A stretch of DNA of 64,000 nucleotides from assembly GCF_900291975.1 (NCBI RefSeq), contig NZ_OMPN01000001.1, positions 2,232,001 to 2,296,000 of the forward strand, given 5' to 3'. Positions within the stretch are counted from its first letter, which is position 1; each line of letters opens with the position of its first letter. This DNA comes from Agathobaculum massiliense. Lineage in GTDB: Bacteria; Bacillota; Clostridia; Oscillospirales; Butyricicoccaceae. A program made the position numbers and the translations under genes. Shown one piece after another: positions 1 to 64,000 of this stretch. Under the pieces are notes generated by a model. That model was not told the origin of the DNA. It saw only the letters and a list, made by a program, of their open reading frames with translations, and searched no databases.

Positions 1-621
1 CTGGGCGTTCTGATCAACGGGAAAGGGTCGGGTACCTGTCAGGCCGCCTGTCTCGCCCGTTCGATGTTTGAGGAGGAATATGGAAGTGGCATGCGGATCG
101 AGATCATCGACTCCGCGACCTACACCTATATTTACGGGCATATCGTCGTGCTGGCCGCCCGCCTGCGCGACCAGGGAGACAGCTTTGAGGCGATCGCGGG
201 CGTGGTGCGCAGCCGGCTCAAGCGGGTGGAGGCTTATCTGGGCGTGTATAGCCTGGCGCACCTCAAGCGGTCGGGCCGCATTTCGGGCGGCGCGGCGTTT
301 GTCGGGGAAGCGCTCGGGCTCAAGCCAATCAGCCATGTGTACGGCGGCGCGGTTACGGTATGCGACAAGGTGCGCGGGGAAAAGGCGCTGGTGTCGGGCC
401 TGATTAAAAAGGTGTCCGGCCGTGTGCAGCAGCCGGAAAAGCAGACCGCGCTCCTGCTGTACGGTGATGTACCCGCGGAGCGCATCGACGAGCTGGAAAA
501 GCGTCTGCTGACGGAAATCGGCTTCAAACAGGTCTGCCGCAGCCCGATCGGCCCCTCGGTTATCACGAATACCGGCCCGCAGGCCCTGGCGGTCGCGTTT
601 TACGGACAGGCCCGAAACTGA
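1..621 (+). CDS. DegV family protein (5' truncated by window edge)
   Basis: The frame is open from base 1, so the true start lies outside the window. The visible 206 residues match the middle and C-terminal parts of DegV proteins, which bind a fatty acid and present it to a fatty acid kinase. Visible family features are the GSGTCQAA segment near the left edge, the IIDSATYTYIYG strand, the AHLKRSGRISGG loop, and LKPISHVYGGAV followed by a KVRGEKAL helix. It ends 215 bp before pgk and appears to be a separate transcription unit. The family assignment is secure; the ligand is unknown. A Met at 64 is internal to the conserved domain and is unlikely to be the start. Confidence 0.85.
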   Translation: MGVLINGKGSGTCQAACLARSMFEEEYGSGMRIEIIDSATYTYIYGHIVVLAARLRDQGDSFEAIAGVVRSRLKRVEAYLGVYSLAHLKRSGRISGGAAFVGEALGLKPISHVYGGAVTVCDKVRGEKALVSGLIKKVSGRVQQPEKQTALLLYGDVPAERIDELEKRLLTEIGFKQVCRSPIGPSVITNTGPQALAVAFYGQARN

Positions 622-636
622 ACCGGATTGGGCATA

Positions 637-654
637 TTGTTTAATATTTCACAA
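637..654. promoter_or_regulatory. Rex-like redox operator upstream of the glycolytic operon
   Basis: The 18-bp element TTGTTTAATATTTCACAA is a near-perfect inverted repeat, flanked by further A/T pairs (ATATTGT...ACAATAT). It matches the clostridial Rex pattern TTGTTAA-N4-TTAACAA at 12 of 14 fixed positions. Rex senses NADH/NAD+ and is known to control glycolytic and fermentation genes in Firmicutes. The site lies 68 bp upstream of the -35 of the pgk promoter, farther away than a classical blocking operator, so its role is inferred. Confidence 0.45.
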
Positions 655-721
655 TATTTTGAGGAAAAACGCAAAAATCCTCTAAAAGATTGCCAAAATG
701 TAAGGTTTTTCGTAAATTTGC

Positions 722-750
722 TTGCGGGATACCGGAAAAACGAGTATAAT
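722..750 (+). promoter_or_regulatory. sigma-A promoter for pgk operon
   Basis: TTGCGG (722-727), a 17-bp spacer and TATAAT (745-750). A leader of about 80 nt and an AGGAGAGG ribosome site (821-828) precede the pgk ATG. Confidence 0.7.
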
Positions 751-836
751 TTGGTCTTGGAAGCGGAATTCTTTTAGAGAACGCCGCGATTTTGATCCGT
801 GTCGCAATATTTATATCTTAAGGAGAGGTATATTTT

Positions 837-2027
837 ATGCAGTACAACAAAAAGAGTGTCGAAGACATCGACGTAAATGGCAAAAAGGTCATCGTTCGCT
901 GCGATTTCAACGTCCCGCAGGACGAAAACGGCAATATCACCGATGACAAGCGTATCCGTGCGTCCCTGGAGACGATCAAGTACCTGCTGGACCACAACGC
1001 GGCTGTTATCCTTTGCTCGCACCTCGGCCGTCCGAAGGGCGAGGTCAATATGAAGTATTCGCTGGCGCCGGTCGCGGCGCGCCTGAGCGAACTGCTCAGC
1101 ATTGACATCAAGCTGGCGAAGGACGTTGTCGGCGAGGACGCCAATCGGCTTGCCGCGGCGGTCAAGCCCGGAGAAGCCATCCTGCTGGAGAACGTCCGCT
1201 TTGAAAAGGGCGAAACCAAGAATGATCCGGCGCTTGCCAAGGCGTTTGCCGATATGGCCGAGATCTACGTCAACGACGCGTTCGGCACCTCGCACCGCGC
1301 CCATGCCTCCACCGCCGGCATCGCGGATTACCTGCCGGCCGTGTGCGGCTTCCTGATCAACAAGGAAATCTCCATCATGGGCAAAGCGCTTTCCGATCCG
1401 GCCCGTCCGTTCGTCGCCATCCTGGGCGGCGCGAAGGTTTCCGACAAGATCAACGTTATCAACAACCTGATCGATAAGTGCGATACCGTCATTATCGGCG
1501 GCGGCATGGCCTATACATTCTCCAAGGCGCAGGGCGGCAAGATCGGCACCTCGCTGTGCGAGGAGGATAAGCTCGATCTCGCGCTCGGCCTGATCAAGAA
1601 GGCGGAGGATAAGGGTGTCAAGCTCCTGCTGCCGATCGACACCGTTTGCGGCGATCACTTTGGCGCGGACGCGGAGCCGGTTGTTTACGAGGCAGGCCAA
1701 CTGCCGGACAACATGATGGGCATGGACATCGGCCCCAAGACCGTTGAGTTGTTCTCGGACGCGGTCAAGAACGCTGGCACGGTTGTTTGGAACGGCCCGA
1801 TGGGCGTATTCGAGTTCGACACCTTTGCGGCCGGCACCAAGGCGGTTGCGGCGGCGATCGCTGCGTCCGGCGCGGTTTCCATCATCGGCGGCGGCGACTC
1901 CGCGGCGGCGGTTGAAAAGCTTGGCTTTGCGGACAAGATGACCCACATCTCCACCGGCGGCGGCGCTTCGCTGGAGTTCCTGGAGGGGCTGGAGCTGCCG
2001 GGCATCGCCTGCCTGCTGGATAAGTAA
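837..2027 (+). CDS. pgk: phosphoglycerate kinase
   Basis: Cytoplasmic glycolytic enzyme that transfers phosphate from 1,3-bisphosphoglycerate to ADP. The 396-residue length is typical. Substrate-binding motifs are visible: RCDFNVP at 21-27, SHLGRP at 61-66, an [13 protein letters not shown] segment, and the nucleotide-binding GGGDSAAA near residue 352. The ATG follows an AGGAGAGG site by 8 nt. It is the first gene of pgk-tpiA-gpmI-eno; gapA is not in the window. A sigma-A promoter and a Rex-like site lie upstream. Confidence 0.98.
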
Positions 2028-2054
2028 GCTCCCTCAGCCGAAAGGGGTAATGTG

Positions 2055-2082
2055 AAAACCCACGCGCCTGCCGCGGGTTTTT
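2055..2082 (+). terminator. hairpin with U-run after pgk (possible partial terminator)
   Basis: An AAAACC...GGTTTT stem with an inner CGCG/CGCG helix is followed by TTTTT. It lies in the 224-bp pgk-tpiA gap and could act as a weak or partial terminator, or as an mRNA stabiliser. The downstream genes continue on the same strand. Confidence 0.4.
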
Positions 2083-2160
2083 GCGGAGGGCGCCGCGGGC
2101 CGGCGCTTTCCTGTGGAAAATGCGCGCTGCGCATGGGATGTGTGCGGTGCGGAAATGTGC

Positions 2161-2194
2161 TTATACCGGGGCGTTCGCGCGATGCCCCGTATAA
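2161..2194. repeat. inverted repeat upstream of tpiA
   Basis: TTATACCGGGGC and GCCCCGTATAA form an 11-bp inverted repeat with one bulged base around a CG-rich loop. It lies 58-91 bp before the tpiA start. It could be a regulator site or a leader hairpin. No U-run follows, so it is not a classical terminator. Confidence 0.35.
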
Positions 2195-2251
2195 ATACAT
2201 AACCGATCAGGACGGATCCGCCGTCCGAAATTTGAAAGGGGTAAAACCAAC

Positions 2252-3022
2252 ATGAATCGCAGATACCGTAAGACCATCATTGCCGGCAACTGGAAAATGA
2301 ACAAGACGCCGGCGGAAGCCAAGGCGCTCATCGAGGAGATGAAGCCGCTGCTTTCCAAGACCAAGTGGTGTGAGATGGTTCTTTGCGTGCCGTTTACCGA
2401 TATTCAGGTCGCAGTAAAGGCTGCCAAGGGCTCCAAGATCGCCATTGGCGCGGAGAATATGCATTTTGAGAAGTCCGGCGCGTTCACCGGCGAGATTTCT
2501 GCCGATATGCTCAAGGAGCTGGGCGTGAAGTATGTGATCATCGGGCACTCCGAGCGCCGCCAGTACTTCAACGAGACCGACGAAGCCTGCAACAAGAAAG
2601 TCCTCGTCGCGCTGGAGAACGGCCTGCGCCCGATCCTGTGCGTCGGCGAGTCGCTCACTGAGCGCGAGCAGGACGTGACCATGGAGGTTATCCGTAAGCA
2701 GATCAAGATCGCCCTGCAGGGCGTTGCTGTTGAGGATATCAAAAAGGTTGTCATCGCTTACGAGCCGATCTGGGCGATCGGCACCGGTAAGACCGCTACC
2801 GCCGAGCAGGCGGGCGAGGTCTGCGGCGCGATCCGCGACTGCCTGCGCGAGAAGTACGGCGCGCGGGCGGCCCGCGGCATCACCATCCAGTACGGCGGCT
2901 CGATGAACGCCAAGAACGCGGCCGAGCTGCTGGCCCAGCCCGACGTTGACGGCGGCCTGATCGGCGGCGCCTCCCTGAAGAGCGCTGATTTCGCGACCAT
3001 CGTGGAAGCAGCCAATCAATAA
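2252..3022 (+). CDS. tpiA: triosephosphate isomerase
   Basis: Interconverts dihydroxyacetone phosphate and glyceraldehyde 3-phosphate. The 256-residue TIM barrel has the full catalytic set: Lys15 in GNWKMN, His99 in IGHSERR and Glu171 in [12 protein letters not shown], plus the phosphate-binding QYGGSM and GGASL loops near the C-terminus. A GAAAGGGG site precedes the ATG. Second gene of the glycolytic run, separated from gpmI by 115 bp that contains two GC-rich hairpins. Confidence 0.98.
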
Positions 3023-3137
3023 GATAAGGAATACGGCGTGGGAAGCGGCTGCTTCCCCCCCGCCGTTACCGCGGAGGGGGGCATCGATATCGATCGTTGT
3101 CCCCTTTCATCCCACTTCTGCCAAAGGAGCTTTAGCT

Positions 3138-4850
3138 ATGAAAAAAGAAGTTTCCTCCGCCAAGGAGGCTGCGGAAACGGCGCCTGTCGTGGAAAAGGCC
3201 GCAGCGAAAAAGCCGGCGGCGAGAAAGACGGCCGCTAAGCCAACCGCAGCCGCTGTGGAGAAGAAGACCCCGGCAAAAAAACCGGCGGCTAAGAAGCCCG
3301 CGGCCCGCAAAACGGCAGCAAAGAAAGCCTCCGGCCCGAAAAAGCCGACCGCGCTGATTATCATGGATGGTTTTGGCCACCGCGACGAAAAGAGCGGTAA
3401 CGCGATCGAGGCTGCGAACACCCCCAACTTGGACAAGATCTTTGCAGAAAACCCGATGACGTATATCGGCGCCTCCGGCTTGGACGTCGGCCTGCCGGAC
3501 GGGCAGATGGGCAACTCCGAGGTCGGCCACACCAACATCGGCGCGGGCCGTATCGTTTATCAGGAGCTGACCCGCATCACCAAGGCCATCCAGGACGGCG
3601 ACTTTTTCACCAACGAAGCGCTCATGAGCGCAATCAACCAGTGCAAGTGGTTTAATTCCACCCTGCATATTTTCGGCCTGCTGTCCGATGGCGGCGTACA
3701 CTCGCATATTGACCATATGTTCGCGCTGCTCGAGCTGGCGCGCCGCAACGGTCTGCGCAAGGTGTGCTTCCATTGCTTCATGGACGGCCGCGACACGCCC
3801 CCGCAGTCCGGTATCGAATATATCGACCGTCTGCAGGCGAAGATCGACGCGGTTGAGGTCGGCTGTATTGCTACGATTTCCGGCCGCTATTATGCGATGG
3901 ATCGCGACAACCGCTGGGAGCGTGTCGAGAAAGCCTATAGCGCCATTGCCGAGGGCGTCGGAGAGCATGCAGCCTCCGCGCACGAAGCCATGCAGGCTTC
4001 CTATGATGCGGGCGTGACCGACGAGTTCGTGGTTCCGGTCATCGTAACCGAGGGCGCGACCGTCCGAGACGACGACGCGATTATCTTTGCCAACTTCCGT
4101 CCCGATCGCGCGCGTGAGATCACCCGTGCGTTTGTGGATCATGAGTTCCAGGGCTTCCCGCGCCACCGCCGCAACATTCACTACGTCTGCATGACGCAGT
4201 ATGACGCGACGATCGTAGGCGTTGAGGTGGCGTTCAAGCCGCAGAGCCTCAAGAATACCTTCGGCGAATATATCTCCGACTTGGGCCTGACCCAGTTGCG
4301 CATCGCCGAAACCGAGAAGTATGCGCATGTCACGTTCTTCTTCAACGGCGGCGTGGAAAAGGAATATGCGGGCGAGGACCGCGCGCTTATCCCGTCCCCC
4401 AAGGTTGCGACCTATGACCTCCAGCCGGAAATGAGCGAGCCTGCCGTAACCGAGGAGTGCGTAAAGCGCATCCTGTCCGGCAAGTATGATATGATCGTCC
4501 TGAACTTTGCCAACTGCGACATGGTCGGCCATACCGGCGTGTTCGAGGCTGCGGTCAAGGCGGTCGAGGCGACGGACGACGGCGTGGGCAAGGTTGTCGC
4601 CGCGATCCAGCAGATGGGCGGCCAGTGCCTGATCACGGCCGACCACGGCAACGTGGATCAGATGCTCGACGCGGACGGTACGACCCCGTTCACCGCGCAT
4701 TCCACCAATCCGGTGCCGCTCGTGATGATCGGCCATGCGGGCAAGCTGATGGAGGGCGGCGTGCTGGCTGACCTTGCGCCCACCCTGCTCGAAATGATGG
4801 GTCTCAAGCAGCCGGAAGAAATGACCGGCCACAGCCTGATCGCCAAATAA
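3138..4850 (+). CDS. gpmI: 2,3-bisphosphoglycerate-independent phosphoglycerate mutase with Lys/Ala-rich tail
   Basis: Converts 3-phosphoglycerate to 2-phosphoglycerate with a Mn2+-dependent phosphoserine intermediate. The catalytic domain starts near residue 70 (PTALIIMDGFG, metal ligand Asp77), and the nucleophile is Ser127 in GNSEVGH. The HCFMDGRDTPP and CLITADHGNVDQM motifs are present. The usual length is about 510 residues. This protein has 570 because residues 1-69 form a low-complexity tail of KKPAARKTAAK-type repeats, like histone H1 C-termini. An AAAGGAG site 7 nt before the ATG at 3138 argues that the tail is really translated. The function of the tail is unknown. Followed 43 bp later by eno. 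Confidence 0.95.
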   Translation: MKKEVSSAKEAAETAPVVEKAAAKKPAARKTAAKPTAAAVEKKTPAKKPAAKKPAARKTAAKKASGPKKPTALIIMDGFGHRDEKSGNAIEAANTPNLDKIFAENPMTYIGASGLDVGLPDGQMGNSEVGHTNIGAGRIVYQELTRITKAIQDGDFFTNEALMSAINQCKWFNSTLHIFGLLSDGGVHSHIDHMFALLELARRNGLRKVCFHCFMDGRDTPPQSGIEYIDRLQAKIDAVEVGCIATISGRYYAMDRDNRWERVEKAYSAIAEGVGEHAASAHEAMQASYDAGVTDEFVVPVIVTEGATVRDDDAIIFANFRPDRAREITRAFVDHEFQGFPRHRRNIHYVCMTQYDATIVGVEVAFKPQSLKNTFGEYISDLGLTQLRIAETEKYAHVTFFFNGGVEKEYAGEDRALIPSPKVATYDLQPEMSEPAVTEECVKRILSGKYDMIVLNFANCDMVGHTGVFEAAVKAVEATDDGVGKVVAAIQQMGGQCLITADHGNVDQMLDADGTTPFTAHSTNPVPLVMIGHAGKLMEGGVLADLAPTLLEMMGLKQPEEMTGHSLIAK

Positions 4851-4889
4851 ATCTGCGTATCCCCAAAATTGATATAAAAAGGAGAATGA

Positions 4890-6212
<1,323 letters not shown>

Positions 6213-6225
6213 GAATGGCTTAATA

Positions 6226-6264
6226 GCAGGCCGTCCGCAACAAGCGGACGGCCTGCTTATTTTT
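6226..6264 (+). terminator. rho-independent terminator after eno
   Basis: A perfect 13-bp stem (GCAGGCCGTCCGC / GCGGACGGCCTGC) with a 5-nt loop, then TTATTTTTAT. It closes the pgk-eno operon. Confidence 0.92.
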
Positions 6265-6385
6265 ATATGGAACGGTTTCTTCTCCCTATAAGAAGAAAGA
6301 CACTATAATTTTCCAGTAAATTACAGAAAATACGGAAAATTGGCAACATATAAGAAATTTTTCAAGTATTTGTAAACCAAAACGG

Positions 6386-6414
6386 TTGACGAGCGTGGAG
6401 GAATGTGTTATCAT
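6386..6414 (+). promoter_or_regulatory. sigma-A promoter with no gene downstream
   Basis: TTGACG (6386-6391), a 17-bp spacer and TATCAT (6409-6414). Only about 130 bp separate it from a terminator, and no credible protein is encoded between them, so it probably drives a small RNA. Confidence 0.55.
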
Positions 6415-6419
6415 ATTCA

Positions 6420-6546
6420 CAGTAAAAATTTGATAATCTAATCAATTGGCGGCGGCAGCAGGACTGTCGGTTTGTCCAATCCATAAATTCGCGCACTTCT
6501 TCATTCCTAAAAAGCCGCGCCCTTGGCAAAGGGTGCGGCTTTTTTA
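6420..6546 (+). ncRNA. candidate small RNA, promoter to terminator
   Basis: A predicted transcript of about 125 nt starts after the -10 at 6409-6414 and ends in the GCCGC...GCGGC hairpin with its U-run. No start codon with a ribosome site and a credible reading frame is seen. It runs convergent to the phage-head operon and shares that operon's terminator. No match to 6S, SRP, tmRNA or a riboswitch was recognised. It may instead be only the debris of a promoter. Confidence 0.35.
6509..6546. terminator. bidirectional terminator ending the phage-head operon
   Basis: Stem AAGCCGCGCCCTT / AAGGGTGCGGCTT with A-runs on the left and T-runs on the right, so it can stop transcription from both sides. 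On the minus strand it lies just after the stop of the last phage gene. Confidence 0.85.
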
Positions 6547-6553
6547 CTGGATA

Positions 6554-7501
6554 TCAATACCAATAGCCTGCTTTCCATTTCTGGAGGGCGAGGCTCGCGT
6601 TTTGGTAGCTTACGTCGGAGGTCGGCGTCCCCGCGGGTACACCCAGGATCGCCGCGTCGCGCTGCAGCACATAGCCGTTGGTTTTCCAGCGGCTGAGCGC
6701 CTGCTCAAAGGCCTGCGTCTGTGCGCTGTCCGCCGCGTCGTCCACGCTGAGCTGGTAATTGCGCCAGTTCAGCGTGGGGGTGCCGTTTAAAAAGCCGGTC
6801 AGACCGGCAACCGACAGGCTGTAATCCCGATCCGCGTTGAACTGCGCGAGCTGCGCCTGTGCCTGGGAGAGCGCGGCGCTTTCCGCAGCGGCATAGTAGT
6901 CGATTTCGAGCGCGGCTTCCTGCCCGGCGGCGCTGTCCTGCGCGGCCGCGCGCGCCTTGAGACGCGCCTGCCCCAGCGCGTTGAGATCGCTGCGGTACTG
7001 GTTGTCGATCGAAATACGGCTGGTTTCGGCCGCACCCGAAGTAGCGGCGGAGTCCCGCGCGCCCATGTTTAAGCCGAGCGCGGCCAGCTTTTCTTCGTTG
7101 GAGAGTACGGATTGCCGCGCGTTGATATCGGTCTGCGCCATGCCGGCCGTATAGTCGCTCTCGATCGAAGCCAGATTTCGTTCAAGCTGCTGCGCGATGC
7201 GCTCGCGTGCGGCTTCAAAGCGTTTCAGTCGGGCCTGTTCGGCGGCTTCATAAAGCCGGTTGAGCGCGCTGGCGCCGGCAGAGGCGCCGCCCCCGCCTCC
7301 GCTGCTGCCGGACGAAACCGAATAGGGGCGGTAGTCCCCGTTCCAGGTCGATACCGCTTCGTTGGATGCGACCTTGCCCGCCAGCCCTTCCGTATCAATC
7401 TTGTTCTGGCGTTCGGCGAGCAGCTCCTGACGTTTGCCCGCGTCCTGTGTATTTGCGATAGCCTCCGAGTAGTCAAAATCCTCTTTGTAGTTTTTCGCCA
7501 T
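6554..7501 (-). CDS. phage virion-associated protein, Ala-rich, coiled coil
   Basis: A 315-residue protein and last gene of the head operon. It has a Gly/Ser linker near residues 65-75, then a long Ala/Gln/Glu-rich helical stretch (about 80-225) that looks like coiled coil. The compact C-terminus is Trp/Tyr-containing and ends KWKAGYWY. No signal peptide or membrane segment is seen. Position after the tail-tube-like gene suggests an internal or tail-end virion protein, but no family was recognised. It begins 17 bp after the upstream gene and ends just before the shared terminator. Confidence 0.65.
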   Translation of the reverse strand: MAKNYKEDFDYSEAIANTQDAGKRQELLAERQNKIDTEGLAGKVASNEAVSTWNGDYRPYSVSSGSSGGGGGASAGASALNRLYEAAEQARLKRFEAARERIAQQLERNLASIESDYTAGMAQTDINARQSVLSNEEKLAALGLNMGARDSAATSGAAETSRISIDNQYRSDLNALGQARLKARAAAQDSAAGQEAALEIDYYAAAESAALSQAQAQLAQFNADRDYSLSVAGLTGFLNGTPTLNWRNYQLSVDDAADSAQTQAFEQALSRWKTNGYVLQRDAAILGVPAGTPTSDVSYQNASLALQKWKAGYWY

Positions 7502-7517
7502 ATGTTTCCCTCCTTTC

Positions 7518-9338
7518 TCAGATCACGGTCTGCCCCTGCGTCCAGCGGATCGTGAGCGCGAGCAGGCCGAACGGCTCGTCCGGCCGGTCGTTGCCGATGC
7601 GCACCGCGAACAGCGGCATGCGGTGCTGCCGGCGGCGGGTGCGGTAGCTGACCGCGCCAGGGATGCAGCGGAACGAGAACCGCGAAAAATCCAGCGTTTT
7701 GAACGAAAACAGGTCCATGTTGCGCGAAAGCGCGAGCAGCGCGCCATTCTCGTTTTCATACTGTACGGTCGCGCCCGACCGTGAGTAGGGCATGAGCGTC
7801 GGGATGACATCGCGCACGGTTTTGACCCGCCCCCAGTCCGCGAGCGGCAAGGTGGGCGTGCGCCAGTATGCGTCGATCGCCGCGTCATCGTCACAGTAGG
7901 CGCCATCCTCGTCGGCGCGGGCGAAGCGGCACAGCCGGCCGTCCGCGGTGCCAAACCAAAGCCGACCGTCCAGCACGGCAAGGCATTGGGCGGGGACCTC
8001 GGTCCAGTAAAACCATGCGGGGTCGCCGTTCTCCTCGGTCAGCGTACTGTCCGCGATATACATATGCCCATTCACGGCAAGGTAATATTTTCCTTCGAAC
8101 ACGGCCGCGCAGGCGTTCTCCAATCCGGCTTCCGTCTCCAGCTTGGGTACGATCGCGTCCGATACCGAGCGGATGGTCCGCTGCTCCGCGACCGCAGTGC
8201 CGAACGCGCCCTGCACCCCGCGCGCGGACAGGAACAGCGGCAGATCGCCCAGCGTGGCGAAGCTGCGCGGCGCGGTCGCGCCCGCGCCCTGCGCCCCCTG
8301 CTTGAGCGGATAAAGCGCCGTCCCGTCGTCCGCCATCAAGTAGGAGCGCAGATAGCTGGTCGCCTCCTGCGCGCCGCCGGACTTGATGACGAGCTGGCTC
8401 TCATACTGCTTGAGATAGCCTACAATCGCGGACGCGTCCGTCCCCATGCGGGTGTAGCCGGTATCGGGGAAATAGGTGGGATCATACAGCCCGCTCTGCC
8501 AATCACAGTCCGGCTCGTCCGGATTGCCGGCAACGAACGCGCGCGTATCGTTTTTGCCGCCGTACAGTCCGGCAAACCGGCACTGGTTGATTTTATCCGC
8601 ATAGCCGGTCACGGTTTTGGAGAACGTGATGGATACGTTGGCCAGCCCGTTGGCGTTTGCGGGCGCGCTGGCCAATGTGATCAGGCCGGTCGTGCGGTTG
8701 ACCGAGGACACGGTCACGGATGCGCCGTTTACCGCTGCGGTTACCTCGGTGTCGTCCAGATTTTTTGCGTCCACCTGGAACTGGGTCGCCGAGCCGTTGC
8801 CAATGAAGGTGTTGATGCGTTTGGGGGTGAGCAAGTTAACTGCTTCATAGCTGGTGCCGCCGCCGGTCGGCTGCGCGGAGATCGTGGTGGTCGGAACATA
8901 GGCGACGTCTTGTACCTTGACAGCCTCCCACGCGGTTCCGGCGCTGTTTTTGCGCACCGCGCGGTAGGTCTGTCCATCAAGTAAGTATAATACGCCGTTC
9001 ATCACGAACGATTGCGAGAACGCCTCGTTCATGTCCGTGCACAGCTCGGCCTGCGTACCCGTGGCGGGACGGGCGTACAGCTTGGTACCCGCATGCACGG
9101 CCAGGCCGGATCCGTCGGGCAGGGGGAACAGGCCGAAAAGAGGCGCGTTGTAGTTTTGCTGGGTTTTCCAGCCAGTGCGCTTGACCAGGAAATCGTTCTG
9201 GTCGCAGATCAGGTTCTGCAGGTCGGGCGAGCGGGACAGGGATACCTTGGTGGGGTGCGTGCGAAAGTCCGCGCCGCCGAAACGGCTGACCACGGTTTCG
9301 CGCTCGGTCTCGGGATAAGGAAACTGGTAAGCGCGCAT
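7518..9338 (-). CDS. phage structural protein, tail-tube or stabilisation-like
   Basis: A 606-residue protein whose ATG overlaps the stop codon of the connector gene (TGATG), indicating translational coupling. The N-terminus has a VSRFGGADFRTHPTKVSLSR segment, then SPDLQNLICDQ and VKRTGWKTQ. This resembles podovirus-type proteins that describe an ordered set of beta-propeller or tail-nozzle strands (tail tubular protein B-like). Beta-rich throughout, no membrane segment. The specific role is inferred from order and this N-terminal pattern. Could also be a minor head protein. Confidence 0.6.
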   Translation of the reverse strand: MRAYQFPYPETERETVVSRFGGADFRTHPTKVSLSRSPDLQNLICDQNDFLVKRTGWKTQQNYNAPLFGLFPLPDGSGLAVHAGTKLYARPATGTQAELCTDMNEAFSQSFVMNGVLYLLDGQTYRAVRKNSAGTAWEAVKVQDVAYVPTTTISAQPTGGGTSYEAVNLLTPKRINTFIGNGSATQFQVDAKNLDDTEVTAAVNGASVTVSSVNRTTGLITLASAPANANGLANVSITFSKTVTGYADKINQCRFAGLYGGKNDTRAFVAGNPDEPDCDWQSGLYDPTYFPDTGYTRMGTDASAIVGYLKQYESQLVIKSGGAQEATSYLRSYLMADDGTALYPLKQGAQGAGATAPRSFATLGDLPLFLSARGVQGAFGTAVAEQRTIRSVSDAIVPKLETEAGLENACAAVFEGKYYLAVNGHMYIADSTLTEENGDPAWFYWTEVPAQCLAVLDGRLWFGTADGRLCRFARADEDGAYCDDDAAIDAYWRTPTLPLADWGRVKTVRDVIPTLMPYSRSGATVQYENENGALLALSRNMDLFSFKTLDFSRFSFRCIPGAVSYRTRRRQHRMPLFAVRIGNDRPDEPFGLLALTIRWTQGQTVI

Positions 9339-9706
9339 CAGACCATCTCCTGTATGCCGGTGAACTGCGCCGGACAGTGGCGCAGCAGGCGGTCAGCGTA
9401 TTCCGCGGCCGCCCAGTTGAATTTGGCCTTGTCGTCGTCGGCCACGAGCAGAGCCGCCAGCCCATAGGGGAAGCACTCGCGCGCGAGCCAGTCGCCTGTG
9501 GGGATATCCTCGTCCAACGCGTCCATGCGCGGCGGCGCGGCGTGCGGCTGCTCGGCGCAGAATACCCGCTCCGCGTTGATCTCGCGCAGGCTGTTGACGA
9601 GCAACTGGTTGAGCGCGCCTAGCGCGAACGGTTCGTAATACGCGCCGCTGTCCGGCGTTTCGGAAAGCAAGTTCAGCGCCGCACGGAAGCATTCGGTTCC
9701 GGTCAT
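9338..9706 (-). CDS. phage head-tail connector-like protein
   Basis: A 122-residue, mostly helical protein. The N-terminus has the pattern of head-completion or connector proteins that add to the portal (FRAALNLLSETPDSGAYYEP, with a multi-helix body and LLRHCPAQF near the end). It lies between the capsid gene and the 606-residue tail protein, where connectors normally sit. An AAAAGGAGGAATCTC ribosome site precedes the ATG. Assignment rests on position, size and helical character. Confidence 0.55.
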   Translation of the reverse strand: MTGTECFRAALNLLSETPDSGAYYEPFALGALNQLLVNSLREINAERVFCAEQPHAAPPRMDALDEDIPTGDWLARECFPYGLAALLVADDDKAKFNWAAAEYADRLLRHCPAQFTGIQEMV

Positions 9707-9809
9707 GAGATTCCTCCTTTTGCAATATATGGCTCCCAGCCTGGCACAAAGGCGGATGCCCCGATCTGAAGATTATTTACATGCTGTTTAAACTTGCCAC
9801 TGGCCCCGA

Positions 9810-9818
9810 TGCTATAAT
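9810..9818 (+). promoter_or_regulatory. extended -10 promoter of the internal opposite-strand gene
   Basis: TGCTATAAT forms an extended -10 (TGN-TATAAT). No good -35 lies at 17 bp. It makes the 9856-10137 gene independent of the surrounding minus-strand operon. Confidence 0.6.
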
Positions 9819-9855
9819 ATAAAATAATATGAAGATAGATGGGGGTAAAGGTAAT

Positions 9856-10137
9856 ATGGCATATCTTTTGATCTCCATGCTGACCGTACTGCTTTTGGCG
9901 CTATACCTGCGGCAGCAGACTTTGCAGCAGCAGGTCTACAGGCTGAAAGAGCGACTGGACAGCTTGGCAGATATTACCGGACATGTAGAATACAAATCGG
10001 ATTATATCAGTGAAAAATTACAAAATGAACTGAAACGACTCAAGAAAAGCGGTCAGCCGGTGCAGGCGGTCAAACACCTGCGGGAGCAGACAGGGATGAA
10101 TTTGGTGCAGGCAAAGCAGTTTGTTGATAAGCTTTGA
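9856..10137 (+). CDS. small membrane-anchored protein with ribosomal L7/L12-like C-terminus ('moron')
   Basis: A 93-residue protein encoded opposite to the phage-head operon, between the connector and capsid genes. Residues 2-17 form a membrane segment (LLISMLTVLLLALYL), then comes a helical coiled region (about 18-65). The last 28 residues (GQPVQAVKHLREQTGMNLVQ onward) match the helix-turn-helix of the L7/L12 C-terminal domain, a module that binds translation factors in ribosomes. The ATG at 9856 is chosen over 9829 because GGGGGTAAAGG precedes it and 9829 lies almost at the transcription start. With its own promoter and terminator it looks like a phage moron. Function unknown. Confidence 0.7.
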   Translation: MAYLLISMLTVLLLALYLRQQTLQQQVYRLKERLDSLADITGHVEYKSDYISEKLQNELKRLKKSGQPVQAVKHLREQTGMNLVQAKQFVDKL

Positions 10138-10178
10138 TAGAATATCCGCACTTGTGCCAGGCTGAGAGCCTGTCTCAT

Positions 10179-10205
10179 GCCGCCCTATGGGCGGCCTTTT
10201 TCTTT
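10179..10205 (+). terminator. terminator of the moron gene
   Basis: Perfect stem GCCGCCC-TAT-GGGCGGC followed by CTTTTTCTTT. The T-run exists only on the plus strand, so it stops the small plus-strand gene. It abuts the stop codon of the capsid gene on the other strand. Confidence 0.85.
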
Positions 10206-11244
10206 AGCCCGCCGCCACAGGGGACGGATACTTGCCGGTTTCGACCGCATAGGCGCGGATCTGGCAGCCCTCGTCCGCGGTCAGTGCGGTATCGGCAATA
10301 TAATCCTTGGCCGAATCCGAGTAGCGCGGGTCGGAGCCGTCCAGCGTGTAGCGGATGGCCGCGCCGCTGCCTGCGGTGATCTTGCCCGAGGCGACCACCG
10401 GCGCGTCGGATACCGTATCCGCCGCCACCAGCGCGTATACGCCGCCGCATTTCGCCCCCAGCACATAGGCGTCATAGTAATGGCGGCCTTCGATCAGCGC
10501 GCCGGATACGCCTACCGGATCCTCGTGAACCTTGGCGTCCGCGATCTTATAGGGCATAAGCACCGCGTCCTTGTGCGCGACGAGGAAATACACATCCTCG
10601 GGCAGATAGCTCTTGGGTACGCGCACCACATGCATGCCGAACACCTCGCCGCAGACGCCCTTGGCAATGGACTGACGCGCAAGTACGTCCACGCCCGCGA
10701 ACTCGTCCGAGGTGCAGACCAGCTTGTACATCTCGCTTGTCAGGTAGAGATAGCGGTTGTCGTCCGGCACCAGCGCGTCGTCGAGCGCCTGCGACGCGTC
10801 CGCGATCTTGCTGATGATGTCGGCCTTGGTCGGCTTGGCCGCGCTTTCCGCGATCGTGCCAGCCATGGTCACAAAGCGGCGGAAGGCGTATTTGTCCGCG
10901 GCGGGCGTGGACTTTTCGTTCAGCTGCAGACGCAGCATGTCGGCCGCATTTTTGACCAGATTCTGGTCGAGGTTGTTGCCCTTGTCAATGGTGAGCGTGA
11001 ATGCCTTGTCCTGCGTCATGGTCAGTTCCTGCACCACGTCCTGCATCTCGGCCACGTCGCCGTAGCGGGCAAGGCCGCCGTCGCGGTCGTAGTCCACCTC
11101 CTCGACCGTGATCGGCGTGTACACCTTGAGCGTCTTGACACCGGTCAGGTCAAAGGTTTCCGCGGTCTTGCCCTTGATGAAGGACGCGCGGGTGAATACC
11201 TCGGCGATCTGGTCGGAATATTTGCTTGCAAGATTGATAGCCAT
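10204..11244 (-). CDS. major capsid protein with C-terminal Ig-like/chitobiase-type domain
   Basis: A 346-residue protein starting MAINLASKYSDQIAEVFTRA, a start typical of HK97-fold capsid proteins without a cleaved prohead part. Features include ITVEEVDYDR, then an LTIDKGNNLDQNLVK helix and YLYLTSEMYKLV. The last ~70 residues (about 280-346) carry an IRYTLDGSDPRYS motif and an IRAYAVETG strand, which match chitobiase/Ig-like C-terminal domains often displayed on phage capsids. The ATG follows a good AGGAGG site. Downstream of the scaffold gene, as usual. Confident as capsid; the surface domain is inferred. Confidence 0.85.
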   Translation of the reverse strand: MAINLASKYSDQIAEVFTRASFIKGKTAETFDLTGVKTLKVYTPITVEEVDYDRDGGLARYGDVAEMQDVVQELTMTQDKAFTLTIDKGNNLDQNLVKNAADMLRLQLNEKSTPAADKYAFRRFVTMAGTIAESAAKPTKADIISKIADASQALDDALVPDDNRYLYLTSEMYKLVCTSDEFAGVDVLARQSIAKGVCGEVFGMHVVRVPKSYLPEDVYFLVAHKDAVLMPYKIADAKVHEDPVGVSGALIEGRHYYDAYVLGAKCGGVYALVAADTVSDAPVVASGKITAGSGAAIRYTLDGSDPRYSDSAKDYIADTALTADEGCQIRAYAVETGKYPSPVAAG

Positions 11245-11275
11245 AAGTATAATACCTCCTGTTTATACGATATGT

Positions 11276-11794
11276 TTATTTCCCCAACAGTGCTAAGGTC
11301 ACGGGATCGACGCCTGCGGGCTCGCCGTCCGACTGTGCCGGACCGACCGCCGCGCGGCGGTTCTTTTGGTTCACCTCCAGCGCCGCCAGCTCGTCCTTGA
11401 GTTCAAGGATCTCCCACTTGCGGTAGGCGGAAACCAGCGAGCCTTCCTGCTGCGCCCATTCCCACACCTGCTGCGGGATGTCCTCGGGCTTGACCTCGGG
11501 ATATTCCTCCACGAACGCCGCATAGATCTGCCCGTTGGGCATACCGTTCGCAGCGCGGTTGCGGCGCACATAGGCGTTCTGTTTGGACAGCCCCAAGCTT
11601 GCCGCATGGATCAGCTCCTCCAGCGTCAGCTCCACGGTTTGCCCGTCTACCGGCACCGGAAAGGTTTGTGCGGCGGGGGGCGCGGACTGCCCAGCGGTAT
11701 CAGGGGAGAATGGGTTGGATGCAACTGCTCCCGTCTCCTGCGGGAGCGGCTGCGCCGGACTGCTGTTAGGTCTGGTCTTGTTCTGCATTTGCAT
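11276..11794 (-). CDS. capsid scaffold-like protein
   Basis: A 172-residue protein with a Pro/Gln/Ala-rich disordered N-terminus (residues 1-45), a short helical body (VELTLEELIHAASLGLSKQ) and a C-terminal coiled region (WEILELKDELAALEVNQKN). These are common traits of phage scaffolding proteins, and the gene lies directly between portal and capsid. Its start lies inside the end of the portal gene (29 bp overlap), so translation is coupled. No sequence-level family match was recognised. Confidence 0.6.
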   Translation of the reverse strand: MQMQNKTRPNSSPAQPLPQETGAVASNPFSPDTAGQSAPPAAQTFPVPVDGQTVELTLEELIHAASLGLSKQNAYVRRNRAANGMPNGQIYAAFVEEYPEVKPEDIPQQVWEWAQQEGSLVSAYRKWEILELKDELAALEVNQKNRRAAVGPAQSDGEPAGVDPVTLALLGK

Positions 11795-13319
11795 TTGCCT
11801 CCTTTTGCTGCTGCCGCTGCATGCGCAGCGCGTGCAGCAGGTCGTGTTTGCCGCGCACCTGATAGTCAGGCACGTTTTCCAGATAAACGAGCGGGTCGGT
11901 GATGACCCCGCTTTCGAGCAGGTGGTCGTTGGTCATGGTCTGCATGGTCTCTGACCAGTAGCTCGCCGCGCCCACGTCCACCTGAAGGCGCATATCCTGC
12001 CCGGCGAGCGTGGAAAAATCGAAAGACTGACGCTGCGGTTCGCCTCCGTCCTCATCCGGCACGACGACCGTGCGTATCCCGTAATGCGCGCCCATCAGGT
12101 CGAGGAAGATGCGCGCCCAGTCCTCGGTGAAGCGGTAGAACTCCATTTTGGTCAGCTCAAGCGGGGCGGCGGTCGCGTTCTGCACCGCGACGATAGCCGA
12201 GGTGTTGTCCGGTTTGACCGTGCCGAGCGCGGCCTCGCTCGCGCCCATCAGCTCGGCGGTGTCGGTCATCATCTGCTTCAGCAGCCCGAGCACCTGGCTG
12301 GAGATATCGGGCGCTTTGAACGCAGCCGCAATCGCGGTGTTCGGGTCGCCGCGCATACCGACCGCCTTGCCCACGTCGTTCGACCACCCGTTCGGGAAGC
12401 GGGTCATGTCGTAGATGATCTTGGGGAAGGCCACCTGCTTGATGCACTGTACATACATCGAGTACAGCTTGTTAATGGCAATCTGGTTGGGGATGGCCTC
12501 GGTCAGCGGACTTTCGCCGTGGCACGAGCCGCGCACACGGTTCCAGCACAGATGGGTCACCGGATAGTAGCGGTAGGGTAGCTCCTTTTCACGCATCACG
12601 GTCGCGGTGCGCGTGGTTTTGCAGAACGCGACGCCGTGCTCGGTCCGGCGCATGTGCAGCAGCACGGTTACGCGGTTGTTTTCGCCGTGCAGGCGGCGCA
12701 GGTGGTCTGCGTCGCCGTCCGGCCGGATGGCCTCGGCTTCGTCTGCGCCCATGCCGTTTTCCCGCACCTCCTTTTTGACCTCGTCCACATCGCGCCGCAT
12801 GGCGAGGATGAGGTAGGGCTGGCGCTGTACCTCGTCGCAGGCAGGGTTGCCGAAGCAGATATTGGTCGAGTCGATCAGCTCTGCCGCGATATCGCCCTTG
12901 ATTGCCTGGCCGGTCTCAAGCGTGGGATCGAAGTGGAGATAGAAGCACGCGTCGCCGTCCACACAGGCGTTTTTGAGCAGCGGCCGTCCGAGCGCCTTGA
13001 CGCCCGACCGCTCGATCGCGGACGCGAACGAGCGCTCCAGGATACGGGCGGTCCGGCGGCCTGCGCTGTCCATGTCGAACGGCTGCGCGCGTACCGCCAC
13101 ATCGTCCGATACCAGCATGGATACGAACAGGTTGACGCAGCGCCGCAGCACATTGAAGATCAGCGGGTCGAGCGACTGGACGCGCAGCCCCTCCCATTGG
13201 CGGCCGAGGTAGAAGGCCTCGTTGCGGCGCACGCGGTCGTACAGGCCGATCGAGCGTTTGTAGTCGCGGTCGCGCTCGTACTTTTGCCAGATCGCAGCAG
13301 GCGAGGGGTCAAACCGCAT
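11766..13319 (-). CDS. phage portal protein
   Basis: A 517-residue protein that would form the 12-mer ring at the capsid vertex through which DNA is pumped. The order right after the terminase and before the scaffold supports this, together with an N-terminal WQKYERDRDYKRSIGLYDRV helix, the RNEAFYLGRQWEGL motif and a long helical core containing LMGASEAALGTVKPDNTSA. The C-terminus is Gln/Asn-rich (QQQKEANANAEQDQT). It overlaps the small upstream membrane gene by 11 bp and the scaffold gene by 29 bp. Confidence 0.85.
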   Translation of the reverse strand: MRFDPSPAAIWQKYERDRDYKRSIGLYDRVRRNEAFYLGRQWEGLRVQSLDPLIFNVLRRCVNLFVSMLVSDDVAVRAQPFDMDSAGRRTARILERSFASAIERSGVKALGRPLLKNACVDGDACFYLHFDPTLETGQAIKGDIAAELIDSTNICFGNPACDEVQRQPYLILAMRRDVDEVKKEVRENGMGADEAEAIRPDGDADHLRRLHGENNRVTVLLHMRRTEHGVAFCKTTRTATVMREKELPYRYYPVTHLCWNRVRGSCHGESPLTEAIPNQIAINKLYSMYVQCIKQVAFPKIIYDMTRFPNGWSNDVGKAVGMRGDPNTAIAAAFKAPDISSQVLGLLKQMMTDTAELMGASEAALGTVKPDNTSAIVAVQNATAAPLELTKMEFYRFTEDWARIFLDLMGAHYGIRTVVVPDEDGGEPQRQSFDFSTLAGQDMRLQVDVGAASYWSETMQTMTNDHLLESGVITDPLVYLENVPDYQVRGKHDLLHALRMQRQQQKEANANAEQDQT

Positions 13320-13518
13320 GGTCGTCCTCCTCCCGTCCGTAGGCCATCAGCGCGGCCAGGTCGCGGCTGAGTGCGTCTCCGGCCGTGTCCGGCGCATCGC
13401 CGCTGCGGCCGCGCCCGCCCTCCCGCCAGAGCGGGGTGGGCAGCGTCAGCCCGCCGGATATGACCGCGCCGGTCAGCACCAGCAGGGCGGCGCCGATGCA
13501 GTAGCATAATAGTTCCAT
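13309..13518 (-). CDS. small single-span membrane protein in head operon
   Basis: A 69-residue protein. Residues 5-24 are hydrophobic (CYCIGAALLVLTGAVISGG) and form one membrane helix. The rest is polar and Gly/Arg/Asp-rich and ends with LAALMAYGREEDD. The ATG at 13518 is preceded by AGGAGGACACT, a strong ribosome site, so longer forms from upstream are rejected. It sits between the terminase and portal genes and overlaps the portal start. Function unknown; a holin role is possible in principle but nothing specific supports it. Confidence 0.6.
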   Translation of the reverse strand: MELLCYCIGAALLVLTGAVISGGLTLPTPLWREGGRGRSGDAPDTAGDALSRDLAALMAYGREEDDHAV

Positions 13519-13564
13519 AGTGTCCTCCTTTTCTGGAATGGGGACGGTGATTCCCCATTTTGGC

Positions 13565-14875
13565 TCAGTACCGCAAAAACTCTCCCACCTCGCAGTCATA
13601 CAGGGTCGGCGGCGCGGGCTGGGACGGCTCGTACACGGTCGCTGCATAGCCGCGCAGCGCGTCCGGCGCGTGGGTCAGTTCGTGCGGCGTGTTCGCCGTG
13701 TCGGACGGATTGCGCTTGTCGTGCTGCAGGGCGGGCAGGGTGCGGATCAGGTTGCGGCAGGTGTCGAAGATGGTCAGGCGGGGGCGCATCCCACCCTGCG
13801 CGTCCCGACGCGGGGCGAGCAGCTCGTGCAGCGCCAGCCAGCCGGCGACGCGCTCGTTGCTGCTTTTGTCGAAGTCCAGCCCGCAGTCCGCGAACAGCTC
13901 CACCGCACTTTTGCCGGTCTCCTGCCGCCGGTTCCACAGGTCGGGCGGAGCCAGCCGGCAGTCGATGCGTTCGCCCGCCGGCTCGCAGTCCAGAATGGCC
14001 GCCGCCGCTTCTGAGATAATCAAACCAGATTGATATAACTCTCTGTATACTATGCTGTATCCATCCGGACTTTGTGCGATCCACAGCGCGGCGAGCATAT
14101 CCAGCCCGTAGTCGATCGTCAGATAACGCCGCCAGCTCTTGGGGATGGGGTGCGGCGGCGTGACGTGCCGCTCGGCGGAAAACTCGCTGAAATACCGCCC
14201 CTCGTCCAGCTCCCACGCTCCGTCGAGCAGCGCCCTGCGGTCGTACGGGGCGAGCAGCCGCAGCCGTTTTTCATATCCCGCGTCCGCCTGCTGCAGAAAT
14301 GGGTTGTCCGCCAGTCGCGCAGGCAGGAACAGTCGCGTGCCGCCATCGCATTCGCACACGGTGTCGGGCGGCATGGGGTCGATGTACCGCGCCTTGACCC
14401 AGTGATGCCCCACGCCACCCGGGTTGGTGGTGGATTTGATCTGCTTGGGATAGCCGTTCGCGCCCCGCACGCGGGAGATCAGGTAGGTGAACTGGCTTTC
14501 CGTGAAGTGGGTCAGCTCGTCGAAGCGGATCACATCGTACTCGGCGGACTGATAACGGGTCACGTCGTTCTCTGCATCGCAGTAGCCGAATTCCAGAACT
14601 GAGCCGTTAACGAACTGCCACAGGTGCTCGCTCACCTTGTAGGACGCGACCGCCTGCGGGAACAGCCGCAGCGACGCAGGCACGAGCGAGCGGTCCAGCT
14701 CGGGCAGGGTGCGCCGCAGCATGAGCTGCCGCGAGGCCGGATACTGCACCGCGAACCGCAATGCGTCCAAAAGCTGGCCGTGGCTTTTGCCGCCGCCTGC
14801 CGCGCCGCCGAACAGCGTTTCAAATGCCTCCGAGCGGATGAACGCCGCCTGCCGCGGGGTTACTTCGTATTCGAT
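13565..14875 (-). CDS. phage terminase large subunit
   Basis: DNA-packaging motor ATPase and nuclease. Walker A is FGGAAGGGKS with Lys30, counting from the ATC at 14875. Walker B is IRFDELTHF (Asp119-Glu120), followed by a coupling motif KSTTNPGG and an RNase-H-like nuclease core beginning YLTIDYGLD. The 436 residues counted this way are normal for the family. The frame contains no ATG, GTG or TTG before the conserved region except far upstream in Arg-rich shadow sequence, so ATC at 14875 is only a proposed start. It overlaps the small subunit gene by 16 bp. Confidence 0.88.
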   Translation of the reverse strand: MEYEVTPRQAAFIRSEAFETLFGGAAGGGKSHGQLLDALRFAVQYPASRQLMLRRTLPELDRSLVPASLRLFPQAVASYKVSEHLWQFVNGSVLEFGYCDAENDVTRYQSAEYDVIRFDELTHFTESQFTYLISRVRGANGYPKQIKSTTNPGGVGHHWVKARYIDPMPPDTVCECDGGTRLFLPARLADNPFLQQADAGYEKRLRLLAPYDRRALLDGAWELDEGRYFSEFSAERHVTPPHPIPKSWRRYLTIDYGLDMLAALWIAQSPDGYSIVYRELYQSGLIISEAAAAILDCEPAGERIDCRLAPPDLWNRRQETGKSAVELFADCGLDFDKSSNERVAGWLALHELLAPRRDAQGGMRPRLTIFDTCRNLIRTLPALQHDKRNPSDTANTPHELTHAPDALRGYAATVYEPSQPAPPTLYDCEVGEFLRY

Positions 14876-15075
14876 CGCACGTCCACGATTTGGAACACGA
14901 TCTCGACCGGCGCGGGCGGTTCGGCCTCCGCACCGTCCAGCAGCACTCCCTTGCCGACCGTCCGGTCGAGAATCTCGCGGATCGCGGTCAGACGGCTGTT
15001 CGCGGGCGCTTCCGCGTCGTCCGCGATCTCGTACAGCATCCGGATCAGCTCGTCCGGATGGTTCTTTTTTCGCAC
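14860..15075 (-). CDS. terminase small subunit-like protein
   Basis: A 71-residue protein starting GTG at 15075, with AAAGGAGG 10 nt upstream. It has a short Lys-rich N-terminus, an ELIRMLYEIADDAEAPANSR helix and a second helix LTAIREILDRTVGKGV. This fits the helix-turn-helix DNA-recognition fold of small terminases, which mark DNA for packaging. It is the first gene after the SOS-controlled promoter and directly precedes the large subunit. The short length and lack of a recognisable oligomerisation core leave some doubt. Confidence 0.6.
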   Translation of the reverse strand: MRKKNHPDELIRMLYEIADDAEAPANSRLTAIREILDRTVGKGVLLDGAEAEPPAPVEIVFQIVDVRSNTK

Positions 15076-15126
15076 AATGGCATCGCCTCCTTTGGGGATA
15101 GAGTCGCTTACTTTCCCGCAGGGCAT

Positions 15127-15155
15127 AGAATAGGAGAATCCTCCGCAAAAGTCAA
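15127..15155 (-). promoter_or_regulatory. promoter of the phage-head operon
   Basis: On the minus strand: TTGACT (15150-15155), a 17-bp spacer and TATTCT (15127-15132). The leader is about 45 nt to the terS GTG. It is the only good promoter seen for the eight-gene operon. Confidence 0.75.
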
Positions 15156-15167
15156 GAACAAATGTTC
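15156..15167. promoter_or_regulatory. LexA (SOS) box abutting the phage-head promoter
   Basis: The palindrome GAACAAATGTTC matches the Firmicutes LexA core GAAC-RNRY-GTTC, with G after it on the right flank. It directly touches the -35 hexamer of the head-operon promoter, a usual position for repression. It lies about 140 bp from the uppP promoter on the other strand, so it probably controls only the phage module. Confidence 0.7.
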
Positions 15168-15304
15168 GGTTTTGCGAGGCGTGAAAAAAATAACCCTTTT
15201 GCGGGCGTGGCGGCGGAAAGCGGAGCAGCCCTTGCGCAAAGGCGGCGGGCCTGCGAATACACGGCGGTATTTTGCTAAATTTGGTGGTATCTGACACGGA
15301 GATA

Positions 15305-15313
15305 TGCTATAAT
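15305..15313 (+). promoter_or_regulatory. extended -10 promoter of uppP
   Basis: TGCTATAAT, an extended -10 with TATAAT at 15308-15313, and no clear -35 at the right distance. It lies 43 bp before the uppP start. Confidence 0.55.
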
Positions 15314-15355
15314 AAAACTGTATGTAAAATTCGCCCCACCGAGAGGAGAAAAAGA

Positions 15356-16189
15356 ATGAGTTTATGGTTCGCCGTTCTGCTGGGTCTGGTACAGGGCCTG
15401 ACCGAGTTTTTACCCGTTTCCTCGTCCGGCCATTTGGTGCTCGCCCAGACGATTTTTGGGGACGGGATAGAAACGAATTACATGCTGTTTAATGTGCTGT
15501 TGCACTTTGGCACGCTGCTGTCGGTTGTCGTTGCGTTCTGGAGCGATATCAAGGAGCTGTTCCTCGAATTTTTCGCCTGGATCAAGGACGGCTTCCGGAT
15601 CAACGGCCATCCTTACCGCCGTTTTATCATCATGCTGCTGATTACGATTCTGCCGATGTTCGCCATCCTGCCGATCAAAAGCAAGATTGAGGGCGCGTTC
15701 TCCTCGTCCCTGATCGTCGGGCTGATGCTTCTGGTCACGGCGGCGATCCTGTTCCTGTCGGAAAAGGCGCCGAAAAAGCATAAGACGGAAAAGGACGCGA
15801 CCTGGCTGGATGCGTTGATCGTCGGCATCGGCCAGTGCTTCGCGGTGCTGCCCGGCCTGTCGCGCTCGGGTACCACTATGTGTACCGGCCTGTTCCGCGG
15901 CTTTTCGCGCGAGTTTTCCGTGCGGTTCGCGTTTATCATGTCGCTGCCCGTCATTCTGGGCGCGAATATTCTGGAACTGGTCGACGTGATCCGCGATCCG
16001 TCGACGATTGGCGAGGTTTCGCTCGCCTGCTACATCGTAGGCATCCTGGTGGCGATGGTATCCGGCTTGGCGGCGATCCGCATGGTGCGGTTTGTGTCCA
16101 AGCGGGGCAACTTCCGCCCGTTCGTGGTCTACTGTACGCTGATTGGTACAATCACGATCGTCGTCAGCCTGATCCGGATGGTGGTCTGA
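15356..16189 (+). CDS. uppP: undecaprenyl-diphosphatase
   Basis: Membrane phosphatase that recycles undecaprenyl diphosphate for cell-wall synthesis (BacA; bacitracin resistance). The 277-residue form from the ATG at 15356 is favoured because GAGAGGAGAAAAAG precedes it. Diagnostic motifs are [11 protein letters not shown] near residue 20 and PGLSRSGTT near 170, within about eight hydrophobic segments. It is 61 bp upstream of ftsK on the same strand and may form an operon with it. Confidence 0.95.
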
Positions 16190-16250
16190 CCGTTCCGCTG
16201 CGGGGTCTGCCGCGGTATGGAAAAGAGAACGGAAGAGAGGTTTCAATAAT

Positions 16251-18758
16251 TTGGCTGCAAGAAAAACCACAACCAAAAAAAGCGCGCCTCGCGGGAAAGC
16301 GGCCGCGCGCCGCGCGCCCGAGCCGGAGACGCTTCTGCCGCGCGCGGCCTGGGGCGCGATCTGGGGCGTGGCGGGGCTGCTGTGCCTGTTGTCGCTGCTG
16401 CCGATCGACGGGGTCGTGCTGGACGCCCTGCATCGGGGGATTGGCGCGCTGATCGGGACAGGCAGCTATGTGCTGCCGTTCGCCCTGCTGGGGCTGGCGG
16501 CGCTGCTGATCGCGCGGCGCAAAGGGCCGGTGCGCCTGCGGGGCTGCTGCATCGCCCTGCTGCCCGTGCTGGCGGGCGGCGTCGTGCATGCGATCACCTG
16601 CGCCAATGAATATGCGTTCTCCATGAGCACCCTGTCCGGCCTGCTGAAGTCCGGCATGGAGATGAAATCAGGCGGCCTGCTGTCCGGCGGCCTGTACATG
16701 GTGTTTGAGTGGGCGCTGTCCTCGATCGGCGCGCTGCTGGTTTTGCTGCTGCTGCTGGTTGCGGCGCTGCTGGCCGCCTGCCGCATCACGCCGCAGGCGT
16801 TGATGGATATGTTCCGCCCCCCAGCGTATGAATATGAGGACGAAGAGGAGCGCGAGCGCTATGAGGCGCCAGCCAAGCTGCCCAATGTGCATGAGGTGGC
16901 CGCTGTCCATGCGCAGAAACGGGAGGAGCGCCGCGCCGCACGCCGCAAGGTGAATATCGATATCCCGCTGGACGCCGAGCCGCCGGGCGAGGACAAGCCG
17001 GGCGAGGCTCCGGACGCGCCGCCGCGCCGCATGCACGGTGGTAAGCCGATCGCACCGGATGAATACCTGCGTTCGCTCAAAGAGGAAACGACGGGCGAGC
17101 AGGTCAGCATCATGGACCTAGTGGAGAATAAACCGGAGGAAGAGGAAGCGCCGGCGGAGCTGGAGCAGGCGCCGAAGAAAGCGGAAAAGATCGGGGAACA
17201 GGAGCAGGCGGCGCTGAGCGAGCAGATGGACGAGAGCCAGAAAGCGCCAGTTCCGGTTTACGACTATCCGCCGATTGAGCTGCTGGTGCAGGGCAAACGG
17301 GCATCGGCGGCGGGCGCGGAAGCTGAGCTGCGGGAAAATTCCGAATGCCTGATCGACACCCTGCAGTCGTTCAATATCGACGCGCAGATCATCGGCATTG
17401 TGCGCGGCCCCTCGGTCACGCGGTTCGAGCTGACCATCCCGCGCGGCATTAAGATCTCCCGCATCACCGCGCTGTCGGATGATATTGCGCTGTCGCTCGG
17501 CGCGGTATCCGTCCGCATCGCGCCCATACCGGATAAGATCGCAGTCGGCATCGAGGTGCCGAACAAAGCGGTCAATACAGTGTTCATCCGCGAGTGTATC
17601 GCTTCGCCGGCGTTCACCAACGCGCGCAGCCGCCTGTCCTTTGCCGTGGGCAAGGACATCACCGGCAAGCCGGTGATTGGCGATATTGCGAAAATGCCGC
17701 ATATGCTGATTGCGGGTACTACCGGATCGGGCAAATCCGTGTGCATCAATTCCATGCTGATCTCGCTGCTGTACAAGTCCACGCCCGAGGAGGTCCGGCT
17801 GATCATGGTCGATCCTAAAATGGTTGAGCTGGGCAATTACAACGGCATCCCGCATCTGCTGATTCCGGTCGTGACCGACCCCAAGAAGGCGGCGGGCGCA
17901 CTCAACTGGGCGGTGGGCGAGATGGAGCGCCGCTATAAGCTGTTCGCGGACCATCAGGTGCGCAACCTGGTCGGCTATAACGACCTGATGCGCGCCGAAC
18001 GGGCGAAGGCGGAGCAGGAGGAGGGCGGCGCGCCCGAGCAGTATCAGGTCCTCCCGCAGATCGTCATTGTCATCGATGAGCTGGCAGACCTGATGATGGT
18101 CGCGGCCAAGGAGGTCGAGACTTCGATCTGCCGCATCGCGCAGAAGGCGCGCGCGGCGGGCATGCATCTGGTGGTGGCGACCCAGCGCCCGTCGGCCGAC
18201 GTCATTACCGGCATTATGAAAGCCAATATCCCGTCCCGCATCGCGTTCGCGGTGGCCAGCCAGATTGAATCCCGCATTATTCTGGATACGACTGGCGCGG
18301 AAAAGCTGATTGGCAAGGGCGATATGCTGTACGCCCCGCTGGGGGAGGGCAAGCCTACGCGCGTGCAGGGCTGCTTTATTTCGTCGGATGAGATCGAAGC
18401 GGTGATCGCGCATATCAAGGAGACAAGCACAGCCGAATATAATGAGGAGATACTCGAACACATCGAGCGCCAGGCGGAGCAGGCGGAGGGCAAGGGCGGC
18501 GCCTCCGGCGACCCGGGCGAGGAAGAGGACGACATGATCGAGGAGGCGATCGATGTGATTATGGATTGCCGCCAAGCGTCCACCTCCATGCTGCAGCGCC
18601 GTCTGAAGCTCGGCTATTCCCGCGCCGCGCGCATCATCGACCAGATCGAAGAGCGCGGCATCATCGGTCCGTTCGAGGGCTCCAAGCCACGCCAAATCCT
18701 GATTTCCAAAGAGGAGTGGCAGGAAATGAAGCTGCGGCGGCACACGCCGCTCGATTGA
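16251..18758 (+). CDS. ftsK: DNA translocase FtsK/SpoIIIE
   Basis: Septal DNA pump that moves chromosomes during division or sporulation. The 835-residue protein has a short Lys/Ala-rich start and four membrane segments between residues about 25 and 185. An acidic, Pro/Glu-rich linker (about 190-345) leads to the ATPase with Walker A GTTGSGKS near residue 490 and Walker [15 protein letters not shown]-terminal winged-helix gamma domain ([20 protein letters not shown]) follows. The start is TTG at 16251, behind GGAAGAGAGG. Confidence 0.95.
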
Positions 18759-18836
18759 AGCCTCGGTTTCCATCAAAAGGGGACTGCCGCGTATTTCCCC
18801 GTCGTTCATTTTTAATTTCCAACAGGAGGGTTTATT

Positions 18837-19340
18837 ATGTCTTTGACCAAGATCAATATTGCAGAGCAGTCGTTTAACCCGTTCGAGATGATTGGCAAGC
18901 AGTGGATGCTGATTTCCGCGGGAACGGAAGACAAGTGGAACACCATGACCGCAAGCTGGGGCGGCGTGGGTGTGATATGGGGCAAGCCCTCCGCAACCTG
19001 TTATATCCGCCACAGCCGGTATACAAAGGAATTTGTTGATGACAGTGAGTATTTTACACTGACATTTTTACAAGATGGAAACCGCGAAGCCCTGAACCTG
19101 ATGGGTACCAAGTCCGGACGGGACATGGATAAAATGCACGACAGCGGCCTGACGCCGGTGTTTGTGGAGGGGCAGCCGACGTTTGCGGAGGCGGCGCTCG
19201 TGCTTGTCTGCCGTAAGCGCTGCCGGAGCGAGATCGCGCCGGAGGATATTCTGCAGCAGGAGATTCTGGATAAGAACTATGCGGACCGCGATTTCCATGC
19301 CATGTATATCGGCGAGATCGTTGCGGCGTACAAAGGGTAA
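18837..19340 (+). CDS. flavin reductase-like FMN-binding protein
   Basis: A 167-residue single-domain protein of the flavin reductase/flavoredoxin type (split beta-barrel binding FMN). Visible features are WMLISAGTEDKWNTMTASWG near residue 22, the CYIRHSRYTKEF segment, and a LMGTKSGRDMDK loop followed by a C-terminal DFHAMYIGEIV strand. Cytoplasmic, no signal peptide. An AACAGGAGGG site precedes the ATG. Substrate unknown; monocistronic. Confidence 0.85.
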   Translation: MSLTKINIAEQSFNPFEMIGKQWMLISAGTEDKWNTMTASWGGVGVIWGKPSATCYIRHSRYTKEFVDDSEYFTLTFLQDGNREALNLMGTKSGRDMDKMHDSGLTPVFVEGQPTFAEAALVLVCRKRCRSEIAPEDILQQEILDKNYADRDFHAMYIGEIVAAYKG

Positions 19341-19427
19341 TCAAATCTCTACAGACTGTTCACAAAATCGACAGGGTGCCGGGCGTATACTGAAAAAGAA
19401 AACAACCGGAACCGGAGGAAACCATCT

Positions 19428-21122
19428 GTGAAAAGAAAACTGCTCAGCCTGCTTCTGTGCGCTGTGCTGGCGTTGGGCGTACTGCCCGCGCCGGCGTTCG
19501 CAGGCTATGAGAACTTTACCGAACAGCAGCCCTATACCGGCCAGTTTGCGGATGTGCCGCCTGACGCCTGGTATGCGGAAAACGTGGAGCTGGCCTATGA
19601 ATACGGCCTGATCAACGGCGTTTCGCAAACGTCCTTTGCGCCGGACAACAGCCTCACGATGGCGGAAGCGGTCAAGCTGGCGGCCTGCCTGCATAGCATT
19701 TACCAGAACGGCGCGACGGACTTTGCGGCATCCTCTCCGTGGTATACGGTTTATGCGGCGTATGCGTTGGAAAACGGCATCCTGTCCGCGCCGCTGGAAA
19801 GCTATGAAGCGGCGGCGACCCGCGGCGCGTTCGCGGATGTGCTGGCGAAAGCCTTTCCGGAGGAGGCGCTCGAGCAAGTCAATTCCGTGGAGGACGGGGC
19901 GATCCCCGATGTGCCGGAGGGGGCGTATTACGCCGACGCGGCATATCTGTTGTACCGAGCGGGCGTCCTGACTGGTTCGGACGCATCCGGCCGGCTTTTG
20001 CCGGACAGCACCATCAAGCGCAGTGAAGCTGCCGCGATCGTGACGCGCATGGTGGAGCCGGCGCTGCGGCAGACAGTTACGCTTGAGGTAAGGGAGACGC
20101 TGACCGCGGACGAGGCGATAACGTACTGCATGCCCGCGGTATTCAAGCTGTACTCCTATGATGCAAAAGGCAGCCTGCTCGGTATGGGCAGCGGCGTGCT
20201 GATCGGGCCGGACGGAGATGCGGTCACCTGCGGGCATGTGGTAAACGGCGTGTACCGCCTAGTCGCGGAGCTGACGGACGGCACACGCCATGAGGTCAGC
20301 ATATACGACCTGAACGCGGATATGGACATCGCGCATATCCAGCTCGAGGGGAGCGGCCTGCCATACCTACAGACTGCGGAAACGGTGCAGGCGGGCGATA
20401 CGGTGTATGCGCTCGGTTATCCTGGCGGCGGGAGGGCGAAACTGACGCAGGGAACGGTGATCGACCCATATAATACGGATTACACAACGCCCATGATCGA
20501 GAGCAGCGCCTCGGTTATCAGCGGCAATTCCGGCGGCGCGCTGGTGGACAGCGCCGGAAGGCTGGTCGGCATCACGGTCAGCAGTCAGTCCGGCGGCAAG
20601 CCGTCGTTCTCTGTGCCGATTACCGCTCTGAAGGAACTGGACGGCAGCGAGGCGGTAAGCGTCGCCGCCTATACGGACGCGCACCGTCCGGCGGCTTCCC
20701 GCTGCTACGCGGGGCTGTATCCGGTGCCGGATTTCGGCAAAGTGACCGGCGTGCCCCTGTTCGCGTGGTCGCGCGATCGGAACCCATCCTTTGGGGGAAG
20801 CTATTTTTATTATAAGATGTCCGACATGCCGGACGAGCAGCAAAAGCTGCTGCAGTACTATGCGGCGCTGAACGAAAATACATTTTACCTGTTTTCCGGA
20901 GATGCGTTCACCTCCTCGGCCGGATATCTGTATTCCGTGCAGCTTTATCAAACGACCTATCAGGGGTACGATGTTCTCGCGGTGGTCGTAACCGGACTTC
21001 ATTCCAACTTGATCGGCGGTCTGCCTCAGACCGCCGGTTTTTTTTGCAGGCATTTGCGCAGGATGTGGGCGGATATGAATTTTCTGCGTCAATACTGTAT
21101 CATTTCACAAAAAGGGAAATAA
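19428..21122 (+). CDS. secreted S1C (trypsin-like/HtrA-type) protease with SLH domains
   Basis: A signal peptide (residues 1-25, LLLCAVLALGVLPAPAFA) is followed by three SLH-type cell-surface anchoring repeats (about 36-215). A chymotrypsin-fold protease follows with His270 (TCGHVV), Asp300 (DMDIAH) and Ser368 (SGNSGGAL). The start is GTG at 19428 behind ACCGGAGG. No PDZ domain is seen. A perfect terminator lies inside the frame at 21014-21045, about 26 codons before the stop, and the last residues (CRHLRRMWADMNFLRQ) do not look like a domain. The natural stop may have been lost or shifted. Confidence 0.88.
   Translation: MKRKLLSLLLCAVLALGVLPAPAFAGYENFTEQQPYTGQFADVPPDAWYAENVELAYEYGLINGVSQTSFAPDNSLTMAEAVKLAACLHSIYQNGATDFAASSPWYTVYAAYALENGILSAPLESYEAAATRGAFADVLAKAFPEEALEQVNSVEDGAIPDVPEGAYYADAAYLLYRAGVLTGSDASGRLLPDSTIKRSEAAAIVTRMVEPALRQTVTLEVRETLTADEAITYCMPAVFKLYSYDAKGSLLGMGSGVLIGPDGDAVTCGHVVNGVYRLVAELTDGTRHEVSIYDLNADMDIAHIQLEGSGLPYLQTAETVQAGDTVYALGYPGGGRAKLTQGTVIDPYNTDYTTPMIESSASVISGNSGGALVDSAGRLVGITVSSQSGGKPSFSVPITALKELDGSEAVSVAAYTDAHRPAASRCYAGLYPVPDFGKVTGVPLFAWSRDRNPSFGGSYFYYKMSDMPDEQQKLLQYYAALNENTFYLFSGDAFTSSAGYLYSVQLYQTTYQGYDVLAVVVTGLHSNLIGGLPQTAGFFCRHLRRMWADMNFLRQYCIISQKGK
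21014..21045 (+). terminator. intrinsic terminator inside the protease reading frame
   Basis: A perfect 10-bp stem CGGCGGTCTG-CCT-CAGACCGCCG followed by GTTTTTTTT. It lies before the in-frame stop codon, so transcripts ending here would lack a stop. Confidence 0.9.
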
Positions 21123-21297
21123 AAACGGGAAACCGACGAAAAAGCAAAATAATTTGTTGGAAAAAGAATGGATTATACGAAAAATGGAGAAATAAAAAAC
21201 CGCGGCATGGAGAAACTCTCATGTTTTGCCGTCATTTTGCACAATATAGCTTTAGCAAATCGGTGAAATCCCACAATAGAACACGAAGCGCCCTGCA

Positions 21298-21306
21298 TGA
21301 TATAAT
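21298..21306 (+). promoter_or_regulatory. extended -10 promoter of ppdK
   Basis: TGATATAAT, with TATAAT at 21301-21306 and no convincing -35. The leader to the ATG at 21366 is about 55 nt. Confidence 0.5.
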
Positions 21307-21365
21307 ATCTTTGCGTGAGTGAAGTGTGTGGAGAGCACAGAAACGAAATGGAGGAGAAGACCCAA

Positions 21366-23999
<2,634 letters not shown>

Positions 24000-24007
24000 A
24001 AGCTGAT

Positions 24008-24041
24008 AAAAAAAGCCCCTCCATCTGGAGGGGCTTTTTTC
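24008..24041 (+). terminator. terminator after ppdK
   Basis: Stem AAGCCCCTCC-ATCT-GGAGGGGCTT with A-run before and TTTTTT after; can act on both strands. Confidence 0.9.
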
Positions 24042-24085
24042 GTTGCATATATGGACGGGCTTTGCTATAATAAATAAAAGTATGC

Positions 24086-24331
24086 CTATTCCGGCGGGTA
24101 GAGCTGCTGCATCAGGGAGAGGGCAAACCGGATGCCCTGTTGGAAGCATTGATAGGCATAGTCGCAGAAAGTAAGCGCCTGTTCATCCAATAATGCGGAC
24201 AACTGCCGCGTTTGTTCGGAAGAAAGCTGATTTTTGAGTATCAGAAAAGCAGGCGCTTTGGTAAAGTCGTCTGGCATGGTCAAACCGTGTGTGCAGTAGT
24301 GGGCAAAGAGGTCTTCCGTATTTGGTATCAT
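24086..24331 (-). CDS. small helical protein (DUF6809-like)
   Basis: An 81-residue helical protein with no membrane segment. The C-terminal pattern CFQQGIRFALSLMQQLY resembles the 'F-x-GFR-x-A-x-L-M' ending of short DUF6809-type proteins found beside Clostridia regulators. It is divergent from an XRE-type repressor, with a shared promoter-operator region in the 73-bp gap. Function unknown; a target of the repressor or a partner is inferred from position. Confidence 0.6.
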   Translation of the reverse strand: MIPNTEDLFAHYCTHGLTMPDDFTKAPAFLILKNQLSSEQTRQLSALLDEQALTFCDYAYQCFQQGIRFALSLMQQLYPPE

Positions 24332-24363
24332 AATAATCGCCTTATTTCATGTATCGTGAGATT

Positions 24364-24392
24364 ATTATAAATCATAAAACATGATTTATCAA
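24364..24392 (-). promoter_or_regulatory. promoter of the 81-residue gene
   Basis: On the minus strand: TTGATA (24387-24392), a 17-bp spacer and TATAAT (24364-24369). The operator palindrome lies between the hexamers. Confidence 0.65.
24368..24388. promoter_or_regulatory. operator palindrome between divergent genes
   Basis: TAAATCAT-N5-ATGATTTA is a perfect 8-bp inverted repeat lying inside the minus-strand promoter. It is the likely binding site of the XRE protein encoded next to it. Confidence 0.6.
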
Positions 24393-24404
24393 GAGGGAGA
24401 AGCT

Positions 24405-24605
24405 ATGGATTATTTGGACAGGTTTCGCAAAAGGCGTAAGGAAATTGGGCTGCGTCAAACAGATGTAAGCGCGGCGCTGGGATTGGGGAAATCAACCTAT
24501 AGCATGTACGAGACACGAAAAAACAAAATGGATGTGGAAACGTTCGCCGCAATCTGCCGCCTGCTGTGCATCACGCCCGATGAAGCACTGGGATTTGATG
24601 AATAA
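24405..24605 (+). CDS. XRE-family helix-turn-helix regulator
   Basis: A 66-residue Cro/CI-type DNA-binding protein consisting of one HTH domain: MDYLDRFRKRRKEIGLRQTD, then VSAALGLGKSTYSMYETRK (recognition helix) and VETFAAICRLLCITPDEALGF. The ATG at 24405 follows AAGAGGGAGA. A perfect palindrome 17 bp upstream suggests autoregulation and repression of the divergent 81-residue gene. Confidence 0.85.
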   Translation: MDYLDRFRKRRKEIGLRQTDVSAALGLGKSTYSMYETRKNKMDVETFAAICRLLCITPDEALGFDE

Positions 24606-24621
24606 AGAGATTCGGGTGGAA

Positions 24622-24645
24622 ATCTCCATGCGGAGATGCTATAAT
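24622..24645 (+). promoter_or_regulatory. rmlA promoter with overlapping inverted repeat
   Basis: Extended -10 TGCTATAAT (TATAAT at 24640-24645). The perfect repeat ATCTCC-ATGC-GGAGAT (24622-24637) lies just before it, where a regulator could block polymerase. Confidence 0.5.
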
Positions 24646-24683
24646 ATTCCTGCAATATCAGAACAAAGATAGAGGAACGCCAT

Positions 24684-25541
24684 ATGAAAGGAATTATTCT
24701 TGCCGCGGGCAAAGGCTCGCGCCTTTACCCCATGACGCGGCCGGTTTGTAAGCCGCTGCTGCCCGTCTATGATAAGCCGATGGTTTATTATCCGCTGGCC
24801 GTGCTGCTACAGGCTGGCATACGCGATATCCTGATTATCATTCCGCCCGGAGAGGAAGGGCCGTTTTACCGCCTGCTGGGTTCGGGTGGGCGCTTCGGCG
24901 TCAATATCACCTATGAGGTGCAGGAGGTCGCGCGCGGCATCGCGGACGCGCTGTTGATCGGCGAGCAGTTCATCGGAAAGGACGATGTCTGCCTGGTGCT
25001 GGGGGATAATATTTTCTATTCCCCGTTTTTTGAGGATTACCTGAACCGTGCGCTCGCATTGGGGGAGGGCGCTTGTGTGTTCGGACACTATGTGAACGAC
25101 CCGCGCGCGTTTGGCGTGGTGGAATTTGACGAGGCGGGCAATGCAGTTTCCATTGAGGAGAAGCCGCGCTATCCCAAATCCAATTATATCATCCCGGGCC
25201 TGTACTTCTATGATAACGACGTGATGGAGATCGCCCACGCCCTCAAGCCCTCCGCGCGCGGCGAGCTGGAAATCACGGACGTTAATCTGGAATACCTGCG
25301 CCGCGGCAAGCTGCATGTGGTCAAATTTGACCGCGATTTTGTCTGGCTGGACGCGGGTACCGCGGAAAACCTGCTGGGCTCCGCGCAGGAGGTCAAGCGC
25401 GTGCAGGATGAAACTGGCCGCTATATCGCCTGCCTGGAGGAGATCGCGTACCAGCGCGGCTACATTTCCCACCAGGCGCTCATGCGCCTTGCGTCTGATT
25501 TGGATAAGACGCTGTACGGGCAATACCTGCAATGCCTGTGA
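24684..25541 (+). CDS. rmlA: glucose-1-phosphate thymidylyltransferase
   Basis: Makes dTDP-glucose from glucose 1-phosphate and dTTP, the first step to dTDP-rhamnose. The 285 residues begin with the nucleotide-binding signature KGIILAAGKGSRLYPMT. VLGDNIFY near 111, VVEFDEAGNAVSIEEKP and FVWLDAGTAENLL are also family-specific. It is an orphan here: rmlB, rmlC and rmlD are not adjacent. Next to glgX, so it may also feed glycan metabolism. Ribosome site AGAGGAACGCC. Confidence 0.95.
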   Translation: MKGIILAAGKGSRLYPMTRPVCKPLLPVYDKPMVYYPLAVLLQAGIRDILIIIPPGEEGPFYRLLGSGGRFGVNITYEVQEVARGIADALLIGEQFIGKDDVCLVLGDNIFYSPFFEDYLNRALALGEGACVFGHYVNDPRAFGVVEFDEAGNAVSIEEKPRYPKSNYIIPGLYFYDNDVMEIAHALKPSARGELEITDVNLEYLRRGKLHVVKFDRDFVWLDAGTAENLLGSAQEVKRVQDETGRYIACLEEIAYQRGYISHQALMRLASDLDKTLYGQYLQCL

Positions 25542-25552
25542 GCGCCGCTCTG

Positions 25553-25591
25553 AAACAAAGCCGCCGGAATTTTTCCGGCGGCTTTTTGTTT
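25553..25591. terminator. bidirectional terminator after rmlA
   Basis: Stem AAACAAAGCCGCCGGAA / TTCCGGCGGCTTTTTGTTT. Confidence 0.9.
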
Positions 25592-25602
25592 GCCCTGTGC
25601 GG

Positions 25603-25631
25603 TGGACAAAAGCGTTCCGTCGGGGTATACT
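25603..25631 (+). promoter_or_regulatory. sigma-A promoter of glgX
   Basis: TGGACA (25603-25608), a 17-bp spacer and TATACT (25626-25631). Confidence 0.7.
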
Positions 25632-25672
25632 GAACCCATAAGCATCCGTCCGTCAGCACAAGGAGGGAACCC

Positions 25673-27775
25673 ATGTCCGAGAAAACCATACTGCCCGTGC
25701 AGCCGGCGTCTGTCCAGCCCCTGCGCGCGACCGGAACCGTGTGCGGCTTCGCCGTGCGGCCCGGCCTGTTCCTGCTTAACGGCGCAACGCCCGTGCCGGG
25801 CGGCGTCAGCTTCACCATCCATTCGATTGGCGCGGTCCGCTGCGAGCTGTGTCTGTTCCGGCGTACTGAACAGCAGCCGTATGCGGTTTTGCCGTTTCCG
25901 GATAGCTGCCGCATCGGAAACACCTGGTCGATGATCGTGTTTGGTCTGGAGATCACGGAGTTTGAATACGCCTACCGGATGGATGGGCCATATGACCCCG
26001 CCCGTGGGCTGCTGTTTGACAGGACGCGCTTCCTGCTCGACCCCTATGCCCGCGCCGTCACCGGACAAAGCCGGTGGGGGGAGAAGCCGGCGGCGGAAAC
26101 GGCGTATCATGCCCGCGTGGTTGAGGATGCGTTCGATTGGGGCGCTTTCAGCGACCCGCATATCCCGTTTCAGGATATGGTGATTTATGAGACGCATGTG
26201 CGTGGTTTTACGCGCCATCCATCGTCAGGTGTGGCGCACCCGGGGACCTTCGCCGGCCTGATGGAAAAGATACCCTACCTGAAAGCGCTCGGCATAAACG
26301 CGGTCGAGCTGATGCCGGTGTTTGAATTCGACGAGTTGGCCGAGGAACGCGTGGTGGACGGCCGGACGCTGCTCAACTACTGGGGCTATAATACCGTGTG
26401 CTTTTTTGCGCCCAACACGGGTTATACGGCGGCGGTCGAGTTCAACCGCGAGGGGACCGAGCTGAAAACGCTGATCCGCACGCTGAATGCAAACGGCATT
26501 GAGGTCATTCTGGACGTGGTGTTTAACCATACTGCGGAGGGCGACGAGCGGGGGCCGTTTTTCTCATTCAAGGGGATGGACAATAATGTGTATTACATGC
26601 TTACGCCGGATGGGCGGTACTATAATTTTTCCGGCGTCGGTAATACGCTCAACTGCAACCACCCGACTGTGCGGCAGTTTATTCTGGACTGCCTGCGCTA
26701 CTGGGTGGTCGAATATCGTGTGGACGGGTTCCGCTTCGACCTGGCGAGTATCCTGGGGCGCGATGAGGATGGCGGCCCGCTGTCCGAGCCGCCGCTGCTC
26801 GAAAGCCTGGCGTTCGATCCGATTCTGGGGCGCGTCAAGCTGATTGCAGAGGCCTGGGACGCGGGCGGCATGTATCAGGTTGGCTCGTTCCCCTCCTGGA
26901 ACCGCTGGGCGGAATGGAACGGGAAATACCGCGACGATTTGCGCCGCTTCCTTAAGGGCGACGCCGGACTGGCGCAGGCGGCGGTACAGCGTATCTGCGG
27001 CTCGCCCGACCTGTATCCGCCGGATAAGCGGCAGAACGCCTCGGTCAATTTCCTGACCTGCCATGACGGCTTTACCCTGTACGACCTGTATGCCTATAAC
27101 CAGAAGCATAATGAGGCGAACGGCTGGGGGAATACGGACGGCGCGAATGACAACAATAGCTGGAACTGCGGCGCGGAGGGGGAGACGGACGAGCCGGCAG
27201 TACTGGAGCTGCGCGACCGCCTGCGCAAAAACGCGTTTGCCGTGCTGCTCTGCAGCCGCGGCGCGGCGATGTTCCTAGCTGGCGACGAGTTCGGCAATAC
27301 GCAGTTCGGCAATAACAACGCCTATTGCCAGGATAACGAAGTCTCCTGGCTGGATTGGGAACGGCTGGAACAGAACCAGGGCCTGTTCCGGTTTGTGCAG
27401 CAGATGATCGCGCTACGGAAAGTGCATCCGGTGCTGCGCGACGCGACCAGCCCCGCGGCCTGCGGCTGGCCGGACGTATCCCTGCATAATGGAGAGGCAT
27501 GGAACGGTCGGATGGAGGGGGAAACCAGGCAGATTGGCGTGCTGTTCGCAGGCCGGAACGAGGAAAATACGGCGGACGACCTTGTACTGCTTGCGGTCAA
27601 CGCGCATTGGGAGGCGCGGGAGCAGCAGATTCCCGCGGCGCCGGAGGGGCTTCGCTGGCGGCTTGTCCTGCACACGTCCTGCGCGGAGCCGTTCGCGCCG
27701 GATATCCCATTTGACGGCGCGCGCTTTACGCTGGGGCCGCGCTCGGTGGCGGTGGTGGCCGCGGAGCGCCGGTGA
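25673..27775 (+). CDS. glgX: glycogen debranching enzyme / isoamylase (GH13)
   Basis: Cleaves alpha-1,6 branches in glycogen or starch-like glucans. The 700 residues comprise a CBM48-like N-terminal domain (about 20-140), then the GH13 barrel with DVVFNHTAEG, GFRFDLAS (nucleophile Asp near 355), LIAEAWD (acid/base Glu near 393) and NFLTCHDGF. The RTLLNYWGYNTVCFFAPN segment is typical of GlgX/isoamylases rather than pullulanases. No signal peptide, so cytoplasmic. AAGGAGGG before the ATG. Ends before a terminator. Confidence 0.92.
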   Translation: MSEKTILPVQPASVQPLRATGTVCGFAVRPGLFLLNGATPVPGGVSFTIHSIGAVRCELCLFRRTEQQPYAVLPFPDSCRIGNTWSMIVFGLEITEFEYAYRMDGPYDPARGLLFDRTRFLLDPYARAVTGQSRWGEKPAAETAYHARVVEDAFDWGAFSDPHIPFQDMVIYETHVRGFTRHPSSGVAHPGTFAGLMEKIPYLKALGINAVELMPVFEFDELAEERVVDGRTLLNYWGYNTVCFFAPNTGYTAAVEFNREGTELKTLIRTLNANGIEVILDVVFNHTAEGDERGPFFSFKGMDNNVYYMLTPDGRYYNFSGVGNTLNCNHPTVRQFILDCLRYWVVEYRVDGFRFDLASILGRDEDGGPLSEPPLLESLAFDPILGRVKLIAEAWDAGGMYQVGSFPSWNRWAEWNGKYRDDLRRFLKGDAGLAQAAVQRICGSPDLYPPDKRQNASVNFLTCHDGFTLYDLYAYNQKHNEANGWGNTDGANDNNSWNCGAEGETDEPAVLELRDRLRKNAFAVLLCSRGAAMFLAGDEFGNTQFGNNNAYCQDNEVSWLDWERLEQNQGLFRFVQQMIALRKVHPVLRDATSPAACGWPDVSLHNGEAWNGRMEGETRQIGVLFAGRNEENTADDLVLLAVNAHWEAREQQIPAAPEGLRWRLVLHTSCAEPFAPDIPFDGARFTLGPRSVAVVAAERR

Positions 27776-27782
27776 ACAACAG

Positions 27783-27819
27783 GAAAAAGCCCGTAGAGCA
27801 AATGCTCTGCGGGCTTTTT
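27783..27819 (+). terminator. terminator between convergent glgX and etfA
   Basis: Stem AAAAGCCCGTAGAGCA / TGCTCTGCGGGCTTTT with A-run and T-run on the two sides, so it may serve both genes. Confidence 0.88.
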
Positions 27820-27948
27820 GTCAATTTCACACGGCAGAAAGCCGCAGCCGGGCTTGCCGTTAGGCGGCGGCAGGCCATGCGGCGCGGATCATATCCCGTA
27901 CTGCATGAGAGGTACAGCGGCGGCGGTTTTCCGCAGGTGGTCTGTTTT

Positions 27949-29058
27949 TTACTTAGCAGCTTTAGCAGCCTTGATAGCGTCGATCATCATGGGAACGACC
28001 TTGAACAGGTCGCCGCAGATGCCGTAGTCGGCAACGTCAAAGATCGGCGCGCCATCAGCCTTGTTCACCGCGATAATGCACTCGGAATCCTGCATGCCGG
28101 CCTTGTGCTGGATCGCTCCCGAAATGCCCAGCGCAATGTACAGCTTCGGATGTACCGTCTTGCCCGTCTGGCCTACCTGGTGGTCCGCCGTCAGCCAGCC
28201 CGAGTCGATCGCCGCACGGCTGCCGCCTACTACGCCGCCAAACTCCGACGCCAGCTCTTCCGCCAGCTTGATGCCCGTCTCTACATCCTTCGAGATGCCG
28301 CGGCCTACCGATACCACTACCTCTGCACCCGTCAGGTCTACCAGCTCCTTGGCTTCCTTTACGACCTCAAGCACCTTGGTCTCGATGTCCGCTTCGCTCA
28401 GGCTGATGCTCAGCTTCTCTACCACTACCGCATTCGCCTTCGCTTCGTCGTACTCGCTCTTCTTCAGCACGCCCGGGCGAACCGTCGCCATCTGCGGACG
28501 GAAACGCGGGCAGATGATCGTCGCCATCAGGTGTCCGCCGAACGCGGGACGCGTCATCTTCAGGTTGCGGTCAGAGCGGTCCAGCGCGTCGATCTGCGCC
28601 TCCGGCAGCGTCGACGCTTCCTTCAGGAACGCCGCGTACTTCTCCACATCTACGTCCAGATGCGTGCAGTCTGCGGTCAGGCCCGTGTGCAGACGCGCAG
28701 CGCAGCGCGGACCCAGGTCTCGGCCGATGTTCGTCGCCGCGATCAGCATGATCTCCGGCTTCTTCTCCATTACCGTGTCGCAGATTACTTTCGCGTATGC
28801 GTCCGTCGTGTAGGTCTCCAGCAGCGGCGAATCCGCGATGTATACCTTGTCCGCTCCGTATGCGCCAAGCTCCTTGGCCATTCCGTCTACGTCCTTGCCC
28901 AGCAGCAGGCCGCACAGCTCTACGCCCATGTCGTCCGCCAGTTTGCGCCCCTCGCTCATCAGCTCAAGCACCGTCGGCTGCAGCTTGCCCTGGCGCTGCT
29001 CACAGAATACCCAAACCCCGCTGAAATCGGCCAGATTGGTGTTGTTAAATTCAGCCAT
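27949..29058 (-). CDS. etfA: electron transfer flavoprotein, alpha subunit
   Basis: FAD-carrying subunit of the EtfAB dimer that works with butyryl-CoA dehydrogenase, in Clostridia by electron bifurcation between NADH, crotonyl-CoA and ferredoxin. The 369 residues have an N-terminal alpha/beta domain and a C-terminal FAD domain. The latter has VVSVGRGISKDVETGIKLAE, GGVVGGSRAAIDSGW, HQVGQTGKTV and ALGISGAIQHKAGMQ, the canonical FAD-binding set. It is the last gene of bcd-etfB-etfA, 21 bp after etfB. The family signature is unambiguous; bifurcation is inferred from the operon. Confidence 0.96.
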   Translation of the reverse strand: MAEFNNTNLADFSGVWVFCEQRQGKLQPTVLELMSEGRKLADDMGVELCGLLLGKDVDGMAKELGAYGADKVYIADSPLLETYTTDAYAKVICDTVMEKKPEIMLIAATNIGRDLGPRCAARLHTGLTADCTHLDVDVEKYAAFLKEASTLPEAQIDALDRSDRNLKMTRPAFGGHLMATIICPRFRPQMATVRPGVLKKSEYDEAKANAVVVEKLSISLSEADIETKVLEVVKEAKELVDLTGAEVVVSVGRGISKDVETGIKLAEELASEFGGVVGGSRAAIDSGWLTADHQVGQTGKTVHPKLYIALGISGAIQHKAGMQDSECIIAVNKADGAPIFDVADYGICGDLFKVVPMMIDAIKAAKAAK

Positions 29059-29079
29059 TGTTCATTATTCCCCTTTCCT

Positions 29080-29880
29080 TCAGATGATGTGCTTCTTCAG
29101 AAGCTCCGCCGCGAGGGTCTCGCACGTCGCCTTGTCCGCGCCCTCAAGCATCTTGCCCTTGCCCTTCTGCGGCGGCGTAAACGACTTGAAGATGTTCGTC
29201 GGCGACCCCCTCAGTCCGATCGTGGGGGGATCGATCAGCGGATCATCCTGCAGGGGGTTGTACTCATATACCGCCACCGGCTTGGCGTAGCAGTCCATGA
29301 TCCCGCTCAGCGACATATAGCGCGGTGCGTTCAGCTCCTTGATGCACGTCAGCAGGCACGGCGTCTTCGCCTGGATGGTCATGTACCCGTCCTCCAGCAT
29401 GCGCTTGACGGTTACCGTGTTGCCTTCCTTCTTGATGTCCGCCGCGTACGAAATCTGGGGTACGCCCAGCTTCTCCGCGATCTGCGAGCCTACCTGCGCC
29501 GTATCGCCGTCGATCGCCTGCCGTCCGCAGAATACGATATCGTCGTCCTCTAGGCCCACCTTCTTCACTGCCGCCGCGAGGATCTGCGAGGTCGCGAAGG
29601 TGTCCGATCCGCCGAACTCACGGGCCGATACCAGCACCGCCTCGTCCGCGCCGCGCGCCAGCAGCTCACGCAGCATGCCTTCCGCCGGCGGGGGACCCAT
29701 CGTGATTACAACTACCTTGCAGCCCGTCTCATCCTTCAGCTTCAGCGCCGCTTCTACCGCGTTCAGGTCGTCCGGATTCGTGATCGTTTCCATCGACGCT
29801 CGGTTCAGCGTCCCGTCCGGATTCACCGCTACCTTGCCGGAGGTATCCGGAACCTGCTTTACACATACGATTGCTTTCAT
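29080..29880 (-). CDS. etfB: electron transfer flavoprotein, beta subunit
   Basis: Partner of EtfA. The 266 residues start with KAIVCVKQVPDTSGKVAVNP and contain the ETF-beta signature in VKRMLEDGYMTIQAKTPCLL near residue 155, and a DIVFCGRQAIDGDTAQVG nucleotide-binding loop. In bifurcating Clostridia this subunit holds the extra FAD; that role here is inferred from operon context. A 21-bp gap separates it from bcd and another from etfA, consistent with one transcript. Confidence 0.96.
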   Translation of the reverse strand: MKAIVCVKQVPDTSGKVAVNPDGTLNRASMETITNPDDLNAVEAALKLKDETGCKVVVITMGPPPAEGMLRELLARGADEAVLVSAREFGGSDTFATSQILAAAVKKVGLEDDDIVFCGRQAIDGDTAQVGSQIAEKLGVPQISYAADIKKEGNTVTVKRMLEDGYMTIQAKTPCLLTCIKELNAPRYMSLSGIMDCYAKPVAVYEYNPLQDDPLIDPPTIGLRGSPTNIFKSFTPPQKGKGKMLEGADKATCETLAAELLKKHII

Positions 29881-29901
29881 AGTTCTGTTCTCCTCCTTTT
29901 C

Positions 29902-31044
29902 TTACTTGCCGAGAATGTTGCCAGAGATTACGACGCGCTGGATCTCGCTCGTTCCCTCGTAAATTTCGGTGATCTTGGCGTCGCGCATCATGCGCTCGAC
30001 AGGGTAATCCTTGGTATAGCCGTAGCCGCCATGGATTTGGACCGCCTTGGTGGTGATCTTCATTGCCGCTTCCGAGGCGAACAGCTTGGCGGTCGCCGCC
30101 TCCAGCGTGAAGCGCGCGCCCGATGCCTTGACCGCAGCCGCCTTGTAGGTGAGGAGACGGGCGGCTTCAATGGCGACGTGCATGTCGGCAAAAACAAACT
30201 GGGTATTCTGGAATTTGGCGATCGGGCGCCCGAACTGCTCGCGCGTCTTGGCAAACTTGATGGATTCCTCCATGGCCCCCTCCGCAATGCCGAGCGCCTG
30301 TGCAGCGATGCCGATACGGCCGCCGTCCAGCGTCTGCATCGCGATCTTGAAGCCCTTACCCTCTGCACCGAGCAGGTTTTCCTTAGGGACGATGCAGTCG
30401 GTGAACACGATCTCCGCCGTGGGCGAACCGTGCAGGCCGAGCTTTTCCTCATGCTTGCCGACGGAGAAGCCGGGGAACGAGCTTTCCACAATAAAAGCGG
30501 AGATACCCTTTGTTCCCTTACTCCGGTCGGTCATGGCGAAAACGACAAACACATCCGCTACATAGCCGTTGGTGATAAAGATTTTGGAGCCGTTGAGTAC
30601 ATAGTGATCCCCCTGCAGTTCGGCAACACAGGTACCCTTGGCGGCATCCGAACCGGCATCTGGCTCGGTAAGTGCGAACGCGCCGACCTTGTGGCCCTTG
30701 GTCAGCATGCGGAGGTACTTCTGCTTCTGCTCCTCAGTGCCGTTCGCCATGATCGGGCCGCAGCACAGACCGTTGTGGGTGGCCAGGATATCGCCGGTCG
30801 AAGCACACTGCTTGGATAACTCCTCAATCGCGATAGCGGAGCAGGTGTCGTCCGCACCGGCGCCGCCGTACTGTTCGGGAACGATCATACCCATTACGCC
30901 GATATCGAAAAGCTTTTCGATGGTGTCGCGCGGATAGGTGCTGGTTTTATCGGTTTCGGCGGCGATGGGCTTTACTTCGTTTTCAGTGAAGTCACGCATC
31001 ATCTGGCGAACCAATTGCTGCTCACGGGTCAACTGGAAATCCAT
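29902..31044 (-). CDS. bcd: butyryl-CoA dehydrogenase
   Basis: FAD enzyme that reduces crotonyl-CoA to butyryl-CoA, the key step of butyrate formation. The 380 residues from the ATG at 31044 begin MDFQLTREQQLVRQMM. The acyl-CoA dehydrogenase signatures GAFALTEPDAGSD and QIHGGYGYTKDYPVERMMRD are present. The catalytic Glu363 (IYEGTSEIQ) is in the usual position for short-chain enzymes. AGAAGGAGACTTGAAC precedes the ATG; an ATG 36 bp upstream lacks a site. thl, hbd and crt are not in the window. Confidence 0.95.
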   Translation of the reverse strand: MDFQLTREQQLVRQMMRDFTENEVKPIAAETDKTSTYPRDTIEKLFDIGVMGMIVPEQYGGAGADDTCSAIAIEELSKQCASTGDILATHNGLCCGPIMANGTEEQKQKYLRMLTKGHKVGAFALTEPDAGSDAAKGTCVAELQGDHYVLNGSKIFITNGYVADVFVVFAMTDRSKGTKGISAFIVESSFPGFSVGKHEEKLGLHGSPTAEIVFTDCIVPKENLLGAEGKGFKIAMQTLDGGRIGIAAQALGIAEGAMEESIKFAKTREQFGRPIAKFQNTQFVFADMHVAIEAARLLTYKAAAVKASGARFTLEAATAKLFASEAAMKITTKAVQIHGGYGYTKDYPVERMMRDAKITEIYEGTSEIQRVVISGNILGK

Positions 31045-31266
31045 GTTCAAGTCTCCTTCTGGTTTGATGTTTATTGCCATGCCGACGGAGCGCCGGCGTT
31101 CAGCCTGTGTCTATACCGAACAGCAGGACAAGGGTCGATCTTCCGGCCGGTTCGGGGATCGGGAACGGTTTGTCTGCACGTTCGGGCAAGCGGAAAACAA
31201 AATAGTTGCGGGTTAAAATGTGTAATATCTTGGTTATATGATTGTTATTTCTTGCTTGCAAAAACC

Positions 31267-31295
31267 AATATACCATACCCAATATGCCGCGTCAA
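31267..31295 (-). promoter_or_regulatory. sigma-A promoter of bcd-etfBA
   Basis: On the minus strand: TTGACG (31290-31295), a 17-bp spacer and TATATT (31267-31272). It gives a leader of about 215 nt; no known riboswitch pattern was recognised in it. Confidence 0.7.
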
Positions 31296-31456
31296 TCAGC
31301 AAAATAACCGGAATAAAACAATAAAAGAACCATAATATATGTAAAATTGGTTGAAGTTTTTGTTGTGGCTGATAAGTGGTTGTGAAAGTGACGAAAAAAC
31401 AAAAGGAAATATAGAGATAATCACCAATCACTACATGAGAAGCCCCTTTTGTGCGC

Positions 31457-31485
31457 TTGACAGAATAGAAAAAGATTGCTATAAT
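31457..31485 (+). promoter_or_regulatory. consensus sigma-A promoter of the MATE gene
   Basis: TTGACA (31457-31462), a 17-bp spacer and TATAAT (31480-31485): a perfect consensus. The terminator-like hairpin begins only about 15 nt after the expected start site. Confidence 0.85.
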
Positions 31486-31505
31486 TATATCAATCGAGTG
31501 GCTGC

Positions 31506-31540
31506 AAAGTGTAAATCCGGATCGGGTTTACACTTTTTTT
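31506..31540 (+). terminator. leader terminator (candidate attenuator) upstream of MATE exporter
   Basis: Stem AAAGTGTAAATCC / GGGTTTACACTTT (13 bp with one U.G pair), loop GGATC, then TTTTTTT. It lies between a perfect promoter and the exporter 76 bp downstream, so most transcripts should stop here unless something prevents it. Confidence 0.7.
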
Positions 31541-31615
31541 GTGCGGTGCAATCAAAAAAAACGGGTTATGGCAGCTTTCCCCCAAAAGTCTCCCTTGGAA
31601 GAAAAAGGAGGAACC

Positions 31616-33037
31616 ATGAAAACAACAGAAAACGTGAGTAACAAAATGGGGAGCGTTCCGATGAACCGCCTGGTGTTCACGATGGGGGTGCCGATGATCC
31701 TGTCCATGGTGCTACAGGCCTTTTATAACATTGTGGACAGCTATTTCGTAAGCTGCATGACCGATCCGGCGGTGCCGAACCTGGGCGATTACGCGGTCAA
31801 TGCGCTGACGCTGGCGTTCCCGATCCAAATGCTGATCGTGGCGATCGGCGTCGGTACTGGCGTCGGCACCAATGCGCTGCTCTCCCGTAACCTGGGGGAG
31901 GGGAACCGCGAGAAAAGCAGCCGTATATCCGGCAATTCCATTTTCCTGAGCTGCTGTACCTATGCGGTGTTCCTGCTGTTCGGACTGCTCGGCGTGGGGG
32001 TCTATATCCGGTCGCAAACGTCAGATGCGCTGGTGATAGAACTGGCAAGCAGCTATCTGCGCATCTGCTCGGTTCTGTCGTTCGGCTGCGTGGTCTACAT
32101 GATTTATGAAAAGCTGCTACAGGCGACCGGCTGCACCATGTTAGCCACGATTGCACAGATGTCCGGTGTGGTCGTTAATATCATCCTTGATCCGATTATG
32201 ATCTTCGGTTGGTTCGGCTGTCCGGCCATGGGTGTGGATGGCGCCGCGTATGCGACGGTTATCGGGCAGTTCGTATCGCTTATGCTGGGCTTCCTCTTTC
32301 ACACCGCGGCGAACCGGAAGTATTTTGACACCAGCTTGCGGTATCTGGCGCCGCAGCGTTCCATTATTCAGGAGATCTATAAAATCGGCATTCCGGCCAT
32401 TATCATGCAGGCTTTGATGTCTTTTATGACCTACGGAGTGAATATTGTCCTGGGGTCGCTTTCGACCGCCGCGGTGACTGCCTATGGAATTTATTATAAG
32501 ATCCAGCAGTTTGTCTTTTTTGCGGCGTTCGGTATGAACAACGCGATGATCCCGATCATCAGCTACAACTTTGGTCGGCGGGACAAAATGCGGGTGGACA
32601 GTGGGATACGGTACGGCATGCTGTATACACTGGTGATTCTGGGCGCGGGCGCTGTCGCGTTGCAGGTGTTCGCGCATCAACTGATCGGGATTTTTGCGGT
32701 ATCCGAGGAGGCGCGGCAGCTTTGTATTTATGCCATCCGCATTATCACGCCCGGCTATCTGTTTGCGGGGGCGAACATCGCGTTCCAAGGGATATTCCAG
32801 GCGTTTGGCTGCGGCGTGCAGTCGCTTGTGCTGTCGCTCATCCGCCTGATCGTGGTCGCGCTTCCTCTTGCGTGGCTGCTCACTCGCTTGCCGAACGCGG
32901 AGTTGCTGGTATGGTCTGCGTTTCCAATCGCCGAGGGCGCAGCGCTGGTCTGCGCATTGGTGCTGATGCGGCGGGTCGGCCGGCGGGTCGCAGCGTTTCT
33001 GGCCAGCGGCGCGGAGCAAACCGCCGCGATGGAATGA
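31616..33037 (+). CDS. MATE family multidrug exporter
   Basis: Twelve-helix cation-coupled exporter of drugs or metabolites. The 473 residues from the ATG at 31616 are preceded by AAAGGAGG. Family features are the MNRLVFTMGVPMILSMVLQA start, IVDSYFVS (helix 1 end), GVGTGVGTNALLSRNLGEG and the second-half AFGMNNAMIPIISYNFGR repeat. Regulated by an apparent attenuator in its leader. It is divergent from bcd with a 570-bp gap. Substrate unknown. Confidence 0.93.
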   Translation: MKTTENVSNKMGSVPMNRLVFTMGVPMILSMVLQAFYNIVDSYFVSCMTDPAVPNLGDYAVNALTLAFPIQMLIVAIGVGTGVGTNALLSRNLGEGNREKSSRISGNSIFLSCCTYAVFLLFGLLGVGVYIRSQTSDALVIELASSYLRICSVLSFGCVVYMIYEKLLQATGCTMLATIAQMSGVVVNIILDPIMIFGWFGCPAMGVDGAAYATVIGQFVSLMLGFLFHTAANRKYFDTSLRYLAPQRSIIQEIYKIGIPAIIMQALMSFMTYGVNIVLGSLSTAAVTAYGIYYKIQQFVFFAAFGMNNAMIPIISYNFGRRDKMRVDSGIRYGMLYTLVILGAGAVALQVFAHQLIGIFAVSEEARQLCIYAIRIITPGYLFAGANIAFQGIFQAFGCGVQSLVLSLIRLIVVALPLAWLLTRLPNAELLVWSAFPIAEGAALVCALVLMRRVGRRVAAFLASGAEQTAAME

Positions 33038-33114
33038 ACGGCTGGCAAGATGTTGCCGTCCGGCTGCACATGCACATGGCTTTTGACCTGCTCTGCCTTG
33101 GAAACTTACGCAAA

Positions 33115-33155
33115 TATAAAAAGCGCCGCTCCAGTTCTAAGGGCTGGAGCGGCGC
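33115..33155 (-). terminator. terminator of the minus-strand sugar-acid genes
   Basis: A perfect 12-bp stem GCGCCGCTCCAG / CTGGAGCGGCGC, followed on the minus strand by TTTTTATATTT. It ends the SDR gene. Confidence 0.85.
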
Positions 33156-33212
33156 TCTCATTTATTTTTGCGGAGGATAAAGACACAGATAGATGGCAAC
33201 CTGTGCCTTGCA

Positions 33213-33956
33213 TCAGAATCCGTATGCCAGCGCGCCGCCATCCACAGCAAAATCCTGTCCTGTGATATATTTTGCGCCATCACTCAGCAGGAATTTTGTC
33301 ATTTCGCCTAAATCTCTGGTATCGCCAAACGCATGCACCGGCATTCGGCCCAGGATGGCGGCTTTCCGTTCCGGTGTCATGACCTGCTTGCTCATTTCGC
33401 TGGGGAACCAGCCCGGGGCAATGCTGTTCACACAGAGGTTGTCATTCGCCCATTCTACCGCGAGACCGCGGGTCATGCCGCATACTGCTGCCTTACTTGT
33501 GCAGTAAGGGACCACTTCGGTAAAGCCAAGATGCGCGGCCATGCTGCTGATGCTCACGATGCGCCCCTTATGCCGGCTGTTTTTCAAATACGGGTAGCAT
33601 AACTGGCAGAGACGGAAGACGCTGTGGATGTTCACCTGCAGGATATGTGCAAAATCCTCTGCTGGGAAATCCTCGGCCCGGCATTTTTTTGTGATGCCTG
33701 CGTTGTTGACCAGAAAATCCAACGACTGTTTTCCGCTGGCTTGCTCGACGATCTCGCGCATGCGCGCATCGTTCGTGACATCACCCTGCACATGGATTAC
33801 CCCCAGCGCGCTGGCAGGCATTCCGTCCTTTACTTTTCCGGTACGGCTTACCGCATACACGGTTGCGCCCGCCTCTGCCAGTACATTGGATATGGCATAC
33901 CCAATTCCGCTGCTTCCTCCGGTAACGATGCCGATACGTCCTTCCAAGGCTTTCAT
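33213..33956 (-). CDS. short-chain dehydrogenase/reductase
   Basis: NAD(P)-dependent oxidoreductase of 247 residues with the classical SDR set: TGGSSGIG cofactor motif at 13-20, VNNAG near 87, catalytic Ser in SISSMA and the YCTSK Tyr-Lys pair. Sequence style is like 2-deoxy-D-gluconate/2-dehydro-3-deoxygluconate dehydrogenases (KduD type), which fits the adjacent dehydratase, but the substrate is not proven. AAAGGAGATTTATC ribosome site, 15 bp downstream of the dehydratase gene. Confidence 0.85.
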   Translation of the reverse strand: MKALEGRIGIVTGGSSGIGYAISNVLAEAGATVYAVSRTGKVKDGMPASALGVIHVQGDVTNDARMREIVEQASGKQSLDFLVNNAGITKKCRAEDFPAEDFAHILQVNIHSVFRLCQLCYPYLKNSRHKGRIVSISSMAAHLGFTEVVPYCTSKAAVCGMTRGLAVEWANDNLCVNSIAPGWFPSEMSKQVMTPERKAAILGRMPVHAFGDTRDLGEMTKFLLSDGAKYITGQDFAVDGGALAYGF

Positions 33957-33971
33957 GATAAATCTCCTTTC

Positions 33972-35087
33972 TTAAATTTCCTGAAAGCGGTAGCTGTGGC
34001 AGCTTTTTTCAATCAACTCCCAATCTAGTTCAGTGCCGATTCCGGGCTTTTCCGGCACGGTGATGACACCGTTGTGGATGGGAAGGTTGCCTTTCATGGG
34101 CAGGCGGTAATTATCTTCTGGTACAAAATACTCAAAATACTCGCAATTGCGGATCGCGCAGCTTACATGCACATTGACCAGATCCATATAGTTCATCGTT
34201 GTCGTGTGCAGCTCGCAATTCATGCCGAAAGCTTCCGCCATGTGGGCGATCTTCAGTGTCCCCGTAACGCCGTCTTTCCAGCTCACATCTGCGCGCACAA
34301 TATCCGCCGCGCGCTGCGCAATCACCTGCGCAACCCCCCAATGACAGCCGCGTGTGGTTTCCGTAGCTGCAATCGGGATATCCAGGGCGCGGCACAGCTC
34401 GGTGTATTTGTACAGCTCAAAATCGCGGAAGGGTTCCTCAAACCATTTATAGCCCAGGTGCTCGAGCTGGCGCCCCACCAGGATGGCATCTCCCATGGTG
34501 TATTCGCCCACAGGGTCGCTCATGAGCACATAATCCGGTCCTACCGCATCGCGGATCGCCTGATGCACCTGCATATCAAATGATACCGGACCGCCCGGAT
34601 GGGCCTTATAGCCGGGGATGCCTTGGCTTTTGTAGTAAACCGCTTCGTCCACATATTCCTGTACAGTCCCGTGGAAGTTTCCGCTGGCGTAAACCGGCAG
34701 GCTCGTCCGATATGCCCCGATGTATTGGTAAAGCGGCAGCCCCGCAGCTTTCGCGCAGATATCCCACAGGGCCACATCTACCGGTCCCGGGAGAAATACA
34801 GGGAAAAAGGCCTCATGACGGTCGATGTTCCACAGATCGTGGAAAATAGCCTCTCTGTCATGCGGGTCCCGTCCCAATACAACAGGCGCGATGCTGTCGT
34901 GGAGATAGCTTTCACTGACGCCGCCGCTACGCGCCGCCATACAGGTGGAGATGCCTTCAATGCCCGTATCGGTGGTAAGCCGGATTGCAATGACATCCCA
35001 GCCCATTTTGGCGCCGCCCTGGCGCTTTTCATCAAACAGGCACTTTCCCCGGTCGATCCACCATGTTTCAAATTTTGCAATAACCAT
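33972..35087 (-). CDS. enolase-superfamily sugar-acid dehydratase (mandelate racemase-like)
   Basis: A 371-residue Mg2+ enzyme of the mandelate racemase/muconate lactonising class, likely dehydrating an aldonate or uronate. The N-terminal capping domain is followed by the barrel with Lys161/His163 (YKAHPG), metal ligands Asp191, Glu217 and Glu243 (ATETT), and His294 in CELHTT. Lys-x-His instead of Lys-x-Lys at the second strand is characteristic of some acid-sugar dehydratases. AGGAGG precedes the ATG by 8 nt. Divergent from the RraA-like gene, with the GntR-type operator between. Confidence 0.85.
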   Translation of the reverse strand: MVIAKFETWWIDRGKCLFDEKRQGGAKMGWDVIAIRLTTDTGIEGISTCMAARSGGVSESYLHDSIAPVVLGRDPHDREAIFHDLWNIDRHEAFFPVFLPGPVDVALWDICAKAAGLPLYQYIGAYRTSLPVYASGNFHGTVQEYVDEAVYYKSQGIPGYKAHPGGPVSFDMQVHQAIRDAVGPDYVLMSDPVGEYTMGDAILVGRQLEHLGYKWFEEPFRDFELYKYTELCRALDIPIAATETTRGCHWGVAQVIAQRAADIVRADVSWKDGVTGTLKIAHMAEAFGMNCELHTTTMNYMDLVNVHVSCAIRNCEYFEYFVPEDNYRLPMKGNLPIHNGVITVPEKPGIGTELDWELIEKSCHSYRFQEI

Positions 35088-35135
35088 AAATCAAGCCTCC
35101 TGTCAAAGAAATTAAAACACCTTCGAAAAAACTGC

Positions 35136-35164
35136 TTGAATTATATCACAACAGATATTATAAT
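35136..35164 (+). promoter_or_regulatory. sigma-A promoter of the RraA-like gene
   Basis: TTGAAT (35136-35141), a 17-bp spacer and TATAAT (35159-35164). Overlaps the opposing promoter. Confidence 0.75.
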
Positions 35165-35168
35165 ACAA
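35140..35168 (-). promoter_or_regulatory. sigma-A promoter of the minus-strand dehydratase-SDR operon
   Basis: On the minus strand: TTGTAT (35163-35168), a 17-bp spacer and TATAAT (35140-35145). It overlaps the plus-strand promoter, so one regulator could control both. Confidence 0.65.
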
Positions 35169-35169
35169 G

Positions 35170-35179
35170 TGATATATCA
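35170..35179. promoter_or_regulatory. GntR-type operator TGATATATCA (copy 1)
   Basis: A perfect 10-bp palindrome starting 5 bp after the -10 of the plus promoter and just upstream of the minus -35. The same sequence at the same spacing recurs at 36741-36750. Probably bound by the GntR/FCD protein encoded between them. Confidence 0.7.
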
Positions 35180-35222
35180 GAATTCTTTTCGCAACATTTT
35201 TTCTGTAAAAGGAGCATGCTTC

Positions 35223-35885
35223 ATGAAACATTTTCAAAATGACGACGAGATGTTCTCCCTGATGAAAGACAAGCTGTATACGCCGGTTGTAGGGGATATT
35301 CTGGATGCGATGGGCTTTGCCCATCAATTTCTTCCTCCTTATCTGCATCCGCTCCGGCCGGATATGAAAATTGCTGGACGAGCCTGCACCGTGTTAGAGC
35401 AGGACGTATTTTGCCCACAGAAAAAGCCGTTCGGTTACCTTACCGAAGCGCTCGACCAGCTGAGGCCAAACGACGTGTATTTGGCTACTGGCGCGCATAA
35501 CAGTGCGCTCTGGGGGGAGCTGCTGACCGCAACAGCCAAAGCGCGCCACGCCGCCGGCGCAGTCGTAGATGGCTATACGCGGGATACGCCGCAAGTCCTC
35601 AGCCAAAATTTTCCTGTATTTGCCAAGGACCGGTGGGCGCAGGATTCCAGCATTCGCACCAATGTAGTGGACTTCCGCTGCCCGATTGAAATCGGACAGG
35701 TCACGATTCACGATGGGGACGTCGTATTCGCGGATATCGACGGTGTGCTGATTATCCCGCGCGAGGCCGCGGCCGAGTGCATCGGAAAAGCAATCGAAAA
35801 GGCGTCCGGTGAAAAGCTTGTACGAAAAGCGATCGAAGAAGGGATGTCCGCCACGGAAGCGTTCGCGAAATTCGGCATTTTATAA
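35223..35885 (+). CDS. RraA family protein (HMG aldolase / oxaloacetate decarboxylase-like)
   Basis: A 220-residue protein with the RraA fold. LYTPVVGDILDAMG near residue 20, GRACTVLEQD, VDGYTRDTP and IEIGQVTIHDGDVVFADIDG are characteristic. Members cleave 4-hydroxy-4-methyl-2-oxoglutarate or decarboxylate oxaloacetate, and others serve sugar-acid degradation. Here the neighbours suggest cleavage or decarboxylation of a sugar-acid product. The ATG at 35223 follows AAAAGGAGC. Confidence 0.85.
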   Translation: MKHFQNDDEMFSLMKDKLYTPVVGDILDAMGFAHQFLPPYLHPLRPDMKIAGRACTVLEQDVFCPQKKPFGYLTEALDQLRPNDVYLATGAHNSALWGELLTATAKARHAAGAVVDGYTRDTPQVLSQNFPVFAKDRWAQDSSIRTNVVDFRCPIEIGQVTIHDGDVVFADIDGVLIIPREAAAECIGKAIEKASGEKLVRKAIEEGMSATEAFAKFGIL

Positions 35886-35891
35886 ATGGAC

Positions 35892-35935
35892 AAAAAGGAC
35901 GGGAAGCATATTTGGATATGCTCCCCGTCCTTTTC
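35892..35935. terminator. bidirectional terminator between RraA-like gene and gntR
   Basis: Stem around AAAAGGACGGG...CCCGTCCTTTT with inner AGCATA/TATGCT. A-run and T-run flank it, so it ends both convergent genes. Confidence 0.88.
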
Positions 35936-35940
35936 TGTTT

Positions 35941-36585
35941 TCATGTGTCCCGAATCGCGTTCAGTGAGCGAATCATGGAGTGATTGATGTGTACGATGAT
36001 CGCGTCACGCACATCCTCCTCGTTTTCGCGCAGCAACGCGTCGATGATGGCGACGTGCTGCTTCAAATCGTCCGAGCGGGTGGCCGATGATCGGGTCACG
36101 GCATACATGCCCAGACGCACCTGCTGCACCATGAGGGACTGGTACATATTGATCAATATGGAGTTGCCCGTAATAGCTATCAGGTAAGAGTGGAAATCAG
36201 CATCTAGGTTGAACCGTGCTAGGTCGGTCAGCGTGTCGGAGTGCTGGAACTGTGTTTGAAAATCCAGCAGCTTGTCTTTGGAATAAAGCGTTTTATATTC
36301 GGTTGTTATGTTTGGTTCCATAAGCTTCCGTGCCTGATACAGCTCGACGACTGACTTTTCGGTATAGGGGGCGATCCGCATCCCCTTGCGCGGGAAAATC
36401 TCCACCAGGCCTTCCTTTTGTAATGCCAGAAGCGCTTCGCGCAGAGGCGTCCGGCCAAAGCCAGTCTCATCCAACAGCTCCTTTTCGTTGATCGCCTGTC
36501 CCGGCAAATATTGACAGGAAACGATTTTTTCATAAAGATATCTATGCGCCTCGGCAACCATAGATTTCGCTCGTTTTCCCGACAC
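35941..36585 (-). CDS. GntR/FadR (FCD) family transcriptional regulator
   Basis: Effector-responsive repressor of 214 residues. The N-terminal winged helix has YLPGQAINEKELLDETGFGR and TPLREALLALQKEGLVEIFP. The C-terminal FCD helical domain has FNLDADFHSYLIAITGNSIL with the metal-binding Asp/His residues. GTG at 36585 is chosen, with AAAGGGGTATTTTT before it. The frame runs upstream to an ATG at 36663, but that lies on the gene's own -10 hexamer and cannot be translated. It sits between the two promoters that share the TGATATATCA operator and is their likely regulator. Confidence 0.88.
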   Translation of the reverse strand: MSGKRAKSMVAEAHRYLYEKIVSCQYLPGQAINEKELLDETGFGRTPLREALLALQKEGLVEIFPRKGMRIAPYTEKSVVELYQARKLMEPNITTEYKTLYSKDKLLDFQTQFQHSDTLTDLARFNLDADFHSYLIAITGNSILINMYQSLMVQQVRLGMYAVTRSSATRSDDLKQHVAIIDALLRENEEDVRDAIIVHINHSMIRSLNAIRDT

Positions 36586-36654
36586 AAAAATACCCCTTTT
36601 CCTATTTTTTACCGTCGGAAGCGCTGCCCCAGTCTTCTGACAGAACTTACAATT

Positions 36655-36683
36655 ATCATACAAAAACTTTGGTAAAAAAGCAA
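36655..36683 (-). promoter_or_regulatory. sigma-A promoter of the gntR gene
   Basis: On the minus strand: TTGCTT (36678-36683), a 17-bp spacer and TATGAT (36655-36660). It decides the gntR start codon. Confidence 0.65.
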
Positions 36684-36706
36684 GTGGTTAATTTGATATT
36701 TTACGG

Positions 36707-36735
36707 TTGAAATATATTTATTTCTGTTTTATAAT
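36707..36735 (+). promoter_or_regulatory. sigma-A promoter of the second sugar-acid operon
   Basis: TTGAAA (36707-36712), a 17-bp spacer and TATAAT (36730-36735). Confidence 0.75.
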
Positions 36736-36740
36736 ATATG

Positions 36741-36750
36741 TGATATATCA
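36741..36750. promoter_or_regulatory. GntR-type operator TGATATATCA (copy 2)
   Basis: Identical to the palindrome at 35170-35179 and again 5 bp after the -10. The context ATAATAYAWG-TGATATATCA is shared by both copies. Confidence 0.7.
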
Positions 36751-36794
36751 ATAAGGCCATTATTCACTCTAAGATCAGAAAGGAATATCTATCT

Positions 36795-37889
36795 ATGGAT
36801 GCTTCGAAAACTCTTATCAAGGACATACATATTTACCAGGCGGTCAGCAGAATCAGTAAGCCGATCGCGGATGCGACGCACGACATCAGCAAGATCGCGT
36901 TCTATGTGCTGGAGGTAGAGAGCGCCAGCGGAGAAATCGGTCAGGGCTACCTGTTAAGCTTCCATTACAGCCCCAATGCTATTGAGGGTGCGCTGAAAGA
37001 CCTGAGACGCTTTGTTTTGGAGCGCGACTACCGCGTATATGAAACCGCGCAGATACAGAAAGATTACGAGATCGAGAGCGAGTATTTCGGCATCGTCGGC
37101 CTACAGCGCTGGGCGCTGGCCACGCTCAATGTCGCCTTGTGGGACGTTTGGAGCCGTATGAACAAACAGCCGATCTACCGCATGTTTGGCTGTCACAGGA
37201 AGCCCATTCCGGTATACGGCAGCGGCGGCTGGCTCAGTTATAGCGATGAGGAGCTGGTCGAAGAGGTTGTGGACTATAAGAAGCGAGGCTTTACTGCCGT
37301 CAAGATCAAAGTTGGCAGTCCGGATATGGAACGTGATATCCGTCGCCTGCATCTGGTCCGCGAAGCGGTGGGTCCCGAACTGAAGATCATGATGGACGCG
37401 AATCAGGGGATGGACGTACCCAGTGCGATCAAGCTGATCAGCCTGGTGGAGGACATCGGTATCTTCTGGTTCGAGGAGCCGGTCGTCAACACGGATTTTG
37501 AGGGCTACGCGACCATTCACGCGAAAACGCATATCAGCCTTGCCATGGGAGAGCGGGAATACAGTACCGTGGCGCTGCGCGAGCTGATCGGCCGGCGCGC
37601 GCTTGACCTTTGGCAGCCGGACCTGATCCGCCTGGGCGGCGTAGAAGCCTGGCGGGACAGCGCGGCGCTCGCCAACGCCTACAACATTCCGGTGCTGCCG
37701 CACTACTACAAGGACTATGATGTGCCGCTGCTGGCTACGGTCTCCAACCCCTATGGTGCGGAGAGCTTTGACTGGATCGACGCCATTATTGACGAGCCGA
37801 TGACCATTCAAAACGGCTTTGCCCTGCAGCGTGAGGGGGACGGCTGGGGCTTCCGTTTCCTGCCCCAATTCATGACAGAAGTAAAGTAA
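36795..37889 (+). CDS. enolase-superfamily enzyme (mandelate racemase/muconate cycloisomerase-like)
   Basis: A second member of the superfamily, 364 residues, only distantly similar to the one at 33972-35087. It keeps Lys170-x-Lys172 (KIKVG), Asp201 (MDANQG), Glu227 (FEEP), Glu253 (MGERE) and His303, a typical racemase/dehydratase set for an acid sugar. The AGAAAGGAATATCT site precedes the ATG. First gene of an operon with a zinc dehydrogenase and a TRAP transporter. Substrate unknown. Confidence 0.85.
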   Translation: MDASKTLIKDIHIYQAVSRISKPIADATHDISKIAFYVLEVESASGEIGQGYLLSFHYSPNAIEGALKDLRRFVLERDYRVYETAQIQKDYEIESEYFGIVGLQRWALATLNVALWDVWSRMNKQPIYRMFGCHRKPIPVYGSGGWLSYSDEELVEEVVDYKKRGFTAVKIKVGSPDMERDIRRLHLVREAVGPELKIMMDANQGMDVPSAIKLISLVEDIGIFWFEEPVVNTDFEGYATIHAKTHISLAMGEREYSTVALRELIGRRALDLWQPDLIRLGGVEAWRDSAALANAYNIPVLPHYYKDYDVPLLATVSNPYGAESFDWIDAIIDEPMTIQNGFALQREGDGWGFRFLPQFMTEVK

Positions 37890-37923
37890 CCCCTATGCTT
37901 TGATTGAAAAGAGGTCGATTTAC

Positions 37924-38952
37924 TTGAAAGCCATTGTAATCACCGAGCCCGGGAAGGCAGTAACGGATGAACAGGAGCGCCCAGAAGCGGCAAAAGGAGA
38001 GGCGCTTTTGAAAATGCTGGTCGGCGGCGTGTGCGGGAGTGACCTGGCCTCGTTTCGGGGTGCGTCTGCCTATGTCAGCTATCCACGCACGATTGGGCAT
38101 GAGTTCGCGGCTGAGGTCGTTGCGGTTGAGGATAATCCGTATGGTATCCGGCCGGGCATGGTCGTGACGGGCAATCCCTATTTCAATTGCGGCAAATGCT
38201 ATAGCTGCCGCCGCGGCTTTGTAAACTGCTGCGTTAATAACCAGACAATGGGTGTGCAGCGTGAAGGCGCATTCAGCGAATACTTTACCATGCCGGTAGA
38301 ACGCCTGTATGACGGGCAGGGGATCGCGCCGGAGTCTCTTGCGCTGATCGAGCCGTTTTGCATCAGCTATCACGGTGTGAGCCGCGCGGACGTACAGCCA
38401 GGCGATAAGGTACTGGTGATCGGTGCGGGTGCGATTGGTATTTTGGCCGGCGTGGCCGCGCGGAGCTTTGGGGCAGAGGTCCACATCACGGATATTGCAA
38501 AGGATAAGCTCGAATTGGCAGAGCGCGAGTTCGGTTTCAGCGGGAGCTTCGTGAACGACAGCCCCGACGCCCTACGGGCGTATGTGCAGAAGATCACAAA
38601 CGGCGACGGCTTTGACGTCACCATTGAAGCGGTTGGAGCCCCGTCGACCTTCTTGGGCTGTGTGGAAGCTGCGGCAAGCCAGGGGCGGATGGTGGTCATC
38701 GGTGTCGCGAAGCATAACGCCGATTTCAATTTTTTGGAGCTGCAGCGCAAGGAGCTTAATGTGTTCGGGAGCCGCGGCGCGACAAAAGCGGATTTTGCCG
38801 CGACCATGAAGCTGGTAAAGGACGGCTTTGTCGATTTGACCAAGCTGATTTCCCGCGCCTACCCGATCGCAGACGCCGGTGCCGCATTTCAGGACATGGA
38901 TCAACATTCCGCAGAAATCGTGAAAGCGGAATTTGATTTTAGAAGAGAATAA
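37924..38952 (+). CDS. zinc-dependent alcohol/polyol dehydrogenase (MDR superfamily)
   Basis: A 342-residue medium-chain dehydrogenase. Catalytic zinc ligands are seen in GGVCGSDL and GHEF. The structural zinc loop is NCGKCYSCRRGFVNCC, and the NAD(P) motif is GAGAIGILAG. Like L-idonate, L-gulonate or sorbitol dehydrogenases, it probably oxidises a sugar acid or alcohol. TTG at 37924 is chosen because GAAAAGAGG lies 8 nt before it; the in-frame TTG at 37900 has no site. Confidence 0.85.
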   Translation: MKAIVITEPGKAVTDEQERPEAAKGEALLKMLVGGVCGSDLASFRGASAYVSYPRTIGHEFAAEVVAVEDNPYGIRPGMVVTGNPYFNCGKCYSCRRGFVNCCVNNQTMGVQREGAFSEYFTMPVERLYDGQGIAPESLALIEPFCISYHGVSRADVQPGDKVLVIGAGAIGILAGVAARSFGAEVHITDIAKDKLELAEREFGFSGSFVNDSPDALRAYVQKITNGDGFDVTIEAVGAPSTFLGCVEAAASQGRMVVIGVAKHNADFNFLELQRKELNVFGSRGATKADFAATMKLVKDGFVDLTKLISRAYPIADAGAAFQDMDQHSAEIVKAEFDFRRE

Positions 38953-38983
38953 ACCAAGAGGAAAAGAAAGTGAGGAATTACCT

Positions 38984-40039
38984 ATGAAAAGACGTTTTGC
39001 AGCTTTGCTTGCCTTGGCGATGTGCCTTGGATCGTTAACGGCTTGCTCCAGCAGCACCCCAAACACGGACACTGCGGATGGCACGGGTAGCGCGGGCGCC
39101 GCGAATGCGGCGTCTCCGGTTACGATTCAGGTGGGCTTTGAAAACACCAATGAAGAGCCGATCGGCCAGGCGGTGGAAAAGTGGGCCGAGTTGGTAGAGG
39201 AGCAGAGCGGCGGTACCATGAAGCTGGAGCTGTTCGCAAACAGCGCGCTCGGCAGTAAGAGTGAGCTGATCGACCAGATGGTAATGGGCGAAAACATCAT
39301 CACCATTGCCGATGGCGCGTTCTACGCAGATTACGGCCTGCCGGATATGGGCATCCTGTACGGCCCGTTCTTCTTCGATACCTGGGAGGATGTCTGGACC
39401 CTGCTGGACAGCGACTGGTATGCGGACGAATGTGAAAAGCTGAAGGAAAAAGGCTTGACCATCCTTGCGTCCAACTGGATCTATGGTGAGCGTGAGCTGA
39501 TGACCAAGAGCAAGGTGGTGACGCCTGCTGATATCAAGGGCAAGAAGATCCGTCTGGCGAGCAGCCAGATCTATGTGGAGGGTTTCAATGCGTTGGGTGC
39601 CACCGCGGTGCCGATGGCGCTGGGCGATGTGTACACCTCGCTTCAGAATGGCACGCTCGATGGCGTTGAGAACCCGCTCAGCACGCTGTACGGCCAGAGC
39701 TTCCAGGAGGTCGCCAAGTACATCCTGATGACCGGCCATATCAAGAACTTTACGACCTGGTGCATTGGAACGGATTTCCTGAACACGCTCTCTGCGGAGC
39801 AGCAGGAGCTGCTCTACAGCACTGCCGAGGAAGCCGGCCTTTATAACAACGAACTGCAGGAGCAGGCTGATGAGGAATACCGTCAGATGCTGGTGGACGC
39901 AGGCGTCGAGATCACCGAACTGACCGACGACCAGCTTGCCGAGTGGAAAGAAGCCGCGCAGCCCTTCTATGAAATGGGCGACACCTTTGGCTGGAGCGAA
40001 GGCCTGTACGACACGGTACAAGCGGCAATGGGCAAATAA
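38984..40039 (+). CDS. dctP: TRAP transporter substrate-binding protein
   Basis: Extracytoplasmic solute receptor of 351 residues. It starts MKRRFAALLALAMCLGSL with a lipobox LTAC, so it is a membrane-anchored lipoprotein. DctP features are the VQVGFEN-like first strand, YGERELMTKSKVV, and IRLASSQIYVEGFNALGATA with the conserved Arg that binds carboxylates. It therefore takes up an organic acid, likely the sugar acid degraded by the operon. GTGAGGAATTACCT before the ATG. Confidence 0.93.
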   Translation: MKRRFAALLALAMCLGSLTACSSSTPNTDTADGTGSAGAANAASPVTIQVGFENTNEEPIGQAVEKWAELVEEQSGGTMKLELFANSALGSKSELIDQMVMGENIITIADGAFYADYGLPDMGILYGPFFFDTWEDVWTLLDSDWYADECEKLKEKGLTILASNWIYGERELMTKSKVVTPADIKGKKIRLASSQIYVEGFNALGATAVPMALGDVYTSLQNGTLDGVENPLSTLYGQSFQEVAKYILMTGHIKNFTTWCIGTDFLNTLSAEQQELLYSTAEEAGLYNNELQEQADEEYRQMLVDAGVEITELTDDQLAEWKEAAQPFYEMGDTFGWSEGLYDTVQAAMGK

Positions 40040-40074
40040 ACCTTTGGATCGCACAGAAGCAGGAGGGCAATATA

Positions 40075-40572
40075 ATGAAAAAAGTGCTGGACGCACTGGT
40101 CAAGGTGGAGGCTGTATTGGCTGCGGCGATCCTAGTAATCCTGATTGCATGTACATTTTTCGGCGTGCTTGCGCGGTATTTGTTCAACAGTCCGTTTACC
40201 TGGGAGGAAGAAGTGCAGGTTGCGTGCATGGTATGGATCACCTTCCTGGCCGCGCCCGTCGCGTTCCACACCAAGAGCCATGTCGCGATCGAAATATTGG
40301 TGGATGCATTTCCGCAAAAGGTGCAGCGTGTGATAGAAGTGCTGATCATGATCCTGATGTATGCGATCCTGATTTATTTCTTCTTCCGCAGCCTGGAATT
40401 TATCAGCGTACTGGCCCGCACGGGTCGCAAAACGCCGATTTTGATGGCGCCCTATTCCGTGATTTACGGAGTAGCGCCGGTATCCATCATCCTCATGCTG
40501 ATCAGCTATACTTATGAAACCGTAAAGAAAGTATTCCTTACCCCGGCTCAAAACGAAAAGGAGGAAGCATAA
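40075..40572 (+). CDS. dctQ: TRAP transporter small membrane subunit
   Basis: A 165-residue four-helix membrane protein of the DctQ type. It has the ARYLFNSPFTWEEEVQVACM stretch and AVAFHTKSHVAIE-like second segment (APVAFHTKSHVAIEILVD). It pairs with the large subunit encoded 2 bp after it. Confidence 0.93.
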   Translation: MKKVLDALVKVEAVLAAAILVILIACTFFGVLARYLFNSPFTWEEEVQVACMVWITFLAAPVAFHTKSHVAIEILVDAFPQKVQRVIEVLIMILMYAILIYFFFRSLEFISVLARTGRKTPILMAPYSVIYGVAPVSIILMLISYTYETVKKVFLTPAQNEKEEA

Positions 40573-40574
40573 TC

Positions 40575-41861
40575 ATGAATACTCCTGTCGTTATGATGGT
40601 CATTGCGCTGCTTGTTCTTTTATTTATGAAAGTACCGGTGTTTGCATCGGTTTTGGGTGCGTCAATCGTGTATTTCGTCATGAGCCCGGGCATTAACTCG
40701 GCCGTGTTCGCGCAGCAGGCGATCACGGGCGCGGAAAGCGTTACTCTTTTGGCGATCCCGTTCTTTGTATGCGCGGGTGTCCTGATGAACTATACGGGTG
40801 TCACCAAGCGCATCATGGATTTCTGCTCGGTACTGACCGGCCGCATGTACGGCGGTCTAAGCCAGGTCAATATCCTGCTCTCCACGCTGATGGGCGGACT
40901 GTCCGGATCCGCGCTGGCTGATGCCGCAATGGAGGCGAAAATGCTTGTCCCAGAAATGGAGAAAAAAGGGATCAGCAAGTCTTTCTCCACGGTTGTGACC
41001 GCAGCGTCTTCTATGATCACCCCGCTGATCCCGCCCGGAATCGGCCTGATCCTGTACGGCTGTATTGCCAACGTATCGATCGGTAAGCTGTTCGTCGCCG
41101 GAATCGGACCCGGTTTGTTGCTGTGCATTACGATGATGTTCATGGTATCCCTGATCTCGAGGAAGCGTAAGTACCTGCCGCTCCGCACCACGAAAATGAC
41201 CGGCGATATGTTCTGGTCTTCTTCCAAACCTGCGATTTTGCCGCTGTGCCTGCCTATCATTATTATCGGCGGCGTGCGTCTGGGCATTTTCACCGCGACT
41301 GAGGCCGGTGCGGTGGCTATCGCGTATTCGCTTCTGCTGGGCATCCTTTACCATGACCTGAGCGCAAAGCAATTTGCACAGGGGCTTCAGGAAACGTTGA
41401 CGACGACATCTTCTATCATGCTGATCGTTGCCGCCGCGTCCACGTTCTCATGGATTCTGACCAAGGAGATGATCCCTCAGCAATTTACCGAGTGGATGAT
41501 CAATGTGATCGACAATAAGTGGGTTTTCTTGGTTGCGGTGGATGTATTCCTGATTATTGTAGGCATGTTTGTCGAGGGCAATGCCAGCATGATTGTCCTG
41601 GTTCCGTTGTTCGCGCCTGCAGCGGCAGCGTATGGGCTGGATCCCATCCATTTTGCGATGGTATTTATTTTCGCCAATGCGATCGGCGCGTTTACGCCGC
41701 CGATGGGAACGCTGATGTTCGTAGCCTGCGGCGTCACAGAATGTAAAACAAAGGATTTTATCAAGGAGGCAGTGCCGTTTTATCTGTTGCTGGCCGGATG
41801 CTTGCTCGCCTTGACCTTTGTTCCAGTTTTCTCGACCGGCTTGGTAAACCTGATTTATTGA
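40575..41861 (+). CDS. dctM: TRAP transporter large membrane subunit
   Basis: A 428-residue Na+-coupled permease with about 12 membrane segments. Signatures are AIPFFVCAGVLMNYTGVTKR, GGLSGSALADAAME, TPLIPPGIGLILYG and GAFTPPMGTLMFVACG. Forms the transport core with DctQ and receives substrate from the DctP receptor. Ends before a terminator. Confidence 0.95.
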   Translation: MNTPVVMMVIALLVLLFMKVPVFASVLGASIVYFVMSPGINSAVFAQQAITGAESVTLLAIPFFVCAGVLMNYTGVTKRIMDFCSVLTGRMYGGLSQVNILLSTLMGGLSGSALADAAMEAKMLVPEMEKKGISKSFSTVVTAASSMITPLIPPGIGLILYGCIANVSIGKLFVAGIGPGLLLCITMMFMVSLISRKRKYLPLRTTKMTGDMFWSSSKPAILPLCLPIIIIGGVRLGIFTATEAGAVAIAYSLLLGILYHDLSAKQFAQGLQETLTTTSSIMLIVAAASTFSWILTKEMIPQQFTEWMINVIDNKWVFLVAVDVFLIIVGMFVEGNASMIVLVPLFAPAAAAYGLDPIHFAMVFIFANAIGAFTPPMGTLMFVACGVTECKTKDFIKEAVPFYLLLAGCLLALTFVPVFSTGLVNLIY

Positions 41862-41899
41862 TTGGATAGTTCGCTTGTTACAACTTTTTTCATATCCGC

Positions 41900-41940
41900 A
41901 AAGCGGCCGTATTTCAATGATACGGCCGCTTTGCTTTTTT
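41900..41940 (+). terminator. terminator of the TRAP operon
   Basis: A 13-bp stem AAAGCGGCCGTAT / ATACGGCCGCTTT, then GCTTTTTTG. Confidence 0.92.
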
Positions 41941-41972
41941 GCTCAAAGGCCGATTAAGAAAACTAAACTTTT

Positions 41973-42000
41973 TTGACAAATTGACGATATTATCTATATA
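41973..42000 (+). promoter_or_regulatory. promoter of the chemoreceptor gene
   Basis: TTGACA (41973-41978), a 16-bp spacer and TATATA (41995-42000). Confidence 0.6.
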
Positions 42001-42021
42001 TCTTGATAGGGGGAGAACATA

Positions 42022-44166
42022 TTGAAAAAACTGAAGCTGGCGTCCAAGCTGGCAATCTGGATTGGCATGGCACTTTTTGTTGCTTTGGGGGCGCTGGTAG
42101 CGGTAACGGTCTTTACGACGCAGTCGGCTATTCAAAAAGGGATTTCTGGCGAACTGTCCTCATTGGCAGAAGCAAACGGAGAAGCAGTTCAGAATATTTT
42201 CAATTCGGTAGAAAATGCGGCGCAGGGAATGCAGAACTATATGGAGGACGCCTTTGAAAAAGCGGTGCAGAAGCCGGAGGAAAATACCGTGCCGCAATCA
42301 CCGGAAGCGGCGGCGTTGTTTCAGAGTGAATTGTATAGCGGGAAAAACCTGACGCCTATCTCGCACAGTGCGGAGCAGTTTATTGTGCAAACGGCGCGCA
42401 ATCTGGTAAAAGAGAACAATGGCATCATCGGTGTTGGCGTTATGTTTGAACCGTATGCGTTTGAAAGCGATATACGGGATTATGGCTTTTATATTGATAC
42501 CAATACCGTGGATTCTTCGTTTACCCCCTATCAGTCTTATGAAGATTATGCGAAGGAAGCTTCCTACATGATACCAGTGCAGGAAAAACGATCCTATATT
42601 TCACAGCCATATTCGTATGGGGAGGGGCTGGTCGTATCCTATGGAACGCCGATCCTGCATAACAATAAGGTGCTGGGTACGGTAATAGCCAGCGTGGACC
42701 TCAATGCTTTTGCGGAAACTAAAACATCGAGCGATAACTATTCCTCAATGTGGGTAACGATATGCAACGGCAGCGGCAGCATTGTCTGGGACAGTGAGAC
42801 GCTGGATGATGTGGGCAAAAATATTGTGACGGATTTTACGGTGGATGAGAAGCAAAAGCAGGAATTGTCCGATCGTATGGCCGCACAGACTGCGTTCTCG
42901 ATGGAGAAAGAACGTCCGGACGGTACAGAAACGACGGTGTTCTATTGCCCTGTTAAAGTAGGGGGCGAAACATGGTGGTCCTCGACCGGACTGTATACGT
43001 CAGATGCACAGCGGGCTGTCCGTAGTACCACCATGCTTCTTCTCCTTCTTTCCGCACTGGCGCTCGTATTGATCCTGCTGACGGTTACCATGGTGCTGAA
43101 ACGTATGCTGGCACCGGTGCAGCATGTGGTTCAGGCCGCAAGAGGGATTGCCGAAGGCGATCTGGATATCCACCTTGATGCATCATCTCAGGATGAGATA
43201 GGAAGCCTGTCAAAAGCCTTTCAGGATATGGTGGAAAGTCTGAAAGCAATCATTGGGGACATCAATTATCTTCTGAATGAGATGAGCGCCGGCAATTTCC
43301 GTATTCACACACGGGAAGAAGCACACTATGTAGGCGCGTACCAAAGCATTTTGCTGGCGGTACGGCAGATTAACCGTACGCTGAGCGATACGTTGAACCG
43401 CATTAATGGAGCGGCCGATCAGGTGGCGGCTGGTTCTGCGCAGGTATCCAACGGCGCACAGGCGCTTGCGCAGGGAGCAACCGAACAGGCGAGCGCGGTA
43501 CAGGAGCTGTCTGCCACGATCGACGATATTTCGAATGGTAGTCGGCATACGGCTGCCATGGCGCTGAAGGCTAAGGATGCGGTCGATCATGCAGGCGAGG
43601 AACTGAAGTTGAGCAATGAATCCATTGCGAAAATGAGCGAAGCTATGCAGAATATATCCGAAGCTTCACAGGAAATCGGGAAGATTATCGCCACAATTGA
43701 AAACATTGCATTCCAGACGAATATACTTGCCCTGAACGCGGCGGTGGAAGCCGCACGCGCTGGTTCGGCAGGGAAAGGCTTTGCAGTCGTTGCAGACGAA
43801 GTGCGGAACCTTGCTTCCAAATCCGACCAAGCGGCAAAAGCGACAAAGGAGCTGGTGGAAAGATCGATTTGCGCGGTAGATGATGGCGTAGAAATAATGC
43901 AGAGTGTGACGGAAGCCGTCTCCCGTGTGCTGGACTCTGCAGGAAGCGCGGTATCTGGTATGGATGAGGTGGCTGTAGCTGTGGAGAAGCAGAGTGATTC
44001 GATCGTGCAGATCCAGCAGGGGATTGACCAGATATCCAGTGTTGTGCAGACTAATTCCGCAACTGCAGAGCAATCGGCTGCGGCAAGTGAGGAATTGTCG
44101 GGGCAGGCGCAGATGCTGAAAGGACTGATCGACAGGTTTAAACTGCGTGATCAGGGAGAACGATGA
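42022..44166 (+). CDS. methyl-accepting chemotaxis protein
   Basis: A 714-residue chemoreceptor. The first membrane helix (about 10-32) is followed by an extracellular dCache-like sensor (about 35-330), where [20 protein letters not shown] and [20 protein letters not shown] are typical. The second helix is near 338-360, followed by a HAMP domain and a cytoplasmic signalling hairpin with [20 protein letters not shown] and [13 protein letters not shown]. The start is TTG at 42022, behind GGGGGAG. Position beside the TRAP operon suggests it may sense the same acids; that is inference. Confidence 0.95.
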
Positions 44167-44178
44167 ATAGGAAGGAAA

Positions 44179-44210
44179 ATACCACAGGCATATGGCCTGT
44201 GGTATTTTTT
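44179..44210 (+). terminator. terminator after the chemoreceptor gene
   Basis: Stem ATACCACAGGC-ATATG-GCCTGTGGTAT, then TTTTTT. The next 165 bp to the MarR promoter are AT-rich and hold nothing recognisable. Confidence 0.9.
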
Positions 44211-44376
44211 GTGTGATGTGAGAGGGTACGCCTCCTGAAAAAATTTCTTGAGAAAAAATAAATAATAAATAAGAATATGCATATACAAAAATAAAACGAA
44301 ATATGTTACTTTATCACAAATAAACAAATGAAAAGTTGTCATAATATATGAAAAATATAATAGGATAGAAAAGAGA

Positions 44377-44405
44377 TTGACAGATCAAGCGGGTGGTGTT
44401 ATATT
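44377..44405 (+). promoter_or_regulatory. sigma-A promoter of the MarR-led operon
   Basis: TTGACA (44377-44382), a 17-bp spacer and TATATT (44400-44405). Confidence 0.75.
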
Positions 44406-44423
44406 TTGTTTAACAGGAAACAA
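44406..44423. promoter_or_regulatory. operator palindrome, probably for MarR
   Basis: TTGTTT-AACAGG-AAACAA is a perfect 6-bp inverted repeat immediately after the -10, covering the start site. Placement suggests autorepression by the MarR protein encoded next. Confidence 0.6.
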
Positions 44424-44437
44424 AAAGAGGTGGAAAT

Positions 44438-44887
44438 GTGGAAAACTTTTACCAGGAAACAGAAACAATTATGGTTCGCCTCTTTAACTGCTATACCAAT
44501 TTGCAGCGCTCTAAACATGAATACTGCCCAGGGGTGGAGTTGTATCCGTCCGAGATTCATGCGATAGAATGCATTGCGGCGACCCGAGCGCTCAATCTGA
44601 CGGAGCTCTCTAATCAGCTGGGATTGACGAAAGGTGCTGTGTCCAAAAGCGTTGGAAAGCTCGAGAAAATTGGACTACTGCGCCGCTACAAATATGTAAG
44701 TAATCAAAAGGAAGTATACTTCCATCTGACAGAGCTTGGAGTACAGGCGTATGAAGGGCATAAGCGCTACCATGAGGCGATGGATCGCGTGATGGAACAG
44801 TATGGGGAAGCGGTATCAAAAGAAAAGGGGGAGGAAATATTGCACTTTCTGCAGCTTTATCTGGAACAGATGCAAACATTGGGATGA
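44438..44887 (+). CDS. MarR family transcriptional regulator
   Basis: A 149-residue winged-helix dimer. YPSEIHAIECIAATRALNLT leads into the recognition helix LGLTKGAVSKSVGKLEKIGL. RRYKYVSNQKEVYFHLTELG is the wing. Start GTG at 44438 after AAGAGGTGGAAAT. It heads the operon running to 53256 and probably represses it through the palindrome at 44406-44423 until a ligand is bound. Confidence 0.9.
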   Translation: MENFYQETETIMVRLFNCYTNLQRSKHEYCPGVELYPSEIHAIECIAATRALNLTELSNQLGLTKGAVSKSVGKLEKIGLLRRYKYVSNQKEVYFHLTELGVQAYEGHKRYHEAMDRVMEQYGEAVSKEKGEEILHFLQLYLEQMQTLG

Positions 44888-44923
44888 AGAAGTGTGTTTG
44901 ATTTTCAAAAGGGAGGTTTTTCT

Positions 44924-45649
44924 ATGGATGTTATTCTTTCGTCGGCATCCCATCACGCAATGCTGTTTGCCTATTTGGCAAAACGGACGATAGATGCTTT
45001 TGGAGAGGCGGGCAAGGCTGCGGTAACGGCTGGTGTAAGGCATTATGGTGAGCAGCGGGGGCGCCGCATGGCGCTGCGCACGCAGGCGGATGGAAATCCG
45101 CTCGATGTGGAAAACTATCTGGTTTATGGCGAATGGGAGGCTTTCCCAGGGCAAATGGATCTTCGTTTCCCGCAATATGCACCGGAGGTACATATGGAAA
45201 ACCATTGCTGCCCGTGGTATACCGAATGGAGTAAGCGTGGACTGCTGGAGTACGGAAGCTATTACTGCAAGGATGTAGACGCAGCGCTGGCACGCGGTTA
45301 TAACGGAATGGAACTGAAGCTGCTGGCGAACCGGACACTGGGGGATGAGTTCTGCGATTTTATTTTTGACGGTTGCGGTGTGTCGACAGAACGGATGGAG
45401 GCGTTTGCAGAAAAACGGAACAAAATTGGCGGAAAAGCAAAAATGCCGTGGGAATATCATGTAGGCCATCTGTATAGTGCGATGCGGCAGGCGATTGTCT
45501 CCGCATTTGGCAAAGACGGAGAAAATGCCGTTGCGTTGGCAATGGAAGACTACAAAGAGGAATACGGCAAGGCAGCGCATGACTTGGTGCTCGAGTATGC
45601 GGATATTGATTATGACGCGATGCCTGCTTATGAGGGCATCGGAGACTGA
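44924..45649 (+). CDS. L-2-amino-thiazoline-4-carboxylate (ATC) hydrolase-family protein
   Basis: A 241-residue protein of the ATC_hydrolase family. Characteristic points are the AAVTAGVRHYGEQRGRRMAL helix near residue 33, a cysteine-containing ENHCCPWYTEWS segment, YGSYYCKDVDAAL and LGDEFCDFIF. The founding member AtcB opens the thiazoline ring of ATC to N-carbamoyl-L-cysteine, but most anaerobe members are untested. The M20 hydrolase and cysteine desulfidase in the same operon fit that reaction. ATG at 44924 follows GGGAGG. Confidence 0.7.
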   Translation: MDVILSSASHHAMLFAYLAKRTIDAFGEAGKAAVTAGVRHYGEQRGRRMALRTQADGNPLDVENYLVYGEWEAFPGQMDLRFPQYAPEVHMENHCCPWYTEWSKRGLLEYGSYYCKDVDAALARGYNGMELKLLANRTLGDEFCDFIFDGCGVSTERMEAFAEKRNKIGGKAKMPWEYHVGHLYSAMRQAIVSAFGKDGENAVALAMEDYKEEYGKAAHDLVLEYADIDYDAMPAYEGIGD

Positions 45650-45660
45650 GGAGTGTTTTT

Positions 45661-47469
45661 ATGCTGCAGGATTTTGGGCGTATTATAGAGACTGATGTCG
45701 TTGCGGTCGGCGGCTCTGGTGCAGGCATCACAGCTGCAGTTTATGCTGCGCGTGCTGGCGCGCGAGTTGCCTTGGTTTCCAAGGGGAAAATTGGAGTGAG
45801 CGGCAATGCGATCATGGCCGGAGGCGGCTTTGGTGTGGATGGAGAGAGCGGCAAAAACCTGCTGCACCTGGATTTTGCTGACCCCTCTTTTACGAAGGAA
45901 CGACTGTTCGACTGTATTGTGAAAGAATCATTTTATCTGGCAGACCAAAATATGGTGCGGCAGTATGTCGACGACGGGCCGATCGTGATGAAAGATTATC
46001 TGGGATGGGCCGAGCGAGCGGGACAGGACTTCTTCTGCTGTCCGCCAGCCAACTGGATTGCCTCCGGACTGAGCTTTACCAAAGCATTGGTACAAGGGTT
46101 GAAAGAAACCGCAGGCATTCAGACGTTTGAAGACATGATGATCGTTGAAGTGCTCACAAATGAAAAAACGGTCTGCGGCGCAGTTGGTATAGACATATAT
46201 ACTGGCGAGGCGGTTCTGTTCCGCACAAAGGCTGTTGTAATTGGAACCGGCGGCTATATGCCGTTTTCGATGAACAACACCGTGACTGATATGACTGGGG
46301 ATGGGCCGGCAATGGCGTACAGGGCCGGCGCCCGGCTGACAGATATGGAATTTATCCTTTCGTTCCCGACTGCGGTGGTGCCGCAGGAGATGAGAGGCTC
46401 GATCTATCCTTATGTGTTTGAGTATAACATGCGCAATCTCAAATACACGATCAGGGACAAAAACGGCGATCCGTTGCCTATACCGGAGGAGGTCGTTAAG
46501 TTGTCTCGTGGAGGAAAGCTGAGTAAACTGGTCACCTCCTATTATTTCGGTTATGCGGCGGATCAAGGATTGGCGGGGCCGAATGGGGGATTCTTCTACG
46601 ACTATTCTGCCAATAGCCGCGAAGAGAAAGAGGCAGGACTAAAGATTTTCTATGACCGGTTTGACCGGTGGCACAGGCATGGGTACTACAAGGGTGAGAG
46701 TCTGGCAACGGTCGAGCGGATGCTATTTGCAGACGAACCGATTGAGGTTGGTATTGGCGCGGAGTACTGCATGGGCGGCGTTGAAATTGACGACCAGATG
46801 CAGACAGGCGTAGATGGTCTGTACGTCGCGGGAGAAGCAGGCAGCGGCGTGTTCGGAGCCTGCCGAGTAGGGGATGGCCTTGTGGAGATGATGTGCCAAG
46901 GAATGCGTGCGGGCCGGAATGCTGCGGCATATGCGGAGCAAAGCAAGCTCCATGCTCTGGATGAAGCACAGTCAGCACAATGCTTAAACAAAATATTTGG
47001 TATTTTTGAACATCGAGGCGGAATGAACGCCTTGACGCTCTATGAGGAAATACAGAAAGCATGTGATGAGGGCTTCGGGCTGATTCGCAGTGAGGAAAGA
47101 CTGAAAAAGGCGCTGCGGCGCATAGAAGAACTGGAGGCAGAGTGGAAAAACGTAACGCTGGTCAGCCAGAGCAGAGCGTACAATCTGGAATGGCTCGGCG
47201 CACTGCAGACACAGAATCTTCTGACCTGTTGTAAGGCAGGTATTTTGGCAGCAATCGAGCGTAAGGAAAGCCGCGGATGTCACATCCGCAAGGATTATCC
47301 GCAGGTGGATCATGATAATTATCTGATAAAATATGTTCACCATGACGAGGGCGGCGAAATGAAAACCGAAATACGCAGGCCGATTGTGGATCGCATGCCG
47401 CTGCCGACGGGCAAACGGGAAAACGTGATCGAATATTTCCTGGATCCCGCCCTGAAATATAAACGATGA
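45661..47469 (+). CDS. FrdA/SdhA-like FAD-dependent oxidoreductase
   Basis: A 602-residue flavoprotein of the fumarate reductase/succinate dehydrogenase/aspartate oxidase group. The FAD motif is VGGSGAGITAAVYAARAGA near residue 18, with VVIGTGGY and GLYVAGEAGSGVFGACR in the second FAD region, then the helical C-terminal domain. It is followed after 16 bp by a small [2Fe-2S] protein, so they may form one enzyme. It has no signal peptide. Substrate unknown; could reduce or oxidise an intermediate of the operon. Confidence 0.85.
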   Translation: MLQDFGRIIETDVVAVGGSGAGITAAVYAARAGARVALVSKGKIGVSGNAIMAGGGFGVDGESGKNLLHLDFADPSFTKERLFDCIVKESFYLADQNMVRQYVDDGPIVMKDYLGWAERAGQDFFCCPPANWIASGLSFTKALVQGLKETAGIQTFEDMMIVEVLTNEKTVCGAVGIDIYTGEAVLFRTKAVVIGTGGYMPFSMNNTVTDMTGDGPAMAYRAGARLTDMEFILSFPTAVVPQEMRGSIYPYVFEYNMRNLKYTIRDKNGDPLPIPEEVVKLSRGGKLSKLVTSYYFGYAADQGLAGPNGGFFYDYSANSREEKEAGLKIFYDRFDRWHRHGYYKGESLATVERMLFADEPIEVGIGAEYCMGGVEIDDQMQTGVDGLYVAGEAGSGVFGACRVGDGLVEMMCQGMRAGRNAAAYAEQSKLHALDEAQSAQCLNKIFGIFEHRGGMNALTLYEEIQKACDEGFGLIRSEERLKKALRRIEELEAEWKNVTLVSQSRAYNLEWLGALQTQNLLTCCKAGILAAIERKESRGCHIRKDYPQVDHDNYLIKYVHHDEGGEMKTEIRRPIVDRMPLPTGKRENVIEYFLDPALKYKR

Positions 47470-47485
47470 GAAAGGGGCGTATCGA

Positions 47486-47794
47486 ATGAAAGTGTTAATC
47501 GACCGGTATGATCCGGATACCGGACTGCGGCGGACGGATACCTTTGAAGTCGAGAATTCAGCCTGTGAGGGTATGACGGTAATGGGGCTGCTTAACCATA
47601 TTTCGCTTCATTGTGATTCGACCCTGGCGTATTACCATCACAGCGTATGCGATCATGGTATTTGCGGACGGTGTACGCTGTCGGTAAATGGTAAGGTACG
47701 GCTTGCCTGTCTTACACCGGTAACCGGATATCAGGAACTCCATTTGGCACCGGCTGCAGGGCGTGTCGTAATACGGGATTTGGTGACAAAATAG
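47486..47794 (+). CDS. [2Fe-2S] ferredoxin-like electron-transfer subunit
   Basis: A 102-residue protein equal to the N-terminal plant-type ferredoxin domain of FrdB/SdhB. Cys55, Cys60, Cys63 and Cys75 (C-x4-C-x2-C-x11-C) bind the [2Fe-2S] cluster. The second half of FrdB, with [3Fe-4S] and [4Fe-4S] clusters, is absent, so it links the flavoprotein to some other electron carrier. GAAAGGGG before the ATG. Confidence 0.88.
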   Translation: MKVLIDRYDPDTGLRRTDTFEVENSACEGMTVMGLLNHISLHCDSTLAYYHHSVCDHGICGRCTLSVNGKVRLACLTPVTGYQELHLAPAAGRVVIRDLVTK

Positions 47795-47840
47795 ATCATT
47801 TCACAAAAAGATTAAGTGGGTATTAAAGGAGGAAAGTAGC

Positions 47841-49103
47841 ATGGCGAACCAGACACCGCAGAAAAACGTAGATGACTTTCAACTTCCAAAAGGCGGACTG
47901 ATTAAAAAGCTGTTGTATATCATGGCGTTTGTTGGACCGGCTTCCATGATTTGCTCCACTTCAATGGGACCTGGCACAGCAACATCCTGTATTCAGGCAG
48001 GCTCCTTGTTTGGTTATGACTTGTTGTGGGTGGTTGTTTTAAGTGGTATCATGTGCGGCGGCGTGGCGTATATCGGCGCAAAAGTAACAGCGATCTCCGG
48101 ACAGAATGTGTTCGACTTTATCCGGGGGAAAATCGGCAAGGTAGCCTCTACCATCCTGTTCATCGTTGTGCTGTGTACATGGTATATGGTTATTTATAGC
48201 CAGGGTTCCACAATGCGCCATTTAAACGATATCATGTTTGGCGAGCAGGCAGCATCCATCGTGTATGTGGTGACTATCCTGATTATCGCGTATTTGTATG
48301 TGGCCAGCTCAAATAACCGGATTATAAAAATCGCATCGGTCATGTGTACCCTGATGGCAATTATATTCTTTATCAATGTGTTTTTTGTCCGGCCGGATGC
48401 AGGACAGCTTGCGACCGGCATTATCCCCAAGCTGCCGTCCGGTGTAGAGCAGGCCGTCATTATCGCGGGTATAATCGGTGGTTCTGCGCCAGGCACCTCG
48501 GCGCTTTGGTATTCGTACTCGGTGAAAAATCAGAAATGGGATAAGCCCTCGGCGCTGGGCTTCATCAAATATGACCAGATCGTTTTTGCAACCATGTTTA
48601 CGATCTTCAGCCTTGGTATCTTCCTCTCCGGTGCAGCAGTGCTGCATCCTGCGGGGATTCAGGTGGATTCTGCTCTTGACGCAGCGAAAGCGATCGAACC
48701 GCTGGCAGGCTCCTTTGGTACTTATATTTTTGTTGCCGGCTTCTGGGGCGCGGTCTTTACTACAATCGGCGGTATGAGCACGTTGGCGTCTTACTGCATT
48801 AACTCATTGTGCCATATCAGTGAGGATAACTCGGATATCAAGGTCCGCCGGCTGATTCTGATCGGTATTGTTATTAGCCTGATCGGCGGCCTTTCGGGCG
48901 GCAATGCCATGAACCTGTTGGTCAATGTAATGGGCCTGCTGAATGTGGGTGGATTGGTGATCATCTGCATCCTGACATTCTTCACGAGCAGTAAAAAGTT
49001 TGCAGGTGAGTATAAGAACAAATGGTATACCACGCTGATGGGTATTATCATTCTGGCTTTTAATGTATATTCTGCCTGGACATATGTCGCGCGTTTCCTG
49101 TAA
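47841..49103 (+). CDS. Nramp-like transporter lacking metal-binding motifs
   Basis: A 420-residue, 11-helix permease of the Nramp type (LeuT fold), with STSMGPGTATSCIQAGSLFG and YDLLWVVV in helix 1 as in Nramp. The metal-binding DPGN is replaced by GPGT, and the helix-6 Met-Pro-His motif is replaced by GGSAPGTSALWYSYS. Asp, Asn and Met ligands are therefore missing, and transport of Mn2+ or Fe2+ is unlikely. Its place in the operon suggests that it imports the organic substrate, which is inference. AAAGGAGGAAAGTAGC before the ATG. Confidence 0.8.
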   Translation: MANQTPQKNVDDFQLPKGGLIKKLLYIMAFVGPASMICSTSMGPGTATSCIQAGSLFGYDLLWVVVLSGIMCGGVAYIGAKVTAISGQNVFDFIRGKIGKVASTILFIVVLCTWYMVIYSQGSTMRHLNDIMFGEQAASIVYVVTILIIAYLYVASSNNRIIKIASVMCTLMAIIFFINVFFVRPDAGQLATGIIPKLPSGVEQAVIIAGIIGGSAPGTSALWYSYSVKNQKWDKPSALGFIKYDQIVFATMFTIFSLGIFLSGAAVLHPAGIQVDSALDAAKAIEPLAGSFGTYIFVAGFWGAVFTTIGGMSTLASYCINSLCHISEDNSDIKVRRLILIGIVISLIGGLSGGNAMNLLVNVMGLLNVGGLVIICILTFFTSSKKFAGEYKNKWYTTLMGIIILAFNVYSAWTYVARFL

Positions 49104-49181
49104 TAATGTGTTTTGGGGATATCCTCATAGGACCCTCCTGTGAGGATATCCTTATCTGGAACAAAGAGAGGAAGATGAGGC

Positions 49182-49925
49182 TTGGAATTAGAAAAGCGGG
49201 TAGCAATTGTAACAGGGGCCAGCTCCGGCATTGGTGCGGTGATAGCCCGATTTTACCTGAACGAGGGTGCGTTCGTATATGGATGTGGTCTGGAGACGTG
49301 TGCGGATATCACAGATGAGAATTTTGCCTACCAGAAAGCGAATATTTGTGACGAGGTACAGGCCGCCGCGGTGGTAAAGGGTTGTCAGGAGAAATTTGGG
49401 CATGTCGATATTCTGGTTAATTGTGCAGGTGTGACGGGGATTGGCACAATCGATAATACATCGGTCGAAGAATTTCGACGCCAGTTTGAGATCAATGTAT
49501 TCGGTGTGTACACCATGACTAAAGCGGCGATCGACGCGATACGCTGCTCAGAGTATGCGGTAATTATCAATATCGTCTCCGAGCTGGGTGTGAAATGTAT
49601 CCCGGAACGGGTTGCATATTGCCCGTCCAAAGCGGCGGTGGAGATGCTGACCCGCTGCTTGGCAGTCGACTGTGGACCGAGGGTGCGCGTCAATGGTATT
49701 CTGCCCGGCCTGACAGAGACGCCGATGACAAAAATGCGCTATGAAAATGCTCCCGATCCGGAGGCGGAAAGGCAAAAAACACGTAACCGCTATATCCTGA
49801 AGCGGATGTGTACGCCGGAGGACGTGGCGAATGGCGCGGTATTCCTTGCCTCCGACCGTGCTTCGTTTATCACGGGCGATATGCTGGCGGTTTGCGGCGG
49901 CGGACAGTTTATAACTACCCAGTAA
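49182..49925 (+). CDS. short-chain dehydrogenase/reductase
   Basis: A 247-residue classical SDR with VTGASSGIGA near residue 9, VNCAG near 84, an IVSELG segment and catalytic YCPSK. The canonical Ser of SSxxG is shifted (NIVSEL). The start is TTG at 49182 behind GAGGAAGATGAGG, a modest site. It sits between the transporter and the M20 hydrolase in the MarR-led operon. Substrate unknown. Confidence 0.8.
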   Translation: MELEKRVAIVTGASSGIGAVIARFYLNEGAFVYGCGLETCADITDENFAYQKANICDEVQAAAVVKGCQEKFGHVDILVNCAGVTGIGTIDNTSVEEFRRQFEINVFGVYTMTKAAIDAIRCSEYAVIINIVSELGVKCIPERVAYCPSKAAVEMLTRCLAVDCGPRVRVNGILPGLTETPMTKMRYENAPDPEAERQKTRNRYILKRMCTPEDVANGAVFLASDRASFITGDMLAVCGGGQFITTQ

Positions 49926-49939
49926 ACAGGAGAAATGGT

Positions 49940-51118
49940 ATGAATATTTTGGAAGAGGCTGGGCGGCATCAGGAACGCCTGATTAGCCTGCGGCGTGATA
50001 TCCACCGGCATCCAGAATTGAGTTGGAAAGAAACCCGTACACAGGGCGTCATCTGCCGCGAGCTGGATGAGCTGGGAATTCCTTATGAAAAGGTGTGTGG
50101 TACGGGTGTGATCGCAGTGCTGCGGGGCGAGCGGTCTGGCCCAGTGGTAGGGCTTCGTGCGGATATGGATGCGCTGCCAATTACGGAAAAGGGAAAGGCA
50201 GAATATTCGTCTGAAAATCAGGGTGTCATGCATGCCTGTGGACACGATTGCCATGTTGCCATGCTCTTGGTGGCTGCACGGATTTTGAAAGCGCACGAAA
50301 ATGAGCTTTGCGGCACGATCAAGTTAATCTTTCAGCCGGCAGAGGAGGTAATAGAAGGGGCTCATGCGATGTATACGTTACCCCAGCTTGCAGATGTCGA
50401 GCAGATTTTTGGGGCTCATGTATGGATCGACCTTCCGGTCGGCATGATTTCGGCGGAGGTTGGCCCCCGCATGGCGAGCGCGGACAACATTTACCTGACG
50501 GTGGAAGGAAAAAGCGCACATGGTGCGCAGCCGCACCAGTCAGCCGATGCGATCGTGGCCGCCTGTGCAATTGTAAACGCCTTGCAGACCGTTGTGAGCC
50601 GTACCGTGGATCCGCTTGAGCCAGCCGTCGTGACGATCGGAACGATCGCCGGTGGAACCTCGTCGAATATTATTGCCAACGAGGTTAAGCTTTCGGGAAC
50701 GGTAAGATCGTTCCAGCCAGCGGTGCGCGACGCAGTGGAGCGGAGGCTGGAGCAAATCGCCTGCACGACCGCACAGGCCTATGGAACCACCTGCCGTTTT
50801 GAATACCGCCGCTGCACTCCTGCAACGATCAATGAAGCGGCATCGACCGAGATCGCGCGCAAAGCAGTCAAAACATTGTTCGGCGACAGCGCGCTTGCAC
50901 ATTTGAAAGAAACCACAGGTGGAGAGGATTTCGCATGGTTCCTGGAGCGGATACCGGGATGTTATGTATTCGTTGGCGCACGCAATGAGGAAACAGGAAA
51001 ATGCTGGCCCCATCATCATGAATGCTTTGATGTCGACGAACAGGCCTTGGTCAACGGCGCGGCCGTTCTGGCACAGGTCGGCTTGGATGCAGGTATGAAA
51101 AGGAGTGTGCAGAAATGA
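49940..51118 (+). CDS. M20 family amidohydrolase / N-acyl (N-carbamoyl) amino acid hydrolase-like
   Basis: A 392-residue binuclear-zinc hydrolase of the M20D group. Ligand motifs are GLRADMDALP, MHACGHDCHVAM, FQPAEEVIEGA and FGAHVW. The GKSAHGAQPHQSADA loop is in the dimerisation domain. The C-terminal TTGGEDFAWF carries a metal-binding His/Asp set with nearby HHHECFD. Members cleave N-acyl or N-carbamoyl amino acids. N-carbamoyl-L-cysteine is a plausible substrate in this operon. ATG at 49940 with AGGAGAAA; the longer upstream frame overlaps the SDR and is rejected. Confidence 0.88.
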   Translation: MNILEEAGRHQERLISLRRDIHRHPELSWKETRTQGVICRELDELGIPYEKVCGTGVIAVLRGERSGPVVGLRADMDALPITEKGKAEYSSENQGVMHACGHDCHVAMLLVAARILKAHENELCGTIKLIFQPAEEVIEGAHAMYTLPQLADVEQIFGAHVWIDLPVGMISAEVGPRMASADNIYLTVEGKSAHGAQPHQSADAIVAACAIVNALQTVVSRTVDPLEPAVVTIGTIAGGTSSNIIANEVKLSGTVRSFQPAVRDAVERRLEQIACTTAQAYGTTCRFEYRRCTPATINEAASTEIARKAVKTLFGDSALAHLKETTGGEDFAWFLERIPGCYVFVGARNEETGKCWPHHHECFDVDEQALVNGAAVLAQVGLDAGMKRSVQK

Positions 51119-51960
51119 GTGATAAGATCAACTTCTCGGCTGCGTTCAATAAAACCAAAGAAGAGCTTTTGTCGATGGATGAAACCGAATTTCGCGCCCG
51201 ATTCCGAGAACGCTGCCATCATACCATGGAGATACAGGTGTATGCGGCTGCATACCGGGGACGGACGCTGTCGGCGGATCAACCAAAAACCGCACGACTG
51301 TTTATGGAAGTCTGGCGGGAAAGAGGGTTGCCTGAAACTCTGCCTGAGTATGTATTTGCATCCAAGCTGTTATCGTTTGCTGAGGAATTGATACAAGGAG
51401 GAAACCTTGATTTGACGCCTTACGCGCCTGCTCCCCTATCTGAGGAGGCACGGCAAGGATTTGAGCGTGTCCTGTATGAGCGCCGTTCGGTGCGGGAATG
51501 GAGTGAGGAAAAAGTACCGGACGAGTTGATTAAGAAGGTGCTGAAAGCAGGGTTGTGGGCAGCACATGCATGCAATTTGCAGTCAATACGGTATCTTGTA
51601 ATTCGTGAAGAAAACTGTCCAGGCCTGTTCCGCGGAAGCGATATCCCAGGGGGGCCGGTACATATCGTGCTTTTACAGGATATGCGCGTGTACCGTGCCA
51701 ATCCAGTCATGCCAGAGAGCAACCAGCTTTTGGATGCCGGGGCCGCAGGGCAGAATCTTGTACTTGCCGCACATGCCTATGGGCTGGGCGGATGCTGGCT
51801 CACTTTCACAAGCGAGCAGATGAAACAGCGCATCAGGGAACATGTGGGATTGCCGGAGGAGATTCGAATGACGACCTATGTGGATGTAGGATTCCCAGAC
51901 CAATCACCATATCCGCCGCAGAGGATATCGGTAGAGGAAGCAGTTTTCCACTGGGAATGA
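51115..51960 (+). CDS. nitroreductase family protein with N-terminal extension
   Basis: A 281-residue FMN enzyme. The nitroreductase core starts near residue 115 (FERVLYERRSVREWSEEKVP) and includes WAAHACNLQSIRYLV, LLDAGAAGQNLVLAAHAYGL and GGCWL. The first ~110 residues (MDETEFRARFRERCHHTMEI) are an all-helical extension of unknown role, not usual in this family. ATGA overlap (51115-51118) with the M20 gene gives coupling. Confidence 0.85.
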   Translation: MSDKINFSAAFNKTKEELLSMDETEFRARFRERCHHTMEIQVYAAAYRGRTLSADQPKTARLFMEVWRERGLPETLPEYVFASKLLSFAEELIQGGNLDLTPYAPAPLSEEARQGFERVLYERRSVREWSEEKVPDELIKKVLKAGLWAAHACNLQSIRYLVIREENCPGLFRGSDIPGGPVHIVLLQDMRVYRANPVMPESNQLLDAGAAGQNLVLAAHAYGLGGCWLTFTSEQMKQRIREHVGLPEEIRMTTYVDVGFPDQSPYPPQRISVEEAVFHWE

Positions 51961-51981
51961 GAAATATTGGAGGAAGACGCT

Positions 51982-53256
51982 ATGGAGCGTAAGCTTTACG
52001 ACAACTACCTGGCGATATTGAAAAGCGAGTTGATGGTCGCGCTGGGCTGCACCGAACCAATCGCAATCGCCTATGCCGCAGCACGGGCACGTGAAACGCT
52101 GGGGAGTGAGCCGGCAGAATGCGTTGTGCGCTGCAGTGGAAATATTGTCAAGAACGTGATGGGCGTGACGGTCCCGAATTCAGGGGGGATGCGCGGGATA
52201 GACGTAGCGGCTGTGCTGGGTGTCGTAGGTGGGGATGCATCGCGTGAATTGCAGGTGCTGGAATCCGTGCGGCCAGAGCATATTGAAAGGACAAAGGCTT
52301 TGCTGCGGGCGGGTTTTTGCACCTGTACACTGGCCGAAGGGGTAGAAAATCTATATGTTGAAGTCCGGTTGACTGATACGGAGGGACATTGGGCGTCGGT
52401 GGAAGTAAAAGACCGGCATAATCATATCACGCAAATCTGCAAGGACGGTGACATCTTATTTTCTGATGGAGCGCTTCAACAAGATAGCGAACAGGCCGGA
52501 GATAAATCGCTTCTTACCGTAAAAAATATTCTGGAGTTTGCGGACACAGTCCGATTTGCAGATATCGAGGAGATAATCGGAAGGCAGGTGGAATGCAACA
52601 CCGCGATTTCTCAAGAGGGGCTTAAAGGAAGCTATGGTGCACAAACTGGCCGTGTGCTGCTGGAGACGGGAAGAGCGGACCTACATACGAGAGCGAAAGC
52701 GGCAGCGGCAGCGGGTAGCGATGCACGCATGAGTGGATGTCCCTTACCAGTAGTAATTAACTCTGGGAGCGGAAACCAAGGTATCACAATTACTATGCCG
52801 CTGGTGGAATATGCCAAAGCCTATAGTATTGGTAAGGAGCGCCTGTACCGCTCTCTGGCGGCGGCTAATTTGATTGCAATCCATCAGAAAAAGTATATTG
52901 GAAGTCTATCCGCCTATTGTGGAGCGGTCAGTGCAGCCTGTGGAGCAGGGGCTGGGATTGCTTATATGCTTGGTGGGTCATATGAACTGGTATCGTGGAC
53001 GATCACAAATACGATTGCAACGATTGGCGGCATGGTGTGTGACGGTGCGAAATCCTCCTGTGCGACAAAAATCGCCTCTGCGGTAGAGTGTGCGCTGCTT
53101 GGCCTTGATATGGCCAAAAAGGGGCATGTATTTCAACCGGGAGAAGGTATTGTAAAAGATACAGTTGAGAAAACAATAGAGAGTATGGGACGTGTAGGAC
53201 GCGTGGGTATGCACGAAACCGACATTGAAATACTCCATATTATGATGGGGAAATAA
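51982..53256 (+). CDS. L-cysteine desulfidase family protein (CdsB/CyuA, UPF0597)
   Basis: A 424-residue homologue of YhaM/CyuA and of archaeal L-cysteine desulfidase, which cleaves L-cysteine to pyruvate, ammonia and sulfide with a [4Fe-4S] cluster. Hallmarks are Cys23 in LGCTEPIAIAYAAA, VKNVMGVTVPNSGGMRGI, NSGSGNQGITI, YCGAVSAACGAGAG and MVCDGAKSSCATK, the family positions of the cluster Cys. GGAGGAAGACGCT before the ATG at 51982. Last gene of the operon. Confidence 0.9.
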   Translation: MERKLYDNYLAILKSELMVALGCTEPIAIAYAAARARETLGSEPAECVVRCSGNIVKNVMGVTVPNSGGMRGIDVAAVLGVVGGDASRELQVLESVRPEHIERTKALLRAGFCTCTLAEGVENLYVEVRLTDTEGHWASVEVKDRHNHITQICKDGDILFSDGALQQDSEQAGDKSLLTVKNILEFADTVRFADIEEIIGRQVECNTAISQEGLKGSYGAQTGRVLLETGRADLHTRAKAAAAAGSDARMSGCPLPVVINSGSGNQGITITMPLVEYAKAYSIGKERLYRSLAAANLIAIHQKKYIGSLSAYCGAVSAACGAGAGIAYMLGGSYELVSWTITNTIATIGGMVCDGAKSSCATKIASAVECALLGLDMAKKGHVFQPGEGIVKDTVEKTIESMGRVGRVGMHETDIEILHIMMGK

Positions 53257-53270
53257 ATACAACAGATATA

Positions 53271-53308
53271 TGGAAAAGACCGGATGCTTGCGCTTCCGGT
53301 CTTTTCCA
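53271..53308 (+). terminator. terminator of the cysteine-derivative operon
   Basis: Stem GGAAAAGACCGGA / TCCGGTCTTTTCC with a 10-nt loop; the U-run lies within the right arm. Confidence 0.75.
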
Positions 53309-53310
53309 TG

Positions 53311-53960
53311 TGTAAGTATTGTCGGTAAAAAAGGTGCGCAAAAGTTTGAAATAGGTCGGGGAAAAAAGAGACGTTATCAACACCAGAAAAACAGGTGCCC
53401 TTAGTTTGGCGAAGACTAAAGGCGGTAGCGGAAATTAAGAAGGGTTCAGGTAGATTATATCAAAGACTAAGTCTGCGAGAAATATCACGGAGGGCGGGAT
53501 AAAGTTTTCAGACGGTACAGAAATATTGCATATCAGGAAAACTTGAGCGTAAAGGAACTGTATGGACAAAAGGCTGGGAGGGGACAGAAAGCTGACTCGA
53601 AAACATCGTCACACAGTGATGCAGATCTATTGCCGTCTGGTGGATGAGTGAGGAATACAGAGCCAAAGCTCGCAACTCGTGCAGATCGAACATCTAAAAT
53701 ACGTCCTGAGGTGGCGAGACTGCAGCCCATGCGATTGGTATGGCGTATGGATGCAGGGCTGGTATTTTCATCAGCACAGGGTCTCCATACAGGGGGGAAT
53801 ATTATTGTGTGGATAGCCCTCTTCAGATATCAGTGCGGCAAGTAAAACGCCATGTTTCACCGCGGGATATGCCAGTGAGTCTGCTTGTGGATGGTTAAGT
53901 ATCCATTCAAAGTTATCATTGAAATATCCTGCTCTTGTGTGAACTCCTGAAATTTGCTCC
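53311..53960. other. degenerate spacer DNA
   Basis: About 650 bp without an intact gene. Short open pieces exist on both strands but none has a ribosome site plus a recognisable domain. The composition resembles decayed coding DNA. It separates the operon terminator from an IS66 fragment. Confidence 0.5.
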
Positions 53961-53964
53961 TTTT

Positions 53965-54252
53965 TTAGTCTTTTTTCAGAATCTGAAGAGTAGTTTTATC
54001 CGCATACAGGACTTCCGCCTGCATAAGTCTGCGGTGCATTTCATCGCAGATTGGTGCCCACCGGTCATCCGTTGCGCGAAGTATCCAGATGGTCATGGTT
54101 TGCCGCGAAAAACTAATATTAGAACTATTTGGATCCTGCTCTTGGCGATAAAGAGGGGATGCCCTTACAAACTTCTGCACCATGATATGATCAATCGCTT
54201 CCGGCGAAGAAAAGCGGCTCAGTATCACGGCTGAAATCTTCTTCTTTTTCAT
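53965..54252 (-). pseudogene. IS66 family transposase fragment
   Basis: A 95-residue remnant of the central part of an IS66 transposase (TnpC). SPEAIDHIMVQKFVRASPLY, SRQTMTIWILRATDDRWAPI and EVLYADKTTLQIL align with the family's SP-x-AIAHIM...LYRQEQ, SRQT-x-W and EVLHADETT motifs; the Glu of DET is replaced by Lys. The N- and C-terminal parts are missing, and no IS ends are seen. Dead element. Confidence 0.8.
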
Positions 54253-54354
54253 GCTCGGCGTTTCCGTTGACTCAACCCTATATTCCTAGAAAGCGTTTGT
54301 AGACAAAATATTGGTGTTCTAAGAAAAGCAGAGACGCCTCCTCTGCCTTTTTGC

Positions 54355-57009
54355 TTATTTATGGTTGCTTTTTTTTATTATTTTCGCAATTTCCACTTGA
54401 AGAATTGACATAAGGGACAGGCACGCCACAATTAACCATTGAGTGCCATCCAACCTGGTCAGTTGGAACGAACTTTGAAGCGTAGGCACAAATAGAATAC
54501 ACGCCATCAGAATTGCAGAGGCAACAAAGGAAAGGATCAGCCAGGGATTGATTCCCTCGTCTCGCACCCAAATCGGCTCTGTGTTTGAGCGCTGGTTAAA
54601 AGCTCGCAGCATCTGTGAAAATGCCAGCACAGAGAAAGCCATTGTCTGGCCGGTCACATGACTACCTATGCTTGCACCAATCCAGTAAGCACAGATGGTC
54701 ATAGCCGCCACAAAGATACCCTGTGTAATAACACGGCGCACCAGATCTTTTTCAAACAAAGTGCCTGATTTTACCGGCTTATGATTCATAATATTTTTGC
54801 TGGCCGGATCAATGCCCAGTGCCAATGCAGGCAATGTAGCTGTGGCGAGGTTTACCCACAAAATGTGTACGGCCAGAAGCGGTGCAGCCCAGTTAAACAG
54901 GGTTGCAATAAACAAAGTCAGGATTTCCGCTATATTACCGACCAGTAGGAACTGAATCACCTTTTGGATATTGCGGTAAACACGACGACCTTCCTTGATG
55001 GCACAAGCGATGGTGGTAAAGCTGTCATCCAGCAAGATCATGTCAGCGGCATCTTTTGCCACGTCTGTGCCGGTGACACCCATTGCTACTCCTATATCTG
55101 CTGCTTTCAGGGCAGGAGAATCGTTGACGCCATCGCCTGTCATAGCCACTACTTCACCGGAGCGTTTCAAACTCTGGATGATACGGAGTTTATCCGAAGG
55201 GGATACACGGGCGAATACAGTTGTTGTTTTCACCGCATCGTCTAATTCATCATCCGTCATCGCATCCAGATCCTCAACGGATATGACCGTATTACCTTTC
55301 CGGTAAATATCTAATTCCTTTGCAATGGTAAGAGCAGTCGCCTTGTGGTCGCCGGTGATCATAATTGTTCGGATACCTGCTCGTCGGCAGATGCGCACAG
55401 AGTCGGCTACCTCTTTGCGAGGGGGGTCAATCATTCCGGCCACGCCGATAAAGGTCATGTCAAACTCTACACTTTCGTCGTCATCAGACGGCAGTATTGG
55501 GAGTATTCGCATGGCAAAACCAAGCACACGCAGTGCATTTTTCGACATGGAAAGACAAAGTCCTGCTATGTTATCCCGATCGGCTTCTGTAATAAAACGT
55601 ACACCCTCTGATGTGAGAATATGTGTGCATAGTGGGAGCATTTCATCCACTGCGCCCTTAGTATAAGAGGTCCACTTTCCATTGATGCGGTGAACCGTGG
55701 TCATTCTTTTTCGTTCTGAATCAAACGGTTGCTCAAATACACGAGGATATTTATCCTCAAGCTCTTCATGATCGATTCCGAATGCCCGCGCCATATAAAT
55801 CAGCGCACCTTCGGTAGGGTCGCCGATGACCGCTCCCTTTCTGCCCGGGTCAATACTGGCATCGTTGCAGAGCGCTGATGCATAAACCAATTCCCTATAT
55901 ACTTCGGGATGCTGTTTTGCAACACTTTCAACTGGAGTGGTTGTGCCGGTTTCAAAATCCCCGTTGACTGCAATATGAGTTACCGTCATTTTATTGAGGG
56001 TAAGAGTACCGGTTTTATCAGAACAAATGACAGTGGCGTTGCCAAGAGTTTCTACTGCGGGTAATTTGCGAATCAATGCATTTTGCTTCGCCATACGTTG
56101 TACGCCTAAAGCCATCACAATAGTAGCTGTGGCAGGCAAGCCTTCTGGAATGATGGAAATCGCCAATGAAATTGCAAGAAGAAACTGTGGAATCAACGGA
56201 CGGTGATAAAAAGTGCCGATAGCGAAAATCAGGGTGCAGATAATTAGGCCAACAACAGTCAAGGTCTTACCAACCGCATTTAGCTTGCGTTTTAAGGGCG
56301 TATCCATATCGTCCTGATTGTCCAGCAGACCGGCAATATTACCCACCTCAGTATCCATGCCGGTGGCTACTACAACTCCAGCCGCTCGCCCGTATGTGAC
56401 AATGGAGGAGGCGTACGCCATATTGCTGCGGTCCCCCAAGGGACAGACTTCTGGCAGTATGTTTTCCGCATCCTTCTCGGAGGGTACAGACTCCCCTGTC
56501 AAAGAAGCCTCCTGAACCTTTAAGTTTGCAGAATCAATCAAGCGCAGATCCGCCGGAACCATATCTCCATCGCCAAGTATTACAATGTCACCCACTACCA
56601 GTTCGCTGGCGGAAATGACGCTCTCTTCGCCTTGACGTAATACACGGGCTGTGGGGGTGCTCATATTGCGCAGTGCTTCCAGAGAGGATTGCGCTTTCTT
56701 TTCCTGCACAATGCCGATGATGGCGTTGAAAATAACAATGGTAAAGATTACAGCCGCCTCCGTCCACTCCTGTAAGATTGCGGAAAAAGCAGCCGCGCCG
56801 ATGAGGATAAGTACCATCGGGTCAAGGATTTGCGCTTTCAGCATTTGCGGGATTGTTTTTGGCGGTTTCGAGCACAGCTCATTGCGCCCATTTTTTCTTA
56901 ACCTTTCGACAGCCTCGGCATCAGCCAATCCCTTCTCGGAGGTATGTAGAGCCTGATAGACCTCCGTAAGTTTCAGTGTGTGCCAAGGTGTCTGCCTGTG
57001 TCGATCCAT
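54355..57009 (-). CDS. cation-transporting P-type ATPase (Ca2+ type)
   Basis: An 884-residue P2-type ATPase that exports Ca2+ or a related cation. Conserved elements are [18 protein letters not shown] (actuator), [12 protein letters not shown] (helix 4 cation site), [10 protein letters not shown] with phosphorylated Asp331, [10 protein letters not shown] in the nucleotide domain, and [20 protein letters not shown]. Ten membrane segments. Controlled by a leader with peptide and terminator (57085-57200). Clean AGGAGTGATTGATCCTTT before the ATG. Base composition is lower in GC than the left half of the window. Confidence 0.95.
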
Positions 57010-57084
57010 AAAGGATCAATCACTCCTTTCTTTGATAAAATTGATATTCTGACCGCCTTTCAGCGGTGATCAGCAAACAGAAAT

Positions 57085-57132
57085 ACAAAAAGGCATAGCC
57101 TGCTATCTAACGATTAGACGCAGGTTATGCCT
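57085..57132 (-). terminator. leader attenuator of the P-type ATPase gene
   Basis: On the minus strand: AGGCATAACCTGC...GCAGGCTATGCCT with one U.G pair, then TTTTTG. It lies between the promoter and the ATPase. Its left arm encodes the last residues of the leader peptide, whose stop codon falls in the loop, so ribosome position should decide whether the hairpin forms. Confidence 0.75.
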
Positions 57133-57200
57133 ATATTAACGATATTCAGTTTACAGCAAATATTACTTCGGTCAGCGTCGCTACTGTCGGCGTCGTCCAT
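57114..57200 (-). CDS. acidic leader peptide of the P-type ATPase gene
   Basis: A 28-residue peptide starting MDDADSSDADRSN; five of the first ten residues are Asp. AAAGGATTG lies about 13 nt before the ATG. N-terminal acidic runs can make ribosomes fall off when Mg2+ is low (shown for the E. coli MgtL leader), and P-type ATPase leaders of this kind sense divalent cations. The peptide's end overlaps the terminator arm. That the peptide is made and acts as a sensor is inference. Confidence 0.5.
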   Translation of the reverse strand: MDDADSSDADRSNICCKLNIVNIGITCV

Positions 57201-57236
57201 GATAGTTCTTTCAATCCTTTTTTTCAATCTTTCAAA

Positions 57237-57265
57237 AGTATACAAGAGGATATTCAATAAGTCAA
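57237..57265 (-). promoter_or_regulatory. sigma-A promoter of the ATPase leader
   Basis: On the minus strand: TTGACT (57260-57265), a 17-bp spacer and TATACT (57237-57242). Start of transcription near 57230, about 30 nt before the leader peptide ATG. Confidence 0.78.
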
Positions 57266-57469
57266 GAGCTGAATTGATGATTTGCTGTAAATACTTTCCA
57301 CCTCGAAAATAAAACATTTCAATATATAGCGCACAAAGAAATTTTCAGAGGATTTGAAATTAAAAATACCACAGGGGATATTAAAATGCCGACACTGCCA
57401 GCGCTTACAGAATCAATGGCCTAACATTCATTATCTTCCTTTGCCTCTGCCTGTAATCCGATGCTTTAT

Positions 57470-58662
57470 TTGCCGCTACTACAATATTGCCGGCAAAAGC
57501 ATGATCGCCGTCATGCGGGCTTTGTGAGAGATGGTGCCCCCTCCCTTTGAGGTGGGACACACAGATGTTGAGTTGTACGAACTGTCCGAACTGCTGTGGG
57601 AACTGGACGGCGAAAATCGCATACTGATGGAGACTGCGGGGAACTGCCATTTGCCGGTTGCCAGCCTCCTTTACCATTCCGAGTTTTACGGTTCCGTGGT
57701 GAACGCCATGCTGATGCATGGCTACGGGAGTAACAGTCTACGGCGGGCCAAGACCGACAAGAAAGACGCGATCAAGCTGGCCAATTACGGTCTTGACCAC
57801 TGGCTGGCGATGCCCAGTACATCCCAGAGGATGAGATACGGCTCATGCTGAAAACCACATACCGACAGTACCAGCAATGTGCCAAGGTGCAGACCATGCT
57901 CAAAAACAACCGGATTTCCTTGCTCGCCACCGCTTTCCCTGATGCAAACCGCCTGTTTATCAGCCCTGTCAGGGCGAATGGCAGCGAGAAATGGATAGGC
58001 TTTGTAGCTGCTTTCCCGCATTGTGAGTGTGTCTGTGGGTTAACCAAAAAGGCTTTTACAGCCAAGTACCAGAGGTGGTGCAACAAACACGGTTACAACT
58101 TCAGCCAGGATAAGGCGCTGGACAGTTATACCTCCGCCTGTGGACATTTCAGTGTCATGCCCAAGGCCAATACGACCAGGCTCCTGATAGAGCAGGCGGT
58201 GTTCCAACTCTGGGCTGTATCCACTGCACTGGCTGCGCTCAGAAATGCAGTCTCTGGCGGCATCGCTGCCGGAGTACTCCATTGTGATGGGGATGTTCGG
58301 TGTTGTGATCCGGCTCTCGGCTCCAGCTTATGGCGGAGATCGGCGCTGTGCGCCGTTTCCACTCCAAGAAAGCGTTGGTGGCCTTCGCGGGCATCGACGC
58401 CCCTCCATACCAGTCCGGCCAGATGGAAGTCCGTAGCCGCAGCATCTCCAAACGGGGTTCCTCCGCTCTGCGCAGAACATTGTTCCTGGTGATGAGCGTG
58501 ATTTTCCAGCGTTCCTCCGCCGATGAGCCGGTGTACCAATTCATGGATAAGAAACGTGCTGAGGGAAAGCCCTATCGTGTTTACATGATGGCCTCCGCCA
58601 ACAAATTCCTGCGCATTTACTACGCCACTGTGAAAAAGCATCTGGATAGTCTCGAAGCCTGA
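57470..58662 (+). pseudogene. IS110 family transposase, degenerate
   Basis: Pieces of an IS110 (DEDD) transposase in at least three frames. The start (AGKSMIAVMRAL) is in one frame with a stop. FEVGHTDVELYELSELLWEL and RRAKTDKKDAIKLANYGLDHW carry the catalytic DKKDA motif. TTYRQYQQCAKVQTMLKNN, then KANTTRLLIEQAVFQLWAVS follow, and a last frame holds the Transposase_20 end (RFHSKKALVAFAGIDAPPYQ). Frameshifts near 57800, 58250 and 57520 make it inactive. The flanking noncoding ends that would form bridge RNA were not identified. Confidence 0.82.
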
Positions 58663-58839
58663 TCTTATCCTGAACCTGTCCATTCTGGGCCAGAGTCAAA
58701 ATTTCCGGTGGCTTGGTTTTCTGTGTCCTTTTTGCCGCACCTAAAAATAGCGGTTCATTTCAATTCGGTTCTTGACATTCGTGCCCATATAGAATCAACA
58801 GGTGCTGCCTGCTTTAACTTTTTCGTGCTCATTTGCTTA

Positions 58840-59632
58840 ACTTTCTATTTAACAAACACAGTATATGGCGGGGCAAATACAACTGGCGAAGTATTAGCGG
58901 CAAATGCAGATAAAAATAAAGTCGTCTTTGTATGGTCATCAAACAGTTTAGAAAGTTCTGCAACCGTCATTAATGGAACAGCCGAAACAACCATTAAAAA
59001 TGCTGAATATGCTTCGGGCATACATCGCTGTTACTGATAATAAAGTTCTTATCGCATACGCCAATAATAATAATTCCTTCTATGGCACAACCACCATCCT
59101 TGAAGTATTCGGCAACCAAATCGCAGGCTCGTTCCTGAACAACTCCAAAGACGCAATAGCCCTTGAATCCGGCGAGGACGGCGAAACCATCAAAACCGGC
59201 TTTGGCGGGTACTGCACATGCGAGGGCATAACCGCAGGACAGATGATCGATTCAGAGGGAGTAACAGCGTATAGCCCGCTGGATGAGTGGCTGGAAATCA
59301 AAGACCCGTGGGCGAGAGGGTATGTGACGGGAGAATATACAGGCGACGGTACAACAAAAGCAACTATTGATGTAGGATTTAAGCCCGCGATGGTTGCGAT
59401 TTATAGCGCTTATAACGAAACTTCGGATTTGGCTAAATTGTCCCAATTCGTGATTTTCCCAGAGCAAACAGCAATTCGATCACCGTTTAGTGCGAGCGTT
59501 AGCTATTCGATTAGTTTGGCCTGGTCTGATACAGGCGTTACTCTTACTGGCACACTCAATGGCACTACGATGCCAAATGCAAACGAAAAGCTATACAAAT
59601 ACATTGCAATGAAGAAATGGGGTGTTGAATGA
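58840..59632 (+). pseudogene. phage tail fibre-like gene, frameshifted
   Basis: Two overlapping frames form one decayed gene. The first part (VYGGANTTGEVLAANADKNK and ATVINGTAETTIKNAEY) ends at a stop near 59037. The second (AVTDNKVLIAYANNNNSFYG and GYCTCEGITAGQMIDSEGVT) continues in another frame to GVE at 59632. The Thr/Asn-rich, beta-repeat composition is that of phage tail fibres or baseplate proteins, and the holin genes follow. The 5' part was removed at the IS110 junction. Confidence 0.6.
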
Positions 59633-59899
59633 TGCTCATTGTAAATGAAGTTACCAGACAGATGCGCACCCTCCACCACGGACAAGCACCGAATGGGTGG
59701 CTGTCCCTGTCAGTCTTGAACCCTGTGCGCGTATTACTGCCCGTACTGCGAGTTGGCGATTGAGGACGGCGCGCTGGTGGATATTACGCCGACCGCCCGA
59801 CCTCCTGAACCGGAGCCGGAACCGACGCAGGAAGAGCAACTCCGCGCGGACGTGGATTTTATCGCGGCTATGACGGGGTGGAGCTATGACAGTATTTGA
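59633..59899 (+). pseudogene. small phage tail-end gene, frameshifted
   Basis: The first frame (MLIVNEVTRQMRTLHHGQAP onwards) stops near 59763. Another frame contains YYCPYCELAIEDGALVD, then PPEPEPEPTQEEQLRADVDF and IAAMTGWSYDS to 59899. Together they resemble a short phage protein with a CPYC motif and a Pro/Glu-rich linker that often precedes holins. A single frameshift separates the halves. The next 190 bp carry a peptide-sized open frame (MMYKNLLIENGFLQG) of no assigned function. Confidence 0.5.
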
Positions 59900-60089
59900 A
59901 ATGGCGTGACAATATAAAAACACAGGCGAAAGCTGAAAAGGAAAGTATGATGTACAAGAACCTGCTGATTGAAAACGGGTTCCTGCAGGGCTGACCAGGA
60001 AGGAGGTGACGGGGCGGGTCAAACCGCCCCACTTGCCTATGGAAAACCAATGAACAAACAATCCGCACGAGTGCATCACGCTTGCCCGC

Positions 60090-60350
60090 GTGGAAGCGTT
60101 GGAAAAGCGGATGGACAGGGCGGGCGACACGCACAAGGAGTTCTTTGACCGTATCCGCGCATTGGAGCAGGACAGCGCGGTACAGGAGGAACGGTATAAC
60201 ACCATTATTGAGAAACTGGATAGCCTGACCGCTACCGTCGCGGAGGTTACAAGTAAGCCTGCAAGACGGTGGGAAAGCATTGTGGACAAGTCGGTACGGG
60301 CAGTTCTGGCGGCAGTAATCGCATTCCTGCTTGCAAGAATTGGACTTTGA
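60090..60350 (+). CDS. XhlA-like haemolysin/holin accessory protein
   Basis: An 86-residue protein. A coiled coil covers residues 1-55 (FDRIRALEQDSAVQEERYNT), followed by a C-terminal membrane helix (AVLAAVIAFLLARIGL). This is the usual layout of XhlA, which works with a holin and sits in the lysis cassette of Gram-positive phages. GTG at 60090 is the first start in frame but lacks a ribosome site, so the N-terminus is uncertain and may be truncated. Confidence 0.65.
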   Translation: MEALEKRMDRAGDTHKEFFDRIRALEQDSAVQEERYNTIIEKLDSLTATVAEVTSKPARRWESIVDKSVRAVLAAVIAFLLARIGL

Positions 60351-60363
60351 AAGGAGCGTACTT

Positions 60364-60627
60364 ATGGAAAGTTTGGGATTTACGGCGATTCCGGCAATCA
60401 TGGTAATTTGCTATCTGATCGCACAGACCGTAAAGGCTACGGCGCTTGACAACAAGTGGCTGCCGATTATCTGCGGCATTTCCGGCGCGGTGCTGGGAAT
60501 TGCAGCGATGCGGATTATGCCGGAGTATGGCGCAAACGACCCGCTGACGGCAATTGCAATCGGCATTGTGTCCGGCCTTGCGGCGACGGGTGTAAACCAG
60601 ATTGTCAAACAGCTCGGACAGAAATAA
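60364..60627 (+). CDS. phage holin
   Basis: An 87-residue membrane protein with three hydrophobic stretches (ITAIPAIMVICYLIAQ-like start, LPIICGISGAVLGIAAM, IAIGIVSGLAATGVNQIV), the pattern of clostridial phage holins. The ATG at 60364 follows GAAAGGAGCGTACTT. No endolysin follows; the type I toxin locus begins 24 bp later. Confidence 0.78.
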   Translation: MESLGFTAIPAIMVICYLIAQTVKATALDNKWLPIICGISGAVLGIAAMRIMPEYGANDPLTAIAIGIVSGLAATGVNQIVKQLGQK

Positions 60628-60650
60628 AAAAGCCGCCCGATGGCGGCAAA

Positions 60651-60680
60651 TTGACATAGCGCGGCGTGCGATGGTATAAT
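60651..60680 (+). promoter_or_regulatory. promoter of the type I toxin mRNA
   Basis: TTGACA (60651-60656), an 18-bp spacer and TATAAT (60675-60680). Confidence 0.75.
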
Positions 60681-60717
60681 ATGTCGGGCGCTGTCGTTCC
60701 CAGCGGCGGGCGGTTGG

Positions 60718-60742
60718 CCACTCTCCTGTAAAAGGGAGGTGG
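60718..60742 (+). promoter_or_regulatory. hairpin hiding the toxin ribosome site
   Basis: CCAC-T-CTCC pairs with GGAG-GTGG, closing over the GGGAGGTGG ribosome site. Such structures hold type I toxin mRNAs in an untranslated form. Confidence 0.6.
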
Positions 60743-60747
60743 TGCTT

Positions 60748-60822
60748 ATGGGCATAAAACTCTTCCGAGTTTTGATATGTGCAATCTTATTGCTACATAT
60801 TTTGACCATAAACGCGAAATAA
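60748..60822 (+). CDS. type I toxin peptide (Hol_Tox/Fst-like)
   Basis: A 24-residue hydrophobic peptide starting MGIKLFRVLICAILLLHILT, one membrane helix with basic ends. The strong ribosome site with its hairpin, long 5' leader and overlapping antisense promoter match Gram-positive type I toxin-antitoxin loci, often found next to phage lysis genes. Too short for normal gene finding. Expected to depolarise membranes when over-produced. Confidence 0.72.
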   Translation: MGIKLFRVLICAILLLHILTINAK

Positions 60823-60902
60823 CCGCCCCATCGACCAAAATGTAGCGGTTATTTCATAACTTCCTCATTCAGGGTCAACCGCTCGTCGGCAACGCCCCTT
60901 TT
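60815..60902 (-). ncRNA. antisense RNA antitoxin of the type I toxin
   Basis: Predicted transcript from the minus promoter at 60909-60936 to about 60815. It contains a long AAATAACCGC/GCGGTTATTT stem at its end. It is complementary to the 3' half of the toxin mRNA, which runs on to the terminator at 60919-60950. Boundaries are estimates. Confidence 0.6.
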
Positions 60903-60908
60903 ATAGAT

Positions 60909-60936
60909 ATTATACCATAAGCCCCGCCAGTGTCAA
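60909..60936 (-). promoter_or_regulatory. promoter of the antisense RNA
   Basis: On the minus strand: TTGACA (60931-60936), a 16-bp spacer and TATAAT (60909-60914). The -35 lies inside the toxin terminator stem-loop. Confidence 0.72.
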
Positions 60937-60950
60937 GGTGGGGCTTTTTA
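60919..60950 (+). terminator. terminator of the toxin mRNA
   Basis: Stem AAGCCCCGCC / GGTGGGGCTT (10 bp with one G.U pair), then TTTTTA. Confidence 0.85.
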
Positions 60951-60957
60951 TTGTACA

Positions 60958-63900
60958 TTGAAACTGAGGGGGAGCGGCACGGGCAGAACGAGCGGAGGGT
61001 TCAGCGGGGGAGGCGGAGCGATTTCCCCGCTGCCCGCGGTTCGGGGGACGACGAGGGCGCAGCGGCAGGCAGATTTGGACCAGCTGACCGCAAACAGCGT
61101 CGCATGGCATTTCGCGGACGACGCGCAGAAACAGGCGCTTTTTGAAGCGAACAACGCAATCCGTCAAAAATACAACCTTGCCTATCTGCCTGGAACTGGC
61201 GAAACCTATAATAACGCCGGCGTGAACCTCTCCGCTCCGGTCGCGGAGGAGGTGCGGACGCAGCAGAGCTATAACGCGCAAACCCCGCTTTCGGTATTAG
61301 GGCATAACACCATGGCGGGCGTTGCGGGAATCAACAGGGGATTTTACTCTACGCTTGATTTCCTGCTTCCGGATGTAATCACGCCGGAATTTGTGCAGGA
61401 CAAGATTGATGCGGCAAAGCAGACGAACGAGGATATTCAGGAAAAGGTGCGCCGGTACAACTACGAGCGCGGCGGGAAAATCGGAGGCGCGATAGGCGAC
61501 CTGTACCAGAGCGCGCTCGGGATGATCCCGCAGGCGGTCATCGCGGTAATGTCGGGCGGCACAAGCGCGGCGGCGCAGGGAGGCAGCACGCTGGCCGGAG
61601 CTGCGGACGACATTGTTTCCAACATCACGCGGCAGCTTACGAAGAACGCGGGATACATGAGCAGCTTTGCGTCCACGGTGGGGACGGACTACGAGAGGGC
61701 GAAAGCGGCCGGAGCATCGGACGCGGAGGCCGCGTTTTCGGCCATCCTCTCTTCGGCCGCTACCGCCGGAATAGAAACCATGGGTGGCATTGACGTTCCG
61801 CAGGGCAGCGCGTCCAGACTGCGGAATGCGCTGAATACAGCGCTTGAGGAGGGCTCCGAGGAAGTCCTGCAGGACCTGGCACAGTCGATTGTTGAGAAAG
61901 GGACGTACAGTCCGGACAAGGCATGGGCGGGAGAAAACGGCGTGTTTGATCTGGGGCGCGCGCTCCAGAATTTCGGCGCGGGCGCTATCCTTGGCGGCGG
62001 CTTTGGCGCGGTGAGAACGCCGGTGCGCCCGCAAATACAAGGCGCACAAGCCGCGATCCGGCCGAACATCCAGCAGGCACCCGTGGATGCAAGCGCGGCT
62101 CCGGTAAGGGCGGGTAAGGCGACAACGATACAAAGCCCGTACACAGGGAAAATGCCGCAGAACGCCGGCGCGGAAGCGCAGACGCGCCCGCTGCAGATCG
62201 GCAAAGCCGACGTGGAGGGCGCACAGCAGGCGATCTTTGCCAGCCAGCAGGGCGGCACGTTTGCACGGACGATGAAAAGCGTTTTGCAGAACATATTCCA
62301 GCAGAACGGCGGCGCGCGGACGGTAACGGTAAAAGGCGTGACGTTCGACGGACAGCCGTATGATGTAACATTAAATCCGAATATTGCCGGAAAAGTGGCC
62401 TCTGATCCGCGAATGACATCTGAAAAATTGGCCGTTTTCAATATGATAGATCAGTTGGTGGCAAATGGTAAATATGTCGGAAGCGGAAATTATAATAAAA
62501 ACAGGTCAAAAGCAGGGGATGTCACTCGGTACGACTATTTTGAAACGCCATTAACTATCGATAATCAACCTTTTATTACAACTTTTGATGTGGAGGTTCA
62601 TCGAGATAGAAACAATTTCCGAACTTATCGAGTAATAGACGAAATAGACCTGAAACAAGTGGATGCTGTACACCAGTCATTCCCTGGCAGCGGAGTCCAA
62701 ACAAGTTCAGGTCTATCTGATAATAGTATATCCCAAACAAACGGAAATAGCAATACCCCCGCTGCACAAAATGACCCTATCCGTCCCATCATCCAGCCCG
62801 CGCAGGGCGTATCACCTGATTCGTCGGTGGGGGCGGCTGCGGCAAACTTTGACCCATATACCCGCATGGCAAACGAATACGGGACGATAGCGCAGGGCGA
62901 AGCGCCGCGGGCGCGCGAGGTCGATGTTCCCCAATCGACGGACGGGAGCGACCGAGTGCGCCGGTTCGCGCGCACGGCGATGGAGGCGCAGGCCACGCCG
63001 GAGCAGATGATACCGGAGTTTGAAAAGAACGTGGCAAACGGCCTGTTCTCCTACAATCCGCGCAGCGATAAGAGCAGCCTGGACGCTGCGGCGCGCACCA
63101 TCGCCCAAAAAGGCTACGACGGCGCGCTGGCGCAATGGGAGGATGTAACGAGCGGGCGGCGCACGGCGGGAAAGGACGACATTGTTCTGGCGCAGGTGCT
63201 GTATTCCGAAGCGGCGGCGGCAGGCGATACGCGGCTTGCCATGCAGCTTGCGGCAGAGATCGCGGCCGAGGGAACGAGGGCAGGACAGAGCGTGCAGGCG
63301 CTCCGCCTGCTCAAGCGCACCACAAGCGAGGGGAAGCTGTACTACATCCAGAAAGCGGTCAACAACATTCAGGAGGGGCTGAACCAGAAACGGGGCGGCA
63401 AAGCGCCGCAGATCACCATTGACGAAGCGCTTGCACAAGGGCTTCTGGATGCGAAAACAGACGCAGATGCAAACGCGGCGATGGACGCGATATACAACGA
63501 CGTTGCCGCACAGATACCGGCGACCCTTGGGGACCGGCTGAATGCATGGCGGTATTTTGCGATGCTGGGCAACCCGCGCACGCACATCCGAAATGTAGTC
63601 GGGAACATTGTCTATCAAATCCCGACCCGCGCCAGCAACAAGGTCAGCGCAACGCTCCAAAAGGCTTTTGTAAAGGACCCGAACCAGCGCACGCGCTCCC
63701 TGACGCGGAACAGCGCGGCAAAGGAATTTGCGAAAGCGGACTATGCGGAAATGAAAGGCGTGATCTCGGGGGACGCTTATACCTCCGAAATGTCCGAGGT
63801 ACAGCGCAGGCAAAAGATATTCCCCAAGCCCCTGCAGGCGGTAATGGACACGGCAAACAAAGCGCTGGACGTGGAGGATCAGATTTTCAAGCGCATGACC

Positions 63901-64000
63901 TACATCAACAGCATGGCCGATTTTCTGACCGCGCGCGGCATCGACCCGAGCAGGGGGAATGTGCCGGCCGATATTTTGGAGCAGGCGCGGACGCACGCAA
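60958..64000 (+). CDS. phage large polyvalent protein with LPD38-like domain (3' end beyond window)
   Basis: The frame stays open from 60958 to the last base, at least 1014 residues, so the protein is very large. The start is unclear: TTG at 60958 follows the toxin terminator and has no ribosome site, so the 5' end may be lost. Residues about 225-340 are Ala/Gly-rich. A beta-rich domain follows (VTVKGVTFDGQPYDVTLNPN to DLKQVDAVHQS, about 460-570) and then a Ser/Asn linker. MLGNPRTHIRNVVGNIVYQI near residue 873 matches LPD38, found in polyvalent proteins of phages and conjugative elements that carry nuclease or toxin modules. Exact activities are not established. Confidence 0.65.
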   Translation, partial: MKLRGSGTGRTSGGFSGGGGAISPLPAVRGTTRAQRQADLDQLTANSVAWHFADDAQKQALFEANNAIRQKYNLAYLPGTGETYNNAGVNLSAPVAEEVRTQQSYNAQTPLSVLGHNTMAGVAGINRGFYSTLDFLLPDVITPEFVQDKIDAAKQTNEDIQEKVRRYNYERGGKIGGAIGDLYQSALGMIPQAVIAVMSGGTSAAAQGGSTLAGAADDIVSNITRQLTKNAGYMSSFASTVGTDYERAKAAGASDAEAAFSAILSSAATAGIETMGGIDVPQGSASRLRNALNTALEEGSEEVLQDLAQSIVEKGTYSPDKAWAGENGVFDLGRALQNFGAGAILGGGFGAVRTPVRPQIQGAQAAIRPNIQQAPVDASAAPVRAGKATTIQSPYTGKMPQNAGAEAQTRPLQIGKADVEGAQQAIFASQQGGTFARTMKSVLQNIFQQNGGARTVTVKGVTFDGQPYDVTLNPNIAGKVASDPRMTSEKLAVFNMIDQLVANGKYVGSGNYNKNRSKAGDVTRYDYFETPLTIDNQPFITTFDVEVHRDRNNFRTYRVIDEIDLKQVDAVHQSFPGSGVQTSSGLSDNSISQTNGNSNTPAAQNDPIRPIIQPAQGVSPDSSVGAAAANFDPYTRMANEYGTIAQGEAPRAREVDVPQSTDGSDRVRRFARTAMEAQATPEQMIPEFEKNVANGLFSYNPRSDKSSLDAAARTIAQKGYDGALAQWEDVTSGRRTAGKDDIVLAQVLYSEAAAAGDTRLAMQLAAEIAAEGTRAGQSVQALRLLKRTTSEGKLYYIQKAVNNIQEGLNQKRGGKAPQITIDEALAQGLLDAKTDADANAAMDAIYNDVAAQIPATLGDRLNAWRYFAMLGNPRTHIRNVVGNIVYQIPTRASNKVSATLQKAFVKDPNQRTRSLTRNSAAKEFAKADYAEMKGVISGDAYTSEMSEVQRRQKIFPKPLQAVMDTANKALDVEDQIFKRMTYINSMADFLTARGIDPSRGNVPADILEQARTHA

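Follow-up and report, generated by a model that had tools for sequence, protein, structure and literature searches.

A podovirus-type head operon maintained in Agathobaculum, with features of a gene transfer agent and unlinked tail fibre genes that adjoin S-layer genes

Gene transfer agents (GTAs) are known from few lineages. RcGTA of Rhodobacter capsulatus resembles a siphovirus and is controlled by CtrA and GafA, whereas the operon described here has podovirus-type genes and a LexA-type box at its promoter. PBSX of Bacillus subtilis is an SOS-controlled killing particle with a long tail that is not known to inject its DNA. The closest known system is FpGTA of Faecalibacterium, which was published in 2026 and is described, in the sections of the paper drawn on here, as the first GTA from the human gut microbiome and also the first with a podovirus-like shape (PMC12946183). 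According to the same sections, it resembles our locus in being a podovirus-type operon of about ten genes (among them a TerS without an obvious DNA-binding domain, TerL, portal, scaffold and capsid), in its presence in all twelve examined genomes of a gut genus, and in having, in some strains, a second locus that carries fibre and receptor-binding genes (PMC12946183). It differs in that FpGTA II also comprises baseplate, holin and endolysin genes, whereas the unlinked genes found here are fibres; neither an S-layer pairing nor a LexA box is described for FpGTA in those sections, and Butyricicoccus is not mentioned in the paper's main text (PMC12946183). Precedent for receptor-binding proteins of phages that bind a Gram-positive S-layer protein comes from Clostridioides difficile, where, in the parts of the two reports used here, phages have the S-layer protein SlpA as their receptor (PMC10100898, PMC9615553). 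In that case, the receptor gene belongs to the host and the fibre gene to the phage, whereas in our case the fibre and S-layer genes adjoin at a chromosomal locus with the rest of a phage unseen alongside. Literature searches on GTAs combined with Agathobaculum or Butyricicoccus, on S-layer plus tail fiber, and on LexA gave no account of such a system among the matches listed.

The window analysed here is a stretch of 64,000 nucleotides from Agathobaculum massiliense (NCBI RefSeq assembly GCF_900291975.1, contig NZ_OMPN01000001.1, positions 2,232,001 to 2,296,000 of the forward strand), and the podovirus-type head and packaging operon lies at positions 6554 to 15075. A preliminary description had proposed an operon of eight genes in one unbroken minus-strand run. 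The operon itself is real, and its packaging order and intact frames are borne out, but there are nine minus-strand genes, and as a 102-aa plus-strand frame lies between the capsid and adaptor genes, the run is not uninterrupted. The features, in the direction of transcription of the operon, are as follows.

15156..15168, minus strand: LexA-type box CGAACATTTGTTC, from the alignment of 20 loci; lexA itself is preceded by a box of this class in three of six genomes
15150..15155, minus strand: -35 element TTGACT, abutting the LexA-type box, from the alignment of 20 loci
15127..15132, minus strand: -10 element TATTCT, 17 nt from the -35 element, from sequence and alignment
14860..15075, minus strand: terS, 71 aa, GTG start, without the N-terminal helix-turn-helix (HTH) of related prophage TerS
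13565..14863, minus strand: terL, phrog_979 (2.7e-47); the start position is a guess
13309..13518, minus strand: single-span membrane protein, 69 aa, overlapping the portal start; internal ATG picked after comparing 14 other loci
11766..13319, minus strand: portal, phrog_156 (7.5e-25) and P22_portal
11276..11794, minus strand: scaffold-like protein, from position and conservation; top family match phrog_14606 (0.0015, unknown function)
10204..11244, minus strand: major capsid protein with C-terminal Fn3_assoc domain, phrog_422 (3.6e-37)
9829..10137, plus strand: 102-aa open reading frame inside the operon, with weak similarity to the L7/L12 C-terminus (0.00044, under the Pfam cut-off)
9338..9706, minus strand: head-tail adaptor-like protein, 122 aa, assigned from position, without family match
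7518..9338, minus strand: virion protein, 606 aa (orfH), phrog_3287 (6.9e-23)
6554..7501, minus strand: Ala-rich protein, 315 aa (orfI), with a relative in a prophage, encoded there ahead of an ejection-type protein of 800 aa

TerL, portal, capsid and the 606-aa protein are thus named from phage family matches, and TerS, scaffold, adaptor and the Ala-rich protein from position and conservation. For TerS, family matches are weak only, and one carries the label terminase small subunit (0.066). TerL retains Walker A, Walker B and the nuclease motifs DYGLD and HAPDALR; a canonical start codon is absent near the beginning of its gene, where the terS stop and a GTA codon overlap (GTAA). The small membrane protein has a genuine gene as judged by comparison of loci: in 19 of 19, a frame with one hydrophobic span ends at or just inside the portal gene, encoding 63–65 aa in 14 of them, while in the other five, including the window, the open frame starts further upstream and an internal ATG was assumed. 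The portal is single-copy in the window's genome. The 606-aa protein is probably the short-tail nozzle, and the similarity of the Ala-rich protein to the prophage protein of locus L060 (27% over 229 aa) suggests a role in ejection. The 102-aa plus-strand frame is matched in four further genomes (L028, L038, L039, L112 and L117, with L117 and L038 on one contig). GC content is 0.56–0.69 per kb, like that of the host neighbours, as had been claimed.

We asked how the operon is related to FpGTA. A portal profile gave 129 matches at 1e-20 in 396 genomes of the order, and an FpGTA-like operon anatomy was seen in 14 fetched loci of family f19, the suspected Faecalibacterium family (one locus, L271, ends inside the operon). 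In a midpoint-rooted tree of TerL plus portal with 38 sequences (six of 44 were left out since TerL was missing from the stretch), the operons of Agathobaculum, Intestinibacillus, Butyricicoccus and genome G044 of a further genus form one clade (support 1.0), which is nested with phages, prophages and the operons of genus g4 (1.0), and the operons of f19 and f20 form a separate clade (1.0); with TerL only, the nesting has a support of 0.65. We read the separate position of the f19/f20 clade as independent domestication, and the operon was thus probably domesticated independently of FpGTA. That another podovirus-type lineage exists in a neighbouring family suggests that this phage group has been domesticated more than once. 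Among phage records, the portal has 14 matches at 27–29% identity, 13 to Bacillus phages and one to an unannotated faecal contig. Related podoviral prophages reside in some of the same genomes (L058–L060, L063, L064), and three that were read closely encode a serine recombinase, fibres and an HTH-containing TerS of about 160 aa, the genes being named from their translations by eye.

The promoter upstream of terS is conserved together with its box. The LexA-type box is exact in 13 of 20 aligned loci and has one mismatch in the other seven; TTGACT or TTGACA abuts it as -35 element in 12 loci, seven have TTGT.., and in one the element is shifted; the -35 is changed in the seven loci with a mismatched box. 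None of six Butyricicoccus-type loci has the exact pattern. The 13-mer CGAACATTTGTTC occurs 20 times in ten genomes (reversed control: 0), with nine places at the operon and 11 elsewhere; as these genomes were mostly picked for an exact operon box, the share of 9/10 with the box at the operon is not a fair measure, and 13/20 is. Six of the 11 other places were read, and all six adjoin a spoIID-like gene, in five of them (G000, which is the window's genome, G008, G017, G022 and G021; not G002) together with an approximately 80-aa protein and a sigma-70 region 4 protein. The general class GAACN4GTTC is not enriched genome-wide (50 versus 48 in the control), and a near-match to the box class is found at recA in only one of six genomes, compared with three of six for lexA. 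The LexA-type box suggests that the operon may be under SOS control. The operon resembles PBSX in its host-kept particle genes and, if this prediction holds, in its control.

A TerS without the N-terminal DNA-binding domain is among the features by which GTAs are recognised, according to the part of the literature consulted (PMC6854486; Sherlock et al.). The alignment with three related prophage TerS of about 160 aa shows that the operon TerS, with about 70 aa, is without their HTH. The preliminary description had suggested a gene transfer agent, and this suggestion gains support from the shortened TerS, the conserved LexA-type box, the congruence of operon and host trees, and the unlinked fibre genes. 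We consider it very probable that the operon is a domesticated podovirus head, packaging and short-tail module that is now used as a GTA-like particle, as predicted from its genes. In the mechanism that we envisage, DNA damage would lead to LexA inactivation and, judging by the box, free the promoter upstream of terS, whereupon capsid, portal and terminase would assemble. A terminase without sequence-reading domain would be expected to package host DNA non-specifically. Short tail fibres from unlinked genes, which have a common N-terminus, would join the tail and bind recipient cells, and the S-layer gene that lies tail-to-tail with the fibre gene in Agathobaculum, Intestinibacillus and G044 may be the gene of the cognate receptor.

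The fibre genes were found with a profile of the fibre N-terminus, for which eight sequences were taken from related phages and prophages and from g4-type operons. It matched in 11 of 16 genomes searched (none in G008, G004, G009, G023 and G045), identifying prophage fibres and also short genes at a distance from the operon that exceeds 0.5 Mb in the window's genome; these fibre loci may represent part of the unlinked auxiliary loci, for fibres and lysis, that are another GTA feature. All ten tested proteins match the tail fibre family PHROG 14469, nine within the first 85 residues and one up to residue 117. The family-wide search gave matches in 40 of 87 genomes. A short fibre gene, defined as a frame of up to about 350 aa with matches in longer frames uncounted, is present in 27 of 35 operon carriers (portal with at least 59% identity, or more than 820 bits to the profile) and in 0 of 37 non-carriers (Fisher p 5e-13, with kinship among genomes ignored). 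The comparison covers 72 of the 87 genomes, since the portal search did not extend to the 15 genomes G419–G433. In these 15, short fibre genes were seen in G421 and G422, and fibre matches in frames of 422–718 aa in G419, G423 and G424. Long prophage-type fibre frames occur in seven of the 37 non-carriers (G027, G040, G052, G060, G058, G232 and G240). Eight of the 35 carriers are without a short fibre gene, four of them from genomes at least 90% complete (G008, G023, G013 and G004); G007, with a C-terminal match only, was scored as being without.

Most of the short fibre genes have a particular neighbour. Of 34 that were fetched, from a set that excludes six fibre places in G019, G047 and G007, 32 lie tail-to-tail with a gene whose product has an SLH domain (in 18 genomes, comprising Agathobaculum, Intestinibacillus and G044; one partner gene is cut by a contig end), and the gap is 46–95 bp in 30 of 31 measured cases and 405 bp in one. 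The exceptions are the fibre gene of G002 and a 426-aa gene of G047. Six such pairs are present in the window's genome and seven in G044. In Butyricicoccus (genus g10), eight of ten loci have the fibre gene after a gene that was named by eye as a DEAD-box helicase, and a strong S-layer neighbour is absent, with two loci having weakly SLH-like genes alongside. Across 31 pairs, the fibre C-terminus and the last 300 S-layer residues covary (r 0.565), and this was reached by 4 of 1000 within-genome partner shuffles (3 for the last 500 residues, 21 for the last 150), in which only 19 of the 31 pairs, from five multi-pair genomes, can move; for control combinations with conserved ends, the figures were 203, 702 and 936 of 1000. 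The variable ends of the two genes abut and are flanked by conserved repeats, so that linkage alone could give the covariation, and we therefore regard an S-layer receptor, with cognate fibre/S-layer pairs that mediate kin recognition, as plausible only. The full reading, a split, SOS-controlled GTA with several cassettes of fibre and cognate S-layer receptor per genome, through which cassette-sharing cells would exchange DNA, is accordingly put forward as tentative. If the pairs are cognate, they would directly answer in molecular terms which cells receive GTA DNA, and would offer a testable example of a single cassette that keeps receptor and ligand together; the cassettes would then constitute a genetically linked ligand/receptor kin-recognition system for horizontal gene transfer. 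What is new here is the co-occurrence of unlinked short fibre genes with the operon, and the kin-recognition layer would be the truly new part.

The pairs may instead belong to another structure, or their covariation may be a by-product of linked, adjacent variable 3' ends, and we regard this as a serious possibility. Joint exchange of abutting variable ends between conserved repeats is to be expected without any binding, and the Butyricicoccus fibre gene does without a strong S-layer neighbour. Against another structure stand the matches of the fibre N-termini to PHROG 14469 and to the profile from related phage and prophage fibres, and the fact that fibre presence follows the operon.

A second alternative is a PBSX-like particle that, whether or not it packages DNA, would serve to kill the cells whose surface it binds, and the adjacent S-layer gene would encode a self-protecting variant instead of a receptor. 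The LexA-type box at the promoter fits this view, and fibre genes beside a variable surface gene would suit a weapon-and-shield pair too. However, PBSX has another gene set and tail type, and instead of a PBSX-type set with a long tail we find podovirus-type genes, with a TerS that has the GTA-type shortening. Selection is informative as well. The preliminary description had expected the structural genes to be under selection, and median dN/dS values are indeed far below 1 for terL (0.133), portal (0.112) and capsid (0.096), with 0.196 for the adaptor, 0.160 for orfH, 0.228 for orfI, 0.204 for the scaffold and 0.331 for terS. This range of 0.10–0.33 lies mostly within that of uppP (0.150) and ftsK (0.151) and above eno (0.033) and tpiA (0.035); HAD and gpmI gave 0.153 and 0.080. 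The operon is thus under purifying selection, and purifying selection on terminase and portal, together with the retained TerL motifs, exceeds the needs of a pure killing device. We therefore consider a killing particle unlikely and prefer the GTA-like particle.

The distribution of the operon agrees with a GTA-like element that is kept by its host. A portal match is found in 51 of 99 genomes (the window's own included) and in 23 of 24 same-genus relatives; as G011 has a prophage-type copy only (40%), the operon type is present in 23 of 25 Agathobaculum genomes, the window's included, with portals 81–100% identical. It is absent from G011 and G024 and, in Butyricicoccus, from G405, and occurs also in Intestinibacillus and Butyricicoccus. 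A pattern scan of contigs yielded at least 588 stretches in at least 47 relatives, again including these two genera; in the last 18 listed (L135–L152), the match starts only at residue 139 and covers mostly the C-terminal domain. Presence in a single strain can thus be dismissed, and the site is shared: of 22 Agathobaculum loci that were fetched, 20 have ftsK and/or uppP adjoining the operon, the contigs of the other two ending earlier, and eno lies on the opposite flank in 13 of the 22. In G002, both Intestinibacillus loci and G044, the operon is followed by a gene that was named by eye as PEPCK-like, and Butyricicoccus-type loci have other neighbours that are common to one another. G011 and G024 were considered as clean empty sites, since HAD adjoins the PEPCK-like gene in both, yet the orientation differs from that of operon carriers, and this was rejected. 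Trees of the operon and of rpoB for 21 genomes have 11 of 18 splits in common (500 label shuffles: mean 0.18, maximum 3), with four conflicts listed between splits with support of at least 0.95. The operon is therefore old and vertically inherited, and is not a stray prophage; its chromosomal site is stable, although genera differ by rearrangement and Agathobaculum has lost the operon twice.

Frames are complete in Agathobaculum wherever contigs cover them, with narrow length ranges for TerL (432–434 aa), adaptor (122), orfH (605–607), capsid (340–347) and portal (514–521), and wider ones for orfI (303–335) and the scaffold (133–182). Judging from ORF lists and neighbours, the phage-type head and packaging genes are thus host-kept and intact without mobility or replication genes; integrase, repressor, replication and lysis genes were not seen beside the operon, no tRNA lies in the window, and of 48 repeat families, the 20 largest include no direct repeat that joins the two flanks. 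The lack of an integrase agrees with the earlier claim. The missing gene classes, the two Agathobaculum genomes without operon and broken single loci elsewhere would suit a decaying prophage remnant, which is nevertheless highly improbable, being contradicted by genus-wide intact frames, dN/dS far below 1, the conserved promoter, synteny and vertical inheritance. A capsid-bearing satellite or other mobile element moving with a helper phage, which the preliminary description had offered as another possibility, would be in line with the related podoviral prophages of some of the same genomes, but has hardly any probability left given the conserved neighbourhood, the congruent trees, the intact frames, the low dN/dS, and the lack of a recombinase or flanking direct repeat with the operon as specified above.

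The prophage at the right end of the window (58–64 kb), for which no link to the operon had been claimed, was considered as the operon's second locus and rejected, as it appears degenerate in the ORF list and the fibre genes that accompany the operon lie at G000:C2:1.69-1.72 Mb; its one connection is that it has the same type of C-terminal fibre domain (G000:C2:2291324-2291614, 1.4e-8). Outside Agathobaculum, the capsid frame is split in the Intestinibacillus locus L130, and a recombinase-like frame interrupts the capsid gene in the Butyricicoccus-type locus L133, so that some lineages lose the operon.

The start of the large terminase gene (terL) in the head operon is unusual. A start-codon check of 18 Agathobaculum loci showed that ATG, GTG and TTG are absent near the TerL start in 15 of them, and in these 15 loci the stop codon of the small terminase gene (terS) shares nucleotides with an ATA or GTA codon; in two other loci of the 18, it does so with GTG. 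This arrangement suggests that TerL is made either by coupled translation that begins at an unusual start codon, or via a frameshift. This junction and an operon-internal ORF, which is shared by the window and four further genomes, lie at the following window positions:

14860-14863, overlap of TerS stop and presumed TerL start
9829-10137, plus strand, ORF with weak L7/L12 similarity inside the operon

A conserved LexA-type box also adjoins a spoIID-like gene (G000:C2:1229355 in the window's genome; equivalent places in loci L179 and L382-L386). In five of the six genomes read, it is followed by genes for a small protein and for a protein with sigma-70 region 4, and a product of this locus could regulate the unlinked fibre genes.

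Between or beside the cassettes of tail-to-tail S-layer and short fibre genes, a tyrosine recombinase gene is found in genomes G018 and G044 (L315 8700-9752, with a PF00589 match, and L321 2-973), and cassette switching is therefore possible. The fibre C-terminal domain type of the cassettes recurs at window 58700-64000, in a prophage that looks degenerate and includes ORFs judged by eye to be XhlA-like and holin-like.

Similar operons occur in families f19, f16 and f20 of the same order (L269-L288), with conserved or shuffled gene order; TerL was not seen beside the portal in four f16 loci. Genus g4 (L053, L055, L057) has an operon related to that of the window. In L057, which was read in detail, it is flanked by host genes on either side and encodes a 1080-aa fibre and a 135-aa TerS with an HTH-like part; the g4 operon possibly represents a further stage of domestication.
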